The notes beneath the pieces were generated by a model. That model did no database searches and was not told the origin of the DNA. It saw nothing but the letters and a program-made list of their open reading frames with translations. Positions 1 to 64,000 of a stretch of 64,000 bases of DNA are shown piece after piece; position 1 is the stretch's first letter, and the number at the start of each line of letters is the position of its first letter. Location: contig NZ_FNWC01000006.1 in NCBI RefSeq assembly GCF_900104635.1, forward strand, positions 124,001 through 188,000. The letters are read 5' to 3'. Position numbers and translations under genes: made by a program. The stretch comes from Coprococcus phoceensis (lineage in GTDB: Bacteria > Bacillota > Clostridia > Lachnospirales > Lachnospiraceae).

Positions 1-213
1 CTTTTTGTTTTTCTCTTTTTTCACGGCTCTCTTATCTAATAACTTATAAGTAATTACATACATAGCTATAATAGCTAATACATTTAAAAAACCCATATAG
101 AAGTCCCAATTTATATTAGAAATATTCATTCCTAAAAGAGTGGGCATATTGATATAATCTAAAACTGTTATCACTACAATAAGCAAAATTGATATTATAA
201 TTGTCTTTTTCAA
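1..213 (-). CDS. Small hydrophobic membrane protein, partial (runs off left edge)
   Basis: An open frame of 71 codons begins at a TTG (211-213) preceded, on the minus strand, by GGAGGT seven bases upstream, and continues past position 1 without a stop. The product starts with basic residues (LKKT), has a hydrophobic segment at about residues 4-17, a short polar loop, and a second hydrophobic segment at about 41-57, followed by a lysine-rich tail. This suggests a two-helix membrane protein. I do not recognise the family. It lies downstream of the ICE genes on the same strand and is probably ICE cargo or part of its early operon. The C-terminus is not in the window. Confidence 0.6.
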   Translation of the reverse strand, partial: MKKTIIISILLIVVITVLDYINMPTLLGMNISNINWDFYMGFLNVLAIIAMYVITYKLLDKRAVKKEKNKK

Positions 214-295
214 ATATGTTACCTCCAATCCCTAAAATATAAGACAATTATACATTTTACGGACATTGCCTACAATATAAATTTACTAAGCAATA

Positions 296-679
296 CTATT
301 TCTTAGACTGTCCCTGCGGTGTATGGTTCTGTGGATTGCCTGCGTTCTGATTATTTTTGTTCTTCAACACAATATCCTCTGCCTTTACATACCAGTCCAC
401 CTCTGCACCCGTATAGGTTTTTCGTGATACCGTATCGGCTACGGGATTGACAAGCTCTACAACTGCATTGTAGGGAAATTCTCTTAACGGTACTTCTGGT
501 GGTACAGACACGGGGATAATTCCACCATGCAGACTGCACTTTAAATCATAAATACGCTTTTTCAGTTGGGTACTCGGTGTCCCGTCCTCATTTTGCAAGA
601 ACACATCACGCACCGCTGTAAATTTTAATTCTCCAAATGTTTTCTCTTTGTCAATAACAAATCCGTTTGATAATCTCAT
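296..679 (-). CDS. YdcP/DUF961 family ICE protein (Tn916 Orf22-like)
   Basis: This 127-residue cytosolic protein belongs to the YdcP/DUF961 family, encoded as a pair at the start of the transfer operon in Tn916 and ICEBs1-type elements. In ICEBs1 these small proteins help element replication and transfer. What is seen: an N-terminal MRLSNGFVIDKEKTFGELKF, a central VPPEVPLREFPYNA segment typical of the family, and a polar Asn/Gln-rich tail. It follows a second DUF961 gene with a 15-bp gap, so the two are almost certainly co-transcribed leftwards. The start ATG at 677-679 follows a good GGAG-type ribosome site (AGTGAAGAA with GGAG upstream). The element-specific role is inference from family and order. 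Confidence 0.88.
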   Translation of the reverse strand: MRLSNGFVIDKEKTFGELKFTAVRDVFLQNEDGTPSTQLKKRIYDLKCSLHGGIIPVSVPPEVPLREFPYNAVVELVNPVADTVSRKTYTGAEVDWYVKAEDIVLKNKNNQNAGNPQNHTPQGQSKK

Positions 680-694
680 AATTTCTTCACTCCT

Positions 695-1021
695 TTACTT
701 TTCTTCAACTGTTATAATATCATCAGCAAGCAACACATAATCGGTATGTCCCATATCCCCGATTGCGTAACCTCTGCCGTATAACTTCGGATTGACAAGT
801 TTTACTTTCTGTTCATACTTGAAATGTTTTTCGCCAGCCTGCACGGGAATTTCCACCACAACATTTTCGCCTTTCTGTACGTCAGAATAAAGGTTATAGC
901 TTCGTCTGGCTAAGACCCTGCGGTTATTTTTATCCCTTTCAAAGATAGGCTCGCTTTCGCCTGCATATTCAAGTGTTCCAAAAGACTGTGCCATATCTGG
1001 CACGACATATTTCATTTCCAT
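695..1021 (-). CDS. YdcP/DUF961 family ICE protein (Tn916 Orf23-like)
   Basis: A 108-residue member of the same YdcP/DUF961 family as its downstream neighbour. It has the characteristic N-terminal pattern ending in QSFGTLEYAG, the arginine-rich RRVLARRSYNLYSD stretch and a C-terminal DYVLLADDI. Tn916 and related elements carry two such paralogues in tandem immediately inside the end opposite the integrase gene. Their presence here, transcribed leftwards, places the rest of the ICE (relaxase, T4SS, integrase) to the left of the window. Start at ATG 1019-1021. Confidence 0.88.
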   Translation of the reverse strand: MEMKYVVPDMAQSFGTLEYAGESEPIFERDKNNRRVLARRSYNLYSDVQKGENVVVEIPVQAGEKHFKYEQKVKLVNPKLYGRGYAIGDMGHTDYVLLADDIITVEEK

Positions 1022-1057
1022 AGTGTTTTACCTCGTTTCTTTCTATTTTTTGATTGA

Positions 1058-1243
1058 TTAGTTTTGTTTCTTATTCTGGCGGTTAAGGAAGTACCAGCAA
1101 TCCCCCGAATAGTAAAGGGTAAAATAAATGCTTACGCACCCTTGACTATCCGTGTTCTTGCAGGTGCAAGGCAGACAAGCCAGAATAAGAGGAAGTCTGC
1201 CGTTTGACAGCTTCGGTGGAGAACGTGATTTTTCTTTCCTCAT
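1058..1243 (-). CDS. Possible small ICE protein, coding status doubtful
   Basis: A 61-codon open frame lies between the adhesin gene and the first DUF961 gene on the same strand. It begins MRKEKSRSPPKLSNGR and contains four cysteines in its middle, without a recognisable domain. The upstream AAGGCGG at suitable spacing could serve as a ribosome site. Composition (many Cys, Tyr, Pro) is unlike the neighbouring ICE proteins, so this may instead be a conserved non-coding leader or a transfer-related DNA site. I list it because it fills the only gap in the operon. Confidence 0.3.
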   Translation of the reverse strand: MRKEKSRSPPKLSNGRLPLILACLPCTCKNTDSQGCVSIYFTLYYSGDCWYFLNRQNKKQN

Positions 1244-1255
1244 ATCGTTACCGCC

Positions 1256-4200
1256 TTATGATTTTTTCACTTTACGGCGTTTGTAAAGATATGTTCCAGC
1301 CAGTCCAGCACCAGAAGTCAGAAGAAGTGCAAGCAGTCCGTAAAGGTTGGTACTGTCGCCCGTTTTTGGACTGTCTGTTTTCTTTGGTGTATCGGGTGTT
1401 TCTGGCTTCTCTGGTTCTTTCGGTTCTTCGGGCGTTTCTGGTACTTCTTTGATAGTAACCGTCTGTCCGTCGTCCTCAATGTCCTTGTGTTCCGTAACCT
1501 TTTTTGGTTCATCTGGATTGCTTACATCATACAATTCTTCAAAGGTTACAAGCTGTTTACCGCCAAGGGAAGAAGCGTCGAATGTAAATACAATTTCTAC
1601 TTTCATGTTTTCTTTATCAGCGATAAAGGTATAGTCATTCTCTACACGTTTTCCATTGATAAGAAGTTCGGCGTTTTCTTCTTTCAACATCTGCCAGCCT
1701 TTCAACTGATATTTTGTGCCAATTTCCAAGCCCTCTAAAGTAACCGTATCAACGATTGTAACGTCTTTTCCTGCTTCAATCTCTTTGTTGCCGTCCCTAT
1801 CGGTAGCAGTCGTATGTATCTTGATGATACGTTCTGTAATTAAAACAGTCTGCCCGTCGTCGTCAATGTCCTTGTGTTCCGCAACTTTTACGGGTTCGTC
1901 TGGATTGCTCAAATCGTATAATTCCTCGAATGTTACCAGATTTTTACCGCCAAGCTCGGACGCATTGAATGTATAAGCAATTTCCACTTTCATAGCTTCA
2001 TCATCAGCGACAAAGGTATGGTCGTTTTCTACACGTTTTCCATTGATAAGAAGTTCGGTGTTTTCTTCTTTCAGCATTTGCCAGCCTACAAGCTGATACT
2101 TTGTGCCTTTTGTCAGTCCGTCTAATTTGACGGTATCAACGATTGTTACCTCTTTTCCTGCAAGGATTGTCTTTTCGCCGTCCTTGCTGGTTGCTGTGGT
2201 ATGAATTGAGATTTCTTTTTCGTATTCATCAGTCAAAGTCCCTAAATCAATCACAAGATTATTTCTTGATACCACGATTTCAAATGGTGGGATAAGCTCA
2301 AAGCCTTTGTTGCTGTCTGAACGTAATTCCTCAATGATGTAAGTATCATAAGGCAACGCACCTTTGCTGTCGTCTGGTTCAGAAGTCCCAAACCACACAC
2401 CGTCCTCGCTGGTCTTTCCTGCGTTGGTATTGTGCTTATGTGAAGCCCAGTCAGAAGAAGTGGAGAATTGCCCGTTATCATCAGTTACCACAACATGACT
2501 TTCTCCCGTCGTCTTGCTTGTGATCCTAAAGGGAACATCAGCAAGACGCTTGTGTGTGCCTGCACCGATTTTCACACCCTCAATATCTCCACGCTTAATC
2601 TGATTGTAGATAGAATGGGCTTCGTCGGTTAAGTCCAAGATTTTTCCATTTTCTGTGATTGTAAAATCAATCGGTTTTGCACCGTCAGTTAAGTAACCGT
2701 TGGGAGCTTCACTTTCAACGATACGGAATTTTCCATAAGGTAAAAGGTCAGCAGAAGTAGAAGCGACACCCTCAAGGTCTGTATGGATTGTCTTTACCAC
2801 TTCATTTTTCTTATAGAGCTTGCCCTCAACCAATACAGAATTATCATTTAAGGAAATGATGTCAAAGGCAGTATCTTTCAAGGTTGCACTTCCTTGTGGC
2901 TTCGTATCGCCCGTTTCTAAATCTCGTTTCTGAATTTTGACACCGCCACGGATAACCTTGTCTGATACAGAAAACTGATTACTTCCAGTCAATACGCCAA
3001 GGTCGCCGTCCTCGGTAATCTGTGTTACATATAAGCCCTTAATCTGTTCGGACTTATCGCCAGCCTGCATATATGCACCGTCAAGCAAGTAGCCGTTTGG
3101 AGCTTTTGTTTCCTCAACGGTTAGTGTTCCAAGTGGAAGAACCTCTTTACCGTCCTGCATATAGAAGCTGTCGCCAGACACCTTGTATGCGTCCGCTAAT
3201 TTTGTAACATAATGGATTGTGCCGTCGCTGTCCTTTTCAGCGATTGTCTTTGTCGTCCATGTGCGAGTAGCTTTTTCTGGAAGATTGTTCTTGTTGTAGT
3301 AACCGTCATAATATTTCCATGTAAACTCCGCACCTGCCAGAGAAGCGTTCCCTTGTGGGTTGTCTTTCTGCGTTTCCATGTCGATTTTGAAAAGCTCAAT
3401 CAAAGTGTCTGTTACTTTCGGTATATCAGATACATTCAAGGTCGCTGTTTTTCCGACTTCTACCTTTAAAGAATAGACAGTATCATCAACCTTATATCCT
3501 TTCGGAGCGGATAATTCCCTGATATAGACCGTTCCTGCTTTAACTTCTACAATCTCTGTATTGCCGTTACTATCAGTCGTAAGGGTGGCAAGCTGTTTCG
3601 TGCAGTCTTTATCAGAAAAGACACCGTAAGTTGCACCAGCGATTGAATAGTTGGTGTTGTTCTCTGTAATGCTGGCATTACTGGAAGATTTCTTCAATGT
3701 GGCATTTCCGACGTTTAAGTTCGCCCAGAACTGTCCGAGTTCCTGCCCCTCGCCAGAGTAGATATAACCGCCACATTCATAGCGTCCTTTATTGTCTTTG
3801 ACAAAGGCTTTTGCCCCTGCAAACACTTCGTCCTGCGTTGCCTTTGATATTTCATCATAAGAAGCTCGCACGTTGTCGCATTGCCAGCCTAGATGAACGC
3901 TCAATCTCTGCCAGACCACAAGCTGTCTTAAAAGGTAGGCGTGATTGTTGCTTATTCCGCTGTGGCTGTCTGTGTACTGTTTCACATATTCAATGGATAA
4001 GGCAACGTCGCTTATCTGGTCAGCAGTCAAGCGTGAGCTTGCGTCGGCTCTGGTCTTATAACCGTTTTTAAAATCGGTGTTAATGTCGATACAGTAAGCG
4101 TCCTCGCCCTCAACGGTCAAATGCCCCTCGTTAAAGGTAGAACCAATCGAACCGTCATTCATTACTTTTTCAACGATACCGACACGCTCATTGGATTGCG

Positions 4201-4306
4201 TCCAGTATTGCTTACTTTCCGCATGAACGGTTGTACTCGGCAAGGTGGTAACGACAGTCGCTAGGGCAAGTACGCCCGTACATAATCGTTTCAATATCTT
4301 TTTCAT
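1256..4306 (-). CDS. Sortase-anchored thioester adhesin with SpaA and VaFE-type repeats
   Basis: A 1016-residue cell-wall protein. Visible in order: signal peptide (residues 1-29, ending TTVHA); an N-terminal thioester (TQXA-type) domain with the reactive Cys72 in AYCIDINTDF; several SpaA/Cna_B-like domains, each with the lysine and E-motif of intramolecular isopeptide bonds (for example TVEETKAPNGYLL and IVESEAPNGYL); two tandem ~125-residue VaFE repeats containing TIVDTV and VTFEELYD; a Pro/Glu stalk; and a sorting signal SPKTGD with membrane helix and KRRK tail. Such proteins form covalent surface adhesins. I start at the ATG at 4304-4306 (GGAGC upstream) rather than an in-frame codon at 4351, because the signal peptide begins there. 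It is first in the ICE operon, so the element carries a host-attachment factor. Confidence 0.9.
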   Translation of the reverse strand: MKKILKRLCTGVLALATVVTTLPSTTVHAESKQYWTQSNERVGIVEKVMNDGSIGSTFNEGHLTVEGEDAYCIDINTDFKNGYKTRADASSRLTADQISDVALSIEYVKQYTDSHSGISNNHAYLLRQLVVWQRLSVHLGWQCDNVRASYDEISKATQDEVFAGAKAFVKDNKGRYECGGYIYSGEGQELGQFWANLNVGNATLKKSSSNASITENNTNYSIAGATYGVFSDKDCTKQLATLTTDSNGNTEIVEVKAGTVYIRELSAPKGYKVDDTVYSLKVEVGKTATLNVSDIPKVTDTLIELFKIDMETQKDNPQGNASLAGAEFTWKYYDGYYNKNNLPEKATRTWTTKTIAEKDSDGTIHYVTKLADAYKVSGDSFYMQDGKEVLPLGTLTVEETKAPNGYLLDGAYMQAGDKSEQIKGLYVTQITEDGDLGVLTGSNQFSVSDKVIRGGVKIQKRDLETGDTKPQGSATLKDTAFDIISLNDNSVLVEGKLYKKNEVVKTIHTDLEGVASTSADLLPYGKFRIVESEAPNGYLTDGAKPIDFTITENGKILDLTDEAHSIYNQIKRGDIEGVKIGAGTHKRLADVPFRITSKTTGESHVVVTDDNGQFSTSSDWASHKHNTNAGKTSEDGVWFGTSEPDDSKGALPYDTYIIEELRSDSNKGFELIPPFEIVVSRNNLVIDLGTLTDEYEKEISIHTTATSKDGEKTILAGKEVTIVDTVKLDGLTKGTKYQLVGWQMLKEENTELLINGKRVENDHTFVADDEAMKVEIAYTFNASELGGKNLVTFEELYDLSNPDEPVKVAEHKDIDDDGQTVLITERIIKIHTTATDRDGNKEIEAGKDVTIVDTVTLEGLEIGTKYQLKGWQMLKEENAELLINGKRVENDYTFIADKENMKVEIVFTFDASSLGGKQLVTFEELYDVSNPDEPKKVTEHKDIEDDGQTVTIKEVPETPEEPKEPEKPETPDTPKKTDSPKTGDSTNLYGLLALLLTSGAGLAGTYLYKRRKVKKS

Positions 4307-4332
4307 AAATCTAATGCTCCTTTCATTTTGGG

Positions 4333-4365
4333 TATAAAAATAGACGCTCATTTCTGAACGTCTAT
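4333..4365 (-). terminator. Terminator-like hairpin in the adhesin leader (possible attenuator)
   Basis: Read on the minus strand, ATAGACG pairs with CGTCTAT across an 12-base loop and is followed directly by TTTTTATA. This has the form of an intrinsic terminator, but it sits about 25-60 bases upstream of the adhesin start codon. It could attenuate expression of the ICE operon or end an incoming transcript. The stem is only 7 bp, so it is weak. Confidence 0.45.
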
Positions 4366-4605
4366 AACATACGAGTATCTTGATTTCTAGTGATAAATGA
4401 TTTATAGTTTGTTTGTAATATTTTCTAACAAATTAAAGCTTTAAATAAGTCTTTGTTGCTAACAGCTTGCTAACACTCTACGGTGTATGAGGGTACATCA
4501 GAGAATATCATCAACTAAACATAACAAGCACTTATGCTTTAATTTACGGCATTAAACGCTCCCAAAAGGATAATCGAACTTCTAGCTACCACGGTTCACA
4601 GAGAA
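4366..4605. other. Non-coding terminal region of the ICE
   Basis: This AT-rich stretch between the adhesin leader and the first CTCCTAAG repeat has no credible open frame. It contains a GCTAACAGCTTGCTAAC motif near 4459-4475. It is inferred to be the outermost arm of the ICE, since the tRNA-derived core sequence begins immediately after it at 4606. Confidence 0.5.
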
Positions 4606-4756
4606 CTCCTAAGCGAAAGCCGAGGCATTCCCCAAAGGGAAAAAATGAAAAACAACTTTCAGTTCGAATCTATTCTGAAAAATGCTAATGGTGACAACAA
4701 AGCATTCCCCAAATTGGGGAACGTTCTAATGTTACCAAATCAAAAAAATCTGTAGA

Positions 4757-4785
4757 TTGACAACTCGAAAAAGAGTTGATATCTT
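4757..4785 (+). promoter_or_regulatory. Promoter of the truncated tRNA copy
   Basis: TTGACA (4757-4762), a 17-base spacer and TATCTT (4780-4785). It duplicates the promoter of the intact tRNA and would drive transcription of the 5' tRNA fragment at 4845-4884 into unit 2 of the repeat. Confidence 0.6.
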
Positions 4786-4844
4786 ATATATGGCCGAAGG
4801 GAAAAATCCCAGAAACCCAGTAAAATCAAGGGTTTGCGGCATGT

Positions 4845-4884
4845 GTCGTCATAGCTCAGCTGGATAGAGCACTCGCCTCCTAAG
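4845..4884 (+). pseudogene. 5' half of tRNA-Arg(CCT), truncated copy
   Basis: Forty bases identical to the first half of the intact tRNA-Arg (acceptor 5' strand, D arm, 5' anticodon strand, CTCCTAAG loop) are followed by unrelated sequence (AGAAAGCCGAGG) instead of the 3' half. It cannot fold into a tRNA. It marks a former integration junction. Confidence 0.9.
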
Positions 4885-5027
4885 AGAAAGCCGAGGCATT
4901 CCCCAAAGGGAAAAAATGAAAAACAACTTTCAGTTCGAATCTATTCTGAAAAATGCCAAAGGTGACAACAAAGCATTCCCCAAATTGGGGAACGTTCTAA
5001 TGTTACCAAAGTAAAAAAATCTGTAGA

Positions 5028-5056
5028 TTGACAACTCGAAAAAGAGTTGATAATCT
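5028..5056 (+). promoter_or_regulatory. Promoter of tRNA-Arg(CCT)
   Basis: TTGACA (5028-5033), a 17-base spacer and TAATCT (5051-5056), about 60 bases upstream of the tRNA. The spacer contains the small palindrome AACTC-GAAAAA-GAGTT, shared with the upstream copy. Confidence 0.65.
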
Positions 5057-5116
5057 TATATATGGCCGAAGGGAAAAATCCCAGAAACCCAGTAAAATCA
5101 AGGGTTTGCGGCATGT

Positions 5117-5190
5117 GTCGTCATAGCTCAGCTGGATAGAGCACTCGCCTCCTAAGCGAGGGGTCGGAGGTTCAAATCCTCTTGGCGACG
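5117..5190 (+). tRNA. tRNA-Arg, anticodon CCT
   Basis: A full cloverleaf can be drawn. The acceptor GTCGTCA pairs with TGGCGAC, with discriminator G at 5190; D arm GCTC/GAGC; anticodon stem CTCGC/GCGAG around loop CTCCTAA (anticodon CCT, reading AGG); T arm GGAGG/CCTCT around TTCAAAT. CCA is not encoded. The gene is the insertion target of the ICE to its left and perhaps of the plasmid-like module to its right. Confidence 0.97.
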
Positions 5191-5196
5191 GGCTTC

Positions 5197-5246
5197 AAAG
5201 CGTTCGAAAATGTTAGCTGGATTAGCTGACAGCGAACGCTTTTCTT
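5197..5246 (+). terminator. Terminator after tRNA-Arg
   Basis: AAAGCGTTCG (5197-5206) pairs with CGAACGCTTT (5233-5242), followed by TCTTATTTTC. The loop itself holds a second small hairpin made of two TTAGCTG motifs. It is a plausible intrinsic terminator for the tRNA transcript. Confidence 0.65.
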
Positions 5247-5517
5247 ATTTTCTAATCACGTTCGTGGCATGAAATTCCATTCAAAATGATCCATTTCCAG
5301 CTAACACAATCCGATTTTTGTTAGCTGACAGCTAATCAAAATCACCGGTTTGCAAACATGGTTTTTCAAGAGTCCAGCTAACATTTGGGTTCCGCTCTGT
5401 TGTCACCCCTTATTTGGGGATGTAAATCAGAGAAAAGGCAGGAAAAGAAACAATCTCTCCGAAACCTGCAAACATAAATTAGCTGAAACAGTATTCAATT
5501 CTATTAGCTACAGCTAA
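5213..5517. promoter_or_regulatory. Array of TTAGCTG motifs upstream of parB-parA (candidate parS/operator)
   Basis: TTAGCTG or its complement CAGCTAA occurs exactly seven times in about 300 bases: forward at 5213, 5222, 5321 and 5479; reverse at 5298, 5329, 5375 and 5511 (eight counting the last, paired with a variant TTAGCTA at 5504). Two pairs form inverted repeats: TTAGCTGACAGCTAA (5321-5335) and TTAGCTACAGCTAA (5504-5517). No open reading frame occupies the interval. Position directly upstream of a plasmid-type partition operon suggests a centromere or autoregulatory operator; this is inference. Confidence 0.7.
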
Positions 5518-5612
5518 TAGTCAAACGGCAATGTCTGTTTGGAACTTTTCTTACAACAAAAGTTCCAGGCAGGCATTTTTTATTTCCTGAATCCTGGAGG
5601 AAAGGAGTCAAG

Positions 5613-6482
5613 ATGACTGATGCAAACAGACAATCAGGAGAAAAAGAAGAAAGAATCATAGAAATTGAGATTGAACGTCTCCGCCCTTTTAAGGAGCATC
5701 CGTTTCAGGTGAAAGATGATAAGGAAATGTTTCTTCTGCAGGAAAGCATTGAGAAATATGGAATCTTAAATCCGCTGATCGTCAGACCGGTACCGGATGG
5801 CTACTATGAAATCATATCCGGTCACAGAAGAAAACATGCTGCAGAGAAACTTGGATACCGTAAAGTACCGGTGATCATCCGGGTATTAAGTGAAGATGAT
5901 TCCATCTTAAGCATGGTGGATTCGAATCTTCATAGAGAACGGATCAGCTACAGTGAAAAGGCTTTTGCTTACAAATTAAAGAATGACGTATTGAAAAGAA
6001 AAAGTGGTCGAAAAAAGAGCCAAGTTGACCACAAAAAAACAAGAAAACGTTCGATAGATATTATCAGTGAGGATTGTGGTGATAGCCCAAAACAAGTGCA
6101 GCGTTATATTTCACTGACAAAGCTGATACCAGAAATGTTGCAGAAGCTGGATGATGAAATTATTTCTTTTTGCCCGGCTGTGGAAATAGCAGCACTGAAA
6201 GAAAATGAACAAAGAGAACTGCTTAAAGCAATGGATTATGCACAGGCGATTCCGTCACTCTCACAGGCTCAGCGGATAAAGCAGCTGAGTAAAGAAAAAC
6301 AGTTATCACTGGAAAAGATGGAAGAAATCATGTGTGAAGTGAAAAAGGGTGAGATCACAAGAGTGGCATTTACAAACGAGCAGTTACACAAGTATTTTCC
6401 AAATTCTTATACACCGGCAATGATGAAGCGGGAAATACTGGCATTGTTGAAATTATGGAAAAAAGAATCATGGGAAAGTTAA
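5613..6482 (+). CDS. ParB/RepB/Spo0J family partition protein
   Basis: A 289-residue DNA-binding protein of plasmid/ICE partition systems. The N-terminal ParB/sulfiredoxin-like domain spans about residues 15-110, with the GHRR nucleotide-binding motif at 70-73 and the DSNLHRERISYSEKAFA box near 107-122. A helix-turn-helix region follows at about 150-200 (SPKQVQRYISLTKLIPEML), then a basic dimerisation region. The start ATG at 5613 has GGAGGAAAGGAG just upstream. It precedes parA by 14 bases and follows the TTAGCTG array, its likely DNA target. In such systems ParB loads at a centromere and stimulates ParA ATPase to segregate the excised element. Confidence 0.93.
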   Translation: MTDANRQSGEKEERIIEIEIERLRPFKEHPFQVKDDKEMFLLQESIEKYGILNPLIVRPVPDGYYEIISGHRRKHAAEKLGYRKVPVIIRVLSEDDSILSMVDSNLHRERISYSEKAFAYKLKNDVLKRKSGRKKSQVDHKKTRKRSIDIISEDCGDSPKQVQRYISLTKLIPEMLQKLDDEIISFCPAVEIAALKENEQRELLKAMDYAQAIPSLSQAQRIKQLSKEKQLSLEKMEEIMCEVKKGEITRVAFTNEQLHKYFPNSYTPAMMKREILALLKLWKKESWES

Positions 6483-6496
6483 AGGAGGAAGAAATC

Positions 6497-7282
6497 ATGT
6501 GTAAAGTTATATCCGTAGTAAACCAGAAAGGCGGCGTTGGAAAGACCACCACAACCGTAAATGTAGGCATTGGACTGGCACGAGAAGGTAAGAAAGTGTT
6601 GCTGATCGACGCGGATCCACAGGGAAGTTTAACAGCAAGTCTTGGATATGAGGAACCGGATGATCTTCGCATTACACTGGCAACGATCATGATGGATGTC
6701 ATCAATGAAGAAGAAATCTCCTTGAAAGATGGTATCTTACATCACCAGGAAAATGTAGATTTACTTCCGGCAAATATTGAGCTTTCTGCCCTGGAAGTAA
6801 CGATGGGAAATGTTATGAGCAGAGAAATGATCATGAAGGAATATATCGATGCGATAAGATGCCGATACGATTATATCCTGATCGACTGTATGCCAAGCCT
6901 TGGTATGATGACAATCAATGCACTGGTTTCTTCTGATTCCGTGCTGATACCTGTACAGGCCGCATATCTGCCTGTTAAAGGACTTCAGCGGCTGATCAAG
7001 ACCATTCTCACAGTAAAGAAAAGACTGAACCGGAAACTGGCGATTGAGGGCATTCTCTTGACTATGGTAGATTTCAGAACCAATTACGCAAGAGACATTG
7101 CATCGAGAGTACATACAACCTACGGAAGCCAGATAGAAGTATTTGAAAATGTGATTCCGATGTCTGTAAAAGCGGCTGAGACCAGTGCAGAGGGAAAAAG
7201 TATTTACATGCACTGTCCGAAAGGAAAAGTTGCCGAGGCATATATGAAATTGACACAGGAGGTTTTGAATAATGAAAAATAG
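6497..7282 (+). CDS. ParA/Soj family partition ATPase
   Basis: A 261-residue ATPase of the ParA/MinD superfamily. The deviant Walker A motif KGGVGKTT lies at residues 11-18, a Walker A' LIDADPQGS near 42, and the Walker B-like region ILIDCMPSLG in the middle of the protein. I choose ATG 6497, which has AAAGGAGG seven to eight bases upstream and places the Walker motif at the usual distance, over an in-frame ATG at 6455 that overlaps parB. The stop overlaps the start of the second parB by 11 bases, so parB-parA-parB was one operon. It acts on nucleoid DNA with ParB to position the circular element. Confidence 0.95.
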   Translation: MCKVISVVNQKGGVGKTTTTVNVGIGLAREGKKVLLIDADPQGSLTASLGYEEPDDLRITLATIMMDVINEEEISLKDGILHHQENVDLLPANIELSALEVTMGNVMSREMIMKEYIDAIRCRYDYILIDCMPSLGMMTINALVSSDSVLIPVQAAYLPVKGLQRLIKTILTVKKRLNRKLAIEGILLTMVDFRTNYARDIASRVHTTYGSQIEVFENVIPMSVKAAETSAEGKSIYMHCPKGKVAEAYMKLTQEVLNNEK

Positions 7283-8053
7283 AAGTGACGAAAAGATTAA
7301 ACTGGCTAGTATTGATGAATTGCTTGGTGTGGTAAATGAAGAATCTGCAATGGAGATAGAGATCAGTAAGATCCATCCATTTAAAAATCATCCGTTCAAG
7401 GTGCTGGATGATGAAAAGATGCAGGACTCACAACTATTCCGGCAATCGTAAGAGAATTATCAGATGATGATGCCATTGTGGCGATGGTGGATGCTAACAT
7501 TCAGCGAGAGGAACTGTTGCCCAGTGAGAAAGCCTTTGCTTATAAGATGAAACTTGATGCAATGAAAAGACAGGGGAGTCGGACAGATTTAACTTTGTGC
7601 CAAAGTGGCACGAAGTCGAGAACAGATCAGTTATTAGGAGAACAGGTTGGAGAAAGTGCACGAAGTGTTCAGCGTTATATCCGACTGACAGAATTAATTC
7701 CGGAACTTCTTGATCTGGTAGATAACAAAAAGCTTCAATTCACGGTTGCTGTCAATATCTCCTACATCGATAAGGAAGTACAGGGATGGATCTACGAATA
7801 TATCAGCGACACCGGATTCATCAAACCAAAACAGATTGCAGCACTCAGAAATCAGCTGAATGATGGACAAATCAATCAGATTCAGATGTTATCGATTTTC
7901 AATAACTGTGTGATGGCAAAGAAAGTATCCCGGTCTCTTACTTTCTCAGAAAAGAAACTGACAAAGTATTTTCCGGATGATTATACAGCCAAAGATATGG
8001 AGCAGGTGATTGAATCATTATTAGAAAAGTGGATGCAGGAACAGTCCTGTTAA
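7272..8053 (+). pseudogene. Second parB, broken by internal deletion
   Basis: The N-terminal part opens at ATG 7272 (GGAGG upstream, overlapping the end of parA) and reads MKNRSDEKIK through HPFKVLDDEKMQD, then hits TAA at 7449-7451. The C-terminal part is open in another frame from about 7430 to 8053 (IPAIVRELSDDDAIVAMVDAN, then QRYIRLTELIPELLDL). The missing stretch, some 40 residues, would have carried the GHRR motif, judged against the intact parB upstream. Both halves clearly derive from a ParB-family gene. A 191-residue C-terminal protein starting at 7478 could still be made and would keep the DNA-binding helix-turn-helix without the nucleotide-binding domain. Confidence 0.85.
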
Positions 8054-8131
8054 GGAGAGAAAAAGCTAAGAAAACAATGTCAAAGAAGTTTAAAAAGAGG
8101 ACTTCTTAGCAGAAAATGAAAGGAGGAAATT

Positions 8132-9130
8132 ATGGAGAAAAAAATGACATTTAATTATTTTTACGGTACCGAAGCTGACCAGTTCAGCTTCTACCGTATA
8201 CCAAAAGCATTATTTACAGATAGTTACTTTAAAGATTTATCAAGCGATGCCAAAATTTTATATGGATTGATGCTGGATCGAATGTCTCTGTCCATCAAGA
8301 ATCAGTGGTTTGATGAAAAAAACAGAGCATATATTTACTTTTCGATAGAAGATATCATGGAATTACTTAATTGCGGTCGAAATAAAGCAATCAAATCCAT
8401 GCAGGAACTGGATGATGAAACCGGAATTGGTCTGATCGAGAAACGCAGACAGGGGTTTGGAAAGGTGAACATTATTTACGTGAAAACCTTTATGCTGGAG
8501 AAAACAGAAGAGAAATCACTGGAGGAAGAATTAGAGAAGTTTAAAAAACAAACTTCTGAGAAAAATGAGGAATCTACAGAAGTTTACAATTCAAACTTCA
8601 TGAAGTCCCAAAATCAAACTTCTAGAAGTCTCGAAAACAAACTTCAAGAAGTTTACATTTCAAACCCTAATTATACTAATCTTAGTGATACTGAAATGAA
8701 TTATAATAAATCTAATCAAATCGTATCTGCAGATGAGAATAGATCCGATGGCGATAATCCTACTGAGGAATATCAGGCTTATGAAAATCTGGTCAAAGAG
8801 ACCGTTGATTATGAGTCACTGGAAGTAACCCATCATGACGATATGCGACAGGTTGATGAAATCGTAAACCTGATCATAGAAACTGTGATGTGTAAAAACG
8901 ACAAGATCTTGATCGCCAGCAACTGGTATCCGGCGTCACTGGTGAAGAAAAAGTTTTTGATGCTGACTTATTCACATATAGAGTATGTCTTGCACTGTAT
9001 GAGCGGGAATACAAGCAAAGTGAAGAACATCAAGAAATATTTACTGGCAGCTCTGTTTAATGCACCGTCTACGATGAACGGGTATTATCAGGCAGAGGTG
9101 AACCATGATATGCCAGGACTGGCAAGATAG
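8132..9130 (+). CDS. RepA_N-type replication initiator with DUF6017-like C-terminus
   Basis: A 332-residue replication initiator of the RepA_N class found on low-GC Gram-positive plasmids and Tn1549-like ICEs. The N-terminal winged-helix region (residues 1-120) shows the family pattern FYRIPKALF, LSSDAKILYGLMLDRM and the LLNCGRNKAIKSMQEL recognition helix. A low-complexity linker (about 130-200) corresponds at DNA level to repeated AACTTC motifs (see 8548-8656). The C-terminal domain (about 235-320) resembles DUF6017, common in ICE RepA proteins. ATG 8132 has AAAGGAGG upstream. It would initiate replication of the excised circular element. Confidence 0.9.
   Translation: MEKKMTFNYFYGTEADQFSFYRIPKALFTDSYFKDLSSDAKILYGLMLDRMSLSIKNQWFDEKNRAYIYFSIEDIMELLNCGRNKAIKSMQELDDETGIGLIEKRRQGFGKVNIIYVKTFMLEKTEEKSLEEELEKFKKQTSEKNEESTEVYNSNFMKSQNQTSRSLENKLQEVYISNPNYTNLSDTEMNYNKSNQIVSADENRSDGDNPTEEYQAYENLVKETVDYESLEVTHHDDMRQVDEIVNLIIETVMCKNDKILIASNWYPASLVKKKFLMLTYSHIEYVLHCMSGNTSKVKNIKKYLLAALFNAPSTMNGYYQAEVNHDMPGLAR
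8548..8656 (+). repeat. Iteron block inside repA (candidate origin)
   Basis: Three copies of AACTTCNNGAAGT lie at 8594, 8617 and 8640, exactly 23 bp apart; a degenerate copy fits the same period at 8571 (AATCTACAGAAGT), and further half-sites occur at 8536 (GAAGTT) and 8551 (AACTTC). Because 23 is not a multiple of three, the encoded protein does not repeat, so the repetition is a property of the DNA. RepA_N plasmids such as pAD1 are known to carry their origin within the initiator gene; assigning that role here is inference. Confidence 0.78.
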
Positions 9131-9139
9131 GAGGTGCGC

Positions 9140-9436
9140 ATGTTTATCATAAAACTTGCAGGGAAAATATTATTAGTGCCGGTATGGCTAATCCTTTTTG
9201 TGATTGGCTTGGCAGTGAAAATGACAGTACAGACTTATGCGGTTGTCAGAGGAATCCTTGGGTTCATATTCACGTTGTTGATTATAGCGACTGCATACTG
9301 TTACCATGACTGGGTTCAGGTTGCATTCCTGTTTGTGCTGAGCACTATTCTGTATCTGATTTTGTTTGCAGGAGTGGTTGTAGATACTGTACTGGACATG
9401 ACAAGAGAATCTATTATTGATTTTATTTTATCTTGA
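9140..9436 (+). CDS. Small multi-helix membrane protein of the plasmid-like module
   Basis: A 98-residue hydrophobic protein with apparent membrane helices at about residues 8-30, 38-56 and 59-80. ATG 9140 is chosen (AGGAGG at 9129-9134) over the in-frame GTG at 9134, which would lie inside the ribosome site. It follows repA by 9 bases. Similar small membrane proteins follow repA in many Tn1549-like elements, but their function is unknown. Confidence 0.7.
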   Translation: MFIIKLAGKILLVPVWLILFVIGLAVKMTVQTYAVVRGILGFIFTLLIIATAYCYHDWVQVAFLFVLSTILYLILFAGVVVDTVLDMTRESIIDFILS

Positions 9437-9444
9437 GGAGTGAA

Positions 9445-9783
9445 GTGGTCTCAATGATCTGGCAATATTTGAAATTACCTGAGGAATCCAGAAAGAGGGT
9501 GAAAGCAGATCTGATTGATGTACATGAGAACTGTGGGAAAGAAGATTTCAAGATTCCGGATCTCTATGACATTGTTCCCAAAGAGGAAATTGCAGAATTT
9601 GAGGACATCATGCGTAAGATCATAACAGGAATTATCTCTGAGGCCAGTGGTATAGCCACCTGGGTGTATGTGCAGAAATATGAGAAACACAAAACTCTGG
9701 ATGAAATGCTGCAAGAGTGGCAAGGCGCAGGCCAGTTTATTATTGTCATGGATACCTGGTTCGAAAGATTGATGGCAGAATAA
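9445..9783 (+). CDS. Hypothetical acidic protein of the plasmid-like module
   Basis: A roughly 112-residue soluble protein, rich in Glu, Asp and Lys, with predicted helical segments (EESRKRVKADLIDVHENCG, EEIAEFEDIMRKII) and a Trp-containing C-terminal half. No family is recognised. Start choices in frame are TTG 9433, GTG 9445 and ATG 9454; GTG 9445 fits best with GAGGAG at 9435-9440, though ATG 9454 is possible. It is translationally coupled to the preceding membrane protein. It is the last gene of the replication/partition module before decayed chromosomal genes begin. Confidence 0.6.
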   Translation: MVSMIWQYLKLPEESRKRVKADLIDVHENCGKEDFKIPDLYDIVPKEEIAEFEDIMRKIITGIISEASGIATWVYVQKYEKHKTLDEMLQEWQGAGQFIIVMDTWFERLMAE

Positions 9784-9847
9784 TAGATGCTGTGATAGAA
9801 TGAAGAAAACGATTTGAAGTGCAAATCGGTATTTTATGAGGTGAGTT

Positions 9848-10130
9848 ATGTAAAAAGCAAAAGCAATTAATATTTTGGGAGAATTTTGTGGCAAGCGTGA
9901 TATAGAAGAATTTACACAAAATGTATTAGAAAAAAATTGGAATCAATCAGGCTGATGTAATGGTTTTATTTGGAGGAAGCATTATAGCCGGTGGTGATAT
10001 TCTTGCTGAAGCCATTCAGAACGAAGTGGCAAAGAAAAATATTATTGTCGGAGGTGCTGGACACACAACAGAGACATTGAGAAATGTTGCTGGAGCAACA
10101 GATTATTTTAGGGAATTTAGGTTATTTTAT
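9848..10130 (+). pseudogene. YdcF/DUF218-like protein, N-terminal remnant
   Basis: A nonsense codon (TAA) directly follows the ATG at 9848; the frame then reads KAKAINILGEFCGKRDIEEF, and after a run of A residues near 9931 the reading shifts to GINQADVMVLFGGSIIAGGD continuing to TTETLRN. These are the beginning and the GGS(I/S) nucleotide/ligand-binding region of the DUF218 (YdcF-like) fold. The rest of the domain is missing; unrelated sequence follows to the ribosome site of the next gene. One nonsense, one frameshift and a 3' truncation leave no function. Confidence 0.7.
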
Positions 10131-10168
10131 TTAGTAACAAGGAAAGATAGAAAGGTGTGGATGTTTAT

Positions 10169-11701
10169 ATGGCAAAGAAATTAGACTTAAACAAACCAGT
10201 ATTTGAATTGGTTCAGGAATATCCTGAGCTTGTAGATGTTTTAAAGGATTTAGGATTTTCAGAGATTACAAAGCCTGCAATGCTTAACTCTGTGGGACGC
10301 ATCACAACAATTCCAAAGGGAGCTAAGATGAGAAACATATCCATGATGAAGGTTGTGCCGGCACTTATGAGTAATGGGTTTGAACTTATTGGGAAGATGC
10401 CAAATATCTTTGCACTTGGAAAGAATAATGCAGGAGACGAGACCAGCAGTGAAGATGGGGCTTTTCAGGAAAATACAAGAGAAAAGATAAAGAGCTATTT
10501 AAAGCGACTTGGAGAAGGCGAAGACTTAGAGAGTGTGCGCAAAGACTTCGTAGAGAATTTTTCAGAGGTAGAGGCATCTGAAATTATGAAAGCTGAGCAG
10601 GAGCTAATTAAGGAAGGCACACCAATCACAGAAGTGCAGAAATTGTGCGATGTTCACAGTGCTTTATTTCACGGTGCAACAAAGGAAGAAAAGATTGCAA
10701 ATGCGGAAAAAGCAGTAGAAGAGTCACTTAAGAAAGAGGAGACATCTAAGAAACTGATGCCGGATGCATACAATCAGAAGCATGCTGCAGCAAAGACTCT
10801 TAGAGAAACTGTTGGACATCCGATGTATCGATGGGCTCTTGAAAACGAGAAGATAGCCGCATTGATTCATGAAATTCAAGGAGATATTGAGTCTGGGAAT
10901 GATGTAGGAGAGAAGCTATCTGAGCTTCGACAGATTTCTATTCATTATGCAGAAAAAGGAGATCTTGTCTATCCGGTATTAAAGGTACGCTATGAGATCT
11001 CAGGACCTTCGGATGTGATGTGGACAGTGGATGATGAAATTCGTGATGAGCTAGCTGCACTTGATAAAATATCAGATTATGATGAAGAATGGATGAACCG
11101 ACTTCAGACAGTTCTCAAACGAGCAGATGAGATGATCTATAAAGAAAATAATATTTTATACCCTATCTGCGCAGTGAATTTCAGCAGGGAAGAGTGGTAT
11201 GGCATTTACGAGGATGCTAAGGACTATGCACCTGTGTTTGGAGTAGAAATGATCTGGGATGAGGCAGAAAAATATAGTGCTGATAAAAAAGCAAGAACAG
11301 AGGCGGCTCTAAGCGATGGAGAAATCATATTAAGTGGTGGTCATATGACAGTTCCACAGCTGGAAGCACTTCTCAATACATTGCCTATCGAGATTACATT
11401 TGTGGATGATAATAATATCAATCGCTTCTTCAACGAAGGACCAAAGGTGTTCAAACGCCCTCAGATGGCGATTGACAGGGAAGTATTTTCTTGCCATCCA
11501 CCTAAGATAGAACCGATGGTGCGAGCAATTTTAGATGATTTTAGAAATAATAAGCGTGACAGAGTTCCAGTTTGGATGGAGAAGAATGGAAAACCATTCC
11601 TTGTAACATATATGGCAGTAAGAGATAAGAAAGGCAATTATCTTGGAACGGTTGAAGTAGTACAGGATATGCAGTTTGCAAAAGAGCATTTTGAACAATA
11701 A
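10169..11701 (+). CDS. DUF438 family protein: DUF1858 + DUF438 + hemerythrin-like + PAS
   Basis: A 510-residue cytosolic protein. Domains in order: DUF1858 (about 1-65, KPVFELVQEYPELVDVLKDLGF), DUF438 (about 85-160), a hemerythrin-like helical bundle (about 205-350, with HPMYRWALENEKIAALIHEI and ISIHYAEKGDLVYPVL), and a C-terminal PAS domain (about 390-505, ending MAVRDKKGNYLGTVEVVQDMQ). Proteins of this type are thought to sense oxygen, nitric oxide or iron-linked redox state in anaerobes. The start is ATG 10169 (GGTGTGG upstream), not the in-frame GTG at 10157. The Crp/Fnr gene at 12314-12991 nearby suggests an old redox-stress cluster. It is intact amid decayed genes. Confidence 0.88.
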   Translation: MAKKLDLNKPVFELVQEYPELVDVLKDLGFSEITKPAMLNSVGRITTIPKGAKMRNISMMKVVPALMSNGFELIGKMPNIFALGKNNAGDETSSEDGAFQENTREKIKSYLKRLGEGEDLESVRKDFVENFSEVEASEIMKAEQELIKEGTPITEVQKLCDVHSALFHGATKEEKIANAEKAVEESLKKEETSKKLMPDAYNQKHAAAKTLRETVGHPMYRWALENEKIAALIHEIQGDIESGNDVGEKLSELRQISIHYAEKGDLVYPVLKVRYEISGPSDVMWTVDDEIRDELAALDKISDYDEEWMNRLQTVLKRADEMIYKENNILYPICAVNFSREEWYGIYEDAKDYAPVFGVEMIWDEAEKYSADKKARTEAALSDGEIILSGGHMTVPQLEALLNTLPIEITFVDDNNINRFFNEGPKVFKRPQMAIDREVFSCHPPKIEPMVRAILDDFRNNKRDRVPVWMEKNGKPFLVTYMAVRDKKGNYLGTVEVVQDMQFAKEHFEQ

Positions 11702-11710
11702 GGAGGGCAA

Positions 11711-12253
11711 GGATATGCACCGAATCGTGTGATTGGATCAGGAACGGTTCTGGATACAGCAAGACTAAAAGAACGTCTCGGGGAGCATCTGGAAGTAGAT
11801 AGTCGAAGTGTTCATGCGTTTATTGTTGGAGAACATGGAGACAGTGAGATTGCCGCTTGGTCAAGTGCCAACGTGTCAGGTATTCCACTCCATGATTTCT
11901 GCGAGATGAGAGGGCATCATGACCATGAAGGAGCTACGTCAGAAATTGCGGAGAAAGTAAAAAACAGCGCCTATGAAATTATTCAAAGGAAGGGTGCTAC
12001 TTATTATGGAATAGCAATGTCGGTAAAGAGAATATGTGAAGCTATAATCAGAGATGAACGTTCGATACTTCCAATTTCAACAATGATGGATGGAGAATAC
12101 GGAATCAAGGATGTAGTTCTGTCTATGCCAAGTATTGTAGGTGCAGAAGGATTTATATCAAAGGTTCCCATTTCACTATCTGAAGATGAAATCAAGGCAT
12201 TACACAAATCAGCTGAAACACTGAAATCAGTGCTGGAAGAGGCATTGGAATAA
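11711..12253 (+). pseudogene. L-lactate dehydrogenase, C-terminal fragment
   Basis: About 180 residues of lactate dehydrogenase remain in frame, from GYAPNRVIGSGT through the substrate-binding half: GEHGDSE contains the catalytic histidine, and GIAMSVKRICEAI and the C-terminal helices are intact. The first ~140-150 residues, including the whole Rossmann NAD-binding GxGxxG region, are absent; the junction lies at about 11708, directly after GGAGGGCAA behind the DUF438 gene. A GTG at 11729 could start a truncated protein, but without the coenzyme domain it cannot be an active dehydrogenase. A strong terminator (12287-12313) still follows. Confidence 0.9.
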
Positions 12254-12286
12254 AATTGTTGTGAAATCGCATACAGCGTATGTGGC

Positions 12287-12313
12287 AAAGGGGATGGGCG
12301 CATCCCCTTTTTT
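12287..12313 (+). terminator. Intrinsic terminator after the ldh remnant
   Basis: AAAGGGGATG pairs with CATCCCCTTT across the loop GGCG, followed by TTTC. It abuts the 3' end of the convergent Crp/Fnr gene. Confidence 0.85.
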
Positions 12314-12991
12314 CTATAGTAAAAGTTTCATTTTTTTATCGCTAACTTCTATAAGATTTTCATCTTGCATACGACCAAGTTCTCTGGACAGTGCACTTCG
12401 GTTTACACCTAAGAATTCTGCAAGTGCTGTCTGTGTAAAGGGAACATGGAGATACCCTTCTGAGTCTGGCGCTAAACTATGCAAATAGATTAGAATTCGA
12501 TCTCTTAAAGATTTCTGATTTGCAATTCTTAGTTTTAGATTTGAAAAAACATTTTGTGAGGCAAGTATTTTGAGCATGTTAGTGGTTAAATTCAGTTGGT
12601 AAGAGCATGGACAGGAAGAACCGCTTATAATACCTTTAAGATTAATTAACATAATGGTGCAGTTAGTCAATGCTTTTAGCTGTATTGGACTGTATGGTGT
12701 TTGCACGCATGCCAGGGCTTCTGCAAATGATCGACCACGTTCAAAATGATTCATATTGATTTTGCTGTAGTTTTCATTGATAAATGATCCTTCAACTGTT
12801 CCATCAAGCACAATTCCGGAATATAACAAAGGTTCTCCTAGGTGTTGAATTAATTCGTCTTTTTCAAAAGAGAGAATTGAGGCCTGGAGGAAGTTGAAAA
12901 TTTGCGGATAGTGTTCAAGAGGAATTCCTTCAAATAGCTTTGCTTTCGATAGTATCGGAAGATACTTCTGATAATCATCTAGTTTCTTCAT
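12314..12991 (-). CDS. Crp/Fnr family transcriptional regulator
   Basis: A 225-residue regulator with an N-terminal cyclic-nucleotide-binding-like beta barrel (about 20-130) and a C-terminal Crp-type winged helix (about 150-222), with the recognition region TQTALAEFLGVNRSALSRELGRM. No N-terminal cysteine cluster of FNR type is present, though CPC occurs mid-protein. Family members in Clostridia often control nitrosative or redox-stress genes such as hcp. It is transcribed divergently from the cupin remnants at 13117. The target genes are not provable here. ATG at 12989-12991; AAAGGATGG upstream on the minus strand. Confidence 0.9.
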   Translation of the reverse strand: MKKLDDYQKYLPILSKAKLFEGIPLEHYPQIFNFLQASILSFEKDELIQHLGEPLLYSGIVLDGTVEGSFINENYSKINMNHFERGRSFAEALACVQTPYSPIQLKALTNCTIMLINLKGIISGSSCPCSYQLNLTTNMLKILASQNVFSNLKLRIANQKSLRDRILIYLHSLAPDSEGYLHVPFTQTALAEFLGVNRSALSRELGRMQDENLIEVSDKKMKLLL

Positions 12992-13116
12992 ATGCTTATT
13001 ACCATCCTTTCAAATGAAATTTTATCATATCATCGATATTGTTGCTACAGCAACAGAAAAACAAGAGGCCTATGGATAAAATAATAGATGTAAAGAAGAG
13101 AAAGAGAGGTGGAAAC

Positions 13117-13332
13117 GATGAAAGAACAAGCTGGAAAAATTATAGATTTTGTAAGAGAAAACAGAACAGTGCCAGGGTGTACCATCTCGAAGCAAATCTA
13201 TCATGAGAATGGCACAGGGATATCAATTTTTTGCCTGGAGAAAGTATTCTAACACCTATTCAACGGTCGGTTGGAGTTAGTGCAATAAAAGATTCTATAT
13301 ATAAAGAGATTGAATTTCGAAAGGAGACTATT
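13117..13332 (+). pseudogene. Cupin-type protein, 5' and 3' pieces with the middle lost
   Basis: ATG 13117 (GAGAGGTGG upstream) opens a frame reading MKEQAGKIIDFVRENR and TISKQIYHENGTGISIF, which then runs into a frameshift/deletion near 13230. In another frame, LPGESILTPIQRSVGVSAIKDSIYKEIEF continues without a stop into the next cupin gene. The pattern FxPGESIL is typical of the end of a cupin barrel, so the central barrel has been deleted. It lies divergent from the Crp/Fnr gene, which may have regulated it. Confidence 0.6.
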
Positions 13333-13658
13333 ATGAACGAGGTAATCAAGGCGGGAGAAGTATTTAAGTTAGCAGAGTTACTTCCATATCAGGAAGGAAA
13401 GATTGTAAATATGGATTTGGCGCATAATGACAAGATGAAATTTGTTGTTATGAGTTTTGATGCAGGACAGGTCTTTCAGAGCATGCAGCTCCGGGAGAAG
13501 CCCTTGTGATGGCACTTGATGGAGAGGCTGTGATTGGATATGAGGGACAGGAGCAGGTGATCCACGCAGGAGAAACTTTTAAGTTTGATAAGTTTGGAAA
13601 GCACTCAGTAAGTGCAACAAAGCAGTTCAAAATGGCACTGTTATTGGTTCTTGAGTAA
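13333..13658 (+). pseudogene. Small cupin-domain protein with one frameshift
   Basis: ATG 13333 follows AAGGAG and starts MNEVIKAGEVFKLAELL. At about 13470 the frame breaks (GACAGGTCTTT where a cupin would need an extra G). In the shifted frame the barrel continues GLSEHAAPGEALVMALDGEA through VIHAGETFKFDKFGKHSV to TAA at 13656-13658. A single missing G would restore a ~109-residue single-domain cupin. It may be a genuine recent frameshift or a sequence error. The retained SEH and H motifs are metal-ligand positions in cupins. Confidence 0.75.
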
Positions 13659-13676
13659 ATATGAGGAGATATCGCT

Positions 13677-13727
13677 ATGAACTATTTAGAGATTGAAAAA
13701 GTAATCGGAAGACAGATTATTGATTCC
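13677..13727 (+). pseudogene. Enolase, first 17 codons only
   Basis: ATG 13677 behind GAGGAG opens MNYLEIEKVIGRQIIDS, which matches the conserved start of bacterial enolase just before its SRGNPTVE motif. The homology ends at 13727; the following bases belong to the tail of an oppositely oriented gene. This is a deletion scar that removed nearly all of an eno copy. An intact enolase presumably exists elsewhere in the genome. Confidence 0.7.
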
Positions 13728-13739
13728 ACTGCCCCATTG

Positions 13740-13895
13740 GAAAGCAGCAAGTGCATATAACGAATACTGTGAGCGGGGAGTGGCTTTTAGTCCATCCTCT
13801 GCCTTATTACAGTCAATGCGTAACATATATCCGGCAGATGTATAAATGTCAATGCTGTTGTGATACATGTTGTATTTTGCGTAAATGGTATTCAT
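13740..13895 (-). pseudogene. DUF6061-like small protein, 3'-truncated
   Basis: On the minus strand, ATG 13893-13895 (GGAGA upstream) opens MNTIYAKYNMYHNSIDIY and continues to CNKAEDGLKATPRSQYSLYALA, resembling small DUF6061-type proteins of Lachnospiraceae. The C-terminal part is replaced by sequence running antisense into the enolase fragment, giving a chimeric end before a stop at 13686-13688. The two truncated genes meet tail to tail at about 13730-13740. The family assignment is from memory of the N-terminal pattern and is tentative. Confidence 0.5.
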
Positions 13896-13994
13896 GTTGT
13901 GTCTCCTTCAAATCAATAAAAATATAGAAGCATTTCAATCAGTTCACCATGTCATTTTCATTTTATGTTATAATGTGTTATCAGATTTTTTTTG

Positions 13995-14065
13995 CCCTTG
14001 TATTTTCCCTTATCAGAGTTCGTAAACTTATATGGGAAGATATAACACAAGGGAAACAATAAGGG
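13995..14065. repeat. Imperfect inverted repeat of CCCTTRT units in a non-coding gap
   Basis: The arm 13995-14013 (CCCTTGTATTTTCCCTTAT) faces 14047-14065 (ACAAGGGAAACAATAAGGG), so CCCTTGT/ACAAGGG and CCCTTAT/ATAAGGG pairs flank a 33-base AT-rich centre. The surrounding gap (13896-14218) has no gene. It could be a recombinase half-site pair or an operator; nothing more can be said. Confidence 0.4.
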
Positions 14066-14218
14066 AAAGCTCACCTGCGACAAATCCAGCGTTTTCAAAG
14101 GTTTACAGTGAATTTAATAACAAAATATAACAGTTATTAAATTTCCTAAAACAGGTGAAATCTCAATCGGTATTTATCAGAAAATGAGGAATAGTTGAAA
14201 TGGAGGCGCTATAATAAC

Positions 14219-14542
14219 ATGAAGATTGAAGGGAACCAGAAAGAACTGGATGCAATGGTAGAATTTCATAAGGGAAACCGTGTCGAGGGACTGAGACTGC
14301 AAGAAGAATTTGCAGCGGAATTTCGTAAGGAGTATAAAGACAAAGATCACTGTCCTTGCCTGAAAGCCTGTCGTTATCACGGAAACTGTAAGGAATGTGT
14401 AGCAATCCACAGAGCGCATCAGGAACATGTTCCTAATTGTATGCGACCATTGATTAATAAAAAATTGAAATTGATGTCAGAATTAACAGAGCATACCTTG
14501 GCAAATGAAATAGAAGCTCCACATGAGATTTTAAGAAAATAG
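14219..14542 (+). CDS. Small cysteine/histidine-rich protein, function unknown
   Basis: A 107-residue cytosolic protein. Residues about 42-78 hold a dense Cys/His cluster (CPCLKACRYHGNCKECVAIH, then HVPNC), which looks like a metal- or cluster-binding site. The rest is charged and helical. ATG 14219 is preferred over TTG 14195 because GGAGGCG lies 11 bases before it. Annotated relatives in Clostridia are hypothetical; I do not assign a function. A palindrome GTCAAA-TTCAAG-TTTGAC just after the stop may be a weak terminator or the next gene's operator. Confidence 0.7.
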   Translation: MKIEGNQKELDAMVEFHKGNRVEGLRLQEEFAAEFRKEYKDKDHCPCLKACRYHGNCKECVAIHRAHQEHVPNCMRPLINKKLKLMSELTEHTLANEIEAPHEILRK

Positions 14543-14576
14543 GCAAGTCAAATTCAAGTTTGACGGAGTAATAAAT

Positions 14577-15020
14577 ATGAAAATCCGAGAAGTGAATGAG
14601 AATAAAAAGCAATTTATAGCATTATTGTTATTAGCTGATGAGCAGGAAAATATGATTGATCACTATCTTGAAAAAGGTACTATGTATGTACTTGAAGATG
14701 GTAATGTAAAAGCTGAATGTGTCGTTACTGATGAAGATAATGGAATACTTGAAATTAAAAATATTGCAGTTGATCCTCAGAATCAAGGACAGGGCTATGG
14801 AAAAGCATTGATTGACTTCCTTTCAAGTAAATATGCAGATGAATATTCTATTTTGCAGGTTGGAACAGGTGATAGCCCGTTGACCGTACCGTTTTATGAA
14901 AAATGCGGATTTGTCCGATCTCACAATATTCCGAATTTCTTTACGGACAATTATGACCACCCAATTTATGAGTGTGGTGTACAGTTAATAGATATGGTAT
15001 ATTTGCAAAGATGTTTATAA
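14577..15020 (+). CDS. GNAT family N-acetyltransferase
   Basis: A 147-residue single-domain acetyltransferase. The acetyl-CoA binding signature is visible in motif A as NIAVDPQNQGQGYGKALIDFL (about 61-81), followed by VPFYEKCGF (about 105-113) of motif B. The substrate is unknown. It is followed after the stop by a 20-base sequence (TTCCAGTTTTTGAAACTGAG) that recurs after another GNAT at 17716. It appears intact, unlike the GNATs at 16026 and 17475. Confidence 0.88.
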   Translation: MKIREVNENKKQFIALLLLADEQENMIDHYLEKGTMYVLEDGNVKAECVVTDEDNGILEIKNIAVDPQNQGQGYGKALIDFLSSKYADEYSILQVGTGDSPLTVPFYEKCGFVRSHNIPNFFTDNYDHPIYECGVQLIDMVYLQRCL

Positions 15021-15030
15021 CTTCCAGTTT

Positions 15031-15270
15031 TTGAAACTGAGAAATCGGAATTTTTATAAAGAGCTGATCCAAAAAGCAGGCGCTGAAACGGAACTTGTCT
15101 ATATGAAAGCCAGTAAGGAGCTTTTGCAAAAAAGGCTCTATAAAAGAAATCAGGTCTTAAATGCCAATTCGCCGTTTGTGATAACAGATGAAATATTGGA
15201 ACATCATTATCACGCATTTCAGGAGCCATGGGGCGAAGGAGAAAAAGTAATTTTGCAGAAAGAGGATATT
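15031..15270 (+). pseudogene. C-terminal fragment of a P-loop ATPase/kinase, fused in frame to a methyltransferase
   Basis: The frame from TTG 15031 reads YKELIQKAGAETELVYMKAS, then RLYKRNQVLNANSPFVITDEIL, and FQEPWGEGEKVILQKED. This matches the lid and C-terminal region of small AAA_33/zeta-like nucleotide kinases; the P-loop half is missing. No stop codon separates it from the methyltransferase start at 15271, so a 311-residue fusion could in principle be translated, but there is no good ribosome site at 15031. I read it as a deletion remnant. Confidence 0.6.
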
Positions 15271-15966
15271 ATGCAGTATTCAAAGGAAGAAAGTAAAGCA
15301 ATCTGGAATCAAAACGCTGAATTTTGGGATTGTGCAATGGGGGATGAATCAAATGATTTTCACAGAGAAGTTGTCCGCCCCAAAGTAACAGAGCTTCTAA
15401 ATCCTGATCCAACAGACTATATTTTAGATATTGCCTGTGGAAATGGAAATTATTCTGCATATCTTGCAGAAAAAGCTGTCTCTGTTTTGGCTTTTGATTA
15501 TAGTGAGAAAATGGTGGAACTGGCAAAAAAGCGCCAAAAACGGTATGCTGATCACATTGAGTTTTGTGTAGCAGACGCCACGAATGAAACAAGTCTGATG
15601 GCATTAAAAAGAAATAAGCCGTTTACAAAAGCAGTCTCCAATATGGCGGTCATGGATATTACCGATATTAAGCCGCTTTTTACCTCTGTTTATAAATTGC
15701 TTGAGGATAACGGAGTATTTGTATTTGCGACACAGCACCCCTGTTTTGTAACGCTTACAGAAAAATATATGACGCCGCATAGCTATTACGATATTGCGAT
15801 TGAAGGACAGCCTCAAAAACAATGTTATTATCATCGTTCTTTACAGGATATTTTTAATCTGTGTTTTGATACCGGATTTGTCATAGACGGATTTTACGAA
15901 GAATGCTATTTTAATAAAGAAATCCCGGATATTATCATTGTCAGAGCCATAAAAATTGAGAGGTAG
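15271..15966 (+). CDS. Class I SAM-dependent methyltransferase
   Basis: A 231-residue methyltransferase with the Rossmann motif I ILDIACGNGNYSAYLA (about 51-66), an acidic residue ending strand 2 (VLAFDYSEKMVELAKKR) and motif IV-V regions FCVADATNE and SNMAVMDI. I start at ATG 15271 (AGAAAGAGG upstream), where the family N-terminus SKEESKAIWNQNAEFWD begins. The upstream in-frame sequence belongs to a kinase fragment. The substrate cannot be inferred; relatives are annotated as small-molecule methyltransferases. Confidence 0.85.
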   Translation: MQYSKEESKAIWNQNAEFWDCAMGDESNDFHREVVRPKVTELLNPDPTDYILDIACGNGNYSAYLAEKAVSVLAFDYSEKMVELAKKRQKRYADHIEFCVADATNETSLMALKRNKPFTKAVSNMAVMDITDIKPLFTSVYKLLEDNGVFVFATQHPCFVTLTEKYMTPHSYYDIAIEGQPQKQCYYHRSLQDIFNLCFDTGFVIDGFYEECYFNKEIPDIIIVRAIKIER

Positions 15967-16025
15967 ATAGTAGATTTGCCATTTCCTGTAATTGTAAAAA
16001 GCTTAAAACTATGTAGGTATCTATT

Positions 16026-16534
16026 TTGATTATAAGACAAGAAAGACCAGAAGATTATGATACGGTATATCATGTTGTAAAAGAAGCATTTGAAAATGCT
16101 GAATATACAGATGGAAATGAACAGAACTTAGTTGCTGCGTTAAGAAAAAGCAAATCGTTTATTCCGGAACTTTCTCTTGTTGCTGTCGAGGACGAAAAAA
16201 TTGTAGGCATATTCTTTTTACAAAAGCAGTTGTTCAAGGGGTTGAGGTTCTTGCGCTTGCCCCTCTTTCTGTATTACCCGATTATCAGAACAGGGGAATC
16301 GGATTATCTTTGATGAAAGAAGGACACAGTATAGCACATAAATTGGGATATGAATATTCAGTTGTTTTGGGACATTCCAAATACTATCCAAAGGCAGGAT
16401 ATATTCCGGCAAGTGAGTGTGGAATAAAAGCGCCATTTGAAGTTGACGATGAAAGTTTTATGGCACTTAATCTTAACGGAAGTCAAAACAAATTAAATGG
16501 AGTTATTGAGTACGACAAGGCTTTTGGGATATGA
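16026..16534 (+). pseudogene. GNAT N-acetyltransferase with a frameshift
   Basis: The N-terminal half opens at TTG 16026 (IIRQERPEDYDTVYHVVKEAF to LSLVAVEDEKIVG). At about 16207 one base appears to be missing; restoring it gives HILFTKAVVQG and then LAPLSVLPDYQNRGIGLSLM, the acetyl-CoA motif, followed in frame by KEGHSIAHKLGYEYSVVLGH through KAFGI to the stop at 16534. The two halves thus form one ~170-residue GNAT split by a single-base deletion, either real decay or a sequence error. Confidence 0.8.
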
Positions 16535-16566
16535 TGTAAAAAATTAGAAGTTGGGAAGGTAAAACA

Positions 16567-16877
16567 TAGATCCTGTTTTTACTGCCTATGGAACACAAGA
16601 CTGGCATTATAACGAAAAAGGAGAAATACTGCATTTTCCGGTGGATAATTATTATTATGAGGGCAAACGGACAGCTGTGTTTTTGGGAGAAAAGGTTATA
16701 AAATATCATAGAACACTGACCACATATCTAAATACACTGCTTTCAAATGGTTTTATAATAAATCATATTGTGGAGCCGCAGCCGCCGGAATACATGATGG
16801 ATATTCCGGGGATGCAGGATGAAATGCGCCGTCCCATGATGCTGATTGTATCGGCGAACAAAAAAGTGGATAGATAG
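16567..16877 (+). pseudogene. C-terminal fragment of a methyltransferase
   Basis: An open frame reading DPVFTAYGTQDWHYNEKGEI and GFIINHIVEPQPPEYMMDIP to ANKKVDR matches the last ~100 residues of class I SAM methyltransferases (the substrate-lid and final strands). No SAM-binding motif I and no start codon with a ribosome site are present. It follows the broken GNAT directly. It is a 5'-truncated remnant. Confidence 0.65.
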
Positions 16878-16914
16878 AACTAAAACACCTATAAGGTATA
16901 AATGGAGGTAATTT

Positions 16915-17409
16915 ATGTTTAAAGAAAAAATTATTATAGAGATGAAAGAAGTATTCAAAGAAATTCCTTTTGGCATAGAGCATACTCTCAAAGTTTTGAA
17001 AAATGCAGAAGATATAATGAAAGGAGAAAATATCGGAGAGGAAGAAAAAGAATTCATCAGTATTATTGCTATACTACATGATATTGGTGCGGTTGAAGCA
17101 CAAAAAAAATACGGTTCTATTGATGGTGTCTATCAAGAAAAGGAAGGACCAGAAGTAGCGAAAGAAATATTAAAAAAGGTAGGCTATAACAAAAATATTG
17201 ATAGAATATGCTTTATAATAGGCAACCATCATACTCCATCTAAAATTGATGGACTTGATTTTCAAATACAATGGGAAGCTGATTTGCTTGAAAATTTAAC
17301 GGTTATGGATAAAGAAAAAGAACAGGAAAAGATAAAAAAGTGTATAGATGAAAACTTTAAAACAAACACAGGAAAAAGGATAGCTTATAATCGCTTTATT
17401 TTAGATTAG
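16915..17409 (+). CDS. HD-domain phosphohydrolase family protein
   Basis: A 164-residue protein of the HD superfamily. The first metal ligand His is in FGIEHTLKVLKNAEDI (about residue 22), the HD doublet in IAILHDIG (about 55-56), a further His pair in IGNHHTPS (about 101-102) and a late Asp in WEADLLENL. Such proteins hydrolyse nucleotides or phosphate esters. The start ATG 16915 has GGAGG nine bases upstream. It looks intact and differs from its decayed neighbours; its AT-rich codon use suggests recent acquisition. Confidence 0.85.
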   Translation: MFKEKIIIEMKEVFKEIPFGIEHTLKVLKNAEDIMKGENIGEEEKEFISIIAILHDIGAVEAQKKYGSIDGVYQEKEGPEVAKEILKKVGYNKNIDRICFIIGNHHTPSKIDGLDFQIQWEADLLENLTVMDKEKEQEKIKKCIDENFKTNTGKRIAYNRFILD

Positions 17410-17464
17410 TAGTAGATTATTACAGTTATGTATTTTATATCTCAAAGAAAAAATAGTAGTTAAG

Positions 17465-17482
17465 TTTAACCCTAGGGTTAAA
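17465..17482. promoter_or_regulatory. Perfect 18-bp palindrome TTTAACCCTAGGGTTAAA
   Basis: The sequence is its own reverse complement over 18 bases. Dyads of this form lie between -35 and -10 elements of MerR-family promoters in Firmicutes, but no regulator gene and no clear promoter survive here; its right half also encodes the first residues of the truncated GNAT at 17475. It may be an orphan operator or a junction by-product. Confidence 0.45.
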
Positions 17483-17714
17483 TGATGAATATGTTGAGGG
17501 CATTTTTGTTTCTGGTGAAATGCAATCGCAGGGTCTAGGTAAAATTCTGCTGAATTATGCAAAGGATAAAAGGAATAAGTTGTACTTGAACGTATACCAA
17601 AAGAACGCACGGGCAATATCTTTTTATAAGAGAGAAGAATTTGAGATTCAGCATAGTGGCTTAGATGAGGCTACCGGAGAAAAAGATTATGTAATGACAT
17701 GGCAACACAAATAG
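17475..17714 (+). pseudogene. GNAT N-acetyltransferase, 5'-truncated
   Basis: The open frame GLNDEYVEGIFVSGEMQSQG then GLGKILLNYAKDKRN holds the acetyl-CoA motif (QSQGLGKILL), followed by LNVYQKNARAISFYKREEF and DEATGEKDYVM, a typical GNAT C-terminus. The first ~60 residues are missing and no start with a ribosome site exists. It ends at TAG 17712-17714. Confidence 0.8.
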
Positions 17715-17762
17715 AAATTCCAGTTTTTGAAACTGAGGAATTTGAATTTGGAGGATTGAATT

Positions 17763-17960
17763 ATGTGGAATGAATTAGGCATAAGCGGAGGAACCGCAAT
17801 TGTTATTTTGATAGCACTATATTTTGTCATTAAGTGGGCTGTGAAGAATGGTGTGAAAGAAGCATATAAGGATATTACCGGAAAGAAACCTGTTGAAGAT
17901 GAAAAAAATGAAAAAGAGCTAGAAGGACTGGTAAATGATTCACAAGACGCAAAAATTTAA
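17763..17960 (+). CDS. Small single-span membrane protein
   Basis: A 65-residue protein: a short extracytoplasmic N-terminus, one membrane helix (about 10-27, TAIVILIALYFVIKWAV), then a charged cytoplasmic tail rich in Lys and Glu. ATG 17763 follows GGAGG at 17751-17755. Related small proteins occur in Lachnospiraceae near mobile DNA without known function (possibly DUF6019-like; uncertain). Confidence 0.65.
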   Translation: MWNELGISGGTAIVILIALYFVIKWAVKNGVKEAYKDITGKKPVEDEKNEKELEGLVNDSQDAKI

Positions 17961-18120
17961 TATGAAATCTGAACGTAGAGCGTATAGAGAAATCTATGCG
18001 TTCTATTTTTTTTGCTTATTTTTGAAAAAAGTGATTAAAAAACTATTGACATTTTGTTACTGGATCCGGAATATTATATTTAACAAATTTGAGATATGGC
18101 TGAGAAAGAGAGTGTTTTAC

Positions 18121-19014
18121 ATGGGTATTGAATATAGGGAAGAAAGAAGTGGAAGTAAGATTCAGATTTTTTCATATTGTGATGAAAAGAAGACAGGAGC
18201 AATCTGCGCGCTGTCTGACGGATATGACTGGGCATTGATTTGTGATGTATGGGCTGATAAGGCGGAAACGGAAAAGAAACTTATCCGTGAAATGATTTTA
18301 AAACTGCAGGGACAGGAAATTTTTGTGACAGCCACGCCGGATAAACTGGATTTGTATGAAGAAATCGGTTTTCGACGCTCCAAAAATTCCTTTACATATG
18401 TAGGAAAAGTGTTAAGTGATGCACAGGAAAAAGAACTGACCGAAAGTGGATTATACCTGCCAATCGGGTATCGATATGAAACGGAATTTGAGCCTCTTAC
18501 AGGAATGTTTCCGGTCGGGAAGAAATCGGATAAACAAAAATTTAAGGTTTTTTATTCCGATAAATCTGACCGTGCCGATTATCATCAGGTAAATGCGCTG
18601 CTAGAAAAAGCTTTTGGAGGGAAACGAAACGAATATGTGACAAAAGACACATTTTCTAAAAGTCAGTACGTACAGTATGCATACGATAATGAAACATTAA
18701 TCGGCTGTGCCAGAGCAATTTCCGATGGAGCGCATGCACTGATTTTAAATGTGGCTGTTGATCCTGACTATCAGGGACTTCATTTAGGATGGAACATTGT
18801 GGACAAGCTCTCGCGTCAAATGAAAGATCAAAATATTTTTTTGAATACACATCCCGGCGGAGTCGGATTTTATAATCAAAAAGGCTTCCGAAGGAATAAA
18901 ACCGCTTTATTGCTGCAAGCACATGAAATGCCGGATGAGATAAAAAAAGGCTTCTGTCTGCCGAGAGGCTATCGGTTTTCAGATGAAAGTTTAAAAGTAC
19001 AGAAAACACCGTAG
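18121..19014 (+). CDS. Two-part GNAT family acetyltransferase
   Basis: A 297-residue protein. The first half (1-115) resembles a GNAT fold without a clear acetyl-CoA signature (ICALSDGYDWALICDVWAD, ATPDKLDLYEEIGFRRS). The second half (about 140-285) has a canonical one: LNVAVDPDYQGLHLGWNIVD, then NTHPGGVGFYNQKGF. The QGLHLG loop replaces the usual QxxGxG glycine, so coenzyme binding might be altered. I start at ATG 18121; the in-frame codons up to 17935 overlap the preceding gene and encode a non-homologous stretch. A candidate promoter is TTGACA at 18046-18051 with AATATT 18 bases on. Confidence 0.78.
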   Translation: MGIEYREERSGSKIQIFSYCDEKKTGAICALSDGYDWALICDVWADKAETEKKLIREMILKLQGQEIFVTATPDKLDLYEEIGFRRSKNSFTYVGKVLSDAQEKELTESGLYLPIGYRYETEFEPLTGMFPVGKKSDKQKFKVFYSDKSDRADYHQVNALLEKAFGGKRNEYVTKDTFSKSQYVQYAYDNETLIGCARAISDGAHALILNVAVDPDYQGLHLGWNIVDKLSRQMKDQNIFLNTHPGGVGFYNQKGFRRNKTALLLQAHEMPDEIKKGFCLPRGYRFSDESLKVQKTP

Positions 19015-19047
19015 ACAAGCAGTACATTCTGCGGTATATTATATACA

Positions 19048-19099
19048 AAATGCCCGCTTTGGTCAGGCTTGAGATGAAGTCGATCCAAAACGGGCATTT
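19048..19099 (+). terminator. Long-stem terminator-like hairpin
   Basis: AAATGCCCGCTTTGG (19048-19062) pairs imperfectly with CCAAAACGGGCATTT (19085-19099), followed by ATTAC. It lies after the GNAT gene and lacks a strong U run. Confidence 0.6.
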
Positions 19100-19229
19100 A
19101 TTACAAGGCGGATCATCTTTTGCGCAAGAGTGTACGGCGTTGAGGGTAAGTTCAGATAGTGAAAAACTTTTATAAAAAGAGGGAGAATAAATTGCAGATT
19201 CAGCAGAACTGGCACAGGTAGGTATTATT

Positions 19230-19691
19230 ATGAACGAGAATATGAAAATTTTAGTGGATGCAGATGCTTGCCCGGTAGTAACTATTGTAGAGCTGATTGC
19301 ACAAAAATATCAGATACCGGTAATTTTATTATGTGATACCAATCACGTACTGGAGTCTTCGTACAGTCAAGTTGTGACTGTCGGTGCTGGGACAGATGCG
19401 GTTGACTTTAAATTAGTCAGCATCTGCAAAAGAGGAGATATTGTCGTGACTCAGGATTATGGCGTGGCTGCTATGATTCTCGGAAAAGGTGCTTATGGTA
19501 TTCATCAGAGTGGAAAATGGTACACAAATGAAAACATAGATCAGATGTTAATGGAACGCCATTTGGCAAAAAAAGCGAGAAATACAAAAAAACGACAGCA
19601 TCTAAAAGGACCTGCAAAAAGAACGGAGTTGGATAATAAAAGATTTGAAGAGGCGTTTGACAAGTTGATATGTACAATATTGGGCAGGTAA
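19230..19691 (+). CDS. YaiI/YqxD (DUF188, UPF0178) family protein
   Basis: A 153-residue protein of the DUF188 family, a PIN-like fold conserved across bacteria with unproven nuclease activity. The hallmark ILVDADACPV lies at residues 7-16, followed by the acidic GTDAVDFKLVS and GDIVVTQDYGVAAMIL motifs, and a conserved basic C-terminal region ending RFEEAFDKLI. ATG 19230 is used; a second in-frame ATG at 19242 would give a family-typical start MKILVDADACP. The next gene follows after 27 bases. Confidence 0.92.
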   Translation: MNENMKILVDADACPVVTIVELIAQKYQIPVILLCDTNHVLESSYSQVVTVGAGTDAVDFKLVSICKRGDIVVTQDYGVAAMILGKGAYGIHQSGKWYTNENIDQMLMERHLAKKARNTKKRQHLKGPAKRTELDNKRFEEAFDKLICTILGR

Positions 19692-19718
19692 GAAAAAGAG
19701 CATTAGAGGGAGAATAAG

Positions 19719-20252
19719 ATGGAAACAATTTTACAAAAATATGAATTTCGAATGATTCGACTAGAGGAGACGGAACAAGCAGCAGAGATTGAACAAATCT
19801 GTTTTCCGCCAAATGAAGCGTGTTCTTATGAGCACATGGCAGCACGTATAAAAAAGGCACCGGATTTGTTTTTGGTAGCAGTGGATAGGGAGACAGGAAA
19901 ATTAGCAGGATTTCTCAATGGTTTGGCAACAGATCGGGAACATCTCACCGATGATTTTTTTACAGATGCCAGCGTACATAATCCGGAAGGAAAGAACATT
20001 ATGCTGCTTGGTCTGGATGTGCTTCCGGACCATAGAGGTCAGGGATTGGCGAGAGCGCTAGTGGATGAATATTTGAGAAGAGAGCGGGAAAAGAATCGCA
20101 AGTTAGTCATTTTGACCTGTGTAGAAGAGAAAGTAAATATGTATGAAAAATTTGGTTTTCATGATCATGGCATCGGAGAGTCTAATTGGGGCGGCGAGCA
20201 GTGGCATGAAATGAGCATTCATCTGTCTGACACTTGTGAAAGAAAAAACTAA
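19719..20252 (+). CDS. GNAT N-acetyltransferase (arylalkylamine-type)
   Basis: A 177-residue GNAT. The motif A segment LGLDVLPDHRGQGLARALVD (about 91-110) and MYEKFGFHDHGI (about 139-150) are clear. The N-terminal RLEETEQAAEIEQICFPPNE and the EWHEM-like end (EQWHEMSI) resemble AANAT-type acetyltransferases. It probably shares a transcript with the DUF188 gene. ATG 19719 has GAGGGAG upstream. The substrate is unknown. Confidence 0.88.
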   Translation: METILQKYEFRMIRLEETEQAAEIEQICFPPNEACSYEHMAARIKKAPDLFLVAVDRETGKLAGFLNGLATDREHLTDDFFTDASVHNPEGKNIMLLGLDVLPDHRGQGLARALVDEYLRREREKNRKLVILTCVEEKVNMYEKFGFHDHGIGESNWGGEQWHEMSIHLSDTCERKN

Positions 20253-20283
20253 AGGGAGATACACGGTGATATCTCCCTTGTTG
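20242..20283. terminator. Bidirectional terminator between convergent genes
   Basis: AAGGGAGATA (20252-20261) pairs with TATCTCCCTT (20270-20279) over CACGGTGA. On the minus strand it is followed by AGTTTTTTC, a good U tract for the cytidylate kinase-like gene; on the plus strand the downstream run GTTGT is weak. Confidence 0.8.
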
Positions 20284-20320
20284 TCATATCAAGGCTCAAT
20301 CGTTCGAGCCATACAGTTAT

Positions 20321-20923
20321 TTACAATTTGTTATAAACCATCTCAAGCAGATCGACAATCTCATCAACGGTAAATGCACTTGTGTCTATGCTCAGATCAT
20401 AAGTGTTCATCTCATCCCAGCTCTGGTCGGTGTAGTAGTTGAAATAGTAGCTTCTGTCTTTATCCATCTTGCGCACTAAGGAGTGAGCGCCCTTTTCATC
20501 TAGTTGGTATCGCTCCATAATGGTTGAGATACGGACATCTAAAGGGGCGTACAGATAGATATTTTTACATCTTTCTTCATCGCGGAGCACATAATTACCG
20601 CAGCGTCCCACAATAATGCAGTCTTCTTTTGAAGCCATTTCTTTGATAATCTTTGACTGCAGGTTGAACAGAATCTCATCAATGTGACCGTAACGATAGT
20701 GACGATCGATATTGCTGTTTTCGTCTACTTGATACCGCCAAGGTTTTTCTCTTTTTTCGTCTACCAGTTTCAGTTGGTCATATGGAATATCTGTGTGTTC
20801 TGAGGCAAGTTTGATCAGATCCTTGTCATAACAGTTGATTCCGAGACGTTCTGCCAACGCAATCCCGATTAGACGTCCGTTACTTCCAAATTGTCTTCCG
20901 ATTGTAATAATTCGTTTACTCAT
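20321..20923 (-). CDS. Cytidylate kinase-like family protein
   Basis: A 200-residue P-loop protein of the cytidylate_kin2 family. It starts with RIITIGRQFGSNGRLIG, in which GRQFGSNG replaces the usual Walker A GxxxxGKS/T, as is typical of this family. CIIVGRCGNYVL and the DKDRSYYFNYYTD lid region also match. The family is widespread in Clostridia, and nucleotide monophosphate phosphorylation is presumed but not established. ATG at 20921-20923 has GGGG/AAGGGG upstream on the minus strand. The promoter probably lies near 20955-20965. Confidence 0.88.
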   Translation of the reverse strand: MSKRIITIGRQFGSNGRLIGIALAERLGINCYDKDLIKLASEHTDIPYDQLKLVDEKREKPWRYQVDENSNIDRHYRYGHIDEILFNLQSKIIKEMASKEDCIIVGRCGNYVLRDEERCKNIYLYAPLDVRISTIMERYQLDEKGAHSLVRKMDKDRSYYFNYYTDQSWDEMNTYDLSIDTSAFTVDEIVDLLEMVYNKL

Positions 20924-21031
20924 AAAAACAACCCCTTTCCAGATTTATTTGATATCCCTATTATACCACAATAAGTTGTTATTGCGGGAAATATAGAAAT
21001 AATTTATAATACAAAATAGATTTTAAGTTAC

Positions 21032-21048
21032 AATAATCTCTCGGAATC
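21032..21048. repeat. IS left terminal inverted repeat
   Basis: AATAATCTCTCGGAATC; perfect complement of 22816-22832. Confidence 0.9.
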
Positions 21049-21181
21049 CTGAGTGATTATTATCGGCAACAGCCGAAATGCGTACTTTGAAAAGTAAATA
21101 TGATTCGGAACAGAAAAAAGAACATGGAAAACAGACATAACTGTCGCTATGCCTGAAAAATAGTGTATAATGATCAAAGGA

Positions 21182-22669
21182 TTATGCCACATTTAAAATC
21201 AACTTTGCGAGGGTGGATTCAAAGGGCAAATCCCAAGCATCCAAATGCTGAAGCATGAGGATGTGATACAGGCGGCAGTACCACATCTTAGTTGAGCGGT
21301 GTCTGCCGCTTTCTAATTGAAAGTCTATTTTCTCACGTTTATTCGAACGTTCTGCTGAAGTTCTGGCATTGTATTCTAACTTCCATTGTTCACTGTCACG
21401 AGGCGGGAAATTGATCAGCCTTGGATTATCTTTCATTGCAAGATGAACGGTGCGCCCATATTTGGAGTCTGAGCAGGGAGTGCTACAAGAACATCCGTAT
21501 TTACGGCTGGCAAGCGGACAACGGAATTTTAACCGTGCCTTTGAAGGCTCAGAACCGTCATGATTCATTTTTCGTCCTGCTTTGCAGATAGGGACACCAT
21601 CTTTTCCAATGGTAAAATCATCTTTGTATTTCATGCTGATTCCCCGCTTTTCGTTTAAATCAATGAAAGGCTGAATATCATTCTTGCGACAGTATAAGTA
21701 ATAAGACATGGCATCATGAGCGGAATCTAAAAGCCATTTTCTGACATGAAAATCAGGAAGAAAAGCTTTGAAACGAAAGTAAGCTTCCAAAAACCCATGA
21801 GAATCATGCTTTGATGCAGGATTGAATAAAGGAAATAAAGGCAGGTCGCTTTCTGAGTTCGCTGCAACCAATATATATAAGTGGTAGCCATGGTAAAAGC
21901 ATTCTCTGGAAGAATCATAACCGATGTCACAGTCAGGCTGGGAAAAGTAACGGTCACAATGACAGGAAGTAATTCCATTTTTGGAACATTCGCAAATACG
22001 GTGCTTCCGTTCGCGTGCAGATGTTGTAACAGGCATTCCATCGCCGGCAATGGAAAGATTGGAGATATCAATCAATCCTTTGGATATGGAGACCGATAAA
22101 AATTCATGATCATAAATCTTGAAAAGAGAAGCATAAGGCTGTTCATCTATGGAAAAAGAAGAATGTTCCATAGATTGGAAAAGTTGTTCAACTGTGACTT
22201 TTTCAATGGGTTCTGCCTTATCGCCTTTTTGTTTTGGTTTTTTGACCTTCTTCTTTTTTACAGGATGGATATGAGGAGAAAGATTATCAGAATCAGAATC
22301 CCAAAGCCTGTCAAGGAAGTCATAGAAGGTGCCGACACCGGGAGTATCACCAAACTGGAATCCGCTGAGGATTGCATAGAGTGGATTTATCTTCAATTGA
22401 GCAGCCCAATCGGTAAGGGAATGGACTTTAAAATCAATGGAAAGAAGATAAGAACGTTGCATACAGGAAGGAGTCCTTGGTTTTGGACCAAAGACAGAGT
22501 ATTTGCTGCGGAGCAGTTCATCGGTATAAGAAAGATCGAGATTCCAGAAACGTTCGATGATGTCCCATGTTGATTTAGCAAAAACAGTGGGATCCGGATA
22601 ATATTTACGAAGGTTTTCGAGTACAAAAGTTTGATAGGCGGTATGACCGCCGGAATTAACAGGTAACAT
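21182..22669 (-). CDS. DDE transposase (IS4/IS1182-like superfamily)
   Basis: A 495-residue transposase. Candidate catalytic acidic residues are D in SIAGDGMPVTTS (about 208), D in WLLDSAHDAMSY (about 315) and E in ARTSAERSNKREKIDF (near 453), the last resembling the Y(2)R(3)E-type signature of IS4-like enzymes. A cysteine/histidine-rich segment (CECSKNGITSCHC) follows the first D and a second Cys cluster (CSCSTPCSDS) precedes the third, both unusual insertions. The N-terminal part contains FQFGDTPGVGTFYDFLDRLW, the DNA-binding module of the family. The exact IS family needs a database comparison. The full-length frame suggests it is active. Confidence 0.85.
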   Translation of the reverse strand: MLPVNSGGHTAYQTFVLENLRKYYPDPTVFAKSTWDIIERFWNLDLSYTDELLRSKYSVFGPKPRTPSCMQRSYLLSIDFKVHSLTDWAAQLKINPLYAILSGFQFGDTPGVGTFYDFLDRLWDSDSDNLSPHIHPVKKKKVKKPKQKGDKAEPIEKVTVEQLFQSMEHSSFSIDEQPYASLFKIYDHEFLSVSISKGLIDISNLSIAGDGMPVTTSARERKHRICECSKNGITSCHCDRYFSQPDCDIGYDSSRECFYHGYHLYILVAANSESDLPLFPLFNPASKHDSHGFLEAYFRFKAFLPDFHVRKWLLDSAHDAMSYYLYCRKNDIQPFIDLNEKRGISMKYKDDFTIGKDGVPICKAGRKMNHDGSEPSKARLKFRCPLASRKYGCSCSTPCSDSKYGRTVHLAMKDNPRLINFPPRDSEQWKLEYNARTSAERSNKREKIDFQLESGRHRSTKMWYCRLYHILMLQHLDAWDLPFESTLAKLILNVA

Positions 22670-22815
22670 AAAAATCGCCCTCCAGTCGATGAAAATAAAA
22701 TATATTCAATCGGCTTCGCCGCAAATTTTGAGCGATTTGTCAAGACTTTTTGGGCAAAAAAGGGGGGGATTTTAATAAAAAAGGAATCTGCAAGCCTTGA
22801 TTTTACTGAGCTAAA

Positions 22816-22832
22816 GATTCCGAGAGATTATT
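22816..22832. repeat. IS right terminal inverted repeat
   Basis: GATTCCGAGAGATTATT; perfect complement of 21032-21048. Only 10 bases separate it from the dacA ribosome site GGAGG. Confidence 0.9.
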
Positions 22833-22855
22833 TACATACTGTGGAGGAAAAGAAA

Positions 22856-24250
22856 ATGAGATTTAGAAAAAGGCTGTTATCGGGTCTGATTGCCGGCATT
22901 TTAGTGATGGGAACCGTGGGAATGAATGTGGATGCAGCAAAGATACAGGTAGATCAGCAGATTCCGGCGGAAGAAGTAGACAGTGTCTATAATCAGGAAG
23001 TGGATTCGAATGCGCTGGCCGGATGGCCTGTCGGACCGAATATTTACAGCGAATCGGGAATTGTAATGGATATGGATAGTGGCGCCATTCTCTATGCAAA
23101 GAAAATAGATGATCAGCATTATCCGGCGAGCATTACAAAGATTTTGACTGCAGTGGTCGTTTTGGAGAACAGCCAGTTGACAGATCGGGTGAAATTCACA
23201 CAGAATTGTATTGATTTTCTCGAATATGGAGATGCACATATCGGAATGAAAGTTGGCGAAGAGATTTCGATGGAAGATGCCTTGTATGGAATGCTTCTCG
23301 CTTCGGCGAACGAGGTGTCTTATGCCATTGCAAACAGTGTAAATGGCGGATACGATAATTTTATCAATATGATGAATGAGAAAGTGGCTGAACTGGGAGG
23401 CACAAATTCACACTTTGTAAATGCAAACGGACTTCATAATGATGAACATTATACTTCGGCACATGATATGGCTTTGATCGGAGCTGCCGCATTTAAATAT
23501 GAAGAGTTTCGAAAAATAACAGGTACTCGTCAGTACACAATTGGACCGACTGCGCTTACGAGCGAATCAAGAACATTTCAGCAGAATCATAAGATGCTGT
23601 TTCAGGGAAACCGCAATTATTATGAGTACTGTGTAGGAGGAAAGACAGGATATACAGATCAGGCATTGACGACACTTGTAACATTTGCGACAAAGGATGA
23701 TAAGAATCTTGTGGCGGTTACTCTCAGGGTTCACGGAGGCGGACAGAATGCATATGTAGACACGAGAGCAATGCTGGATTATGCGTTTGATAATTTTTCA
23801 AAGGTTCCGGTAACGAAAGAACAGGTTACCGACAAAAATATAAAGTCTGTCGACGAGAATGCATATGTCATGTTGCCGTCAGGAGTGACTTTTGATAAAT
23901 TGGATGCCACACTGCAGGAGCCAACAGAGCTGGGAGATAAAAGTGGAACTTTGATCTACACTTATCAAGGTCAGGAAGTTGGAAAAGTGCCTGTGACTAT
24001 TACCGATAAATATTATAATAAGATACATGGAATAGAGGAAAAGAAGACTGCAAAAGCGGAGAAGAAAGAGACAAAGAAAGAAGAAGGACTTCCAACAGTA
24101 GTTGTAGTTTTACTGGTTATTTTAGGGATTGTGATTCTTTTCGCATTTGCATTGATTCTTCTGTTAGCTTATAAGAGAAAAAAAATAAAAGAACGCCGCA
24201 AGAGAGCTCGCATGAGACATCAGAGACAGCAGCGAATGAAAAGAGAATAA
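22856..24250 (+). CDS. D-alanyl-D-alanine carboxypeptidase (PBP5/DacF type)
   Basis: A 464-residue low-molecular-weight penicillin-binding protein that trims the terminal D-Ala of peptidoglycan stem peptides outside the membrane. Signal peptide at 1-27 (ending VDA); active-site SxxK as SITK at 92-95; SAN at 150-152; KTG in VGGKTGYTDQAL (near 265). A C-terminal beta domain follows, then, unusually, a transmembrane helix (LPTVVVVLLVILGIVILFAF) and a highly basic tail, instead of the amphipathic anchor of PBP5. ATG 22856 is chosen (GGAGG at 22843-22847). The IS just upstream has displaced its native promoter region. Confidence 0.93.
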   Translation: MRFRKRLLSGLIAGILVMGTVGMNVDAAKIQVDQQIPAEEVDSVYNQEVDSNALAGWPVGPNIYSESGIVMDMDSGAILYAKKIDDQHYPASITKILTAVVVLENSQLTDRVKFTQNCIDFLEYGDAHIGMKVGEEISMEDALYGMLLASANEVSYAIANSVNGGYDNFINMMNEKVAELGGTNSHFVNANGLHNDEHYTSAHDMALIGAAAFKYEEFRKITGTRQYTIGPTALTSESRTFQQNHKMLFQGNRNYYEYCVGGKTGYTDQALTTLVTFATKDDKNLVAVTLRVHGGGQNAYVDTRAMLDYAFDNFSKVPVTKEQVTDKNIKSVDENAYVMLPSGVTFDKLDATLQEPTELGDKSGTLIYTYQGQEVGKVPVTITDKYYNKIHGIEEKKTAKAEKKETKKEEGLPTVVVVLLVILGIVILFAFALILLLAYKRKKIKERRKRARMRHQRQQRMKRE

Positions 24251-24339
24251 TTGGAAAAAATTACACTTGCACTGAGGAAATAGTCTATTGTATACTAGAG
24301 AGCGATTAGTTAGAAAAGACTACTCATAAGTGAATAGAG

Positions 24340-24381
24340 AAACTGAGGCCTGCCCACAAATAGACATACCTCAGTTTTTTT
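24340..24381 (+). terminator. Intrinsic terminator after dacA
   Basis: AAACTGAGG (24340-24348) pairs with CCTCAGTTT (24369-24377), followed by TTTTTG. The loop is 20 bases. Confidence 0.85.
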
Positions 24382-24423
24382 GTTGAAAAATTTACAAATA
24401 AGAAGAGGAAAGGATGAAAATGC

Positions 24424-25416
24424 TTGGATAGAAAAAGATTTAGTAAAAAAGTACTATGGATCGCGGGAAGTATAGCGGTGTGTATTTTTTGTATTTCAGC
24501 AGGGATTTTTTTGTGGAACAGACAAAGTAAGTCTCAAAGTACAGTGAAAGAGAAGCTAGATGAGGTGCAGGAAATACAAAATATAAATGCGAGGGACAAT
24601 GTGGCAGAGCCCGATGCATTTGAAGGAAAAGAACTTACGAAAAAGGAACAAAAGAAATTGGAAGAAAAGTTGGCAGAAGCTGTAGCATCGACAGGGCAGG
24701 ATGAACAGAATAAGCAGGATACAGCATCGAAAGAAACAAATACACAGTCATAGGAAATTCAGCAATCAGAAGTGGAGCAGCCATCAGAGGAGGAGAATCA
24801 GTCAGAAACGGACAAACCTTCAGATAACAATGATGAGCAACAGACAGAGCCGGAAGAGCCGGCAGAACAGCTCCCAATTGTAAAGGAACCGGGCTGGGTA
24901 ACAGGAATATACTAAGGAAGGACTAGAACAGCGAATGACAGTAAAAGGAAATAAGAGGAAAATCTACAGACAGTTGGAGGGCAGGTAAGAACCGTTGAGC
25001 CGATGGGCTTTGTTTTTTGTCCTGCATAAAAGACAGTTATATCTTCTTCAAATACAAGATGGAAGATTACACATGTAGATGATGCATCAGAATTGAGCAA
25101 CTGGGTTAAGATTTACCATTCTCCTGCAAAACCGGGAACAGTTCCATCGCACTGGGCAATCAGTGAGCCGGAGTCGTGGACCGGAGGTTTGACATCACCG
25201 ACGTTCTATGCATACTCTATGATGTTAAATACGTCTATTTGGAATACAGATACGGCGTCCAATAAAGGATACCCAGTCTTACGCGGAATGCCGGATGCTG
25301 TGGAAGTGTTTGCGTTTGAAGGAGATATCCAGATGCAGATGACATTGAGCGGTCAAAACGACGATGACACATGGGGAGATAATGATCTAGTTATGCCTGG
25401 CACAGGTTGGGAGTAA
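24424..25416 (+). pseudogene. Secreted/surface protein gene, broken by at least three lesions
   Basis: The frame begins at TTG 24424 (AGAGGAAAGG upstream) with a signal anchor (KVLWIAGSIAVCIFCISAGIFLW) and a Gln/Glu/Ser-rich stalk. An in-frame TAG at 24751-24753 interrupts the stalk (CAG to TAG would explain it), after which the same frame continues EIQQSEVEQPSEEENQSE to GWVTGIY, ending at TAA near 24912. A different frame then yields EPMGFVFCPA with another stop, and finally WKITHVDDASELSNWVKIYH through SMMLNTSIWNTDTASNKGYP to the stop at 25416. The last part recalls GLUG-type repeats. I cannot name the function. The gene is clearly dead. Confidence 0.7.
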
Positions 25417-25504
25417 TCTAATGTAACCGGATGAGTAAGAGTGGAAAAGGACTGGCGGATTTTTACAGATTTGCCGGTTCTTTTCAGATAAAAAGGAGAA
25501 GCAG

Positions 25505-26674
25505 ATGACGACAGAAAGGGAAGCCGAGTACATATTTTATATGGCATGTGCAGTTGTGGGAAAGGTGAACGTGCCGTTTCCGAATGTGCGGCCAGATTGG
25601 CAGAAGATATATGAGATAAGTGCTTATCATCGCATTGAAAATATTGTGGCGTATGCGGTGGAACAACTATGCCTGAATAAAGAATATTGTGAACAGATAC
25701 CGGATGAAGTAAAAAAGCAGTTTCAAAAAGCAAGATTATCCGGAATTATGCGGGAGACGATACAATACCATGAATATGAAAAGCTGACAAAACTTTTTGA
25801 GGAGGAAGGCATTGAGCGGATGCTGCTGAAAGGCGGTTTGTTAAAATACGAGTATCCTTCTCAGGACATGCGGTTTTTGACAGATTTGGATATCTTAGTA
25901 AAGACAAAAGATCTTGAGCGGGTATCTGTGCTGATGGAAAAGCTTGGATATCGGGTCCTGCATAAGGGAGGGCATCATGATGTCTATCAGAAAGAGCCTT
26001 GTATGACAGTAGAAATTCACAAAGACTGTGGGACAGGCTATGAGACTTTGGATAATTATATGGAAGGAGTCTGGGAACGAAGCACAAAAAAAGAAGGATG
26101 TCAGACAGAGTATCAGATGTCCTGGGAAGATTTTTATCTGTACCAGACAGGACATATGGCGAAGCACTTCGAGCATGGAGGAGCAGGGATACGGATGCTG
26201 TTAGATTTTCTTGTGTTTGAAAACACAAAGATGAGTTGCTGCAATACAAAAATTGTGGAAAATCAGCTAACTCAGGCAAAACTTTTTACAATGGAAAAGA
26301 AAATCAGGGAGTTGCTTCAAAAAGGAAAATGTGGTGAGAGCCTTGAAAAAGAGCCGGTCTGGAATTATATAGTACAGAGTGGAACTTATGGTCTTTTTCA
26401 GTTTCATTTACAGACAGAGGTCAATCGATATGAGAATAAAAAAGCTTATTTCCTGCAGAGGATATTTCCAAACCAGGAACAGTTAATTGTTGCATATCCG
26501 TGGCTGGCACAATACCCACGGAGAATTTGGATGGCGTGGATACATCGTTTGACAAAAAAAGTGATATGTTCTCCGGGAAAGATAATCGGAGAATTTCGCA
26601 CGCTTAGAAATCAGGATCAGAATAAAAAGATAAGAGCATGTATGAAAGAGATGGGATTGGAGGAAAAATCATAG
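25505..26674 (+). CDS. Nucleotidyltransferase family protein (NTP_transf_5)
   Basis: A 389-residue protein of the uncharacterised nucleotidyltransferase family PF14907. The core lies at about residues 100-185: ERMLLKGGLLKYEYPSQDMR followed by FLTDLDILVK, giving the GG and DxD metal-binding signature, then VEIHKDCG and the HxxxHF-like segment HMAKHFEHGG. The C-terminal part is helical. The family recurs next to PqqD-like proteins in Firmicutes, sometimes within RiPP or polysaccharide loci. ATG 25505 has AAAGGAG upstream. The next gene (PqqD-like) begins 2 bases after its stop, so the two are translationally coupled. Confidence 0.85.
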   Translation: MTTEREAEYIFYMACAVVGKVNVPFPNVRPDWQKIYEISAYHRIENIVAYAVEQLCLNKEYCEQIPDEVKKQFQKARLSGIMRETIQYHEYEKLTKLFEEEGIERMLLKGGLLKYEYPSQDMRFLTDLDILVKTKDLERVSVLMEKLGYRVLHKGGHHDVYQKEPCMTVEIHKDCGTGYETLDNYMEGVWERSTKKEGCQTEYQMSWEDFYLYQTGHMAKHFEHGGAGIRMLLDFLVFENTKMSCCNTKIVENQLTQAKLFTMEKKIRELLQKGKCGESLEKEPVWNYIVQSGTYGLFQFHLQTEVNRYENKKAYFLQRIFPNQEQLIVAYPWLAQYPRRIWMAWIHRLTKKVICSPGKIIGEFRTLRNQDQNKKIRACMKEMGLEEKS

Positions 26675-26675
26675 C

Positions 26676-26942
26676 ATGAAAATTAGAGAAGGATTTATAT
26701 TGAGAGAGGTAGCAGGAGTGTTTGCGGCAGTTCCGGTGGAAGGAGAGAGCAGACAGTTCCACGGCATGATACAATTGAATGAGACAGGAGCATTTCTGTG
26801 GAGAAATTTGGAAAAAGAATGTACGCAAGAGCAGCTGGTGAAAGCGCTAATGGAAGAATATGACGTGGAGGAAAAGCAGGCAAAAAAGGATACTGCAGCT
26901 GTAGTGGGAAAATTTCGGGAAGCAGGAATTTTAGACGAGTAG
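26676..26942 (+). CDS. PqqD family (RRE-like) protein
   Basis: An 88-residue PqqD-like winged-helix protein, the fold of the RiPP recognition element. Family features are FILREVAGVFAAVPV, MIQLNETGAFLWRNLE (the conserved LNETGAxIW motif), a helix with LVKALMEEYDVE, and the terminal FREAGIL. In RiPP pathways such domains bind leader peptides, but here no radical SAM enzyme or precursor is evident. It is coupled to the nucleotidyltransferase and lies 123 bases before the LCP gene. Confidence 0.9.
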   Translation: MKIREGFILREVAGVFAAVPVEGESRQFHGMIQLNETGAFLWRNLEKECTQEQLVKALMEEYDVEEKQAKKDTAAVVGKFREAGILDE

Positions 26943-27004
26943 GAAATGTGAAAATGCCTTTTTATTAAAAATATCTTAAAATGTTCGTAATTTTCGACAG
27001 AATA

Positions 27005-27013
27005 TGATATAAT
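27005..27013 (+). promoter_or_regulatory. Extended -10 promoter before the LCP gene
   Basis: TGATATAAT at 27005-27013 is an extended -10 element; the -35 region is poor. It lies 53 bases upstream of the start. Confidence 0.6.
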
Positions 27014-27065
27014 CATTGAGTTTAAATGAAGCAAAATGTGAAACATGCGAAAGAGGATTCATTAA

Positions 27066-28700
27066 ATGATTAGAAAAAGGACAAATCAAGAGCAAAGAGA
27101 GGCATTTGAGGAATTACAGCAGAGGAAAAAAAGAAAACTGGAGAACGCAAGAGATCGGCAAAGTTTGGACGAGGATGGAAAAACAAGATCTAGAAAGCGC
27201 AGAAAAAATAAAAACAGGAAAAATGTAAGACGCAGAGGGAGAGCAAAGCCGCACAAGGTAGGATTGACTCTTGTCACAATTCAGGCAATTGTGTCGATGT
27301 TATGTGTTGGTATGCTCCACATTATAGGAATTATTCCGTTGAAATACATGCTTATAATCGGAGGTATTCTATTGTTGCTGCTTGGGCTTACACTATTTAC
27401 GCAGTTGAATAGAAAGAAGAAAGCAATTGGCGGAAAGATATTGAGTGTAGTCCTGATTATGGTGATCAGCGTCGGAACATATTATATCGGAAAGGCGAAC
27501 GGGGCATTGGACAAGATTACGGGAGGCAACTATAAGATTGATAATATGGTTGTAGCTGTATTAAAAGATGACCCGGCAAAAGATATCAAAGATACTGAGA
27601 ATTACACGTTTGGTGTTCAGTATAAGATGGGAAGAACGGATATGGAGGCAGCTATTCAGATGGTTTCCGAGGAGCTTGGAAAAGACATAACGGTAGTTGA
27701 ATATCAAGATCTTCAGGAACAGGCAGAGGCACTGCATGATAAAAAAGTAGATGCGATTATTTACAATGAAGGTTATACAGATAATATTTCTGAGTCATTT
27801 GCAGGATATAAAAAGAGTGTTCGTATTATTTATGAGCACAAGATTAAGAAAGAACTTGCCAGCACGTCGGTGGATACGAGCATACAGGATCCATTCAGTG
27901 TGTATATCAGTGGTATTGATGTGTATGGGGATATTGAACAGACAAGCCGAAGTGATGTGAATATCATTGCCACAGTGAATCCAAAGACGCATCAGATTCT
28001 TTTGGTTACTACACCGCGAGATTACTATGTGCCGATTCCGGGCATTTCCGGAGGGGAGAATGATAAGCTGACACATGCCGGAAATTATGGTGTGGATGTT
28101 TCAATGAAGACATTGGAAGAGTTGTATCAAGTTGAGATTCCATTTTATGCCAGAATTAACTTTACTTCTTTAATTGACATTGTAGACCATTTAGGTGGTG
28201 TTGATGTATATTCTGAGTATGCATTTACGACAAGTAAGAACTCGGAACATGTCATGGATGTACAACAGGGAATCAACCATTTTAACGGTGAAGAAGCGCT
28301 GGCATTCTCAAGAGAACGTGAGAATGTGCCGGGCGGAGATAACCAGAGAGGAAAGAATCAGCAGGCAGTTATCACGGCCATGATCAAGAAAATGATTTCG
28401 CCTCAGATGCTTATGAAAGCGAACTCAATTATCGACGACGTAAGTGGAAATGTAGAGACTAACATGTCTCAGGAACAGATCCAATCTTTGATCAAGACAC
28501 AGTTGAGTAAAGGCGGAAGCTGGAATATTTATTCAGTCGCAGCGGAGGGAACCGGAGGAAAAGATATCTGTTATTCGGCAGCTAGCTCAGGTCCGCTCTA
28601 TGTTACATATCCGGATGAGACATCGGTTGCAAACATTGAGGATTTGATCAACCGAGTGGAACAAGGAGAAATTATTGAAGGATCAGAAGTCGCAGAGTAA
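27066..28700 (+). CDS. LytR-CpsA-Psr (LCP) family cell-wall glycopolymer ligase
   Basis: A 544-residue membrane protein that transfers lipid-linked anionic or capsular polymers to peptidoglycan. A long, strongly basic cytoplasmic N-terminus (1-65, many KRK runs) is followed by hydrophobic helices at about 68-90, 92-112 and 124-142, then an accessory extracellular domain (about 165-265) and the LCP catalytic domain (about 280-500). Key residues visible: RSDVNIIATVNPKTHQILLV, the Arg of TTPRDYYVPIPG, FTSLIDIVDHLGGVDVYSE, and the NHFNGEEALAFSRERE segment with its Arg pair. Three helices rather than one is the arrangement seen in many Clostridia. The RiPP-like gene pair upstream may share its transcript only in part, since a promoter intervenes. 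Confidence 0.92.
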   Translation: MIRKRTNQEQREAFEELQQRKKRKLENARDRQSLDEDGKTRSRKRRKNKNRKNVRRRGRAKPHKVGLTLVTIQAIVSMLCVGMLHIIGIIPLKYMLIIGGILLLLLGLTLFTQLNRKKKAIGGKILSVVLIMVISVGTYYIGKANGALDKITGGNYKIDNMVVAVLKDDPAKDIKDTENYTFGVQYKMGRTDMEAAIQMVSEELGKDITVVEYQDLQEQAEALHDKKVDAIIYNEGYTDNISESFAGYKKSVRIIYEHKIKKELASTSVDTSIQDPFSVYISGIDVYGDIEQTSRSDVNIIATVNPKTHQILLVTTPRDYYVPIPGISGGENDKLTHAGNYGVDVSMKTLEELYQVEIPFYARINFTSLIDIVDHLGGVDVYSEYAFTTSKNSEHVMDVQQGINHFNGEEALAFSRERENVPGGDNQRGKNQQAVITAMIKKMISPQMLMKANSIIDDVSGNVETNMSQEQIQSLIKTQLSKGGSWNIYSVAAEGTGGKDICYSAASSGPLYVTYPDETSVANIEDLINRVEQGEIIEGSEVAE

Positions 28701-28712
28701 GAGAAAAAATAG

Positions 28713-28745
28713 AGAAACCCTTGACGAACCAAGGGTTTCTTTTTA
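28713..28745 (+). terminator. Intrinsic terminator of the LCP gene
   Basis: AGAAACCCTTG (28713-28723) and CAAGGGTTTCT (28730-28740) form a perfect 11-bp stem over a 6-base loop, followed by TTTTATAA. Confidence 0.92.
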
Positions 28746-28749
28746 TAAT
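28721..28749 (+). promoter_or_regulatory. ileS promoter embedded in the LCP terminator
   Basis: TTGACG (28721-28726), a 17-base spacer and TATAAT (28744-28749). The -35 hexamer overlaps the loop of the LCP terminator hairpin and the spacer contains its 3' stem and U tract. Transcription would start at about 28756, just ahead of the T-box Stem I. Confidence 0.75.
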
Positions 28750-28755
28750 GTTAGT

Positions 28756-29008
28756 GATATATGAAAAAACGTTGACGAAGACAGTAGGATATATTTTAAA
28801 GTCAAAGAGAGTCAGGGATGGTGAGAGCCTGATACGAGTAGAATATATTTGAAGATCACTTCTGAGTTGCAGTGACCGAACGAAGTTGTCCAATAGGTAC
28901 TGCCGGGATTCCACCGTTAGCAGGAACGCATATGTCAGTATGGTGTAATAGGTGGTATAACGAAGGTTTTACAGCTCTCGTCCTGATTACAGGATGGGAG
29001 TTTTTTTG
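28756..29008 (+). promoter_or_regulatory. T-box leader (isoleucine)
   Basis: A T-box riboswitch upstream of ileS. The Stem I region carries an AAAGAGAG motif (about 28804-28811), and the candidate specifier ATC at 28855-28857 (in GAAGATCACTTC) would pair with tRNA-Ile. The T-box sequence AATAGGTGGTATAACG (about 28948-28963) contains TGGT, matching the ACCA end of tRNA-Ile (discriminator A). The terminator is CTCTCGTCCTG/CAGGATGGGAG (28975-29000) with seven T's. Uncharged tRNA would stabilise the antiterminator and allow ileS expression. Confidence 0.93.
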
Positions 29009-29046
29009 TATCAAAATTCAAAAAGGGACAGGGCATGTGTCAATTA

Positions 29047-29079
29047 GGGACGTAGTAAAATTGAAAAATACTACGTCCC
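29047..29079 (+). terminator. Second strong hairpin between T-box and ileS (role unclear)
   Basis: GGGACGTAGTA (29047-29057) and TACTACGTCCC (29069-29079) form a perfect 11-bp stem just 13 bases upstream of the ileS ribosome site. There is no U tract after it, so it is probably not a terminator; it may be an RNA-stability element or a small inserted repeat. Confidence 0.55.
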
Positions 29080-29102
29080 CAAATAAGAAGGAGGAAGAAG
29101 AA

Positions 29103-32100
29103 ATGTATCAGAAGGTATCCACAGATTTAAAGTTTGTAGATCGTGAAAAGAAGACGGAAAAGTTTTGGGCTGATAACAAGATTTTTGAGAAGAGTATGGA
29201 AAATCGTAAGGAGGGGGAGACATATACGTTTTATGACGGACCTCCGACAGCGAACGGGAAACCGCATATCGGCCACGTGTTGACTCGTGTTATCAAGGAT
29301 ATGATTCCGAGATACCGTACAATGAAAGGGTACATGGTACCTAGAAAAGCAGGATGGGATACACACGGACTTCCGGTAGAGCTTGAAGTGGAAAAGATGC
29401 TTGGATTAGACGGAAAAGAACAGATTGAAGAGTATGGTTTGGAGCCATTTATCGCACACTGTAAAGAGAGTGTCTGGAAATATAAAGGGATGTGGGAAGA
29501 CTTCTCTGCGACTGTTGGTTTCTGGGCAGATATGGAAAATCCATATGTAACTTACCACAACGATTTCATTGAATCAGAATGGTGGGCATTAAAACAGATT
29601 TGGGATAAAGGATTGTTATATAAAGGATACAAGATTGTACCTTACTGTCCGCGTTGTGGAACTCCGCTTTCCAGCCACGAAGTAGCGCAGGGTTACAAAG
29701 ATGTCAAAGAGAAATCCGCAATCGTAAGATTTAAAGTAAAAGACGAAGACGCTTATATTCTGGCATGGACAACAACACCTTGGACATTGCCGTCAAACGT
29801 GGCTCTCTGTGTGAACCCAGATGAGACTTATGTAAAAGTAAAAGCAGCAGACGGATTCACATACTATATGGCAGAGGCATTGCTTGACACAGTACTTGGA
29901 AATCTTGCGGAAGAGGGAACTCCTGCATACGAAGTATTGGAAAGCTATGTCGGTACAGATTTAGAAGGAAAAGAATACGAACCATTATTCCCATTTGTGG
30001 AACTGAATAAAAAAGCATACTATGTGACATGTGACACATACGTAACATTGACAGACGGTACAGGTGTCGTTCATATTGCTCCTGCATTTGGTGAGGATGA
30101 TGCTCAGGTAGGACGTAAATATGACCTTCCATTTTTACAGTTAGTAGATGAAAAAGGTGAGATGACAGCAGAGACACCTTGGGCAGGAACATTCTGTAAA
30201 AAAGCAGACCCATTTGTATTAGAAGATCTGGAAAAGAGAAATCTTTTATTTGATGCTCCGAATTTCGAGCACAGCTACCCACACTGCTGGCGTTGTGATA
30301 CACCGCTTATCTACTATGCACGTGAGTCATGGTTCATCAAGATGACAGCGGTAAAAGAAGATTTGATCAGAAACAACAACAAGATTAACTGGATTCCGGA
30401 GAGCATCGGAAAAGGACGTTTCGGCGATTGGCTTGAAAATGTTCAGGATTGGGGAATCAGCCGTAACCGTTACTGGGGAACTCCGTTAAATGTATGGGAA
30501 TGTGAATGTGGACATATGCATTCAATTGGAAGCATTGCAGAATTAAAAGAGATGTCCGACAACTGTCCGGATGACATCGAACTTCACCGCCCATTTATCG
30601 ACGCTGTGACAATCAAGTGTCCGCATTGTGGAAAAGAGATGCACCGTGTTCCGGAAGTAATCGACTGCTGGTTTGACAGTGGAGCAATGCCATTTGCACA
30701 GCACCACTATCCATTTGAGAACAAAGAATTATTCGAGCAGCAGTTCCCGGCAAACTTTATTTCAGAGGCGGTTGACCAGACTCGTGGATGGTTCTACTCA
30801 TTGCTTGCGATCTCCACATTGATCTTCAATGAAGCGCCTTATAAGAATGTTATCGTTCTCGGACACGTACAGGATGAGAACGGACAGAAGATGAGTAAGT
30901 CCAAAGGAAATGCAGTCGATCCGTTCGATGCATTAGAGACATACGGAGCAGATGCAATCCGTTGGTATTTCTATGTAAACAGCGCGCCATGGCTGCCGAA
31001 CCGTTTCCACGGAAAAGCGGTTGTGGAAGGACAGCGTAAATTCATGGGTACATTGTGGAATACTTACGCATTCTTCGTACTTTATGCGGAAATCGACCAA
31101 TTTGACGCAACAAAATACAATTTGGAATATGATAAATTATCTGTTATGGATAAATGGTTACTGTCAAAACTGAACACACTGATCAAGACAGTAGATGATA
31201 ATCTTGCAAACTACAGAATTCCGGAAAGTGCAAGAGCATTGCAGGATTTTGTAGATGATATGAGTAATTGGTATGTAAGAAGAAGCCGTGAACGTTTTTG
31301 GGCAAAAGGAATGGAGCAGGATAAGATCAACGCATATATGACACTTTACACAGCACTTGTGACAGTGGCAAAAGTGGCTGCACCGATGATTCCGTTTATG
31401 ACAGAAGACATTTACCAGAATCTTGTAAGAAGCATTGATGCAAATGCTCCGGAAAGTATTCACTTATGTGATTATCCAGCTGCAAACGAGGCTTATATCG
31501 ATAAAGATTTGGAAGCAAACATGGACGAAGTTCTGAAACTGGTTGTTATGGGACGTGCGTGCCGTAATACAGCAAATATCAAGAACCGTCAGCCAATTGG
31601 AAAGATGTTTGTAAAATCAAATGTAGTATTACCTGAATTTTATCAGGAAATCGTGGAAGAAGAGTTGAACGTAAAAGAGATGGAATTCACAGATGATGTG
31701 AGAAACTTTACTTCTTATACATTTAAACCACAGATGAGAACAGTAGGACCGAAATACGGTAAATTACTGGGCGGAATCAAAGAAGCTTTAGCAAACTTAG
31801 ACGGAAATCAGGCAATGGATGAACTGAATGCGACAGAAGCTTTGAAATTGGACGTAAATGGACAGGAAGTGACATTGTTCAGAGAGGATCTTTTGATCGA
31901 TACAGCTCAGATGGAAGGCTATGTATCTGAGAGTGATAATGGAATCACAGTTGTCTTAGACACAAACCTGACAGAAGAATTGCTGGAAGAGGGGTTTGTC
32001 AGAGAGCTGATCAGCAAGATTCAGACAATGAGAAAAGAAGCAGACTTTGAAGTGACAGATAAGATTAAACTATATTATCAGGGAACAGAAAAGGCAGAGG

Positions 32101-32234
32101 CTGTATTTGAAAAATATGAAACTGAAATTGGCGGAGAAGTTTTGGCTACAGAAGTAATCAAAGGAACACCTGGCGGATACAAAAAAGAATGGAACATCAA
32201 CGGTGAAACTATGACTATGGGAGTAGAAAAATAG
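29103..32234 (+). CDS. ileS: Isoleucyl-tRNA synthetase
   Basis: A 1043-residue class I aminoacyl-tRNA synthetase that charges tRNA-Ile and edits mis-activated valine. HIGH occurs as PHIGHVLTR (55-58); the editing domain contains WTTTPWTLPSN; KMSKS occurs as QKMSKSKGN (near residue 597); zinc-type CxxC pairs appear at VPYCPRCG, WECECGHM and IKCPHCGKE. The eukaryote-like/long type (~1040 residues) is common in Clostridia and associated with mupirocin tolerance. I start at ATG 29103 (GGAGGAAGAAG upstream); an upstream open frame from 28872 lies within the T-box leader and is not coding. glgP follows after 12 bases. Confidence 0.97.
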   Translation: MYQKVSTDLKFVDREKKTEKFWADNKIFEKSMENRKEGETYTFYDGPPTANGKPHIGHVLTRVIKDMIPRYRTMKGYMVPRKAGWDTHGLPVELEVEKMLGLDGKEQIEEYGLEPFIAHCKESVWKYKGMWEDFSATVGFWADMENPYVTYHNDFIESEWWALKQIWDKGLLYKGYKIVPYCPRCGTPLSSHEVAQGYKDVKEKSAIVRFKVKDEDAYILAWTTTPWTLPSNVALCVNPDETYVKVKAADGFTYYMAEALLDTVLGNLAEEGTPAYEVLESYVGTDLEGKEYEPLFPFVELNKKAYYVTCDTYVTLTDGTGVVHIAPAFGEDDAQVGRKYDLPFLQLVDEKGEMTAETPWAGTFCKKADPFVLEDLEKRNLLFDAPNFEHSYPHCWRCDTPLIYYARESWFIKMTAVKEDLIRNNNKINWIPESIGKGRFGDWLENVQDWGISRNRYWGTPLNVWECECGHMHSIGSIAELKEMSDNCPDDIELHRPFIDAVTIKCPHCGKEMHRVPEVIDCWFDSGAMPFAQHHYPFENKELFEQQFPANFISEAVDQTRGWFYSLLAISTLIFNEAPYKNVIVLGHVQDENGQKMSKSKGNAVDPFDALETYGADAIRWYFYVNSAPWLPNRFHGKAVVEGQRKFMGTLWNTYAFFVLYAEIDQFDATKYNLEYDKLSVMDKWLLSKLNTLIKTVDDNLANYRIPESARALQDFVDDMSNWYVRRSRERFWAKGMEQDKINAYMTLYTALVTVAKVAAPMIPFMTEDIYQNLVRSIDANAPESIHLCDYPAANEAYIDKDLEANMDEVLKLVVMGRACRNTANIKNRQPIGKMFVKSNVVLPEFYQEIVEEELNVKEMEFTDDVRNFTSYTFKPQMRTVGPKYGKLLGGIKEALANLDGNQAMDELNATEALKLDVNGQEVTLFREDLLIDTAQMEGYVSESDNGITVVLDTNLTEELLEEGFVRELISKIQTMRKEADFEVTDKIKLYYQGTEKAEAVFEKYETEIGGEVLATEVIKGTPGGYKKEWNINGETMTMGVEK

Positions 32235-32246
32235 GAGGTTGTGATT

Positions 32247-34721
32247 ATGTACCGTGAAAAATTTGATAAGGTGGAATTCCAAAAAACTGTAAAAAGCAAT
32301 GTAAAAAGACTGTATCGAAAGACAGTAGAGGAAGCAACACAGCAGCAATTGTTTCAGGCAGTGTCTTATGCTGTAAAAGATGATATCATCGACAGATGGC
32401 TGATGACACAGGAACAATATAAAAAAGATGACCCAAAAACTGTATATTATATGTCTATGGAATTTTTGATGGGAAGAGCTTTGGGTAACAACCTGATCAA
32501 TTTGACTGACTATAAAGAAGTGCAGGAAGCATTGGAGGAGATGGGAATCAATCTGAATGTGATTGAAGATCAAGAACCAGATGCGGCACTTGGAAATGGC
32601 GGACTCGGGCGTCTGGCAGCATGCTTTCTTGACTCACTTGCAACCTTGGGATACGCAGCCTATGGCTGCGGAATCCGCTATCATTACGGTATGTTCAAAC
32701 AAAAAATAGAGAATGGATATCAGGTCGAGACACCGGATAACTGGTTAAAAGAAGGAAATCCATTTGAAATCCGACGTGAAGAATACGCAAAAGAGGTGCG
32801 TTTCGGAGGAAATATCCGTGTGGAAAAAGATCCAAAGACAGGAAAGGATATGTTTATTCAGGAGAATTTTGAGTCTGTCCTTGCGATTCCATACGATATG
32901 CCGATTGTCGGATATAACAATAACCTTGTAAATACACTTCGCATCTGGGATGCGAAGGCAATCACAGACTTCCATTTGGATTCATTTGACCGTGGAGAAT
33001 ATCAAAAAGCTGTAGAGCAGGAGAATCTTGCAAAGACGATTGTAGAGGTACTGTATCCGAATGATAACCATTATGCGGGAAAAGAGCTTCGTCTGAAACA
33101 GCAGTATTTCTTTATCTCTGCAAGTTTGCAGGAAGCCGTTGACAAATATTTGAGAGACCATGATGATATCCATAAGTTCTACGAAAAAGTGACGATTCAG
33201 ATGAATGATACGCATCCTACAGTTGCGGTTGCAGAGCTTATGAGACTGCTTATGGATGAGCATGGACTGGAATGGGATGAAGCGTGGGAGGTTACGACGA
33301 AGACTTGTGCTTACACAAACCATACGATCATGGCAGAAGCGCTTGAAAAATGGCCAATCGACTTGTTCCAGAGACTGCTACCTCGTGTTTACCAGATTGT
33401 GGAAGAGATCAATCGCCGATTTGTAAATGAAATCCGTGCAAAATATCCTGGCAATGAAGATAAAGTACGCAGTATGGCGATTTTATATGATGGACAGGTG
33501 AAGATGGCGCATCTTGCGATCGTAGCAGGATATTCTGTAAACGGTGTGGCAAAACTGCATACAGAGATTTTAAAACATCAGGAACTGAAAGATTTCTATG
33601 AGATGATGCCGGAGAAATTTAACAATAAGACAAACGGTATTACTCAGAGACGTTTCTTGCTGCATGGTAATCCGCTTCTCGCTGACTGGGTTACAGCTCA
33701 TATCGGAAAAGGATGGATCACAGATTTGCAGGAGATGGAAAAACTGAAACCACTTGTGGAAGATGAAAAAGCGAGAAAAGAATTTATGGAGATCAAGTAT
33801 CAAAATAAAGTTCGTCTTGCGAAATATATTTTGGAACACAACGGAATTGAAGTAGATCCGAACTCTATCTTTGATGTTCAGGTGAAGAGACTTCATGAGT
33901 ACAAACGTCAGTTATTGAACATTTTACATGTGATGTATCTGTACAATCAGATCAAAGAGCATCCGGAGATGTCATTCTATCCGAGAACATTTATCTTTGG
34001 CGCAAAAGCGGCGGCTGGATATATACGCGCAAAACAGACGATCAAGCTGATCAATTCTGTCGCAGATGTGATTAATAATGACAGAAGCATCAACGGAAAG
34101 ATTAAAGTTGTGTTTATCGAAGATTACAGAGTATCCAATGCAGAGCTGATCTTCGCGGCAGCAGATGTCAGTGAACAGATTTCTACAGCATCAAAAGAAG
34201 CATCCGGAACCGGAAACATGAAGTTTATGTTAAACGGCGCTCCGACACTTGGAACAATGGACGGCGCAAACGTGGAGATTGTGGAAGAAGTCGGAATGGA
34301 AAATGCATTTATTTTCGGGTTGAGTTCCGATGAAGTTATTAACTATGAGAACAATGGTGGATACAATCCGATTGACATTTACTTTAATGATTGGGATATC
34401 AAACGTGTGGTAGACCAGCTTGTAGACGGAACTTACGGAAACGGTGACAGAGAACTTTACCGAGATCTGTACAACTCTCTGCTGAATACAAACAGCAGCG
34501 ACAGAGCCGACACTTACTTTATCTTGAAAGATTTCAGAAGCTATGCAGAAGCACAGAAACGTGTGGAAGAAGCTTACAGAGATCAGGACAGATGGTCTAA
34601 GATGGCGCTGATCCAGACAGCATCTTGTGGTAAGTTTACATCAGACAGAACAATTCAGGAATATGTAGATGATATTTGGAAACTGGATAAAGTCACAGTG
34701 GAAGTGACAGATGTAGAATAA
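32247..34721 (+). CDS. glgP: Glycogen/alpha-glucan phosphorylase
   Basis: An 824-residue cytosolic PLP-dependent phosphorylase releasing glucose-1-phosphate from glycogen, starch or maltodextrins. The PLP-lysine motif EASGTGNMKFMLNG is present (K at about 659), as are the active-site loop GNGGLGRLAACFLDS, MNDTHPTVAVAELMR and VFIEDYRVSNAE. The length equals that of E. coli GlgP/MalP. ATG 32247 is chosen (AGGAGG upstream) over GTG 32241. It follows ileS by 12 bases without a terminator, so it is probably co-transcribed under the T-box, an odd pairing of amino-acid sensing and carbon storage. Confidence 0.96.
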   Translation: MYREKFDKVEFQKTVKSNVKRLYRKTVEEATQQQLFQAVSYAVKDDIIDRWLMTQEQYKKDDPKTVYYMSMEFLMGRALGNNLINLTDYKEVQEALEEMGINLNVIEDQEPDAALGNGGLGRLAACFLDSLATLGYAAYGCGIRYHYGMFKQKIENGYQVETPDNWLKEGNPFEIRREEYAKEVRFGGNIRVEKDPKTGKDMFIQENFESVLAIPYDMPIVGYNNNLVNTLRIWDAKAITDFHLDSFDRGEYQKAVEQENLAKTIVEVLYPNDNHYAGKELRLKQQYFFISASLQEAVDKYLRDHDDIHKFYEKVTIQMNDTHPTVAVAELMRLLMDEHGLEWDEAWEVTTKTCAYTNHTIMAEALEKWPIDLFQRLLPRVYQIVEEINRRFVNEIRAKYPGNEDKVRSMAILYDGQVKMAHLAIVAGYSVNGVAKLHTEILKHQELKDFYEMMPEKFNNKTNGITQRRFLLHGNPLLADWVTAHIGKGWITDLQEMEKLKPLVEDEKARKEFMEIKYQNKVRLAKYILEHNGIEVDPNSIFDVQVKRLHEYKRQLLNILHVMYLYNQIKEHPEMSFYPRTFIFGAKAAAGYIRAKQTIKLINSVADVINNDRSINGKIKVVFIEDYRVSNAELIFAAADVSEQISTASKEASGTGNMKFMLNGAPTLGTMDGANVEIVEEVGMENAFIFGLSSDEVINYENNGGYNPIDIYFNDWDIKRVVDQLVDGTYGNGDRELYRDLYNSLLNTNSSDRADTYFILKDFRSYAEAQKRVEEAYRDQDRWSKMALIQTASCGKFTSDRTIQEYVDDIWKLDKVTVEVTDVE

Positions 34722-34736
34722 TAGAAAAGTTGAAAG

Positions 34737-34788
34737 AAAAAGATTTTGAATCGGTGGGGAAAACTACCGGTTTGAAATCTTTTTTTGT
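34737..34788 (+). terminator. Intrinsic terminator of ileS-glgP
   Basis: AAAGATTTTGAATCGGT pairs imperfectly with ACCGGTTTGAAATCTTT, followed by a T run (about 34780-34786). Confidence 0.85.
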
Positions 34789-34804
34789 GGAAAACTAATT
34801 GTGT

Positions 34805-34839
34805 AAACTCTCACTTCAAATTACTTTGAAGTGAGTTTG
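34805..34839. repeat. Hairpin in the gap before the GH20 gene
   Basis: TCACTTCAAA (about 34812-34821) and TTTGAAGTGA (34826-34835) form a 10-bp stem over a four-base loop. No U tract. Function unknown. The remainder of the gap from 34840 to 34978 is AT-rich and featureless. Confidence 0.5.
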
Positions 34840-34978
34840 AAGTTGACTTTTGGTTAGGAATTGGCTTATTTTTGTATTTCAGCGAAATTCATTGCTTTTA
34901 ACACATCTAATAATAATTGTACATATTGACCAAAAGAAAATAAAAACGAAAAAAATAATAGAAAAATCAGACAATCCT

Positions 34979-34987
34979 TGATATAAT
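34979..34987 (+). promoter_or_regulatory. Extended -10 promoter of the GH20 gene
   Basis: TGATATAAT (34979-34987), with a weak -35. Transcription starting near 34994 would place the RAT about 18 bases into the leader. Confidence 0.65.
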
Positions 34988-35011
34988 GGAATTAATTGAG
35001 ACAGGCAGATA

Positions 35012-35040
35012 GGATTGTTACTATTGAATTAGGCAAGACC
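35012..35040 (+). promoter_or_regulatory. Ribonucleic antiterminator (RAT) of BglG/LicT/SacY type
   Basis: The 29-base element starts GGATTGTTACTATTG and ends TTAGGCAAGACC. The invariant parts of known RATs, GGATTGTTAC on the 5' side and GGCAARACC on the 3' side, are both present at the right distance, and the 3' end (AAGACC) overlaps the 5' stem of the terminator at 35035-35082. A phosphorylation-controlled BglG-family protein bound here would block termination. No such regulator is encoded in the window. Confidence 0.85.
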
Positions 35041-35082
35041 AGGGTAGACTTTGAATGAGAGAGGGATACTTTGGTCTTTTTT
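35035..35082 (+). terminator. Leader terminator controlled by the RAT
   Basis: AAGACCA (35035-35041) pairs with TGGTCTT (35072-35078), followed by TTTT. Its 5' arm is shared with the RAT, the classic mutually exclusive arrangement. It precedes the GH20 start codon by about 40 bases. Confidence 0.82.
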
Positions 35083-35122
35083 AGCAATTCTGTGTAGAAA
35101 AGGAAAGGAGATAAAGAGGAGA

Positions 35123-38100
35123 ATGAAAAAGAAACAGGTTGTAAGTGGATTGCTGGCAACGGTTATGATAGCAAATATCGCTTTGGTTGATATGGGACCG
35201 GTACAGGCAGCAGAGAACTTAAATCTCGCAAAAGGATGCAATGTGACGGCGAGTAGTTATGAGGTGAGTGATCAGATTGATACATCGCCAGCAAAAGCTG
35301 TGGATGGTGATATGGCTACCCGTTGGGGAACTGCACAGAACAAGGCAGATAATGAATGGATTGAAATTGATTTGGACGGTGAGAAGACAGTACGCCAGAT
35401 TAATATTAATTTTGAGAGAACAGATGAAGCACAGAATATCTTAAGCTATAAAATTGAATTAGAAGAAAACGGAAAATATACAGAGGTTTATAAAAAGACT
35501 GCCAAGGCAAAACAAAAAGAAGTGATTCAATTAGATAAGAATCATAAAGCGACAAAAGTAAAAGTAACTGTACTTTCGGCAGACCAGGGAACAATCAACT
35601 GGAAGAATGTAGGAATCAATGAGATTGAGGTGTACAGTGAGTTGGTGGAGGTTGCAGATGCGACTCCAAATAAAAATCATATGGCGAATGCGACTGTTAC
35701 GGCTTCCAGTGTGGAGAAAAATACACAATTTACCGCAGATAAAGTAAAAGACGGCAAGACTGATAAGGCGAATCGTTGGGCGAGTGACTACGAGACACCG
35801 ACAACCAATATTTGGTTAAATTCCAAATTTGCAGGACTGACTTCTGTGAAAGAGATTAAGATTCACTTTTTGGAAAGAGATGTGGCGCCGCAGCCATCTA
35901 ATGTAAAAAGCTTTGATATAAAATATATAGATAAAAATGGTGAAGAGAAGACTGCGAAGAGTTTTACAAATACAAAGCAGGGAGAAGGATATAAAAACGA
36001 AGTTGTCATTCGACTGGACCAGCCGATTGAGGCAAAAGAACTGAAGCTTTGTAATTTTGTTGCGGAAGCAGCAGAATGGAATAATATCGGAATTTTGGAG
36101 ATGGAGGTGTATTCCAACGATCAGGCAGAGCAGGGAGCGACTCTGGATTCGGTAGTAGAAGCTATTGAAGCTGAGAGTAAGACAATTGCGGCAGATGTAG
36201 ATACACTTGAGATGCCTGTAGTTCCGGCTGGTTTTTCGGTAAAACTAAACGGAGCAGATTTTGAGCAGATTATTGGGGATAATGGGAAAATCGTACATCC
36301 GTTGACGGACAAGACTGTAAAGGTATCTTATGTTGTAACAGAGACTGCAACAGGAAAAGGGAAAGAAACGAAAGATGTTGATTATATTGTCAAAGGAACA
36401 AAGACTCAGGCAGATGGTAAGAATGCCAAACCAACTGTAATTCCGGAGATTCAGGAGTGGTATTCGGACTCGACGGAGAAGATAGCGGTATCTTCCCTAA
36501 AGACAGTTACCTATACAGATGATAAATTAAAAGATGTTGTAGATGAGTTTGTAAGTGATTATGAGGATTTCACGGGAATCAAGCTGACAGCGAAAAAAGG
36601 CGGGGCTGAGGCGAATGCATTCAACTTTGAGCTGAAAGCGCCGGATGAGCTTCTCGGAGAAGAAGGATATACGATGGATATTCAAAAAGACCGTATCAAT
36701 GTTGCATCTGTTGACACCACAGGTAACATGTATGGCATGCAGACAATCCTTCAGATGTATAAAGAAAACAATGAGAGATACAATGTTGGGCAGATGCGTG
36801 ATTATCCTCGTTTTGAGACGCGTGGATTCTTGTTTGACGTTGCTCGTAAGCCGGTTTCTTTGGAGATGATGAAAGAAGTTACAAGAACGATGCGCTATTA
36901 TAAAATGAACGATTTCCAGGCACATTTGTCAGATAACTACATTTTCCTGGAGGATTACGGAAAGGGCGCTCAGGAAAATGAGGCATTTAAAGCTTATGAG
37001 GCCTTCCGTCTGGAATCCGGACTTTCTAATGAAAAAGGGGAGACACCTACAGCGAAAGACTACTCGATCTCTAAGAAAGATTTCAGACAATTTATTCAGG
37101 ACGAGAGAGCTCTTGGCATGAATATTGTTCCTGAGATTGACGTGCCGGCACATGCAACTTCATTTACAAAGATATGGCCGGATCTGATGGTAAAAAATAA
37201 AGTTTCGTCTTTAAATGCAAACAGACCACTGGTAGATCATCTTGACGTTTCTAAGACAGAGACAAAAGAAAAAATCAAAGAAATTTTTGATGATTATACA
37301 AAGGGTGACAATCCAACATTTGATAGTGAGACAACCGTACATATCGGTGCAGACGAATTTTTGGCAGATTACAAAGCGTACCGCGGATTTGTAAATGATC
37401 TGGTTCCTCATGTAAAAGAGACAAATACAGTGCGTATGTGGGGCGGCCTTACATGGATCAAAGATAATCCGGTGACAGAGATTGATAAAGAAGCTATTGA
37501 AAATGTGGAGATGAATCTTTGGTCAGCCGACTGGGCAGATGGAATCGAAATGTACAATATGGGATATGATCTCATCAACACAATTGATAATTTTGGCTAC
37601 ATGGTTCCAGATGGAAGTAAAGCACGTGCAAATGCGTATGGAGATTTGTTAAATGTAGAGCGAATTTTTAATGAGTTTGAGGCAAATAAAGTAAGAGTAA
37701 AAGGCGGAGCATACAAGTATGTTCCGGCGGGCGATGACCAGATGCTCGGGGCAGCATTTGCACTTTGGAGCGATAACATTGACAAGAGAGCGTCCGGATT
37801 AAGCGAATCTGATTTATACTGGCGTTTCTTTGATGCACTTCCATTTTATGCGGAGAAGACATGGGCTGCAACTGGTAAGGAAAAAGGAAGTGCAGATGCG
37901 CTTGCAAAATTAGCAACCGATAAAGGAACAGGACCGAATACAAATCCTTATTATCAGGAAGACAAAAAAGGTGAAAATTACGAAAGCTATGATTTCGAAG
38001 ATGGCTTAAAAGACGGTTCGGAGAACAAACGTGATCTGAAAGAAGGAAAGAATGCGGAAGTAAAAGAAAACGCATTGGTATTAAAAGATGGCGAAAGTTA

Positions 38101-40246
38101 TGTGACATCACCGATTGAAGAGCTTGGAAATGGAAACCAATTGTCATTTGACATTAAGTTGGAAGAGCCGGCAAAACCGGGTGATATCTTATTTGAGTCT
38201 GACGCGGCATATGGAACACACGATATCCGAATTATGGAAGATGGCAAATTAGGATTTACAAGAGAGCTTTACAATTACTATTTTGACTATGAGCTTCCGG
38301 TAGGAAAGAATGTAACTATTACAATCACAACCGATCAGCAGAAGACAAGTCTGTATGTAAATGGCGAGTTTGTTGCGGATGCAAAAGGAAAATTCATTCA
38401 CAATGACATGGTGAAAAAAGAGAATATTACCAATGCCACATTTGCACTGCCGCTGGAAAGAATCGGTTCTAAGACAGAGACAGTCTCTGCGGTGATTGAT
38501 AATGTAGTTGTATCAGCAAAAGAACCGGAACAGGATATTTATAATAAAGCGGCTTGGACCGGAACAGCAGAGTCAGAGACTCCGACTTCACAAGGTGGTG
38601 GAAAAGAAGGTGTCATAGGCATGGCATTTGATAACAGTTCTTCTACACACTGGCACTCTGACTGGTCTCAGGCTACAAAAGACAAAGTTCCGACAAGTGC
38701 CGGAGCAGCCGGAACAGGTAAAGGTGCAGATGGAAGTATCTGGGCAGAAGTTAAATTTGATAAAGGATATGAAATTAATCAAGTGTTATTTGCTCCACGT
38801 CAGGACACGAACAGTGGTCAGGTAACAAAGGCGTCTCTTTATATTCAGACTGAAAAGGACGGAAAATGGGTAGAGGTTGCAAAAGATAAGACATTTGCGG
38901 CTGACAAATCAGAGAAAGCATTTACGTTCGACAAACAAATGGTATACGGATTCAAGTTTGTTGCAACTCAGTCAAATGATGGCTGGGTAACCGTATCTGA
39001 ATTCAATATTGCAGATAAAAAAGTAACCGATAAGATTTATACCGTATATGTGGAAGCAGAAACAGGTGGAAAAGTAAGCGGTGGTAAAGATGTGTCAGCA
39101 GGAGAATCTGTGACGGTTACAGCGACACCGGATAAAGGGTACGCATTTGAGGGATGGTATCGTCCAAACGGCGAGAAAGTATCTGAAAAAGCAGAGTATA
39201 CGTTCAAGGTGAATGGAAATACAGCTTTGATTGCGAAGTTTGAAAAGACTGGTGAGACAGAAGACAAAAACATCACAGATGTGGAAAAACTAGATGATAT
39301 TACCGTTGTACAGGGAACTGCATTTGAAGATTTGGATCTGCCGGAAAAAGTATCTGTCACATATGGAAAGAACGAGACAGCAGAAGTAGATGTGACATGG
39401 GAGAAAGGAACTTACAATGCACAGGAATGTAAGACATATGTATTGGAAGGCGCTTTAACTCTACCGGAAGGAATTGCGAATCCAGATGGATTGAAAGCGA
39501 TAGTCAAGGTTACAGTGGAAGAAAAAGAGACACCGGTTAAGAAGTATACGGTCTCTGTAAATGTAAAAGATAGTGAAAAAGCGATGGGAACTGTCTCTAT
39601 GGACAAAGAAGATGGTGTCTATGAAGATGGCATGAATGCGACTGTGACAGCGACAGCAAATGAAGGATATGAGTTTGTAAACTGGACAGATACAGACGGA
39701 AAAGAAGTAAGTAGTTCCAATCCATATACATTTGCAGTGACAGCAAACACAACACTGACAGCAAACTTTAAGAAAATGGATGTGAAACCGGAAGCTCCGA
39801 CAGCGCAGGATATCTTAGATGAAATTATTGCAGGACAGAAAGTACCGACAGTGATTACAAAGGGAGAGACAGAACTTGTTCTTCCGAAAGTCCCAGAAGG
39901 CTATAAGATCCAGATTACAAAAGTAAATCCGGAAGGTATTATCGCATTAGATGGAACAGTGACAACGCCGAAGAAGGACACAGATGTTATCGTGACAATC
40001 TCTGTGACAGATCCAGAAGGCAAGACAGCGAGTGCAGATTTTACAGTGAAAGTAAAAGGAAAGAACGAGCCTGGAAAAGAAGATCCAAAGGATCCTCAGA
40101 ATCCTTCAAAAGGTGATACAAATAAGAAAGATCCTTCTCAGGACAAAAAACCGGTGAAGACAGGAGATGCAACAGCGGCAGCTGGCTGGATGCTTGCGAT
40201 GACAGCAGCAGGTGCAGTGGTACTTGTAAGAAAAAGAAACTCATAA
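35123..40246 (+). CDS. Cell-wall-anchored GH20 beta-N-acetylhexosaminidase, multidomain
   Basis: A 1707-residue surface enzyme predicted to release terminal GlcNAc/GalNAc (or lacto-N-biose) from mucin, milk or other glycans. Order: signal peptide (1-29, ending VQA); two F5/8-type C (CBM32-like) domains (about 33-165 and 180-335); GH20 N-terminal domain (about 450-560); GH20 barrel (about 570-900) with catalytic D744-E745 in HIGADEFLADY and the upstream IVPEIDVPAHATS; a LamG-like domain (about 940-1110); another F5/8 C domain (about 1120-1270); two InlB/Listeria-Bacteroides-type repeats (GYAFEGWYRPNG, GYEFVNWTDTDG) around an Ig-like domain; sorting signal PVKTGD, helix and RKRNS. ATG 35123 follows AGAGGAG. 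The RAT/terminator leader implies induction by a sugar through PTS-linked antitermination. Confidence 0.93.
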   Translation: MKKKQVVSGLLATVMIANIALVDMGPVQAAENLNLAKGCNVTASSYEVSDQIDTSPAKAVDGDMATRWGTAQNKADNEWIEIDLDGEKTVRQININFERTDEAQNILSYKIELEENGKYTEVYKKTAKAKQKEVIQLDKNHKATKVKVTVLSADQGTINWKNVGINEIEVYSELVEVADATPNKNHMANATVTASSVEKNTQFTADKVKDGKTDKANRWASDYETPTTNIWLNSKFAGLTSVKEIKIHFLERDVAPQPSNVKSFDIKYIDKNGEEKTAKSFTNTKQGEGYKNEVVIRLDQPIEAKELKLCNFVAEAAEWNNIGILEMEVYSNDQAEQGATLDSVVEAIEAESKTIAADVDTLEMPVVPAGFSVKLNGADFEQIIGDNGKIVHPLTDKTVKVSYVVTETATGKGKETKDVDYIVKGTKTQADGKNAKPTVIPEIQEWYSDSTEKIAVSSLKTVTYTDDKLKDVVDEFVSDYEDFTGIKLTAKKGGAEANAFNFELKAPDELLGEEGYTMDIQKDRINVASVDTTGNMYGMQTILQMYKENNERYNVGQMRDYPRFETRGFLFDVARKPVSLEMMKEVTRTMRYYKMNDFQAHLSDNYIFLEDYGKGAQENEAFKAYEAFRLESGLSNEKGETPTAKDYSISKKDFRQFIQDERALGMNIVPEIDVPAHATSFTKIWPDLMVKNKVSSLNANRPLVDHLDVSKTETKEKIKEIFDDYTKGDNPTFDSETTVHIGADEFLADYKAYRGFVNDLVPHVKETNTVRMWGGLTWIKDNPVTEIDKEAIENVEMNLWSADWADGIEMYNMGYDLINTIDNFGYMVPDGSKARANAYGDLLNVERIFNEFEANKVRVKGGAYKYVPAGDDQMLGAAFALWSDNIDKRASGLSESDLYWRFFDALPFYAEKTWAATGKEKGSADALAKLATDKGTGPNTNPYYQEDKKGENYESYDFEDGLKDGSENKRDLKEGKNAEVKENALVLKDGESYVTSPIEELGNGNQLSFDIKLEEPAKPGDILFESDAAYGTHDIRIMEDGKLGFTRELYNYYFDYELPVGKNVTITITTDQQKTSLYVNGEFVADAKGKFIHNDMVKKENITNATFALPLERIGSKTETVSAVIDNVVVSAKEPEQDIYNKAAWTGTAESETPTSQGGGKEGVIGMAFDNSSSTHWHSDWSQATKDKVPTSAGAAGTGKGADGSIWAEVKFDKGYEINQVLFAPRQDTNSGQVTKASLYIQTEKDGKWVEVAKDKTFAADKSEKAFTFDKQMVYGFKFVATQSNDGWVTVSEFNIADKKVTDKIYTVYVEAETGGKVSGGKDVSAGESVTVTATPDKGYAFEGWYRPNGEKVSEKAEYTFKVNGNTALIAKFEKTGETEDKNITDVEKLDDITVVQGTAFEDLDLPEKVSVTYGKNETAEVDVTWEKGTYNAQECKTYVLEGALTLPEGIANPDGLKAIVKVTVEEKETPVKKYTVSVNVKDSEKAMGTVSMDKEDGVYEDGMNATVTATANEGYEFVNWTDTDGKEVSSSNPYTFAVTANTTLTANFKKMDVKPEAPTAQDILDEIIAGQKVPTVITKGETELVLPKVPEGYKIQITKVNPEGIIALDGTVTTPKKDTDVIVTISVTDPEGKTASADFTVKVKGKNEPGKEDPKDPQNPSKGDTNKKDPSQDKKPVKTGDATAAAGWMLAMTAAGAVVLVRKRNS

Positions 40247-40253
40247 AAGAGAT

Positions 40254-40289
40254 AAGCCTCTCATACAATAAAGTATGGGAGGCTTGTTT
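40254..40289 (+). terminator. Terminator after the GH20 gene
   Basis: AAGCCTCTCATAC (40254-40266) pairs with GTATGGGAGGCTT (40273-40285), followed by GTTTG. The next gene starts only 2 bases on, so read-through may matter. Confidence 0.75.
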
Positions 40290-40291
40290 GT

Positions 40292-41179
40292 ATGAAACGG
40301 AAAATAAAAAAAATATGCGCGGTATTTGTGATTATTGTATTATTGCCATATATTATTACCATATTTATGAATGGGAAAAGCATAGAGGCAAATCAAGACG
40401 GAAAAAATGGTTATATTAAAGTAAAAACGGAGTCTGGAACAAAAGAGGTTCCGTTGAAAGAGTACTGTATTGGAACGCTGGCAAAAGAGATTTCAGTTGA
40501 TTTTGAAGAGGAGGCATTGAAAGCACAGGCTGTCATTGTTCGGACAACTATCTATAAAAAAATTGAGGAACAAGGAGAGAGAGCAGTTATGACGGAGCGC
40601 TTTTTTACGAAATCTGATATGAAAAATCAATGGGGCAGGAGTGCATTTCAGAAAAATTATAAAAAACTGGAGCGTGTTTGGAATGAGACCGATGGACAAG
40701 TTGTGATGTACAATGGCCAACTGGCAATGGTGCCGTTCCATCAGTTAAGCAATGGAAAAACTCGAATTGGCAAAGAAGTACTTGGGACGGATGAGTATCC
40801 GTATCTGCAGATGAAGGAGTGTCCGAAGGATGTGGAAGCGGACGGGCAGATGGAAAGTAAGCTCATCAAAGCAGCGGGAGCGCAAATTACTTCTCAGGAC
40901 AGCGCCGGATATGTGACCGGAGTAAAAGTGGGCGAGGAGACTTTGAACGGAGAAACCTTTCGGGATACATATGGATTGTTGTCCAGCTGCTTTGAACTGC
41001 AGGAGTTTGAGGGAAAGATGCGTGTGACGACAAAAGGAATTGGTCATGGACTCGGGATGAGCCAAAATACGGCAAATGAGATGGCAAAAGAAGGTAAAAA
41101 ATACGATGAAATTTTGCAGTATTTCTACGAGGGAACAGAAATGAAAGAGGTCGCGGAAATTTTGTTGAATGTAGAATAA
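40292..41179 (+). CDS. spoIID: SpoIID/LytB-domain protein (stage II sporulation protein D)
   Basis: A 295-residue membrane-anchored protein; SpoIID is a lytic transglycosylase needed for engulfment during sporulation. N-terminal signal anchor (8-27); SpoIID domain about 45-285, with the conserved VPLKEYCIGTLAKEIS, FEEEALKAQAVIVRTT (the catalytic Glu is expected in this region), FHQLSNGKTRIGKEV and the C-terminal GIGHGLGMSQNTANEMAKEG. In most spore formers the family motif is HSTSGG; here it is HQLSNG, a notable substitution. It sits just before a SpoIIQ-like gene, matching its engulfment role. Confidence 0.9.
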   Translation: MKRKIKKICAVFVIIVLLPYIITIFMNGKSIEANQDGKNGYIKVKTESGTKEVPLKEYCIGTLAKEISVDFEEEALKAQAVIVRTTIYKKIEEQGERAVMTERFFTKSDMKNQWGRSAFQKNYKKLERVWNETDGQVVMYNGQLAMVPFHQLSNGKTRIGKEVLGTDEYPYLQMKECPKDVEADGQMESKLIKAAGAQITSQDSAGYVTGVKVGEETLNGETFRDTYGLLSSCFELQEFEGKMRVTTKGIGHGLGMSQNTANEMAKEGKKYDEILQYFYEGTEMKEVAEILLNVE

Positions 41180-41221
41180 GCGTATCATTTTCTGGCAAAA
41201 ATATAGTCAGAGGTGATAAAT

Positions 41222-41971
41222 ATGAAAAATAATCTAGGACCTTCAAGAAGAGGGAAAGGTGCTGCGGTCGGTCTGGTCATTTGTTTTGTGGCGGTAATTG
41301 CGTTAGTGGGATTTTTTACATTCAGCCGTTATAAGAGAGATATGAGCAGACAGCTGGCAAAGGCGGAAGAAAAAACTGATACTGAAGAAAAACAAAAAGA
41401 CATTAAAGAGACAGAAAAGAGCCAAACGACAAACAGTCAGGCAATTCAGAACAAAGCACAGGAGACAGAAAAACAAAAAGAAGAGACACAAACACAGACA
41501 GAGCAGAGACAGAATCAGACCTCACCAACGGCAACACAGCCAGATGCGCTGGCATTTTCAGAAAATGATCTGCTTGCATGGCCTGTGGATGGAAATGTGT
41601 TGATGAATTACAGCATGGATCAGACGATTTATTTTTCTACGCTGGATCAATACAAATACAATCCGGCATTGATTATCGGGGGAGAAGTTGGAACAGAGGT
41701 AACGGCATCTGCAAGAGGAATTGTAAAATCAGTGGAGGTCAATGCGCAGACGGGGAACACGGTGACGATGGACCTTGGAAATGGCTATGAGGCTGTTTAC
41801 GGGCAATTGAAAGAAGTTCCGGTACAGGAAGGAAATTATGTGGAGCAAGGCGAACTGGTAGGATACTTAAGTGAGCCTACAAAATATTACAGTGTGGAAG
41901 GTTGTAATTTGTATTTTCAGCTGCTAAAAGATGGGGAACCGGTGAATCCAATGGAATATATGGATTCTTAG
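41222..41971 (+). CDS. SpoIIQ-like M23/LytM protein with degenerate active site
   Basis: A 249-residue membrane-anchored protein: helix at about 15-35, a long Gln/Glu/Lys coiled stalk (40-115), and a LytM-fold domain (about 120-245). The fold is recognisable from LLAWPVDGNVLMNYSMDQTIYFSTLDQY, GTEVTASARGIVKSV, GYEAVYGQLK and LYFQLLKDGEPVNP, but the zinc ligands are gone: the HxxxD motif reads NPALII and the final HxH reads YFQ. It is therefore predicted to be non-enzymatic, a structural partner like SpoIIQ that binds SpoIIIAH across the septum. ATG 41222 follows AGAGGTG. Confidence 0.85.
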   Translation: MKNNLGPSRRGKGAAVGLVICFVAVIALVGFFTFSRYKRDMSRQLAKAEEKTDTEEKQKDIKETEKSQTTNSQAIQNKAQETEKQKEETQTQTEQRQNQTSPTATQPDALAFSENDLLAWPVDGNVLMNYSMDQTIYFSTLDQYKYNPALIIGGEVGTEVTASARGIVKSVEVNAQTGNTVTMDLGNGYEAVYGQLKEVPVQEGNYVEQGELVGYLSEPTKYYSVEGCNLYFQLLKDGEPVNPMEYMDS

Positions 41972-41996
41972 GGAGATTTATTTAAAAATAGATAAC

Positions 41997-42042
41997 AAAA
42001 AACCGGACACGTTGAGAAGGGGTAAGATGTCCGGTTTTCTTG
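41997..42042 (+). terminator. Terminator after spoIID-spoIIQ-like
   Basis: AAAACCGGACA (41999-42009) pairs with TGTCCGGTTTT (42028-42038), followed by CTTGTTTT. Confidence 0.85.
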
Positions 42043-42277
42043 TTTTAAGTGCGTATAAAGTTTTGGAAAACGATTGTGATAAATCGCTTATACAATAATA
42101 GTATAATATATTTTTTGTAAATCCGCTAGAACGGTAATTGCAAAAAAACCGTTGATTTTTGCAAAAAAAGGAAATAAATGGTAAAAGCGGTTATTTTTTT
42201 GTACAAAAAGGAAGTAATTATAGAGAAAGAAAAAAAATTGTGCTATAATTTGCAAAAACAAGCCTAGGAGAAAATTT
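42043..42277 (+). promoter_or_regulatory. AT-rich leader of the AraC-type regulator
   Basis: A likely -10 TATAAT lies at 42244-42249. Upstream, repeats of GCAAAAAAA and AACCGTTGA/GCGGTTATTT occur (about 42139-42200), possibly regulator-binding sites. There is no open reading frame in the interval. Confidence 0.45.
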
Positions 42278-43252
42278 GTGAAACGGAAATTATTGGAATA
42301 TTTGAAAAAGATAGACAGTAAGGAAGAAGAATTTATTAAAAATGAGAAAAATGTGCTGGCGCCTTATGTGATAAAAAAAGGAAGTTCTGTCATAGATACG
42401 GACAAGATGATTCGCGAAGGGGCTATGATTGATATTATGAAACAGCCGAGATTTGTAGATATCCCGGAGCATACGCATAAATACATGGAAATAATATATA
42501 TGTTCAGTGGTTCGGCGACACATATTATCGATAAGACAGAAGTTAAGTTGGAAGCAGATGATGTTTTGTTTATCAAACAGGGAACACCGCATTCAGCAAG
42601 CGCCTCGGGGTATAACGATATTGGAATTAAAATATTTGTTCTTCCGGAGTTTTTACAATATCCGCTCAGCATGCTGAACGAAGATACGGCGCTTCGGCGT
42701 TTTATAAAAAAAGCGGCGGAGAATGACGGAAAAGATAAGGAGTTTTTGCATTTTCATTTGCAGGATTTGCCGGATGCCCAGAATCTGTTGGAGAATATGA
42801 CACGAAGCCTTTTGAATCAGACGCGAAACAGCAAGAGAATTTTGCAGGCGACGATGGGAGTTCTGCTGATGGAATTATCGAATAGAACGTATACGATCAC
42901 AGTCGGCTCCCCATCTTCCTATGAAAGTCAGATTGTGCTGGAAGCCTTAAGATACATAGAGGAGAACTACCAGACGGCATCGCTTAACAAGTTTTGCGAA
43001 CATCATAATCTTCCATGCTATTATGTAAGCCGTCTTATGACCCAGTATTCCCCTTATACCTTTACAAAATATTTACAAAGAAGACGTATACTCCAGGCGG
43101 CCTATCTCCTGACGGAGACAGACACGCCGATAGAGCAGATTGTTGTAGAAGTTGGGTATGAAAATTCAAGTCATTTCCATAAACTGTTTAAAGAAGAATA
43201 TGGAATGACACCGAAAAAATACCGTGAGAAATATGATTCTATGGAGAAGTGA
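42278..43252 (+). CDS. AraC family transcriptional regulator with cupin sensor domain
   Basis: A 324-residue regulator. The N-terminal cupin domain (about 55-140; PEHTHKYMEIIYMFSGSATH and LFIKQGTPHSASASG) probably binds a small ligand. The C-terminal AraC DNA-binding domain (about 222-320) has two helix-turn-helix units and the signature IEQIVVEVGYENSSHFHKLF then KEEYGMTPKKYR. The start is GTG 42278 with AGGAG upstream. It is not co-directional with an obvious target; the GH94 remnant downstream is on the opposite strand, and the GH20 gene lies 2 kb upstream. Likely a sugar- or host-glycan-responsive activator. Confidence 0.9.
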   Translation: MKRKLLEYLKKIDSKEEEFIKNEKNVLAPYVIKKGSSVIDTDKMIREGAMIDIMKQPRFVDIPEHTHKYMEIIYMFSGSATHIIDKTEVKLEADDVLFIKQGTPHSASASGYNDIGIKIFVLPEFLQYPLSMLNEDTALRRFIKKAAENDGKDKEFLHFHLQDLPDAQNLLENMTRSLLNQTRNSKRILQATMGVLLMELSNRTYTITVGSPSSYESQIVLEALRYIEENYQTASLNKFCEHHNLPCYYVSRLMTQYSPYTFTKYLQRRRILQAAYLLTETDTPIEQIVVEVGYENSSHFHKLFKEEYGMTPKKYREKYDSMEK

Positions 43253-43280
43253 TGGGGATTTCTTATCCCATCACTTCTTC
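43246..43280. terminator. Hairpin overlapping the AraC stop codon
   Basis: GAAGTGATGGG (43246-43256) and CCCATCACTTC (43267-43277) form a perfect 11-bp stem that includes the TGA stop. It may terminate both converging transcripts, with only a short T-rich tail (TTCTAC). Confidence 0.7.
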
Positions 43281-43911
43281 TACATGATTCGGGTACTTTA
43301 CTGTGATGTAATACACTGCATTGCGGTACTTACGAGTTGCCGTAAATCCATCCATATTTGATGGAATACAAGGACCTATTTCCAGACCGTCAAAGGAACG
43401 TTTCAGATGTTCTGATAATGGTTTCGCAAGTGCAGAATCATTGTTGAAGTCTACCATTTCATCTAAGATAGACAGATCCCCGGTCTCTTTGATATAGGCA
43501 GCAGTACCTGCAATCAGTCACAGTGGATCATCATTAAATCCGCTTCCATCTTCAAACTGTGTCGCTGCAATGTCGAGAATTTTCTGGCGCGCGCAATCTG
43601 GGATCAAGTGTACGAATCCAAGCAGATCCTGACAGGAATCGCGGAATCCCATACCACGGCCGGTCCCTGACTCGAAATAAGAAGCAGAATTCTACATAAG
43701 AAGTTAAGTTCAATTGCTCGCAAGTCTCGTTGGTGTTTGTAAGGATAAGCTGGTTTACCTCACAAGTCTCATGGAGCTGCGATGAACCATGATTCACCAT
43801 TCTGCCGTCATAAGATTCAGTGCCGGAATTGTTTATTCCCGGCTCAATTCCAGGAATGGTCAGATAATGAGGATGTACTTCATCAATAAGTTTATGAATC
43901 TCAGCATCCAA
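43263..43911 (-). pseudogene. GH94 (cellobiose/chitobiose phosphorylase-like) remnant
   Basis: On the minus strand, [19 protein letters not shown] then [15 protein letters not shown] is a clear GH94 catalytic-domain sequence. It is followed by GSGFNDDPL, a TGA where the family has Trp (PLWLIAGTAAYIKETGD), then LSILDEMVDFNNDSA and, after an internal deletion, KYRNAVYYITVKYPNHVEE of the C-terminal domain. A frameshift precedes the first segment; the DNA upstream to 43911 is open (LDAEIHKLIDEVHPHYL) but not recognised. At least one nonsense, one frameshift and two large deletions are present. Confidence 0.75.
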
Positions 43912-43919
43912 AGTATGTA

Positions 43920-44317
43920 TTATAAAGTGATCAATTGACGCCCGACTTTTTGTCTGGAAAAAAATTTAAATAAAGCTTTTTAAAGTGCATGTGTATGTAT
44001 ACTCCTACATCTGTCAAGTATTGTGATTGTTACATTTTAACATGGTTGATACGAAGTGTAAATCTTGGTTTGTTTAATTCGACATTTTGCAATATACATA
44101 TTTTGATTTTTGAAAAATACACAGGTGATTTGACGACAAATAATCCGGTTGCTCGACAAAAATGTAAAAAAACGAGAAAAACGTCATAAACCCGAGAAAG
44201 TGTTGAAAACAATAGATTTTCATATTTATAATGAACATTGGGAAAAAATACCATTTCAGGAATTTTACCACAATCAAGAACAGAACATTATTACATTAGA
44301 AGGGAGAACGTACTGTA
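43920..44317. other. AT-rich non-coding region before the MBG-repeat surface protein
   Basis: No credible gene is seen. The interval presumably carries the promoter and leader of the downstream gene. The ribosome site GAAGGGAG lies at 44300-44306. Overlapping short frames are low-complexity and lack ribosome sites. Confidence 0.5.
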
Positions 44318-47300
44318 ATGAAAAAGAATCAGACAAAGCGTCTGCTTGCACTTGTACTAACACTTGCGCTGACATTAAGCAATGTGCCGACGACCGTATT
44401 TGCGGAAGATGTGACAGCGACTGAGCCACAGAGCACGACAGAACAGCAAGTGCAGTCACAGGAAGAGACGACAGAGCAGGTGGATCAACAACAGCAACAG
44501 GATGAAGATACTAATACACAGCAGACAGAACATGAAGCAGAGTTTCATGGGAACAAAGTAGCGGGGGTAGATCTTCGTGGAAAGTTTCAAAATGCATTTG
44601 GGGTTGCCCTTGAATATCGTTTCCGGGTTTCAGGGACACAGGATGAGTGGCAGACTGTAGATATCACAAAATCACACACATTGCAGTCAAATGTGTATGA
44701 TGTACAGACACGGCAACCTTTCGGAAAATGGAAAGATGCAGGGACAATGCAAGTTAAAATCTACTACAATGTAGGTTTTGTAGTCGAAGGACATGAAGCA
44801 GGGGGAGTGTTGATCGACGGACAGAGTGCATCATCTGCTAAGGTTTACCAAAACGAAGCAGTGACATTTTCTGTGAAAGACATTGACGGGTATGACGTAA
44901 CTGTAGAAGGCGTGACTCAAAATGAAAACGGAACTTACACAGTAGCGTCAGTACAGGCAGATACAACTGTAAAAGTGGTATATACACTGAGACAGTATTC
45001 GACAGTAGAGAGTACAGCAGTCGAAAATGCCAAAATTAAGATTAACGAAAGCAGTGATGCATCTGTTAAGGTAGAGAATAACAAGGAATTTACAATTGAA
45101 GTAACACCCAATGCAGGTTATGCGGTAACTGAGATTAAAGTAAATGATACAGCACTTGATAATGTCACTTTTGCAAATCAGACAGCAAGCGCATCTTATC
45201 AGGCAGGAGAAAATCAGACATATTCAGTAAGCGCAACGCTTGTAAAGACAGGATTTGCGTTAAATGACAAAAACGAAGATGGCGTATATGCAGTTGGATA
45301 CCGTGATGGGATGGATCAGGCTACAACAGAGTCAAATATCTTCAACACTTTGGTCAACGCAGGAGCTTCTGTTCCGGCAGACCTGACAGTAGATGATGTG
45401 ACAATTCAGTACTATGCAGGAGCATGGGGGAAATGGCAGGAAGTAAATTATGAACCAGACTTTTTGCATGGATTTACAGATCATAAATTTGGAACAAAAG
45501 AGACAGAGCAGATTAAAATTACATATGCCGGCAATGACCAATATGGAAGTTTTAGTTCTGATGAAATTACAGTAACGATTGTAGACCCGCGTTCTGTCTC
45601 AGTTTTGGAATTGAATGCTGGTGTTACATTACAATATAACACAGAAGAGACGATGAAGCAGGAAATCTATGAGAAAGTCATCGCTTCTTTAAACACAGGT
45701 GAGGGAACTGCGATTGCACATACAATCGATGACTTCACAATCGAATTTGAAAGAGCGCTTGGAGAGCAGACAGTAACAGTCTCTTACAAAGGCTCTGACG
45801 ATTATAAACCTTGTGAGGCAAGTACTGTTATCACAATTGAAAAAGGAAAAGCCTCTGTAACTGTAAATTCTCAGAATATTACATACGGAGAAAGTTTTGC
45901 ACCGGTATTTTCATCAAACCCTTCCGATGCAAAAGTAATTGGAATCATTGGTGGTGTGACAGGAAACGGAGCTCTTTATGTGAGCGTGGATGCATCTCAG
46001 ATTACAATCAACGATATCGCAGGAAAAGAGATTCCGGTTATCGGAAACCTGTCTCTTCAAAAATTTATTACAGACACACTTGGAATTAAAGAATTTAAAG
46101 TCAGTCAGCTGACTGATATTTTACAGAAAATTCCAGGGGCAGATATCAGTGATATAGTTGCCGGAATTCAGCAGGCAATCGATGTGATCGAGCAAGTTGC
46201 TCCGGGACTACTTGACACAACAGTATCTCTTGGCGAACTTCCGAGTGAAGCAGGAGTATATACAGCAGTTGGTGTTACAGCAAGCCAAAACTATAAGACA
46301 GCATTAGGAATAGGACTTCTCACAGTCGCTCCAAAGACATCAGATGTAAAACTTGCATTTGATCAGGAATTTGACAACAATGCGCACAAACTGACAATCA
46401 GTCAGGCGCAGGCATTTGACTTCGGCGGACACATTGTAGACGGAGATGTTCAGGAGACAAACAATGTTCATACACTTTATGTCGGAATGACAACAAGCGG
46501 AAAGCTTTATACAGGAACAACTCCATGTTTAGAGCCAGGTGCGTACACAGAAAGTGTTTATGTATTGGGAGGAAATTATTTCGCACTTCCAATTAGCAGA
46601 TTATATACAATTCAGCGAGAAGAAGTAGAAATTAAATTTGAGCCATCAGCTTTGACAGCAAGATATGATGGTAATCCACACGGATTAAAAGCAGGAGTTT
46701 ATAATGCAAATGGCGACAGAATCGCAGATGCAGAAGTAAAATATGCAGGAATCGAAGCAGGAATTGAAGGATATTACAGCAAAGAGATGCCGGTAGATGC
46801 AGGCTTCTATTTAGCATCAGCATCATTTGCAGGAGATGATACTTACCAGCCGGCAATCAAATTAGGCGGTGGTTCCGTACTGATTCTGAAATCATATGCA
46901 AAAGGAAAGATTCAGGTTGGATTATTGACAACAACTTACGGGGAACCGACAGATCTCACAAAAGTGCAGTATACAACATCTGGTCTTGCTGCAAGAGATG
47001 TAGAGACGATCAAAGCAACAGTAAAATGTGATGGCAATGACTCTGCAGTAGGAAGCCATGCAATTTCTGTCAGTGTACCAAAGTCAGTTCAGAAAAACTA
47101 CTATAGAACAATTAAGACTCAGGACGGAACACATACAATCGAACAGAGAGCAATTACTGTTCAAATCGGTTCTTATTCAAAAACATATGGTACAGAGGAT
47201 CCGGCATTCTCTTATGAGATCACAGAAGGAAGTTTGGCAGAGGGAGATACTCTGAAAGATCTTGGTATCAAGCTTGCTCGTAAACAGGGTGAGAATGTAG

Positions 47301-48928
47301 GAAACTACGAAATCTATGTAGAGAATGAAGCAGAGTTAAATGCAAATTATGCAATTACAGTAGTAAATGGTAACCTTGAGATTACACAGGCAAATGCAGT
47401 GATCAGAGTTACCGGTGGAAATGACAGCAGCGGAAATTACACAAAAAGTTATGGAGATATAGATCCAATTTATACTTACTGTGTAGATGCACTGGTTAAT
47501 ACTGATGTGCCGGAAAATGAAGAATTTGGCAAAGTAAAATTAGTTCGTGAAGAGGGAGAAGATGTAAATACTTATACAATTACTCCGACTGTGGAAAACT
47601 TAAGTCCAAACTATACTTATACAGTTGAGACTGGAACACTTGAGATTATTCCACGCAGCATTACAATCAGCGCAGAAGATGTACAGAAAGTATACGACGG
47701 AGAAGCAGCAGAAGCACCGTACACAATTTCCGGATTGCCGGCAGATAAAGATACAGCAGATGCAGAAGATCTTGGACTTCACGTAAAAGCAGATATGCCG
47801 ACAGAAGCGGGAACTTACGAAGTTTCTTATGCACTTGATGAAACAGCTTCACAGAATGCAAACTATAAAGTGACATTCCTGCCGTTTAATGTTGTGATCA
47901 AAGCAAGAGAACTTACAGTTAAGATTAATTCGACAGCAAAAGTGTATGGAGAAAAAGATCCGCAATTTAAGTATACATTAGAAGGAGAACTGGTTGGTGA
48001 CGATAACCTTGACATCAAACTTGTTCGCGAGCCGGGAGAGAATGTAGGAACCTATAGAATTTATCCAGAAAATGAAAATGTATTGAATGCAAACTATAAA
48101 GTAACATTTGAGTATGGACAACTTACAATTGCCAAAAAGGTAATTACAATCTCTGTTACTGGTGGAGAGCAAAATGACGGAAATTACGTAAAACGTTACG
48201 ATGATGCGGATCCGGCTTATTCATTCAGTGTAACAGACGAGAAGGGTGATGCTGTGACAGATGAAAATCTGGGTGAAATCAAAGTAGTACGTGAAAAAGG
48301 TGAAGATGTAGGAACTTACACGTTGATACCAACTGTAGAGAATGAAAGTGAAAACTACGAGTACGGTATTGTAGAAGAGAATGGTACATTGGAGATCCTT
48401 CCACGTGAGATTACAATCAGCGCGGAAGATGTAGAAAAAACATATGATGGAAAAGCAGCAGAAGCGCCATATACAATTTCTGGATTAGCAGCAGATAAAG
48501 ATACAGCAGACGCAGCAGATCTTGGTTTAGAGTTAAAGGTTGTAACAAGCCAGACAGCATTAGCAGATGGAACAAAACTGGAAACTCCGATTGAGACAGA
48601 AGGAATGCCGGTAGATGCTGGAACTTATACAGTTACATATGCATTAGATGAGTCTGCTTCACAGAATCAGAACTATGATGTAACATTCCTTCCGTTCAAT
48701 GTATCTATTAAGAAAGTAAATACAGATAATACACCAACGACACCATCTACACCAAATGATAGTGATAATCAAGGTTCAAAACCAAATTTAAAACCAGATT
48801 CAAAATCAGATTCAGTAGTGGATACAGGTGATACAGCAAATGTGATGACAACTATGACAGCGACAGCTCTTGGCGCTTTGGTTGCAATTGCACTTCTGTT
48901 ATTCAAAAGAAGAAAAACAGACAAATAA
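44318..48928 (+). CDS. Large sortase-anchored surface protein with MBG repeats
   Basis: A 1536-residue wall protein. Signal peptide 1-29 (ending TVFA); Gln/Glu/Thr-rich segment 30-70; N-terminal domains without a certain name, including InlB-like stretches (about 150-310); Ig-like domains (310-520); then from about 850 a series of MBG-type domains recognised by the repeating pattern KxYGxxDPxFxYxxxG, GENVGxYxI and NANYxITxxxGxLxI, four to six copies alternating with SAEDVQKVYDGEAAEAPYTI-type repeats (two copies about 250 residues apart, nearly identical). A Thr/Pro/Ser linker leads to the sorting signal VVDTGDTAN, a membrane helix and FKRRKTDK. MBG proteins are thought to be adhesins; the ligand is unknown. 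Confidence 0.92.
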   Translation: MKKNQTKRLLALVLTLALTLSNVPTTVFAEDVTATEPQSTTEQQVQSQEETTEQVDQQQQQDEDTNTQQTEHEAEFHGNKVAGVDLRGKFQNAFGVALEYRFRVSGTQDEWQTVDITKSHTLQSNVYDVQTRQPFGKWKDAGTMQVKIYYNVGFVVEGHEAGGVLIDGQSASSAKVYQNEAVTFSVKDIDGYDVTVEGVTQNENGTYTVASVQADTTVKVVYTLRQYSTVESTAVENAKIKINESSDASVKVENNKEFTIEVTPNAGYAVTEIKVNDTALDNVTFANQTASASYQAGENQTYSVSATLVKTGFALNDKNEDGVYAVGYRDGMDQATTESNIFNTLVNAGASVPADLTVDDVTIQYYAGAWGKWQEVNYEPDFLHGFTDHKFGTKETEQIKITYAGNDQYGSFSSDEITVTIVDPRSVSVLELNAGVTLQYNTEETMKQEIYEKVIASLNTGEGTAIAHTIDDFTIEFERALGEQTVTVSYKGSDDYKPCEASTVITIEKGKASVTVNSQNITYGESFAPVFSSNPSDAKVIGIIGGVTGNGALYVSVDASQITINDIAGKEIPVIGNLSLQKFITDTLGIKEFKVSQLTDILQKIPGADISDIVAGIQQAIDVIEQVAPGLLDTTVSLGELPSEAGVYTAVGVTASQNYKTALGIGLLTVAPKTSDVKLAFDQEFDNNAHKLTISQAQAFDFGGHIVDGDVQETNNVHTLYVGMTTSGKLYTGTTPCLEPGAYTESVYVLGGNYFALPISRLYTIQREEVEIKFEPSALTARYDGNPHGLKAGVYNANGDRIADAEVKYAGIEAGIEGYYSKEMPVDAGFYLASASFAGDDTYQPAIKLGGGSVLILKSYAKGKIQVGLLTTTYGEPTDLTKVQYTTSGLAARDVETIKATVKCDGNDSAVGSHAISVSVPKSVQKNYYRTIKTQDGTHTIEQRAITVQIGSYSKTYGTEDPAFSYEITEGSLAEGDTLKDLGIKLARKQGENVGNYEIYVENEAELNANYAITVVNGNLEITQANAVIRVTGGNDSSGNYTKSYGDIDPIYTYCVDALVNTDVPENEEFGKVKLVREEGEDVNTYTITPTVENLSPNYTYTVETGTLEIIPRSITISAEDVQKVYDGEAAEAPYTISGLPADKDTADAEDLGLHVKADMPTEAGTYEVSYALDETASQNANYKVTFLPFNVVIKARELTVKINSTAKVYGEKDPQFKYTLEGELVGDDNLDIKLVREPGENVGTYRIYPENENVLNANYKVTFEYGQLTIAKKVITISVTGGEQNDGNYVKRYDDADPAYSFSVTDEKGDAVTDENLGEIKVVREKGEDVGTYTLIPTVENESENYEYGIVEENGTLEILPREITISAEDVEKTYDGKAAEAPYTISGLAADKDTADAADLGLELKVVTSQTALADGTKLETPIETEGMPVDAGTYTVTYALDESASQNQNYDVTFLPFNVSIKKVNTDNTPTTPSTPNDSDNQGSKPNLKPDSKSDSVVDTGDTANVMTTMTATALGALVAIALLLFKRRKTDK

Positions 48929-48940
48929 TAAGAAAATAAG

Positions 48941-48976
48941 AAAAGAAGCAGTTCGTTAAGAGCTGCTTCTTTTATT
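48941..48976 (+). terminator. Intrinsic terminator of the surface protein gene
   Basis: AAGAAGCAGTTC pairs with GAGCTGCTTCTT over a short loop, followed by TTATT. Confidence 0.88.
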
Positions 48977-49355
48977 GCAAAATAATAAAGCAAAATTAAA
49001 ACCTCCGAAAAGAATGGTATTTTTTTTCTGAACTTTCTTACAATGAGGATAAATGAAAGAACACAAAGGGAGGAAGAACGGAATTTTACCGATGATTTTT
49101 CACAAGCGACGTTTGACTTTCGATGTAATTATCTCCGGAACCCGGAGATGGAATGTTATGTGAGAGATACAGACAGGCAACGTCTGATTTTAAACGGAAC
49201 AAACGAGACATTAAATGATGCGGCAAGCCCGACATGAATTGGGTAAGACAACAGGGATTTATAATGCAAAAAGCGCATTTCATAATACAGAGAATTGTCA
49301 CTGTGACAGGGGTGTGTTATCTTATAATGGTATTCAGGAAAAGAGGGAAAAAATA
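48977..49355. other. Gap before the GIY-YIG gene, no convincing gene
   Basis: A 64-codon frame at 49043-49237 (MRINERTQREEERNF) and a 37-codon frame at 49053 exist, but neither has a family match or convincing composition. GGGAGG at 49070 could even serve a start further on. I see no RNA or repeat structure. Confidence 0.5.
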
Positions 49356-49607
49356 ATGAATTACACATATATCGTAGAATGCAAGGATGGCACGCTATAC
49401 ACGGGGTGGACGAATAATCTGGAAAAGCGAATTGCAGATCATAACAGCGGGAAAGGCGCCAAATACACGCGGGCGAGAAAGCCGGTCACACTTGTGTATT
49501 ATGAGACTTTTGAAGCAAAAGAGGAAGCGATGAAGCGAGAGTATGCGATCAAACACATGAGTCGGAAAGAAAAAGAAAAATTGATAGAACATTTTCCTAT
49601 ACTTTAA
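49356..49607 (+). CDS. GIY-YIG domain protein (YhbQ/UPF0213-like)
   Basis: An 83-residue stand-alone GIY-YIG domain. Motifs: [24 protein letters not shown] (YIV and YTG standing for GIY/YIG), then [20 protein letters not shown], and the catalytic-type Glu in [15 protein letters not shown]. coli YhbQ is the nearest well-known type; a DNA structure-specific nuclease activity is likely but unproven. ATG 49356 (AGAGGGA upstream) is chosen over in-frame codons as far up as 49215, which are not homologous. Confidence 0.92.
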
Positions 49608-49672
49608 GAATATTCTATATTATAATAGGAGTTAGATGTATATTTGCAAAAAAAGGAAGGAATCGGGAAAAT

Positions 49673-50413
49673 ATGAGCGATAAAAAATTAGAAGTAATTA
49701 AAAATTTACAACAGGCAGAAGCAATTTATGTGATTATGTCAGGATTTACAAAGATGCCGTATGTTGCGTGTGACGAAGAGACATTCGATGATAAGGTGTT
49801 TGTCTATTTTGAGGAAGAGCCGGCAAAGGAAGCTGGAAAGAAGCTTTTAGATGCAGGGAACCTCGTACATATAGCAAAGGTCGAAAACCGTCTGTTTTTA
49901 GAGTTTTATACAAGCCTCTATCCGATGGGAGTGAATTGTCTGCATATCAATCAGGGCGTGGATGGAGATATTTTGATTCAGCACAGTGATTTGCTGCGCA
50001 GAAAAGATCCTGCGGAGATTGACGATGGGAAAGTGCGTGTGGAGAATCCGGAATTCCAGCTCACAGCGCTTTATTTTGAGCAGGAATTTCGTAAGAATCA
50101 GACAATTCCAATGTCTGATGAACTGAAAGAGACTTATGAAGAGATGCTGGTGCATTTCAGCAGAGGAAAATACATTGTTCCGACACAGGAAGAGCATGGC
50201 ATCCCAATTTTAAAACAAAAAGAAGGACAGGCTTACCTTCCTTTATTCACAGATCTTCACGAATTTCAAAAGTTCAATCGTGAGGACAAATTTAAGGGAG
50301 GCGTCGTAGAGGCTGAAAAAGTATCTAATCTTTTGAATGATGAGATGTCAGGAGTTGTTATAAATCCGTTTGGATTCAACTTAGTATTAAATCTGCAAAA
50401 GAAGGACGCTTAG
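49673..50413 (+). CDS. SseB family protein
   Basis: A 246-residue cytosolic protein with an SseB N-terminal-like domain. Family-like segments are LQQAEAIYVIMSGFTKMPYVACDEE, DKVFVYFEEEPAKEAGKKL, YPMGVNCLHINQGV and a C-terminal repeat of the fold with YLPLFTDLHEFQKFN and GVVINPFGFNLVLN. The function of bacterial SseB proteins outside Salmonella/E. coli is not known. ATG 49673 follows AAGGAAGG. It appears monocistronic. Confidence 0.85.
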   Translation: MSDKKLEVIKNLQQAEAIYVIMSGFTKMPYVACDEETFDDKVFVYFEEEPAKEAGKKLLDAGNLVHIAKVENRLFLEFYTSLYPMGVNCLHINQGVDGDILIQHSDLLRRKDPAEIDDGKVRVENPEFQLTALYFEQEFRKNQTIPMSDELKETYEEMLVHFSRGKYIVPTQEEHGIPILKQKEGQAYLPLFTDLHEFQKFNREDKFKGGVVEAEKVSNLLNDEMSGVVINPFGFNLVLNLQKKDA

Positions 50414-50538
50414 TGGGAAAAGATGTGTTTCACAGAATGAACACAGAATTCTCATAATTTAAACACAAAAATATCATAAAGTTATCGATTTCTTTTCATA
50501 TAATATAAACAATTCATGTTGTTTCAGGAGGGAAGAAA

Positions 50539-51489
50539 TTGATAGAAGTAAAAAATTTAGTCAAGAAATATGGCGATCACACAGCTGTAGATCATCTGAG
50601 CTTTACAGTTGAAAAAGGACAAATCTATGGATTTCTCGGACCGAACGGCGCCGGAAAATCTACCACAATGAATATTATGACAGGATATTTGGGGGCAACA
50701 GACGGTGAGGTACTCATCAATGGGCACGATATTTTGAAGGAGCCGGAAGCGGCGAAGAAAAGTATCGGTTATCTGCCGGAGCTGCCTCCATTATATATGG
50801 ATATGACTGTCATGGAATATCTTAAGTTTTCAACAGAATTAAAAAAGATTAAAAAAGAAGACCGAGAAGCGGAGATTGAAAAGGCGTTGAAGCTTGTCAA
50901 GCTCGCAGACGTGCAGGACAGATTGATTAAAAATCTGTCAAAAGGATATAAGCAGAGAGTAGGACTTGCGCAGGCGATTTTAGGATTTCCGGAGATTATC
51001 ATACTGGATGAGCCGACTGTAGGGCTCGATCCAAAGCAGATCATTGAGATTCGTGAACTGATCCGTGAACTGGCGAAAGAGCACACGGTTATTTTGAGTT
51101 CGCATATTTTGGCGGAGATTCGTGAAGTGTGCGATTACATTATGATTATCTCAAAAGGAAAGCTGGTTGCAAGCGATACTCCGGAGCATTTGGAAGAATT
51201 GATGAATGGCTCCGATACGATTCATATTGAGACAAGAGCCGAAGAAGAGACGGTAAGAGAGATCCTAAGTGGACTGAAAGATATCGAAGATGTGACCTAT
51301 ACACAGGAAAATGAGATCTTGAAAGCAGAGGTTAAGACGAAAGAACGAAAAGATATCAGAGAAGCGATTTTCAGTGCATTTGCAGAGGCACAATGTCCTC
51401 TTCTCACATTGCAGAAGACAACAGTTTCGTTGGAAAAAGTATTCTTAGAATTGACAGGAGGACAAAAATCAGATGAAAGCAATTTATAA
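50539..51489 (+). CDS. ABC transporter ATP-binding protein (Gld-like system)
   Basis: A 316-residue ABC ATPase. Walker A GPNGAGKSTT (about 37-46), Q-loop LPELPPLYMDM, signature LSKGYKQRVGLAQAI (about 134-148), Walker B IIILDEPTVGLDP and H-loop SSHIL. The C-terminal ~80 residues form the extension typical of GldA/CcmA-type exporters. Start TTG 50539 behind GGAGGG. The stop overlaps the permease start by 17 bases. The four genes to 54646 form one operon. Confidence 0.94.
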   Translation: MIEVKNLVKKYGDHTAVDHLSFTVEKGQIYGFLGPNGAGKSTTMNIMTGYLGATDGEVLINGHDILKEPEAAKKSIGYLPELPPLYMDMTVMEYLKFSTELKKIKKEDREAEIEKALKLVKLADVQDRLIKNLSKGYKQRVGLAQAILGFPEIIILDEPTVGLDPKQIIEIRELIRELAKEHTVILSSHILAEIREVCDYIMIISKGKLVASDTPEHLEELMNGSDTIHIETRAEEETVREILSGLKDIEDVTYTQENEILKAEVKTKERKDIREAIFSAFAEAQCPLLTLQKTTVSLEKVFLELTGGQKSDESNL

Positions 51490-52339
51490 AAGAGAGTTAA
51501 AATCTTATTTTCAATCTATGATCGGGTATGCGTTTATCGCATTTTTACTGGCGTTTGTCGGTATTTATTTTATGGCATATAATCTGAATGCAGGGTATCC
51601 GTATTTTTCTTACGCGTTATCCGGCGTGATGTTCATGTTCCTCGTTGCTGTGCCGATATTGACGATGAAGAGTTTTTCGGAAGAACGAAAGAGTAAGACA
51701 GACCAGCTACTTTTGACATCGCCGGTCCGTCTGGTGGATGTTGTGCTTGGGAAATATCTTGCGATGGTAACAGTATTTCTGATTCCGAATCTAATTTTTT
51801 GCATCTATCCGCTGGTGATCAAAATGCAGGGGACTGCCTATTTGCGGGTGGACTATGCGGCGATTTTGATGTTTTTTATACTTGGCTGTGTCTACATAGC
51901 AATCGGAATGTTTTTATCTGCGTTGACAGAAAGCCAGATTATCGCAGCGGTAAGTACTTTTGCAGTGCTTCTCATTTTACATCTGTGGGGCGGATTGTTA
52001 GATTTTATCCCGAGTACGGCAATCAGTGGAGTGATTGGAATAATCGCAATTATCACGATTGTGGCGTTGATTATATACCAGTTGACAAAAAACTGGGTTA
52101 TCAGCGCGGTGATAGAAGCAATTGGAGTGATTGCATGTGTCGTTACATACGTTGTGAAATCATCTTTGTTTGAGAATCTGCTCGTGAATCTTTTGGGTAA
52201 ATTAGATATTTCCGGTAGTTTTTCAAATGTGTATATGAACAAACTATTGGATGTCAGTGATTTGATCTTATGTTTTTCACTCATTGCATTGTTTGTATTT
52301 CTGACAATTCAGACTATACAAAAAAGACGTTGGAGTTAG
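51473..52339 (+). CDS. ABC transporter permease, ABC-2/GldF-like
   Basis: A 288-residue membrane protein with six apparent helices (about 18-40, 55-78, 102-122, 132-155, 162-182, 263-282) and the family segment VAVPILTMKSFSEERKSKTD then QLLLTSPVRLVDVVLGKYLA, characteristic of GldF-type permeases. ATG 51473 lies within the end of the ATPase gene (GGAGG upstream), indicating coupling. Confidence 0.9.
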   Translation: MKAIYKRELKSYFQSMIGYAFIAFLLAFVGIYFMAYNLNAGYPYFSYALSGVMFMFLVAVPILTMKSFSEERKSKTDQLLLTSPVRLVDVVLGKYLAMVTVFLIPNLIFCIYPLVIKMQGTAYLRVDYAAILMFFILGCVYIAIGMFLSALTESQIIAAVSTFAVLLILHLWGGLLDFIPSTAISGVIGIIAIITIVALIIYQLTKNWVISAVIEAIGVIACVVTYVVKSSLFENLLVNLLGKLDISGSFSNVYMNKLLDVSDLILCFSLIALFVFLTIQTIQKRRWS

Positions 52340-52351
52340 GAGGCTGTATCG

Positions 52352-53731
52352 GTGAAGAAAATAAAAGAAATGTTTCAAAGTCCTCAATCACGTTATGGGA
52401 CATATAGTATGGTAATAACTGCGGTGGTAATCGCAATCGTGATCGTGATAAATATGATTGCAGGTCAGCTTCCTGACAGTATGAAAAGTGTAGATTTGAG
52501 TGGTAATTCACTCTATGAGATTACGAAGACGAGCAAGAAGCTTTTGAAGAATCTGGATAAAGAGGTACAGATTCATGTGTTGGCGGAGAAAAGCTCTACA
52601 GATGAGAGAATTCAGACATTCATAGAGAAATATGCAGCGCTCTCAAACAAGGTGAAGGTAGACTGGGTGGATCCGGTACTGCATCCTTCAGCGGTTACAG
52701 AATATGAGGCACAGGAGAACAGCGTTGTTGTAGAGTGTAAGGATACAGAAAAGAAGATGGTAATCCCGTTCACAGATATCATTGTGTACGATGAGATGTC
52801 TTATTATACGACAGGGTCAATGACAGAAAGTGAGTTTGATGCAGAAGGCCAGCTGACAAGTGCGATAAACTATGTGACAAGTGACGCTTCAAAGACAATC
52901 TACCGCACAACAGGACACGGAGAATCTACTTTCTCCACGACAATCACAGATTTGATGGGAAAATCCAATTTCACAATATCTGAGTTGAATCTGATGATGA
53001 ATAATAAGATTCCGGATGACTGTGATCTGCTTGTTCTGTATGCGCCGACGTCGGATTTGACAGCGGACGAGAAGACATTGATCACAGATTATCTCACAAA
53101 TGGCGGGAAGGTATTGTTCATTATGGGAGATACGCAGAATGAGACACCGAATTTAGATGCGCTGATGAAGACTTACGGAATGGAAAAGGTAGACGGCTAT
53201 ATTGCAGACACAACAAGATGCTATCAAGGAAATCCATATTACATATTCCCGGAGATCACAGCAAGCGGAGAGATGGCGGACGGTCTTTCTTCAAAAATGG
53301 TGTTGTTGATCAATGCGCTTGGATTTAACACGGCAGATCCGGAACGTGATACTATCACAGTTGACAGCTTCATGACAACTTCCAGCAACGGATATGCGGT
53401 GACAGAGGATAAGGAGACTCAGGGAACTTATACTCTTGGCGCTGTGGCAACAGAGGATGAAAGCCGATTTACAGTTATTTCGGCGGCAACTATGATCGAT
53501 GCAAATGTGACAGATTCCTTCTCAACCTTGGAAAATACAACGCTATTTATGAATGCGGTTACAAGTAATTTTGACGATGTAGACAATCTTTCAATCGAAG
53601 CGAAGAGCTTGGAGACAACATTCAATACAATGCAGCACACAGGATTATTAGGACTTGCAGCGATCATAGGTGTTCCGGTTCTCATTGTCATCTTTGGATT
53701 TGTAAGATGGCTGAAACGCCGTAAAGCGTAA
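52352..53731 (+). CDS. GldG-like ABC auxiliary protein
   Basis: A 459-residue protein with an N-terminal membrane helix (about 20-40), a large extracytoplasmic domain of the ABC-type uncharacterised transport (GldG) family, including VDLSGNSLYEITKTSKKLLKNL, VDWVDPVLHPSAV, TTGHGE, DLLVLYAPTSDLTADEK and FIMGDTQNETPNLDALMKTYG, and a C-terminal helix (about 430-452) with a basic end. GTG 52352 has AGGAGG upstream. It pairs with the DUF4340 protein as the extracellular part of the transporter. Confidence 0.88.
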   Translation: MKKIKEMFQSPQSRYGTYSMVITAVVIAIVIVINMIAGQLPDSMKSVDLSGNSLYEITKTSKKLLKNLDKEVQIHVLAEKSSTDERIQTFIEKYAALSNKVKVDWVDPVLHPSAVTEYEAQENSVVVECKDTEKKMVIPFTDIIVYDEMSYYTTGSMTESEFDAEGQLTSAINYVTSDASKTIYRTTGHGESTFSTTITDLMGKSNFTISELNLMMNNKIPDDCDLLVLYAPTSDLTADEKTLITDYLTNGGKVLFIMGDTQNETPNLDALMKTYGMEKVDGYIADTTRCYQGNPYYIFPEITASGEMADGLSSKMVLLINALGFNTADPERDTITVDSFMTTSSNGYAVTEDKETQGTYTLGAVATEDESRFTVISAATMIDANVTDSFSTLENTTLFMNAVTSNFDDVDNLSIEAKSLETTFNTMQHTGLLGLAAIIGVPVLIVIFGFVRWLKRRKA

Positions 53732-53743
53732 GGAGGACATAGA

Positions 53744-54646
53744 ATGAAGAAATATAAATCACTGATCATTCTTTTGGCAGTTCTGGTTGTGCTTGTAGTT
53801 GCGTATGTTGTGACAGGGCAGTTAAAAAAGAAATCTGCGGAGAAAGAAAACGAAGAGAAACAGATTGCAGTGCTTGATATGTCGGATATCACCTCAATTC
53901 AGTATACGAACGGAACAGATACGATGTCGTTTATAAAAGAAGATGGTACATGGTACAGTGAGTCTGATAAAGAATTTCCACTGCAGCAGAGCAGTCTTAA
54001 GACGATGGCGGAGACTTTTGGAACGCTTTCAGCTAATCGGGAGTTAACCGATGGAGATACACTTGCGGACTATGGACTGGAAGAGCCACAGTATACGATC
54101 ACGCTCAAGAATGCTGATGGAGAAGAACAGAACATTTATATCGGCAATGCGGCAGGTGAAGACTATTATATGACTGTAGGAGATAAGGAAAAGATCTATA
54201 CGGTAGATTACAGTGTGGTAAATGCAATGAATTTTGATTTGGATTCTATGCTTCAGAAAGAGACATTCCCAAGCATTGGATCAGATAATATCAAGAAGGT
54301 GACAATTACAAAAGCCGGCGAGACAACCGAGTATGATGCAGATAACAGTGATCAGTCAGATGATATCACAGCAATCGGCGGAAGACTTGGAGCAGCTTAT
54401 TTTGTAGATTGCGTGGACTATTCTGTACAGGCGGACGAACTGGCTCAATATGGATTAGATGAGGCACAGCGCACAACAGTCACAGTCGTATATACAGACA
54501 GCGATGATAAAGAACAGACATTTACACTTTATGTAGGCGGAAGAGATGAGAGTGATGCCTATAATTATGTGCAGATGGATGGCTCGAAAATGGTTAATAC
54601 GATGACAAAAGAGACTGTAAATAACATATTGAATATTGAAGAATAA
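53744..54646 (+). CDS. DUF4340 domain protein of the Gld-like ABC operon
   Basis: A 300-residue protein with a signal anchor (5-24, ILLAVLVVLVVAYVV) and two DUF4340 repeats. Each has a pattern of the type IQYTNGTDTMSFIKEDGTWY followed by LADYGLEEPQYTITLKNADG; the second contains LAQYGLDEAQRTTVTVVYTD. It follows GldG by 12 bases with AGGAGG upstream. The GldG/DUF4340 combination recurs in Lachnospiraceae; the substrate is unknown, export of a surface lipid or polymer being one possibility. Confidence 0.9.
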   Translation: MKKYKSLIILLAVLVVLVVAYVVTGQLKKKSAEKENEEKQIAVLDMSDITSIQYTNGTDTMSFIKEDGTWYSESDKEFPLQQSSLKTMAETFGTLSANRELTDGDTLADYGLEEPQYTITLKNADGEEQNIYIGNAAGEDYYMTVGDKEKIYTVDYSVVNAMNFDLDSMLQKETFPSIGSDNIKKVTITKAGETTEYDADNSDQSDDITAIGGRLGAAYFVDCVDYSVQADELAQYGLDEAQRTTVTVVYTDSDDKEQTFTLYVGGRDESDAYNYVQMDGSKMVNTMTKETVNNILNIEE

Positions 54647-54651
54647 GAAAA

Positions 54652-54677
54652 ACGGAGGCTATTTGTATAGTCTCCGT
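54652..54677. terminator. Bidirectional terminator between the ABC operon and hemolysin III gene
   Basis: ACGGAGGCTAT (54652-54662) pairs with ATAGTCTCCGT (54667-54677). On the minus strand the 3' tail is TTTTCTTATTC, a good terminator for the hemolysin III gene. Confidence 0.85.
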
Positions 54678-54691
54678 TGATATACATATAT

Positions 54692-55345
54692 TTAAAGTAT
54701 GAACACATACATTACGATGAAATGACAGATACTTCCACCCATTACAAACAGATGAAAGATCTCGTGAGTCCCGAAATTTTTATGCCGGCTGTTAAATATT
54801 GGAAGTTTCAGTGCGTAAATAATTCCGCCAATGGTGTAGATGATACCACCTGCTAAAAGCCATCCGAATGCGGCGGGAGAAAGTGCGTTCAACAATTTTG
54901 TAAAGGCGAGAACACATGTCCAGCCCATTCCGATATACAGCACAGAAGAGAACCATTTCGGACAGTTGATCCAAAATGCTTTGATCAGTATTCCGAAGAT
55001 TGCAATGCCCCATACGATGGAAAGAAGAATGATTCCGGTTGTTCCTTTTAAGACAAGCAGACAAATCGGAGTGTAGCTTCCGGCAATCAAAACGGATATC
55101 ATCATGTGGTCAAATTTTTTCAGTCTTTTATTCACTTTTTCTGAGATATCAAGGGAATGATAAATCGTACTCGCTGCATATAATAAGATCATGCTGACCA
55201 AATAAATCGTAAGTGAGATAAGGTAAATTGGGCTTGGTTCATGGGCAGCTTTTATCAGTAATGGTATTCCGGCAAAAATTGCCATTAACATGCCGATAAA
55301 ATGAGTGATTGCGCTTCCCGGGTCTTTTAAATGCTTTTTATTCAT
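54692..55345 (-). CDS. Hemolysin III/PAQR family membrane protein (TrhA-like)
   Basis: A 217-residue seven-helix membrane protein of the HlyIII/PAQR family. Conserved elements: the first-helix HFIGM, the SxxYH-type motif in YAASTIYHSLD, DHMMISVLIAGSYTPICL (the D/H residues of the metal site) and the C-terminal HEIFHLFVMGGSICHF with the two metal-binding histidines. Recent work links bacterial members to membrane energetics/fluidity homeostasis rather than hemolysis. ATG at 55343-55345; AGGAGG upstream on the minus strand. Confidence 0.95.
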   Translation of the reverse strand: MNKKHLKDPGSAITHFIGMLMAIFAGIPLLIKAAHEPSPIYLISLTIYLVSMILLYAASTIYHSLDISEKVNKRLKKFDHMMISVLIAGSYTPICLLVLKGTTGIILLSIVWGIAIFGILIKAFWINCPKWFSSVLYIGMGWTCVLAFTKLLNALSPAAFGWLLAGGIIYTIGGIIYALKLPIFNSRHKNFGTHEIFHLFVMGGSICHFIVMYVFIL

Positions 55346-55447
55346 AAGTCATACCTCCTGGTGATGAAAAATATTATATGTAGTAATTAATACTATGTTA
55401 AGTATATGTATATATTACACCTGATATGTATAAATAGCAAGTTAAAT

Positions 55448-55476
55448 TTGACAAAAGCGTTTTGCTCTGTTATGAT
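55448..55476 (+). promoter_or_regulatory. Promoter upstream of the RNA helicase gene
   Basis: TTGACA (55448-55453), a 17-base spacer, TATGAT (55471-55476). The transcript would meet a terminator about 15 bases after its start. Confidence 0.75.
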
Positions 55477-55496
55477 GTTACCCAGAAACTTTGTGA

Positions 55497-55532
55497 ATAC
55501 CCTTTACTTGGTGGCAAGTGAAGGGTATTTTT
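55497..55532 (+). terminator. Terminator in the RNA helicase leader
   Basis: ATACCCTTTACTTG (55497-55510) and CAAGTGAAGGGTAT (55515-55528) form a perfect 14-bp stem over GTGG, followed by TTTTATT. It lies between the promoter and the gene, so it should attenuate the helicase or define a very short RNA (about 50 nt). Confidence 0.85.
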
Positions 55533-55617
55533 ATTGAATGATAGGAAATTCCTTTGGAATCCTATCATTCAATAAATGCACACCGCGCGAAGATTACGCT
55601 ACTGCGCAATCTTTTTT
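55533..55617. repeat. Double-hairpin intergenic repeat, copy 1
   Basis: The first hairpin is ATTGAATGATAGGAAATTCC paired with GGAATCCTATCATTCAAT (55533-55573). It is followed by AAATGCAC and a second hairpin AAGATTACGC/GCGCAATCTT ending in a T run (55590-55617). A longer homologous copy occurs at 58601-58740. The second hairpin has the form of an intrinsic terminator, weakened here by one mismatch. Confidence 0.82.
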
Positions 55618-55637
55618 AAATAGAAAGGATATAAAAT

Positions 55638-57230
55638 ATGGGAAATATGAATTTTGAGAATCTCGGACTTTGTTCAGAGATTCAAAAAGCAGTAAAATAC
55701 ATGGGATTTGAGGAGGCGTCGCCAATTCAGGCAAAAGCAATTCCGGTTATTTTGGAAGGAAAAGATATCATTGGTCAGGCGCAGACAGGAACCGGAAAGA
55801 CAGCGGCATTCGGGATTCCACTTTTACAGAAAGTCGATCCGAAAAACAAAAAGCTGCAAGGGATTGTTCTTTGCCCGACAAGAGAACTCGCAATACAGGT
55901 GGCGGATGAGATTCGAAATCTGGCAAAATATATGCATGGAATTAAAGTGCTTCCAATCTATGGAGGGCAGGAGATTGTAAAACAGATCCGTTCTCTGAAA
56001 AGTGGGACACAGATTATTATCGGTACGCCGGGGCGTGTGATGGATCACATGAGACGAAAGACGATCAAGATGGATCAGGTGCACACGGTTGTCCTTGATG
56101 AGGCAGACGAGATGCTCAATATGGGATTTCGCGAAGATATTGAGACGATTTTAAGCGGAGTGCCGGAAGAAAGACAGACAGTTTTGTTCTCAGCGACAAT
56201 GCCAAAAGCAATTATGGAGATTACAAAAAAATTCCAAAAGAATGCCCAAGTGGTGAAAGTGACAAAAAAAGAGCTCACAGTTCCGAATATCGAGCAGTTT
56301 TACTATGAAGTAAGACCAAAGAATAAGGAAGAGGTGTTAACTCGTCTTTTAGATATTTATACACCAAAGCTTTCTGTTATTTTCTGTAATACGAAAAAGC
56401 AGGTGGACCTTCTTGTGACCGCATTGCTTGGAAGAGGATATTTTGCGGCGGGACTTCACGGTGATATGAAGCAGGCGCAGCGTGACCGTGTGATGCAGGG
56501 ATTCCGAAGTGGGAAGACAGACATTCTTGTTGCGACCGACGTGGCAGCCAGAGGAATTGACGTAGATGAAGTAGAAGCAGTATTTAACTATGACTTGCCG
56601 CAGGATGATGAATATTATGTACACCGTATCGGGAGAACGGGGCGTGCGGGAAGAGTCGGACGTTCGTTTTCATTTGTATCCGGAAAAGAAGTGTATAAAC
56701 TGAAAGAGATTCAGAGATATTGTAAGACGAAGATTTATGCACAAAAGGTTCCGTCATTGGACGATGTTGCGAACACAAAGATGGAGAATATTTTGGAGGA
56801 CATTGACCGCATTATCGAGACAGAAGATCTGACAGCGATGGTCAATGCAATCGAGAGCAAAGTAAATGGCTCTGATTACACAGCGATGGACATTGCGGCT
56901 GCATTCTTGAAAATGTGTACGGGAATGACGATGGGCGATGACGGTTCAGCGGAGGATATGGACTTTGGTGACACCGGAGCAGAAGAGCCTGGAATGGTAC
57001 GTTTGTTTATCAATATTGGAAAAAAGCAAAAAGCAAAACCGGGAGATATTCTTGGAGCGCTTGCGGGCGAGACCGGAATGCCTGGAAAACTCATCGGTAC
57101 CATCGATATGTTTGACAAATATACATTTGTAGAGGTTCCGAGAGAGTATGCGAAAGACGTTCTGCATGCGATGCAGAATGCAAAAATCAAAGGAAAATCG
57201 ATTGCCATAGAACCGGCGAACCAAAAATAA
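55638..57230 (+). CDS. DEAD-box RNA helicase with DbpA-type RNA-binding domain
   Basis: A 530-residue ATP-dependent RNA helicase for ribosome assembly or cold adaptation. All DEAD-box motifs are present: Q motif (F..ASPIQ), I AQTGTGKT, Ia PTRELA, GG, Ib TPGR, II DEAD (VLDEADEML), III SAT, IV, V ATDVAARGIDV, VI HRIGRTGRAG. A linker (380-440) precedes the DbpA RNA-binding domain (about 455-527, MVRLFINIGKKQKAKPGDIL). This architecture resembles B. subtilis YxiN/DbpA and CshA-like proteins of Clostridia. ATG 55638 follows AGAAAGGA. Two successive hairpins in the leader (55497-55617) suggest structure-dependent, perhaps temperature-sensitive, control. Confidence 0.95.
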   Translation: MGNMNFENLGLCSEIQKAVKYMGFEEASPIQAKAIPVILEGKDIIGQAQTGTGKTAAFGIPLLQKVDPKNKKLQGIVLCPTRELAIQVADEIRNLAKYMHGIKVLPIYGGQEIVKQIRSLKSGTQIIIGTPGRVMDHMRRKTIKMDQVHTVVLDEADEMLNMGFREDIETILSGVPEERQTVLFSATMPKAIMEITKKFQKNAQVVKVTKKELTVPNIEQFYYEVRPKNKEEVLTRLLDIYTPKLSVIFCNTKKQVDLLVTALLGRGYFAAGLHGDMKQAQRDRVMQGFRSGKTDILVATDVAARGIDVDEVEAVFNYDLPQDDEYYVHRIGRTGRAGRVGRSFSFVSGKEVYKLKEIQRYCKTKIYAQKVPSLDDVANTKMENILEDIDRIIETEDLTAMVNAIESKVNGSDYTAMDIAAAFLKMCTGMTMGDDGSAEDMDFGDTGAEEPGMVRLFINIGKKQKAKPGDILGALAGETGMPGKLIGTIDMFDKYTFVEVPREYAKDVLHAMQNAKIKGKSIAIEPANQK

Positions 57231-57330
57231 ATAAACTGGACTGGTTAAAAACTCAAAAACTGGTATTTTTAAATATACCAGAATGATGTTAGTATAGTAC
57301 CTAACTTAAGTAAGGAAAGGGGTATACAAC

Positions 57331-57933
57331 ATGGAAAAAAAGAATGAGACAATGATAAAATTAGCACAGACTGCTTTGGTGGCGGCGTTATGTTATGTGA
57401 CCTTTACATTTTTGCAGATCAAGATACCGATGCCTGGTGGAGATGCCACATCACTGCATCTGGGAAATGCGGTATGTGTACTTGGGGCACTGCTGTTAGG
57501 CGGCTGGTATGGCGGACTTGCAGGAGCTATCGGAATGTCTATTGCAGATATTATGGATCCGGTTTATATTACAGTTGCACCAAAGACATTTGTATTAAAG
57601 TTATGCATCGGTCTGATTGTCGGACTTGTGGCGCATCGCATTGCCAAGATCAATGAGAGCAGTGATAAGAAGTATGTGCTCAGATGGAGTGTGATTGCAT
57701 CTGTTGCAGGGCTTGGATTCAATGTAATCGCAGATCCGCTTGTAGGTTATTTTTATAAACAGTGGATACTGGGACAGCCGCAGGAGATGGCGGAGGTGCT
57801 TGCGAAATGGAGCACGGCGACCACATTCGTAAATGCAGTGGTATCAGTCATTCTGGTCGGTGTTGTATATAATGCGCTCAGACCGGTATTGCTTCGCAGC
57901 GGACTTATTCATATGAAGAGAAAGGCTGTTTAA
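57331..57933 (+). CDS. ECF transporter S component (first of two)
   Basis: A 200-residue membrane protein of the ECF substrate-binding (S) class, with six helices. Typical features are the N-terminal AQTALVAALCYVTFTFLQIK, SLHLGNAVCVLGALLLGG and the alanine-rich helix 1 that contacts the T component. S components capture vitamins or metals and share a common energising module encoded elsewhere. The substrate is not deducible. ATG 57331 has AAGGAAAGGGG upstream; a small hairpin CTGGTAT/ATACCAG (57260-57281) precedes it. The second S component begins 2 bases after its stop. Confidence 0.87.
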   Translation: MEKKNETMIKLAQTALVAALCYVTFTFLQIKIPMPGGDATSLHLGNAVCVLGALLLGGWYGGLAGAIGMSIADIMDPVYITVAPKTFVLKLCIGLIVGLVAHRIAKINESSDKKYVLRWSVIASVAGLGFNVIADPLVGYFYKQWILGQPQEMAEVLAKWSTATTFVNAVVSVILVGVVYNALRPVLLRSGLIHMKRKAV

Positions 57934-57935
57934 CT

Positions 57936-58502
57936 ATGAGGCAGAGTAGTACGATAAACTTAAAGACGATTGTGACGGCTGGTTTTTTTGCCGCAGTTAC
58001 ATTTCTTGGGATACAGATGTTTCGGATTCCGCTTCCGGCAGCAGTTGGGACACCATTTGTACATTTTGGACATATTTTTGTTGTGCTGGGTGTGCTGCTG
58101 CAAGGCGGGAAGAAAGGTGCAGTATCAGGAACGATCGGACTTGTATTATTTGATCTGTTAAACGGATACGTGCAGGCGATTCCACAGGTTTTTATAGAGA
58201 CAATTGTGAAGTGCCTGATCCTCGGTGCCATTTTAAAACACTTTGTCAAAGGGAAAGATGATAAGAAGACAGAATACCGGGCTGTCACGATCGGCGTGTT
58301 CGTGTACGCTGTGATGAATATTGTGATTGAATTTGTGATGGGAACGATTACACTTTTGATTGCGGGAAGTGGAGTGAATGCGGCACTTTTGGGAGCGCTC
58401 ACTTCAATCCCTGCCACAGTGATAAACGCAGCGTTTATGGTCGGCGTGGTGCTTCTTATTTACAGACCGATAGGAAGGATATATAAAAAGTACTTCCATT
58501 AG
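57936..58502 (+). CDS. ECF transporter S component (second of two)
   Basis: A 188-residue paralogous S component: IVTAGFFAAVTFLGIQMFRI, TPFVHFGHIFVVLGVLLQGG and the AINxV-like final helices align with its upstream neighbour. The pair probably arose by duplication and shares a transcript, the second ATG lying 2 bases after the first stop. Adjacent S-component pairs may handle related substrates or form a heteromer. No A, A' or T component is in the window. Confidence 0.87.
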   Translation: MRQSSTINLKTIVTAGFFAAVTFLGIQMFRIPLPAAVGTPFVHFGHIFVVLGVLLQGGKKGAVSGTIGLVLFDLLNGYVQAIPQVFIETIVKCLILGAILKHFVKGKDDKKTEYRAVTIGVFVYAVMNIVIEFVMGTITLLIAGSGVNAALLGALTSIPATVINAAFMVGVVLLIYRPIGRIYKKYFH

Positions 58503-58561
58503 CAGGCGCATCTGTGATTTCCAGATTAGTTCCCATATGGTCAGCTAACATTTACTCTATG

Positions 58562-58602
58562 ATCCTGTAGTTCAGCGGAAAGCTGAATTACAGGATTTTT
58601 TT
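58562..58602 (+). terminator. Terminator after the ECF genes
   Basis: ATCCTGTAGTTCAGC (58562-58576) pairs with GCTGAATTACAGGAT (58582-58596), then TTTTTT. Confidence 0.92.
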
Positions 58603-58740
58603 GAATTATAGGAAAATCCTTTGGAATCCTATAATTCAAAAAATGCACTTCGTGCAAAGATGCGCAGCTCGCGGGGGTGAAATTATCACTGCGTGAACCG
58701 CTCGCGCGCGAAGATTGCGCTATTGCGCAATCTTTTTTTA
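58601..58740. repeat. Double-hairpin intergenic repeat, copy 2 (longer)
   Basis: TTGAATTATAGGA then GGAATCCTATAATTCAA (58601-58639) matches the first hairpin of copy 1 with compensating changes (TGATAG/CTATCA to TTATAG/CTATAA), so pairing is conserved. AAATGCAC follows, then about 55 extra bases with CTCGCG-rich segments, then AAGATTGCGC/GCGCAATCTT with a seven-T tail (58710-58739), a perfect terminator. Confidence 0.85.
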
Positions 58741-58875
58741 GATTTCACTTCATAACAGGGAAGAAGAACTTTTGAAAAAATTAAATTAACATACTTTTTG
58801 CAAAAAACAATTCTGAATTTAACAAATATCTTTTACAATTCTCTCGTAGTGCGTTTATTTAGGAGGAAAACAAAT

Positions 58876-61800
58876 ATGAAAAAAGTATGGAAAAGAGGAG
58901 CAGCGTTTGCATTAGCAGCATCTGTAGCCTACTCGCAAAATGTTATGAGTTTAGTTTACTCAGCAGATAAAAATAGTGATAGCGTGGAATGGAATACGGA
59001 TGCAGAGGTTTCTGTAGAGTACCTGACACTTCAGCCGGGGGAGACGGATTCGGCTGTGAATCTGAATTGGTATGCGCCGACAGGAACGGAGAAAGCGATT
59101 GTGAAATTTGGGGATCGGATAGTGGAAGTATCTGTGGAGGAACTTCATACACCGACAAAGGTAGACAAAAACAAATATACTGACACTGGGAAAATGGTAT
59201 GTAAAGCAACAGTTGACGGGCTTACAAAAGATACGGAATATCAGTATCAGGTGTCCTATGATGATGGGAAAACATGGTCGGAAATCAATAGCTATAAGAC
59301 AGCAAAAGAAAATGAGTTTAAGTTTGGCTTCACAAGTGATCCTCAAATCAAGGAAAATGGAGAGAGCAACAAAGAAGGATGGAACTCATCTGATGGTACG
59401 AACCAGACCGGTTGGGCAACTATGCTGGATAAGCTGATGCAGGAGAATGTAAATCTGGTTGTATCTGCCGGAGATCAGGTGGAAGATCAAAGTTGGGGAA
59501 AGTCAAGTGAATATGCCGCATTTTTTGCACCGAAGGAGATGTCCTCGATTCTTTATGCTCCGGCGGTTGGAAATCATGACAGACATTATATGTTTGCAGA
59601 TCATTTTAATCTGCCAAATGAAATGCTTGTAGATGGAAGTGAAGGCGTGCTCAGCCAGGTGAAGACAACATTTCGTGGGCAGAACAGTGGGACGAGTCAA
59701 AGTCATGGAAACTATATTCAGGCAACGGCAGATGAAATTGCGAACCAATCTGAGTCAAACGGAGTGACGCCAAATGCAGAAGGACAATATGACTTTACCG
59801 AGAGAAGAGAGATGGAGACAAAAGGTAATTATTATTATCTGTACGATAATGTACTTTTTGTAACTTTAAATACAGGGGCATATCCGGGTGGCAACGATGC
59901 GGAAAATGCAGGACAGTATCAGTGGCTGATTGTAACACATCACAAATCTACACAGACAGTGGCAAAGCATGCCGCAGACTCCGATATTGAGAACTATGTA
60001 GATGGAGGATTTGAAAAAGTCATGGATGAGTTTGATGTGGATTTTGTACTGGGAGGACATGATCATGTATATTCCAGAAGTTATGTTTTAAAAGACGGAC
60101 AGCGCAATTCAGAGCGCCTGGATACGATTAATGATCCGGACGGAACGATTTATCTTACTGGAAATTGCTGTTCTGATATGCAGTATTATACCCCGTTTGA
60201 AAAACTAGATAAAAATAATAATGCGGATTTTCCGATTTTAGCAAATGGAGAGAGTGGTTCTGCATCCTATCTGGAAGGAAATCTTCCTGTGGGAAATCAA
60301 GAGTGGAATCAGGAGTATAGTCCAAGTTATGCTATTTTTGATGTGACAGATCAAAAGATTTCTGTAAATGTGTATAATCTTTCCGGAGAGAGCGATGCAC
60401 CAGACAGTGAGCTGATCGATTCATTCAGCGTTACAAAGAATACAGACGGAGGAGAACAGACATCAGGAAAAGAAAATACAAAGACATCTCTGGATGTGGT
60501 TCAAAAGGCACGATATGACTCTGGCATGACAAATGCTGACGGCGGTGTGATGGAGATTGTAGATTATAATACGACGACTGGATGGGCATATGCGGTCAAT
60601 GGCGTAACCGGAAACTTGACAGCCATCGCGATCAAAGATATGAAGTCTTCAGAAAAGATAGACCTTTTGGATGGCAATGATATTGATGTAAAATCGATGG
60701 TAGAAGAAAATTGTGCAGGGTTTGTATATGGAGATATGACTTCTGTTGCAGTTTCGGAAGACGGAAGTAAGCTTGCAGTTGCAATACAGGCAGAAAATTA
60801 TGCAGATACCGGACGTGTGGCGTTATTTACATGCAATGCAGATGGGACGTTGACCTTTGATAAGGTTTATGAGACCGGAGTGCAGCCGGATATGGTTACA
60901 TTTGCGTCGAATGATAGTAAAATTCTTACGGCGGACGAAGGGGAACCAAGAGATGGATACGGGGATGGAATCATAGATCCGAAGGGGACAGTCACAATTA
61001 TTAATTTGGCAGACCAGACAGTATCACAGGTAGATTTTACATCGTATGATAATTCTGACAGCCGGGAACAACTCGTAGAAAGTGGAGTTATCCTGAAGAA
61101 AAATACGAATCCTTCTGTAGATTTTGAGCCGGAATATATTGCAGTAGGAGATAAGACAGCATATGTGACGTTTCAAGAGGCAAATGCTATCGCAGTAATT
61201 GACTTGAACCAGCAATCTCTTACAGGAGTTTATTCTGCCGGGTATGAAGATTATAGTACTTGCGCAGTAGATATTGACAAAAAAGATGAAGCATATAAAC
61301 CAGCAGTTTATGAGACATTACGAGGAATTCGTATGCCGGATGGGATTGCAACATATCATATAAATGGTGTAGACTATATAGTAACAGCAAATGAAGGTGA
61401 TTCTCGGGAATGGGGTGAGTGTCTGAATGAAGATGAGCGGAATTTCGGGAAAGGAGAGACGTCTCCAACAGGAAAAATCACAGCTGAAAACAGTGGACTG
61501 ACTGGAAAAGTTGTATTTTTTGACAGCAGTGATTACGATGGGCTTGACAGTGAACTTGACTATCTCTTTGGAGGGCGCTCTTTTACGGTATTTAAAGCAG
61601 ATGAGCAAGGTCTGACAGAAATATACACAAGCGGTAATGAGTTTGAAGCAAAAACAGCAGGCTATGAACCAGAACACTTTAACTGTTCGAACGACAATAA
61701 TGACATAGATGACCGCTCAGGGAAAAAGGGGGTTGAAGCAGAAAATGTAACTATAGGAAATGAAGGCGAAAAGATTTACGCATTTATTGGTTTGGAAAGA

Positions 61801-62232
61801 ATCGGAGGCGTAATGATGTATGATGTTACAAATCCAGAGAAAATCAGTTATGCAAATTATATTAACTCCCGCGATTTCAGTGCGGATATTGCAGGAGATG
61901 ATTCACCGGAAGGACTTTGTTTTATATCGGAGTCGGAAAGTGTGGATGGAAATGCACATTTATTAACGGCATGTGAAGTATCAGGAACCGTTGCATCATA
62001 TGAATTAACTGCTCGGAAAACAGAAGATCAGGGAAATGAGCAAGATTCGGATAACGGGCAGGATTCGGGGGAAGGACAGAATTCAAACAATGGACAGGAA
62101 TCCGGACAAGGAGCAAAATCAGATGCACCAAAGACCGGAGATATGCAGAAAACAGCAGGACTTTTCACAGCAATTATTTTGACTTTGACAGTCGTATTTG
62201 GAATTACAAAACGCCGTCGCTATACGTTATAA
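58876..62232 (+). CDS. Sortase-anchored metallophosphoesterase with choice-of-anchor I-type domain
   Basis: A 1118-residue surface protein. Signal peptide (1-32); purple-acid-phosphatase-like fibronectin domain (about 38-140); calcineurin-like metallophosphatase (about 150-520) with the metal motifs DPQI, AGDQVED, VGNHDRHY, THHKS and GGHDHVYSR all present, so it should be catalytic; a beta-propeller-like choice-of-anchor I domain (about 545-1050, with EGEPRDGYGDGIIDPKGTV and GLERIGGVMMYDV); Gln/Asn/Gly-rich stalk; sorting signal APKTGDMQ, membrane helix, KRRRYTL. It probably hydrolyses phosphate esters or nucleotides outside the cell. ATG 58876 (AGGAGG upstream) is chosen because the in-frame upstream codons to 58798 precede the ribosome site. 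Confidence 0.92.
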   Translation: MKKVWKRGAAFALAASVAYSQNVMSLVYSADKNSDSVEWNTDAEVSVEYLTLQPGETDSAVNLNWYAPTGTEKAIVKFGDRIVEVSVEELHTPTKVDKNKYTDTGKMVCKATVDGLTKDTEYQYQVSYDDGKTWSEINSYKTAKENEFKFGFTSDPQIKENGESNKEGWNSSDGTNQTGWATMLDKLMQENVNLVVSAGDQVEDQSWGKSSEYAAFFAPKEMSSILYAPAVGNHDRHYMFADHFNLPNEMLVDGSEGVLSQVKTTFRGQNSGTSQSHGNYIQATADEIANQSESNGVTPNAEGQYDFTERREMETKGNYYYLYDNVLFVTLNTGAYPGGNDAENAGQYQWLIVTHHKSTQTVAKHAADSDIENYVDGGFEKVMDEFDVDFVLGGHDHVYSRSYVLKDGQRNSERLDTINDPDGTIYLTGNCCSDMQYYTPFEKLDKNNNADFPILANGESGSASYLEGNLPVGNQEWNQEYSPSYAIFDVTDQKISVNVYNLSGESDAPDSELIDSFSVTKNTDGGEQTSGKENTKTSLDVVQKARYDSGMTNADGGVMEIVDYNTTTGWAYAVNGVTGNLTAIAIKDMKSSEKIDLLDGNDIDVKSMVEENCAGFVYGDMTSVAVSEDGSKLAVAIQAENYADTGRVALFTCNADGTLTFDKVYETGVQPDMVTFASNDSKILTADEGEPRDGYGDGIIDPKGTVTIINLADQTVSQVDFTSYDNSDSREQLVESGVILKKNTNPSVDFEPEYIAVGDKTAYVTFQEANAIAVIDLNQQSLTGVYSAGYEDYSTCAVDIDKKDEAYKPAVYETLRGIRMPDGIATYHINGVDYIVTANEGDSREWGECLNEDERNFGKGETSPTGKITAENSGLTGKVVFFDSSDYDGLDSELDYLFGGRSFTVFKADEQGLTEIYTSGNEFEAKTAGYEPEHFNCSNDNNDIDDRSGKKGVEAENVTIGNEGEKIYAFIGLERIGGVMMYDVTNPEKISYANYINSRDFSADIAGDDSPEGLCFISESESVDGNAHLLTACEVSGTVASYELTARKTEDQGNEQDSDNGQDSGEGQNSNNGQESGQGAKSDAPKTGDMQKTAGLFTAIILTLTVVFGITKRRRYTL

Positions 62233-62277
62233 AACGAGAGTTTCTTTTGAAAATTCAAAACAAAGGAGAAGGCGAAA

Positions 62278-64000
62278 ATGGGAGAAATTTATATGAACCG
62301 GGAGCTTTCCTGGCTAAAATTCAACGAAAGAGTACTGGAAGAAGCAGAAAATGAGTCCGTTCCACTATGTGAGAGAATGACATTTGTCTCTATTTTTGAG
62401 AGCAATCTGGACGAATTTTTTATGGTAAGAGTCGGGTCTTTGAGAGACCAGATGCTTATCAGCAGTAAATGGAAAGACAATAAGACAAATATGACTGCAC
62501 AGGAGCAGATTCATGCAATTTTTCGAGAAGTAAAGAAGCTTAACAAAAGAAAAGATAAAATATACAGCAAGCTGATGACAGAAGTAGAACAGTTTGGAAT
62601 CTGCCTGATTGATTTCCAGATGGCGCGTGAAGAAGAACAGCAGTATTTGGAAAAGTATTTTGAGACAGAGATTGCGCCGTTGATTTCACCTACCGTAGTC
62701 GGAAAACGCCAGCCATTCCCATTTTTGCGCAACAAGGAAATCTACGCGGTTGTTGTATTGGAGACAAGAAACGGAAAGGAACGTCTTGGAATTATTCCAT
62801 GCACAAATAATATGCTGGAGCGTATGATTGAGCTGCCGTTTGGACAGGGAAGATATATGCTGTCAGAAGATTTGATTTTACACTTTATGGCAAAAGTATT
62901 TAAAGGTTACAAGATCAAAGGAAAGTCTCTCATTCGAGTGATTCGAAATGCGGACATTGATGCAGATGCACTTTATGACGAAGATTTGGATTACCGTGAA
63001 TTTATGGTAGAATTAATGAAAGAACGAAAAAAACTTTCTCCGGTACGACTGAGTCTTTCGCGTGAGATGGACGGAAATGTAGTGCATGCATTGTGTAAAT
63101 ATCTGGATATGGATACAGACAGTGTATTTCGTGAAGAGTCACCGCTGGATATGACGTTTATCTCTGAAATTGAGGACCTCCTCAGAAAGAATTCGGAAAT
63201 GTTCTATGAAAAGCGAGTTCCGCAGAAAACACCTGATATCAAAGACGGAATCAGCATTATTGAACAGATCAAAGAAGAAGATAAGATGTTATCCTACCCG
63301 TATGAATCTATTCGTCCATTTTTGAATCTGCTCGTAGAAGCGGCGGAAGATGAAAATGTAGTTTCGATTAAAATGACCTTATATCGACTTGCGAAACAAA
63401 GTAAAATCATAGAGGCGTTATGCGAGGCGGCAGAAAACGGAAAAGAAGTAGTTGTATTGGTAGAGCTTCGGGCAAGATTTGATGAGGAAAATAATATTGA
63501 GTGGTCTAGAATGCTTGAAAAGGCAGGATGTCAGGTAATATATGGTCTGGAAAATTATAAAGTACATTCAAAGCTTTGCCTGATTACCCGCAAGGCAGAA
63601 GGAAAGATCGAGTATATTACGCAAATCGGAACCGGTAACTATAATGAAAAAACATCCAGATTATATACGGATTTGTCTTTAATGACAGCAAATGTGGATA
63701 TTGGTCTGGAGGCAGCGGGAATCTTTCAGGCACTGTCAAAAGGGGAAGTGGTGAAAGAGACAAAACATCTTTTAGTTGCTCCCAAATGTCTGCAGTCAAA
63801 AGTCATTGAGATGATTGAGGAAGAAATCATACGTGCAAAAAGTGGAGAAGATGCATATATAGGATTAAAACTGAATTCTCTCACCGATAAAAAAATTATG
63901 GATAAGTTAGTGGAAGCTTCCTGCGCAGGAGTGAACATTGAGATGGTAGTGAGAGGAATCTGCTGTCTGATTCCGCAAGTTGCAGGTAAGACAGAAAATA
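62278..64000 (+). CDS. ppk: Polyphosphate kinase 1, partial (runs off right edge)
   Basis: The frame opens at ATG 62278 (AAAGGAG upstream) and is uninterrupted for 574 codons to the window end. The PPK1 order is evident: N domain NRELSWLKFNERVLEEAENE; head domain with SPTVVGKRQPFPF; the catalytic C1 domain from about residue 320 (YPYESIRPFLNLLVEAAEDE, IKMTLYRLAKQSKIIEAL), and KVHSKLCLITR with the phospho-acceptor histidine expected at about residue 431. It makes polyphosphate reversibly from ATP. The C2 domain is beyond the window. Confidence 0.95.
   Translation, partial: MGEIYMNRELSWLKFNERVLEEAENESVPLCERMTFVSIFESNLDEFFMVRVGSLRDQMLISSKWKDNKTNMTAQEQIHAIFREVKKLNKRKDKIYSKLMTEVEQFGICLIDFQMAREEEQQYLEKYFETEIAPLISPTVVGKRQPFPFLRNKEIYAVVVLETRNGKERLGIIPCTNNMLERMIELPFGQGRYMLSEDLILHFMAKVFKGYKIKGKSLIRVIRNADIDADALYDEDLDYREFMVELMKERKKLSPVRLSLSREMDGNVVHALCKYLDMDTDSVFREESPLDMTFISEIEDLLRKNSEMFYEKRVPQKTPDIKDGISIIEQIKEEDKMLSYPYESIRPFLNLLVEAAEDENVVSIKMTLYRLAKQSKIIEALCEAAENGKEVVVLVELRARFDEENNIEWSRMLEKAGCQVIYGLENYKVHSKLCLITRKAEGKIEYITQIGTGNYNEKTSRLYTDLSLMTANVDIGLEAAGIFQALSKGEVVKETKHLLVAPKCLQSKVIEMIEEEIIRAKSGEDAYIGLKLNSLTDKKIMDKLVEASCAGVNIEMVVRGICCLIPQVAGKTEN

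Follow-up and report, generated by a model that had tools for sequence, protein, structure and literature searches.

The window, the whole 64,000-nucleotide stretch of the Coprococcus phoceensis genome that was analysed, contains a gene for a secreted surface protein of glycoside hydrolase family 20 (GH20), preceded by a short leader in which a ribonucleic antiterminator (RAT) overlaps an intrinsic terminator. The features of this locus, in window coordinates, are as follows.

34959..34987, plus strand: promoter-like site, TAGAAA - 17 nt - TATAAT, with the -10 element at 34982-34987 and a TG preceding it (consensus scan, 10/12 positions)
35012..35040, plus strand: RAT, GGATTGTTACTATTGAATTAGGCAAGACC (pattern and covariance model R1)
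35035..35082, plus strand: intrinsic terminator, stem AAGACCAGGGTA / TACTTTGGTCTT (35035-35046 / 35067-35078), T6 at 35077-35082 (sequence and folding)
35115..35122, plus strand: ribosome-binding site-like GAGGAG ahead of the ATG (read from sequence)
35123..40246, plus strand: secreted surface GH20 protein of 1707 aa (Pfam; termini read by eye)

According to Pfam, the GH20 protein comprises F5/8 type C domains, GH20b and GH20 domains, an InlB B-repeat-like region and Big_4; both the catalytic domain (PF00728) and GH20b (PF02838) exceed their cut-offs. Its N-terminus resembles a signal peptide by eye, and its C-terminus carries PVKTG followed by a hydrophobic stretch and an RKR tail. GH20 enzymes may release GlcNAc, GalNAc or a disaccharide. 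The nearest solved structures are the beta-N-acetylhexosaminidases 7ezt and 6jqf (E about 1e-102), and this activity is the likely one for the protein; lacto-N-biosidase was rejected as the likeliest activity, since the best structural matches of that kind are far weaker (9fyn, 53.5 bits; 4h04, 41.4 bits). The window also encodes a surface protein of 1536 aa (44318-48928) that carries MBG domains, ends in a sorting-type tail and has no enzyme domain according to Pfam, and, on the minus strand, an adhesin-like protein of 1031 aa with SpaA and T-Q ester bond domains (1256-4351).

An earlier note, made from the letters alone, had described a 29-base RAT with both conserved halves in the GH20 leader and a 3' end overlapping an intrinsic terminator, and both observations hold. 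The halves GGATTGTTAC ... GGCAARACC are present at the correct spacing, and the element folds into the RAT structure, an imperfect hairpin with basal GG/CC, UUG/CAA and apical pairs and two internal loops, in which the base pairs and conserved loop bases are all intact. The terminator stem is 12 bp long; its 5' arm begins within the RAT, and AAGACC is common to both. The strict two-half pattern matched only twice in the 3.6 Mb genome (7 contigs, completeness 100), in the GH20 leader and at positions 812-839 of contig C1, and the reversed-pattern control gave no match. With the covariance model R1 the GH20 RAT scored 42.3 bits (E 1e-12 genome-wide), a value favoured by construction because this RAT is among the 40 training sequences of R1. 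A chance likeness to a RAT is rejected on the pattern and its control and on the E-value, and the overlapping terminator and the location of the second match, on an antiterminator operon, leave it a negligible probability.

The free leader has a folding energy of -31.5 kcal/mol; 200 shuffles averaged -18.7 (sd 2.8) and none was as stable (z = -4.59), and forcing the RAT pairs gives -19.1 kcal/mol. The terminator fold is thus favoured in the free RNA, as a protein-dependent antiterminator requires. Such a strong preference might also be expected of a merely constitutive or protein-independent attenuator, or of a decaying RAT that no longer responds, and the nearest GH20 homologues, which lack a RAT, would agree with either. 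Both are very improbable: the pairs and conserved loop bases are undamaged, three other RAT-terminators are retained on matching genes in the same genome, and the mechanism of the family itself predicts that the terminator prevails when no protein is bound. The simple terminator scan found no terminator in the GH20 leader, probably because it limited loops to 3-8 nt and the stem of this leader encloses 20; within the window, Rfam at gathering score reported only a tRNA and did not detect the RAT. The site at 34959..34987 is a putative promoter only, since promoter-like sites show no excess in the region (8, against 6.7 in shuffles).

R1 was built from 40 aligned RATs, and all pairs of the RAT structure are formed in 40/40 of them, although for most of the basal pairs the search pattern imposes this, and they carry no weight as evidence. 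The two apical pairs, on which the pattern places no constraint, covary, one being U-A in 38 sequences and G-C in 2, the other G-C in 24, A-U in 7 and C-G in 1, with a gap in 8. An apical pair is A-U in the GH20 RAT and G-C in the RAT on C1 of the same genome. Two RATs of Thomasclavelia cocleata outside the training set of R1 show paired basal-stem changes (U-A to C-G; G-C to A-U). These two variants, at L190 601-629 and L195 676-702 and both before GH84 genes, possibly form a second specificity class.

The search for further RATs, which the earlier note had called for, yielded three more strong ones. The four strong RATs scored 42.3, 40.8, 32.2 and 31.3 bits, followed by a candidate at 14.1 bits (R1, 150 scored of 2689 first-look candidates), and an overlapping terminator was found at each of them. 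The three additional RATs and the operon on C1 are listed below.

C7:2177053, minus strand: RAT before a secreted GH84 gene (1745 aa), 32.2 bits, outside the R1 training set
C6:410060: RAT before a secreted GH20 (1634 aa) and GH89 (1675 aa) pair, 31.3 bits, outside the R1 training set
C1 (locus L007) 812-839: RAT of the nag operon, 40.8 bits (R1), ending 65 bases ahead of the antiterminator gene
C1 (L007), overlapping the RAT 812-839: terminator of the nag operon, stem AAAACCAAGTC/GATTTGGTTTT
C1 (L007) 905-1765: antiterminator with CAT_RBD and two PRD, NCBIfam LicT 364 bits (cut-off 300)
C1 (L007) 1778-2275: PTS IIA
C1 (L007) 2355-3794: GlcNAc-type PTS IIBC (NagE), TIGR01998 604 bits (cut-off 553)

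All four strong RATs thus stand on the GlcNAc PTS operon or on GH20, GH84 or GH89 genes, families that release N-acetylhexosamines. The secreted GH89 protein, of the alpha-N-acetylglucosaminidase family, starts 14 bases after the GH20 of its pair. A strong RAT is absent from four of the seven GH20/GH84 genes of this genome. The tandem GH20 and GH89 genes (L160 1561-11646; C6 about 410-420 kb) follow a RAT of just 25 nt with two apical pairs, the terminator of which has a perfect 21-bp stem.

The claim that no PTS gene or antiterminator lies near the GH20 gene stands within the window: the four places of the genome that match CAT_RBD all lie outside it, and tblastn with 19 reference proteins (PTS parts, antiterminators, NagB, glycosidases) at E 1e-3 matched the window at the GH20 gene only. 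A regulator or PTS gene within the window was rejected on these grounds. BglG-family proteins do exist elsewhere in the genome, as the earlier note had proposed to check, and the one on C1 combines CAT_RBD with two PRD. The missing regulator is probably this LicT-type antiterminator, encoded on another contig beside IIA and NagE; the gene order suggests that the three genes are co-transcribed. LicT is the nearest solved relative of the C1 antiterminator, residues 1-166 of which align with LicT structure 6twr (E 2.7e-47), and its CAT domain with LicT 1l1c; no NagY model appears among its NCBIfam matches. The PRD-motif histidines lie at positions 100, 159, 207 and 270, and their equivalents in LicT are its phosphorylation sites.

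Contamination was considered as the origin of C1, which is only 5.6 kb long, and was rejected because its first 130 bases recur elsewhere in the same genome: one further copy is full-length (99%), and another covers 97 bases (100%). The region 3' of nagE (L007 3872-5363) holds a gene for a CBM9-like protein of 205 aa and a second one, presumably for a CutC-like protein, and then a tRNA-Trp on the opposite strand.

The C1 protein was chosen as the partner mainly because the operons of the other three antiterminators (L008, L009 and L010) carry RAT-like sites of different classes, which score 11.5-17.5 bits against 42.3 for the GH20 RAT, whereas the C1 RAT shares both conserved halves. These other sites, namely AGTTTGTTATT..AAGCAAGACT (twice), the GlcT-like TGTAACTGTACGGCAGGCA, and AGATTGTTACTCTTTGAGGCATTACT with GGATTGTAACCATTTGGGCATTACC, deviate from the GH20 RAT at the base, in the internal loops or in the 3' half. 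Since the genome encodes four CAT_RBD proteins, the RAT could be functional and have as its true partner the L008 or L010 protein (beta-glucoside type) or the L009 protein (GlcT-like), alone or together with the C1 protein, and the signal would then be a beta-glucoside or glucose. The similarity of the L008 protein to the Thomasclavelia nag antiterminators (34.5-36%, against 33-35% for the C1 protein) would allow this, as would one of the two sites of the L010 operon, GGATTGTAACCATTTGGGCATTACC (13.2 bits), which is the nearest to the GH20 RAT and retains the basal GG/CC as well as the greater part of the 5' half, but has a different 3' half. Overlap of regulons has a precedent in Enterococcus faecalis, where the antiterminator NagY is reported to affect bglG-bglF (PMC12502629). 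The RAT-led enzymes, belonging to GH20, GH84 and GH89, suit GlcNAc and not beta-glucosides, and a different partner, or a shared one, is an unlikely reading on the evidence of the sites.

The GH20 leader is thus, with good confidence, a BglG/LicT-type RAT-terminator switch operated in trans by the antiterminator of the GlcNAc PTS operon on C1. In the scheme that we infer for antiterminator binding, phosphorylation control, the sugar (GlcNAc) and the substrate of the enzyme, which may be a host glycan as the earlier note supposed, transcription would start at about 34994. When no GlcNAc is taken up, phosphorylation by the PTS would hold the antiterminator inactive, the terminator at 35035-35082 would form, and no GH20 protein would be made. 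When NagE gives its phosphate to incoming GlcNAc, the antiterminator would shed its inhibitory phosphates and dimerise; the dimer would bind the RAT and keep AAGACC from the terminator, and RNA polymerase would read through. The same antiterminator would also turn on its own operon and two unlinked surface loci, that of GH84 and that of GH20-GH89. The outcome would be a positive feedback between GlcNAc release and GlcNAc import.

Control of secreted enzymes in trans is known from LicT of Bacillus subtilis, acting on the bglS leader, and from SacY, acting on sacB. There, as here, a RAT leads a secreted enzyme gene unlinked to its regulator; the sugar in those systems is a beta-glucoside or sucrose (on the sucrose stimulon, see PMC4796004). 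The RATs of the bgl operon of Clostridium acetobutylicum, GGATTGTTACTG-N6or7-CAGGCGAGACC, were tested in that organism by deletion (PMC12628678) and have both halves in common with the present ones, including the GGCGAGACC variant found before the GH84 gene of this genome, as well as a 3' end shared with a terminator. They differ in that two RATs lie inside one beta-glucoside operon, and the part of PMC12628678 consulted describes no unlinked targets.

The closest counterpart is NagY of E. faecalis, a BglG/SacY antiterminator that shares an operon with nagE, binds the nagY and hylA leaders in vitro, and is required for the induction of nagE by GlcNAc and for the expression of hylA (PMC9981650). 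HylA, a surface hyaluronate lyase, is under NagY control (PMC9981650, PMC12502629), and the reported direct targets of NagY include the GH20 protein EF0114, the GH18 protein EF2863 and the polysaccharide lyases EF0818 and EF3023, with a putative RAT at 23 of 26 direct targets (PMC12502629). Compared through these published descriptions, the two systems share an antiterminator-nagE operon, a RAT overlying a terminator ahead of this operon and also ahead of one unlinked, cell-wall-anchored enzyme that degrades glycans, and a GH20 target. They differ in lineage (Lachnospiraceae and Coprobacillaceae here), in the separate IIA gene of the C1 operon, in the enzymes, which are GH20, GH84 and GH89 here whereas PL8 is the main example described for E. 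faecalis, and in the RAT itself, which is near-canonical here and is described for E. faecalis as poorly conserved relative to the consensus. The regulator acting in trans that the earlier note had postulated is supported by all signs, including the four-member RAT set and the C1 locus, but the idea is less unusual than was stated there, given NagY (PMC9981650, PMC12502629). The kind of circuit was already known, and the present data appear to add other lineages, an enzyme set of GH20, GH84 and GH89, and recurrence; in the literature searched (open-licence full texts, partial coverage) the circuit was not reported outside Enterococcus.

The earlier note had further proposed to look for the same leader upstream of orthologous GH20 genes and would have counted loss of the RAT there as a refutation; the closest homologues do indeed lack it. 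Among 54 GH20 loci of named genomes, searched with the pattern and then with R1, a strong RAT was found in three, those of T. saccharogumia, T. cocleata and Clostridiales bacterium VE202-01, none of them among the nearest; the GH20 of VE202-01 is a near twin of that of T. saccharogumia. The whole DNA of the 54 loci was rescanned with R1, because some GH20 matches started far inside the gene, and gave these three strong sites and two weak ones (16.6-17.5 bits) elsewhere in the loci. Weak pattern matches in three distant loci (15-16 of 19 positions, 407-1136 nt upstream) were taken as chance, and in L015, L016 and L041 little DNA lies upstream of the GH20 gene, so the leader may be lost there.

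A tree was built from 35 GH20 domains, leaving out two partial pieces from L017; three labels were set to RAT by hand, since truncated copies of loci with a known RAT had been kept. On it the RAT label changes about 10 times, and at least 7 changes are forced by well-supported branches as labelled; the figure of about 10 is approximate because some of the 'none' labels of Thomasclavelia use the strict pattern, which misses variants found by R1. Shuffled labels equalled this number of changes in 104 of 500 trials, and the tree by itself does not distinguish gain from loss of the RAT. The row of the window alone carries a RAT among the 9 in its clade, and vertical inheritance of the RAT together with this GH20 within the clade was rejected, the nearest homologues being without it. 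The absence from close homologues shows the wiring to be lineage-specific and does not imply that it is inactive, as three more RATs stand on matching genes in the same genome.

Within the genus, a RAT at E 0.001 or better was found in two of ten genomes, and in two of the four that are at least 90% complete. Genome G411 (99% complete) of the same genus encodes NagE (612 bits), yet a scan at E 0.001 gives no RAT in it. A RAT precedes a GH84 gene in the sister MAG G123, where the only CAT_RBD protein found lies in an antiterminator - HPr - EI - IIA - NagE operon (L144 / L256, C11). This antiterminator resembles the GlcT model more than the LicT model, without reaching either cut-off, and the RAT of its own leader is GlcT-like. 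Either one protein reads both RAT classes there, or the GH84 RAT is idle, or a further regulator is missing from the MAG. The type of antiterminator and the type of transporter are therefore not strictly coupled, a GlcT-like protein being located in a NagE operon.

In the family Lachnospiraceae, the strict pattern gave 99 RAT places in 62 of 397 genomes, and the reversed control gave 4; 96 of the 99 were classified, each according to whichever recognised gene came first in a span of 5 kb, the exceptions being two G141 places close to the ends of contigs and the second place in G345. An antiterminator with IIA and/or NagE forms the largest class (38 of 96), with NagE itself seen in 26, the stretch read having stopped earlier in the remaining 12. 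Beta-glucoside PTS or GH1 genes follow with 25 (antiterminator first in 11) and GlcB-type PTS with 10 (5 with an antiterminator), and the rest comprise HPr/EI (7), surface GH20/GH84 (5), NagB (2), an antiterminator whose operon was not seen (2) and no recognised gene (7). The RAT class alone is no proof of GlcNAc, because the same pattern serves beta-glucoside, glucose-type and HPr/EI operons. Terminators overlapped 85 of 92 family RATs, compared with 312 of 1840 when the downstream DNA was shuffled. The five surface-enzyme RATs belong to the genome of the window, G123 (GH84), G141 (GH20) and G179 (two GH20), and one of the two in G179 lies, with its GH20 gene, immediately downstream of an antiterminator - IIA - NagE operon. 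One family RAT (L221, G144 C5, about 1.01 Mb) stands ahead of a gene for a lipoprotein-like protein of 589 aa.

The wiring recurs in a distant lineage, with five strict-pattern sites in T. saccharogumia, nine in T. cocleata and four in VE202-01, each of them leading a gene for a large protein whose N-terminus resembles a signal peptide (by eye). GH20 accounts for five of the nine strict targets of T. cocleata and GH84 for three, the ninth being a laminin-G/arabinofuranosidase-like protein, and R1 adds two RATs, both before GH84 genes. This genome has at least 11 RATs, 10 of them on GH20/GH84, and contains 12 GH20 and 7 GH84 genes (counted per reading frame). A RAT and a GH84 gene come immediately after its nagE (599.7 bits) and antiterminator genes. 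The RAT-led surface protein with laminin-G and arabinofuranosidase-like parts (L127 2572-6447), the sole strict target outside GH20/GH84, adjoins nagE. In VE202-01 a frame break, real or an assembly error, divides the nag antiterminator gene (L148 / L135; G398 C195).

The switch is therefore patchy on any given enzyme, yet its pairing with GlcNAc-releasing enzymes recurs. On balance, the RAT-terminator may be a small portable module that has repeatedly been placed before enzymes releasing one sugar in gut Firmicutes of at least two families, so that one antiterminator linked to the GlcNAc transporter commands unlinked surface glycosidases. If so, membership of the regulon would shift by gain or loss of a 70-base leader and not by movement of genes. 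How gut Firmicutes degrade host and milk glycans is, to our knowledge, better catalogued by enzyme than by control, and here the control circuit, that is, which enzymes, which regulator and which sugar, could be read from DNA. The RAT with its terminator would be a searchable mark for assigning uncharacterised surface proteins to the GlcNAc regulon, and free GlcNAc is predicted to turn on the surface hexosaminidases in this strain and in Thomasclavelia. The logic of Enterococcus NagY would be extended to two further families, in which the wiring of any single enzyme comes and goes.

The leaders have one more feature past the T-run. In the GH20 leader, AGCAATTC (window 35082-35092) could pair with GGATTGTT in the 5' half of the RAT and lengthen the terminator fold, and some Thomasclavelia leaders have AGTAACT past the T-run, complementary to the GTTACT of the RAT. 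The leaders concerned are those of T. cocleata L128, T. saccharogumia L022 and VE202-01 L023. Such a long duplex may matter because NagY acts together with RNase III on its leader (PMC12502629).
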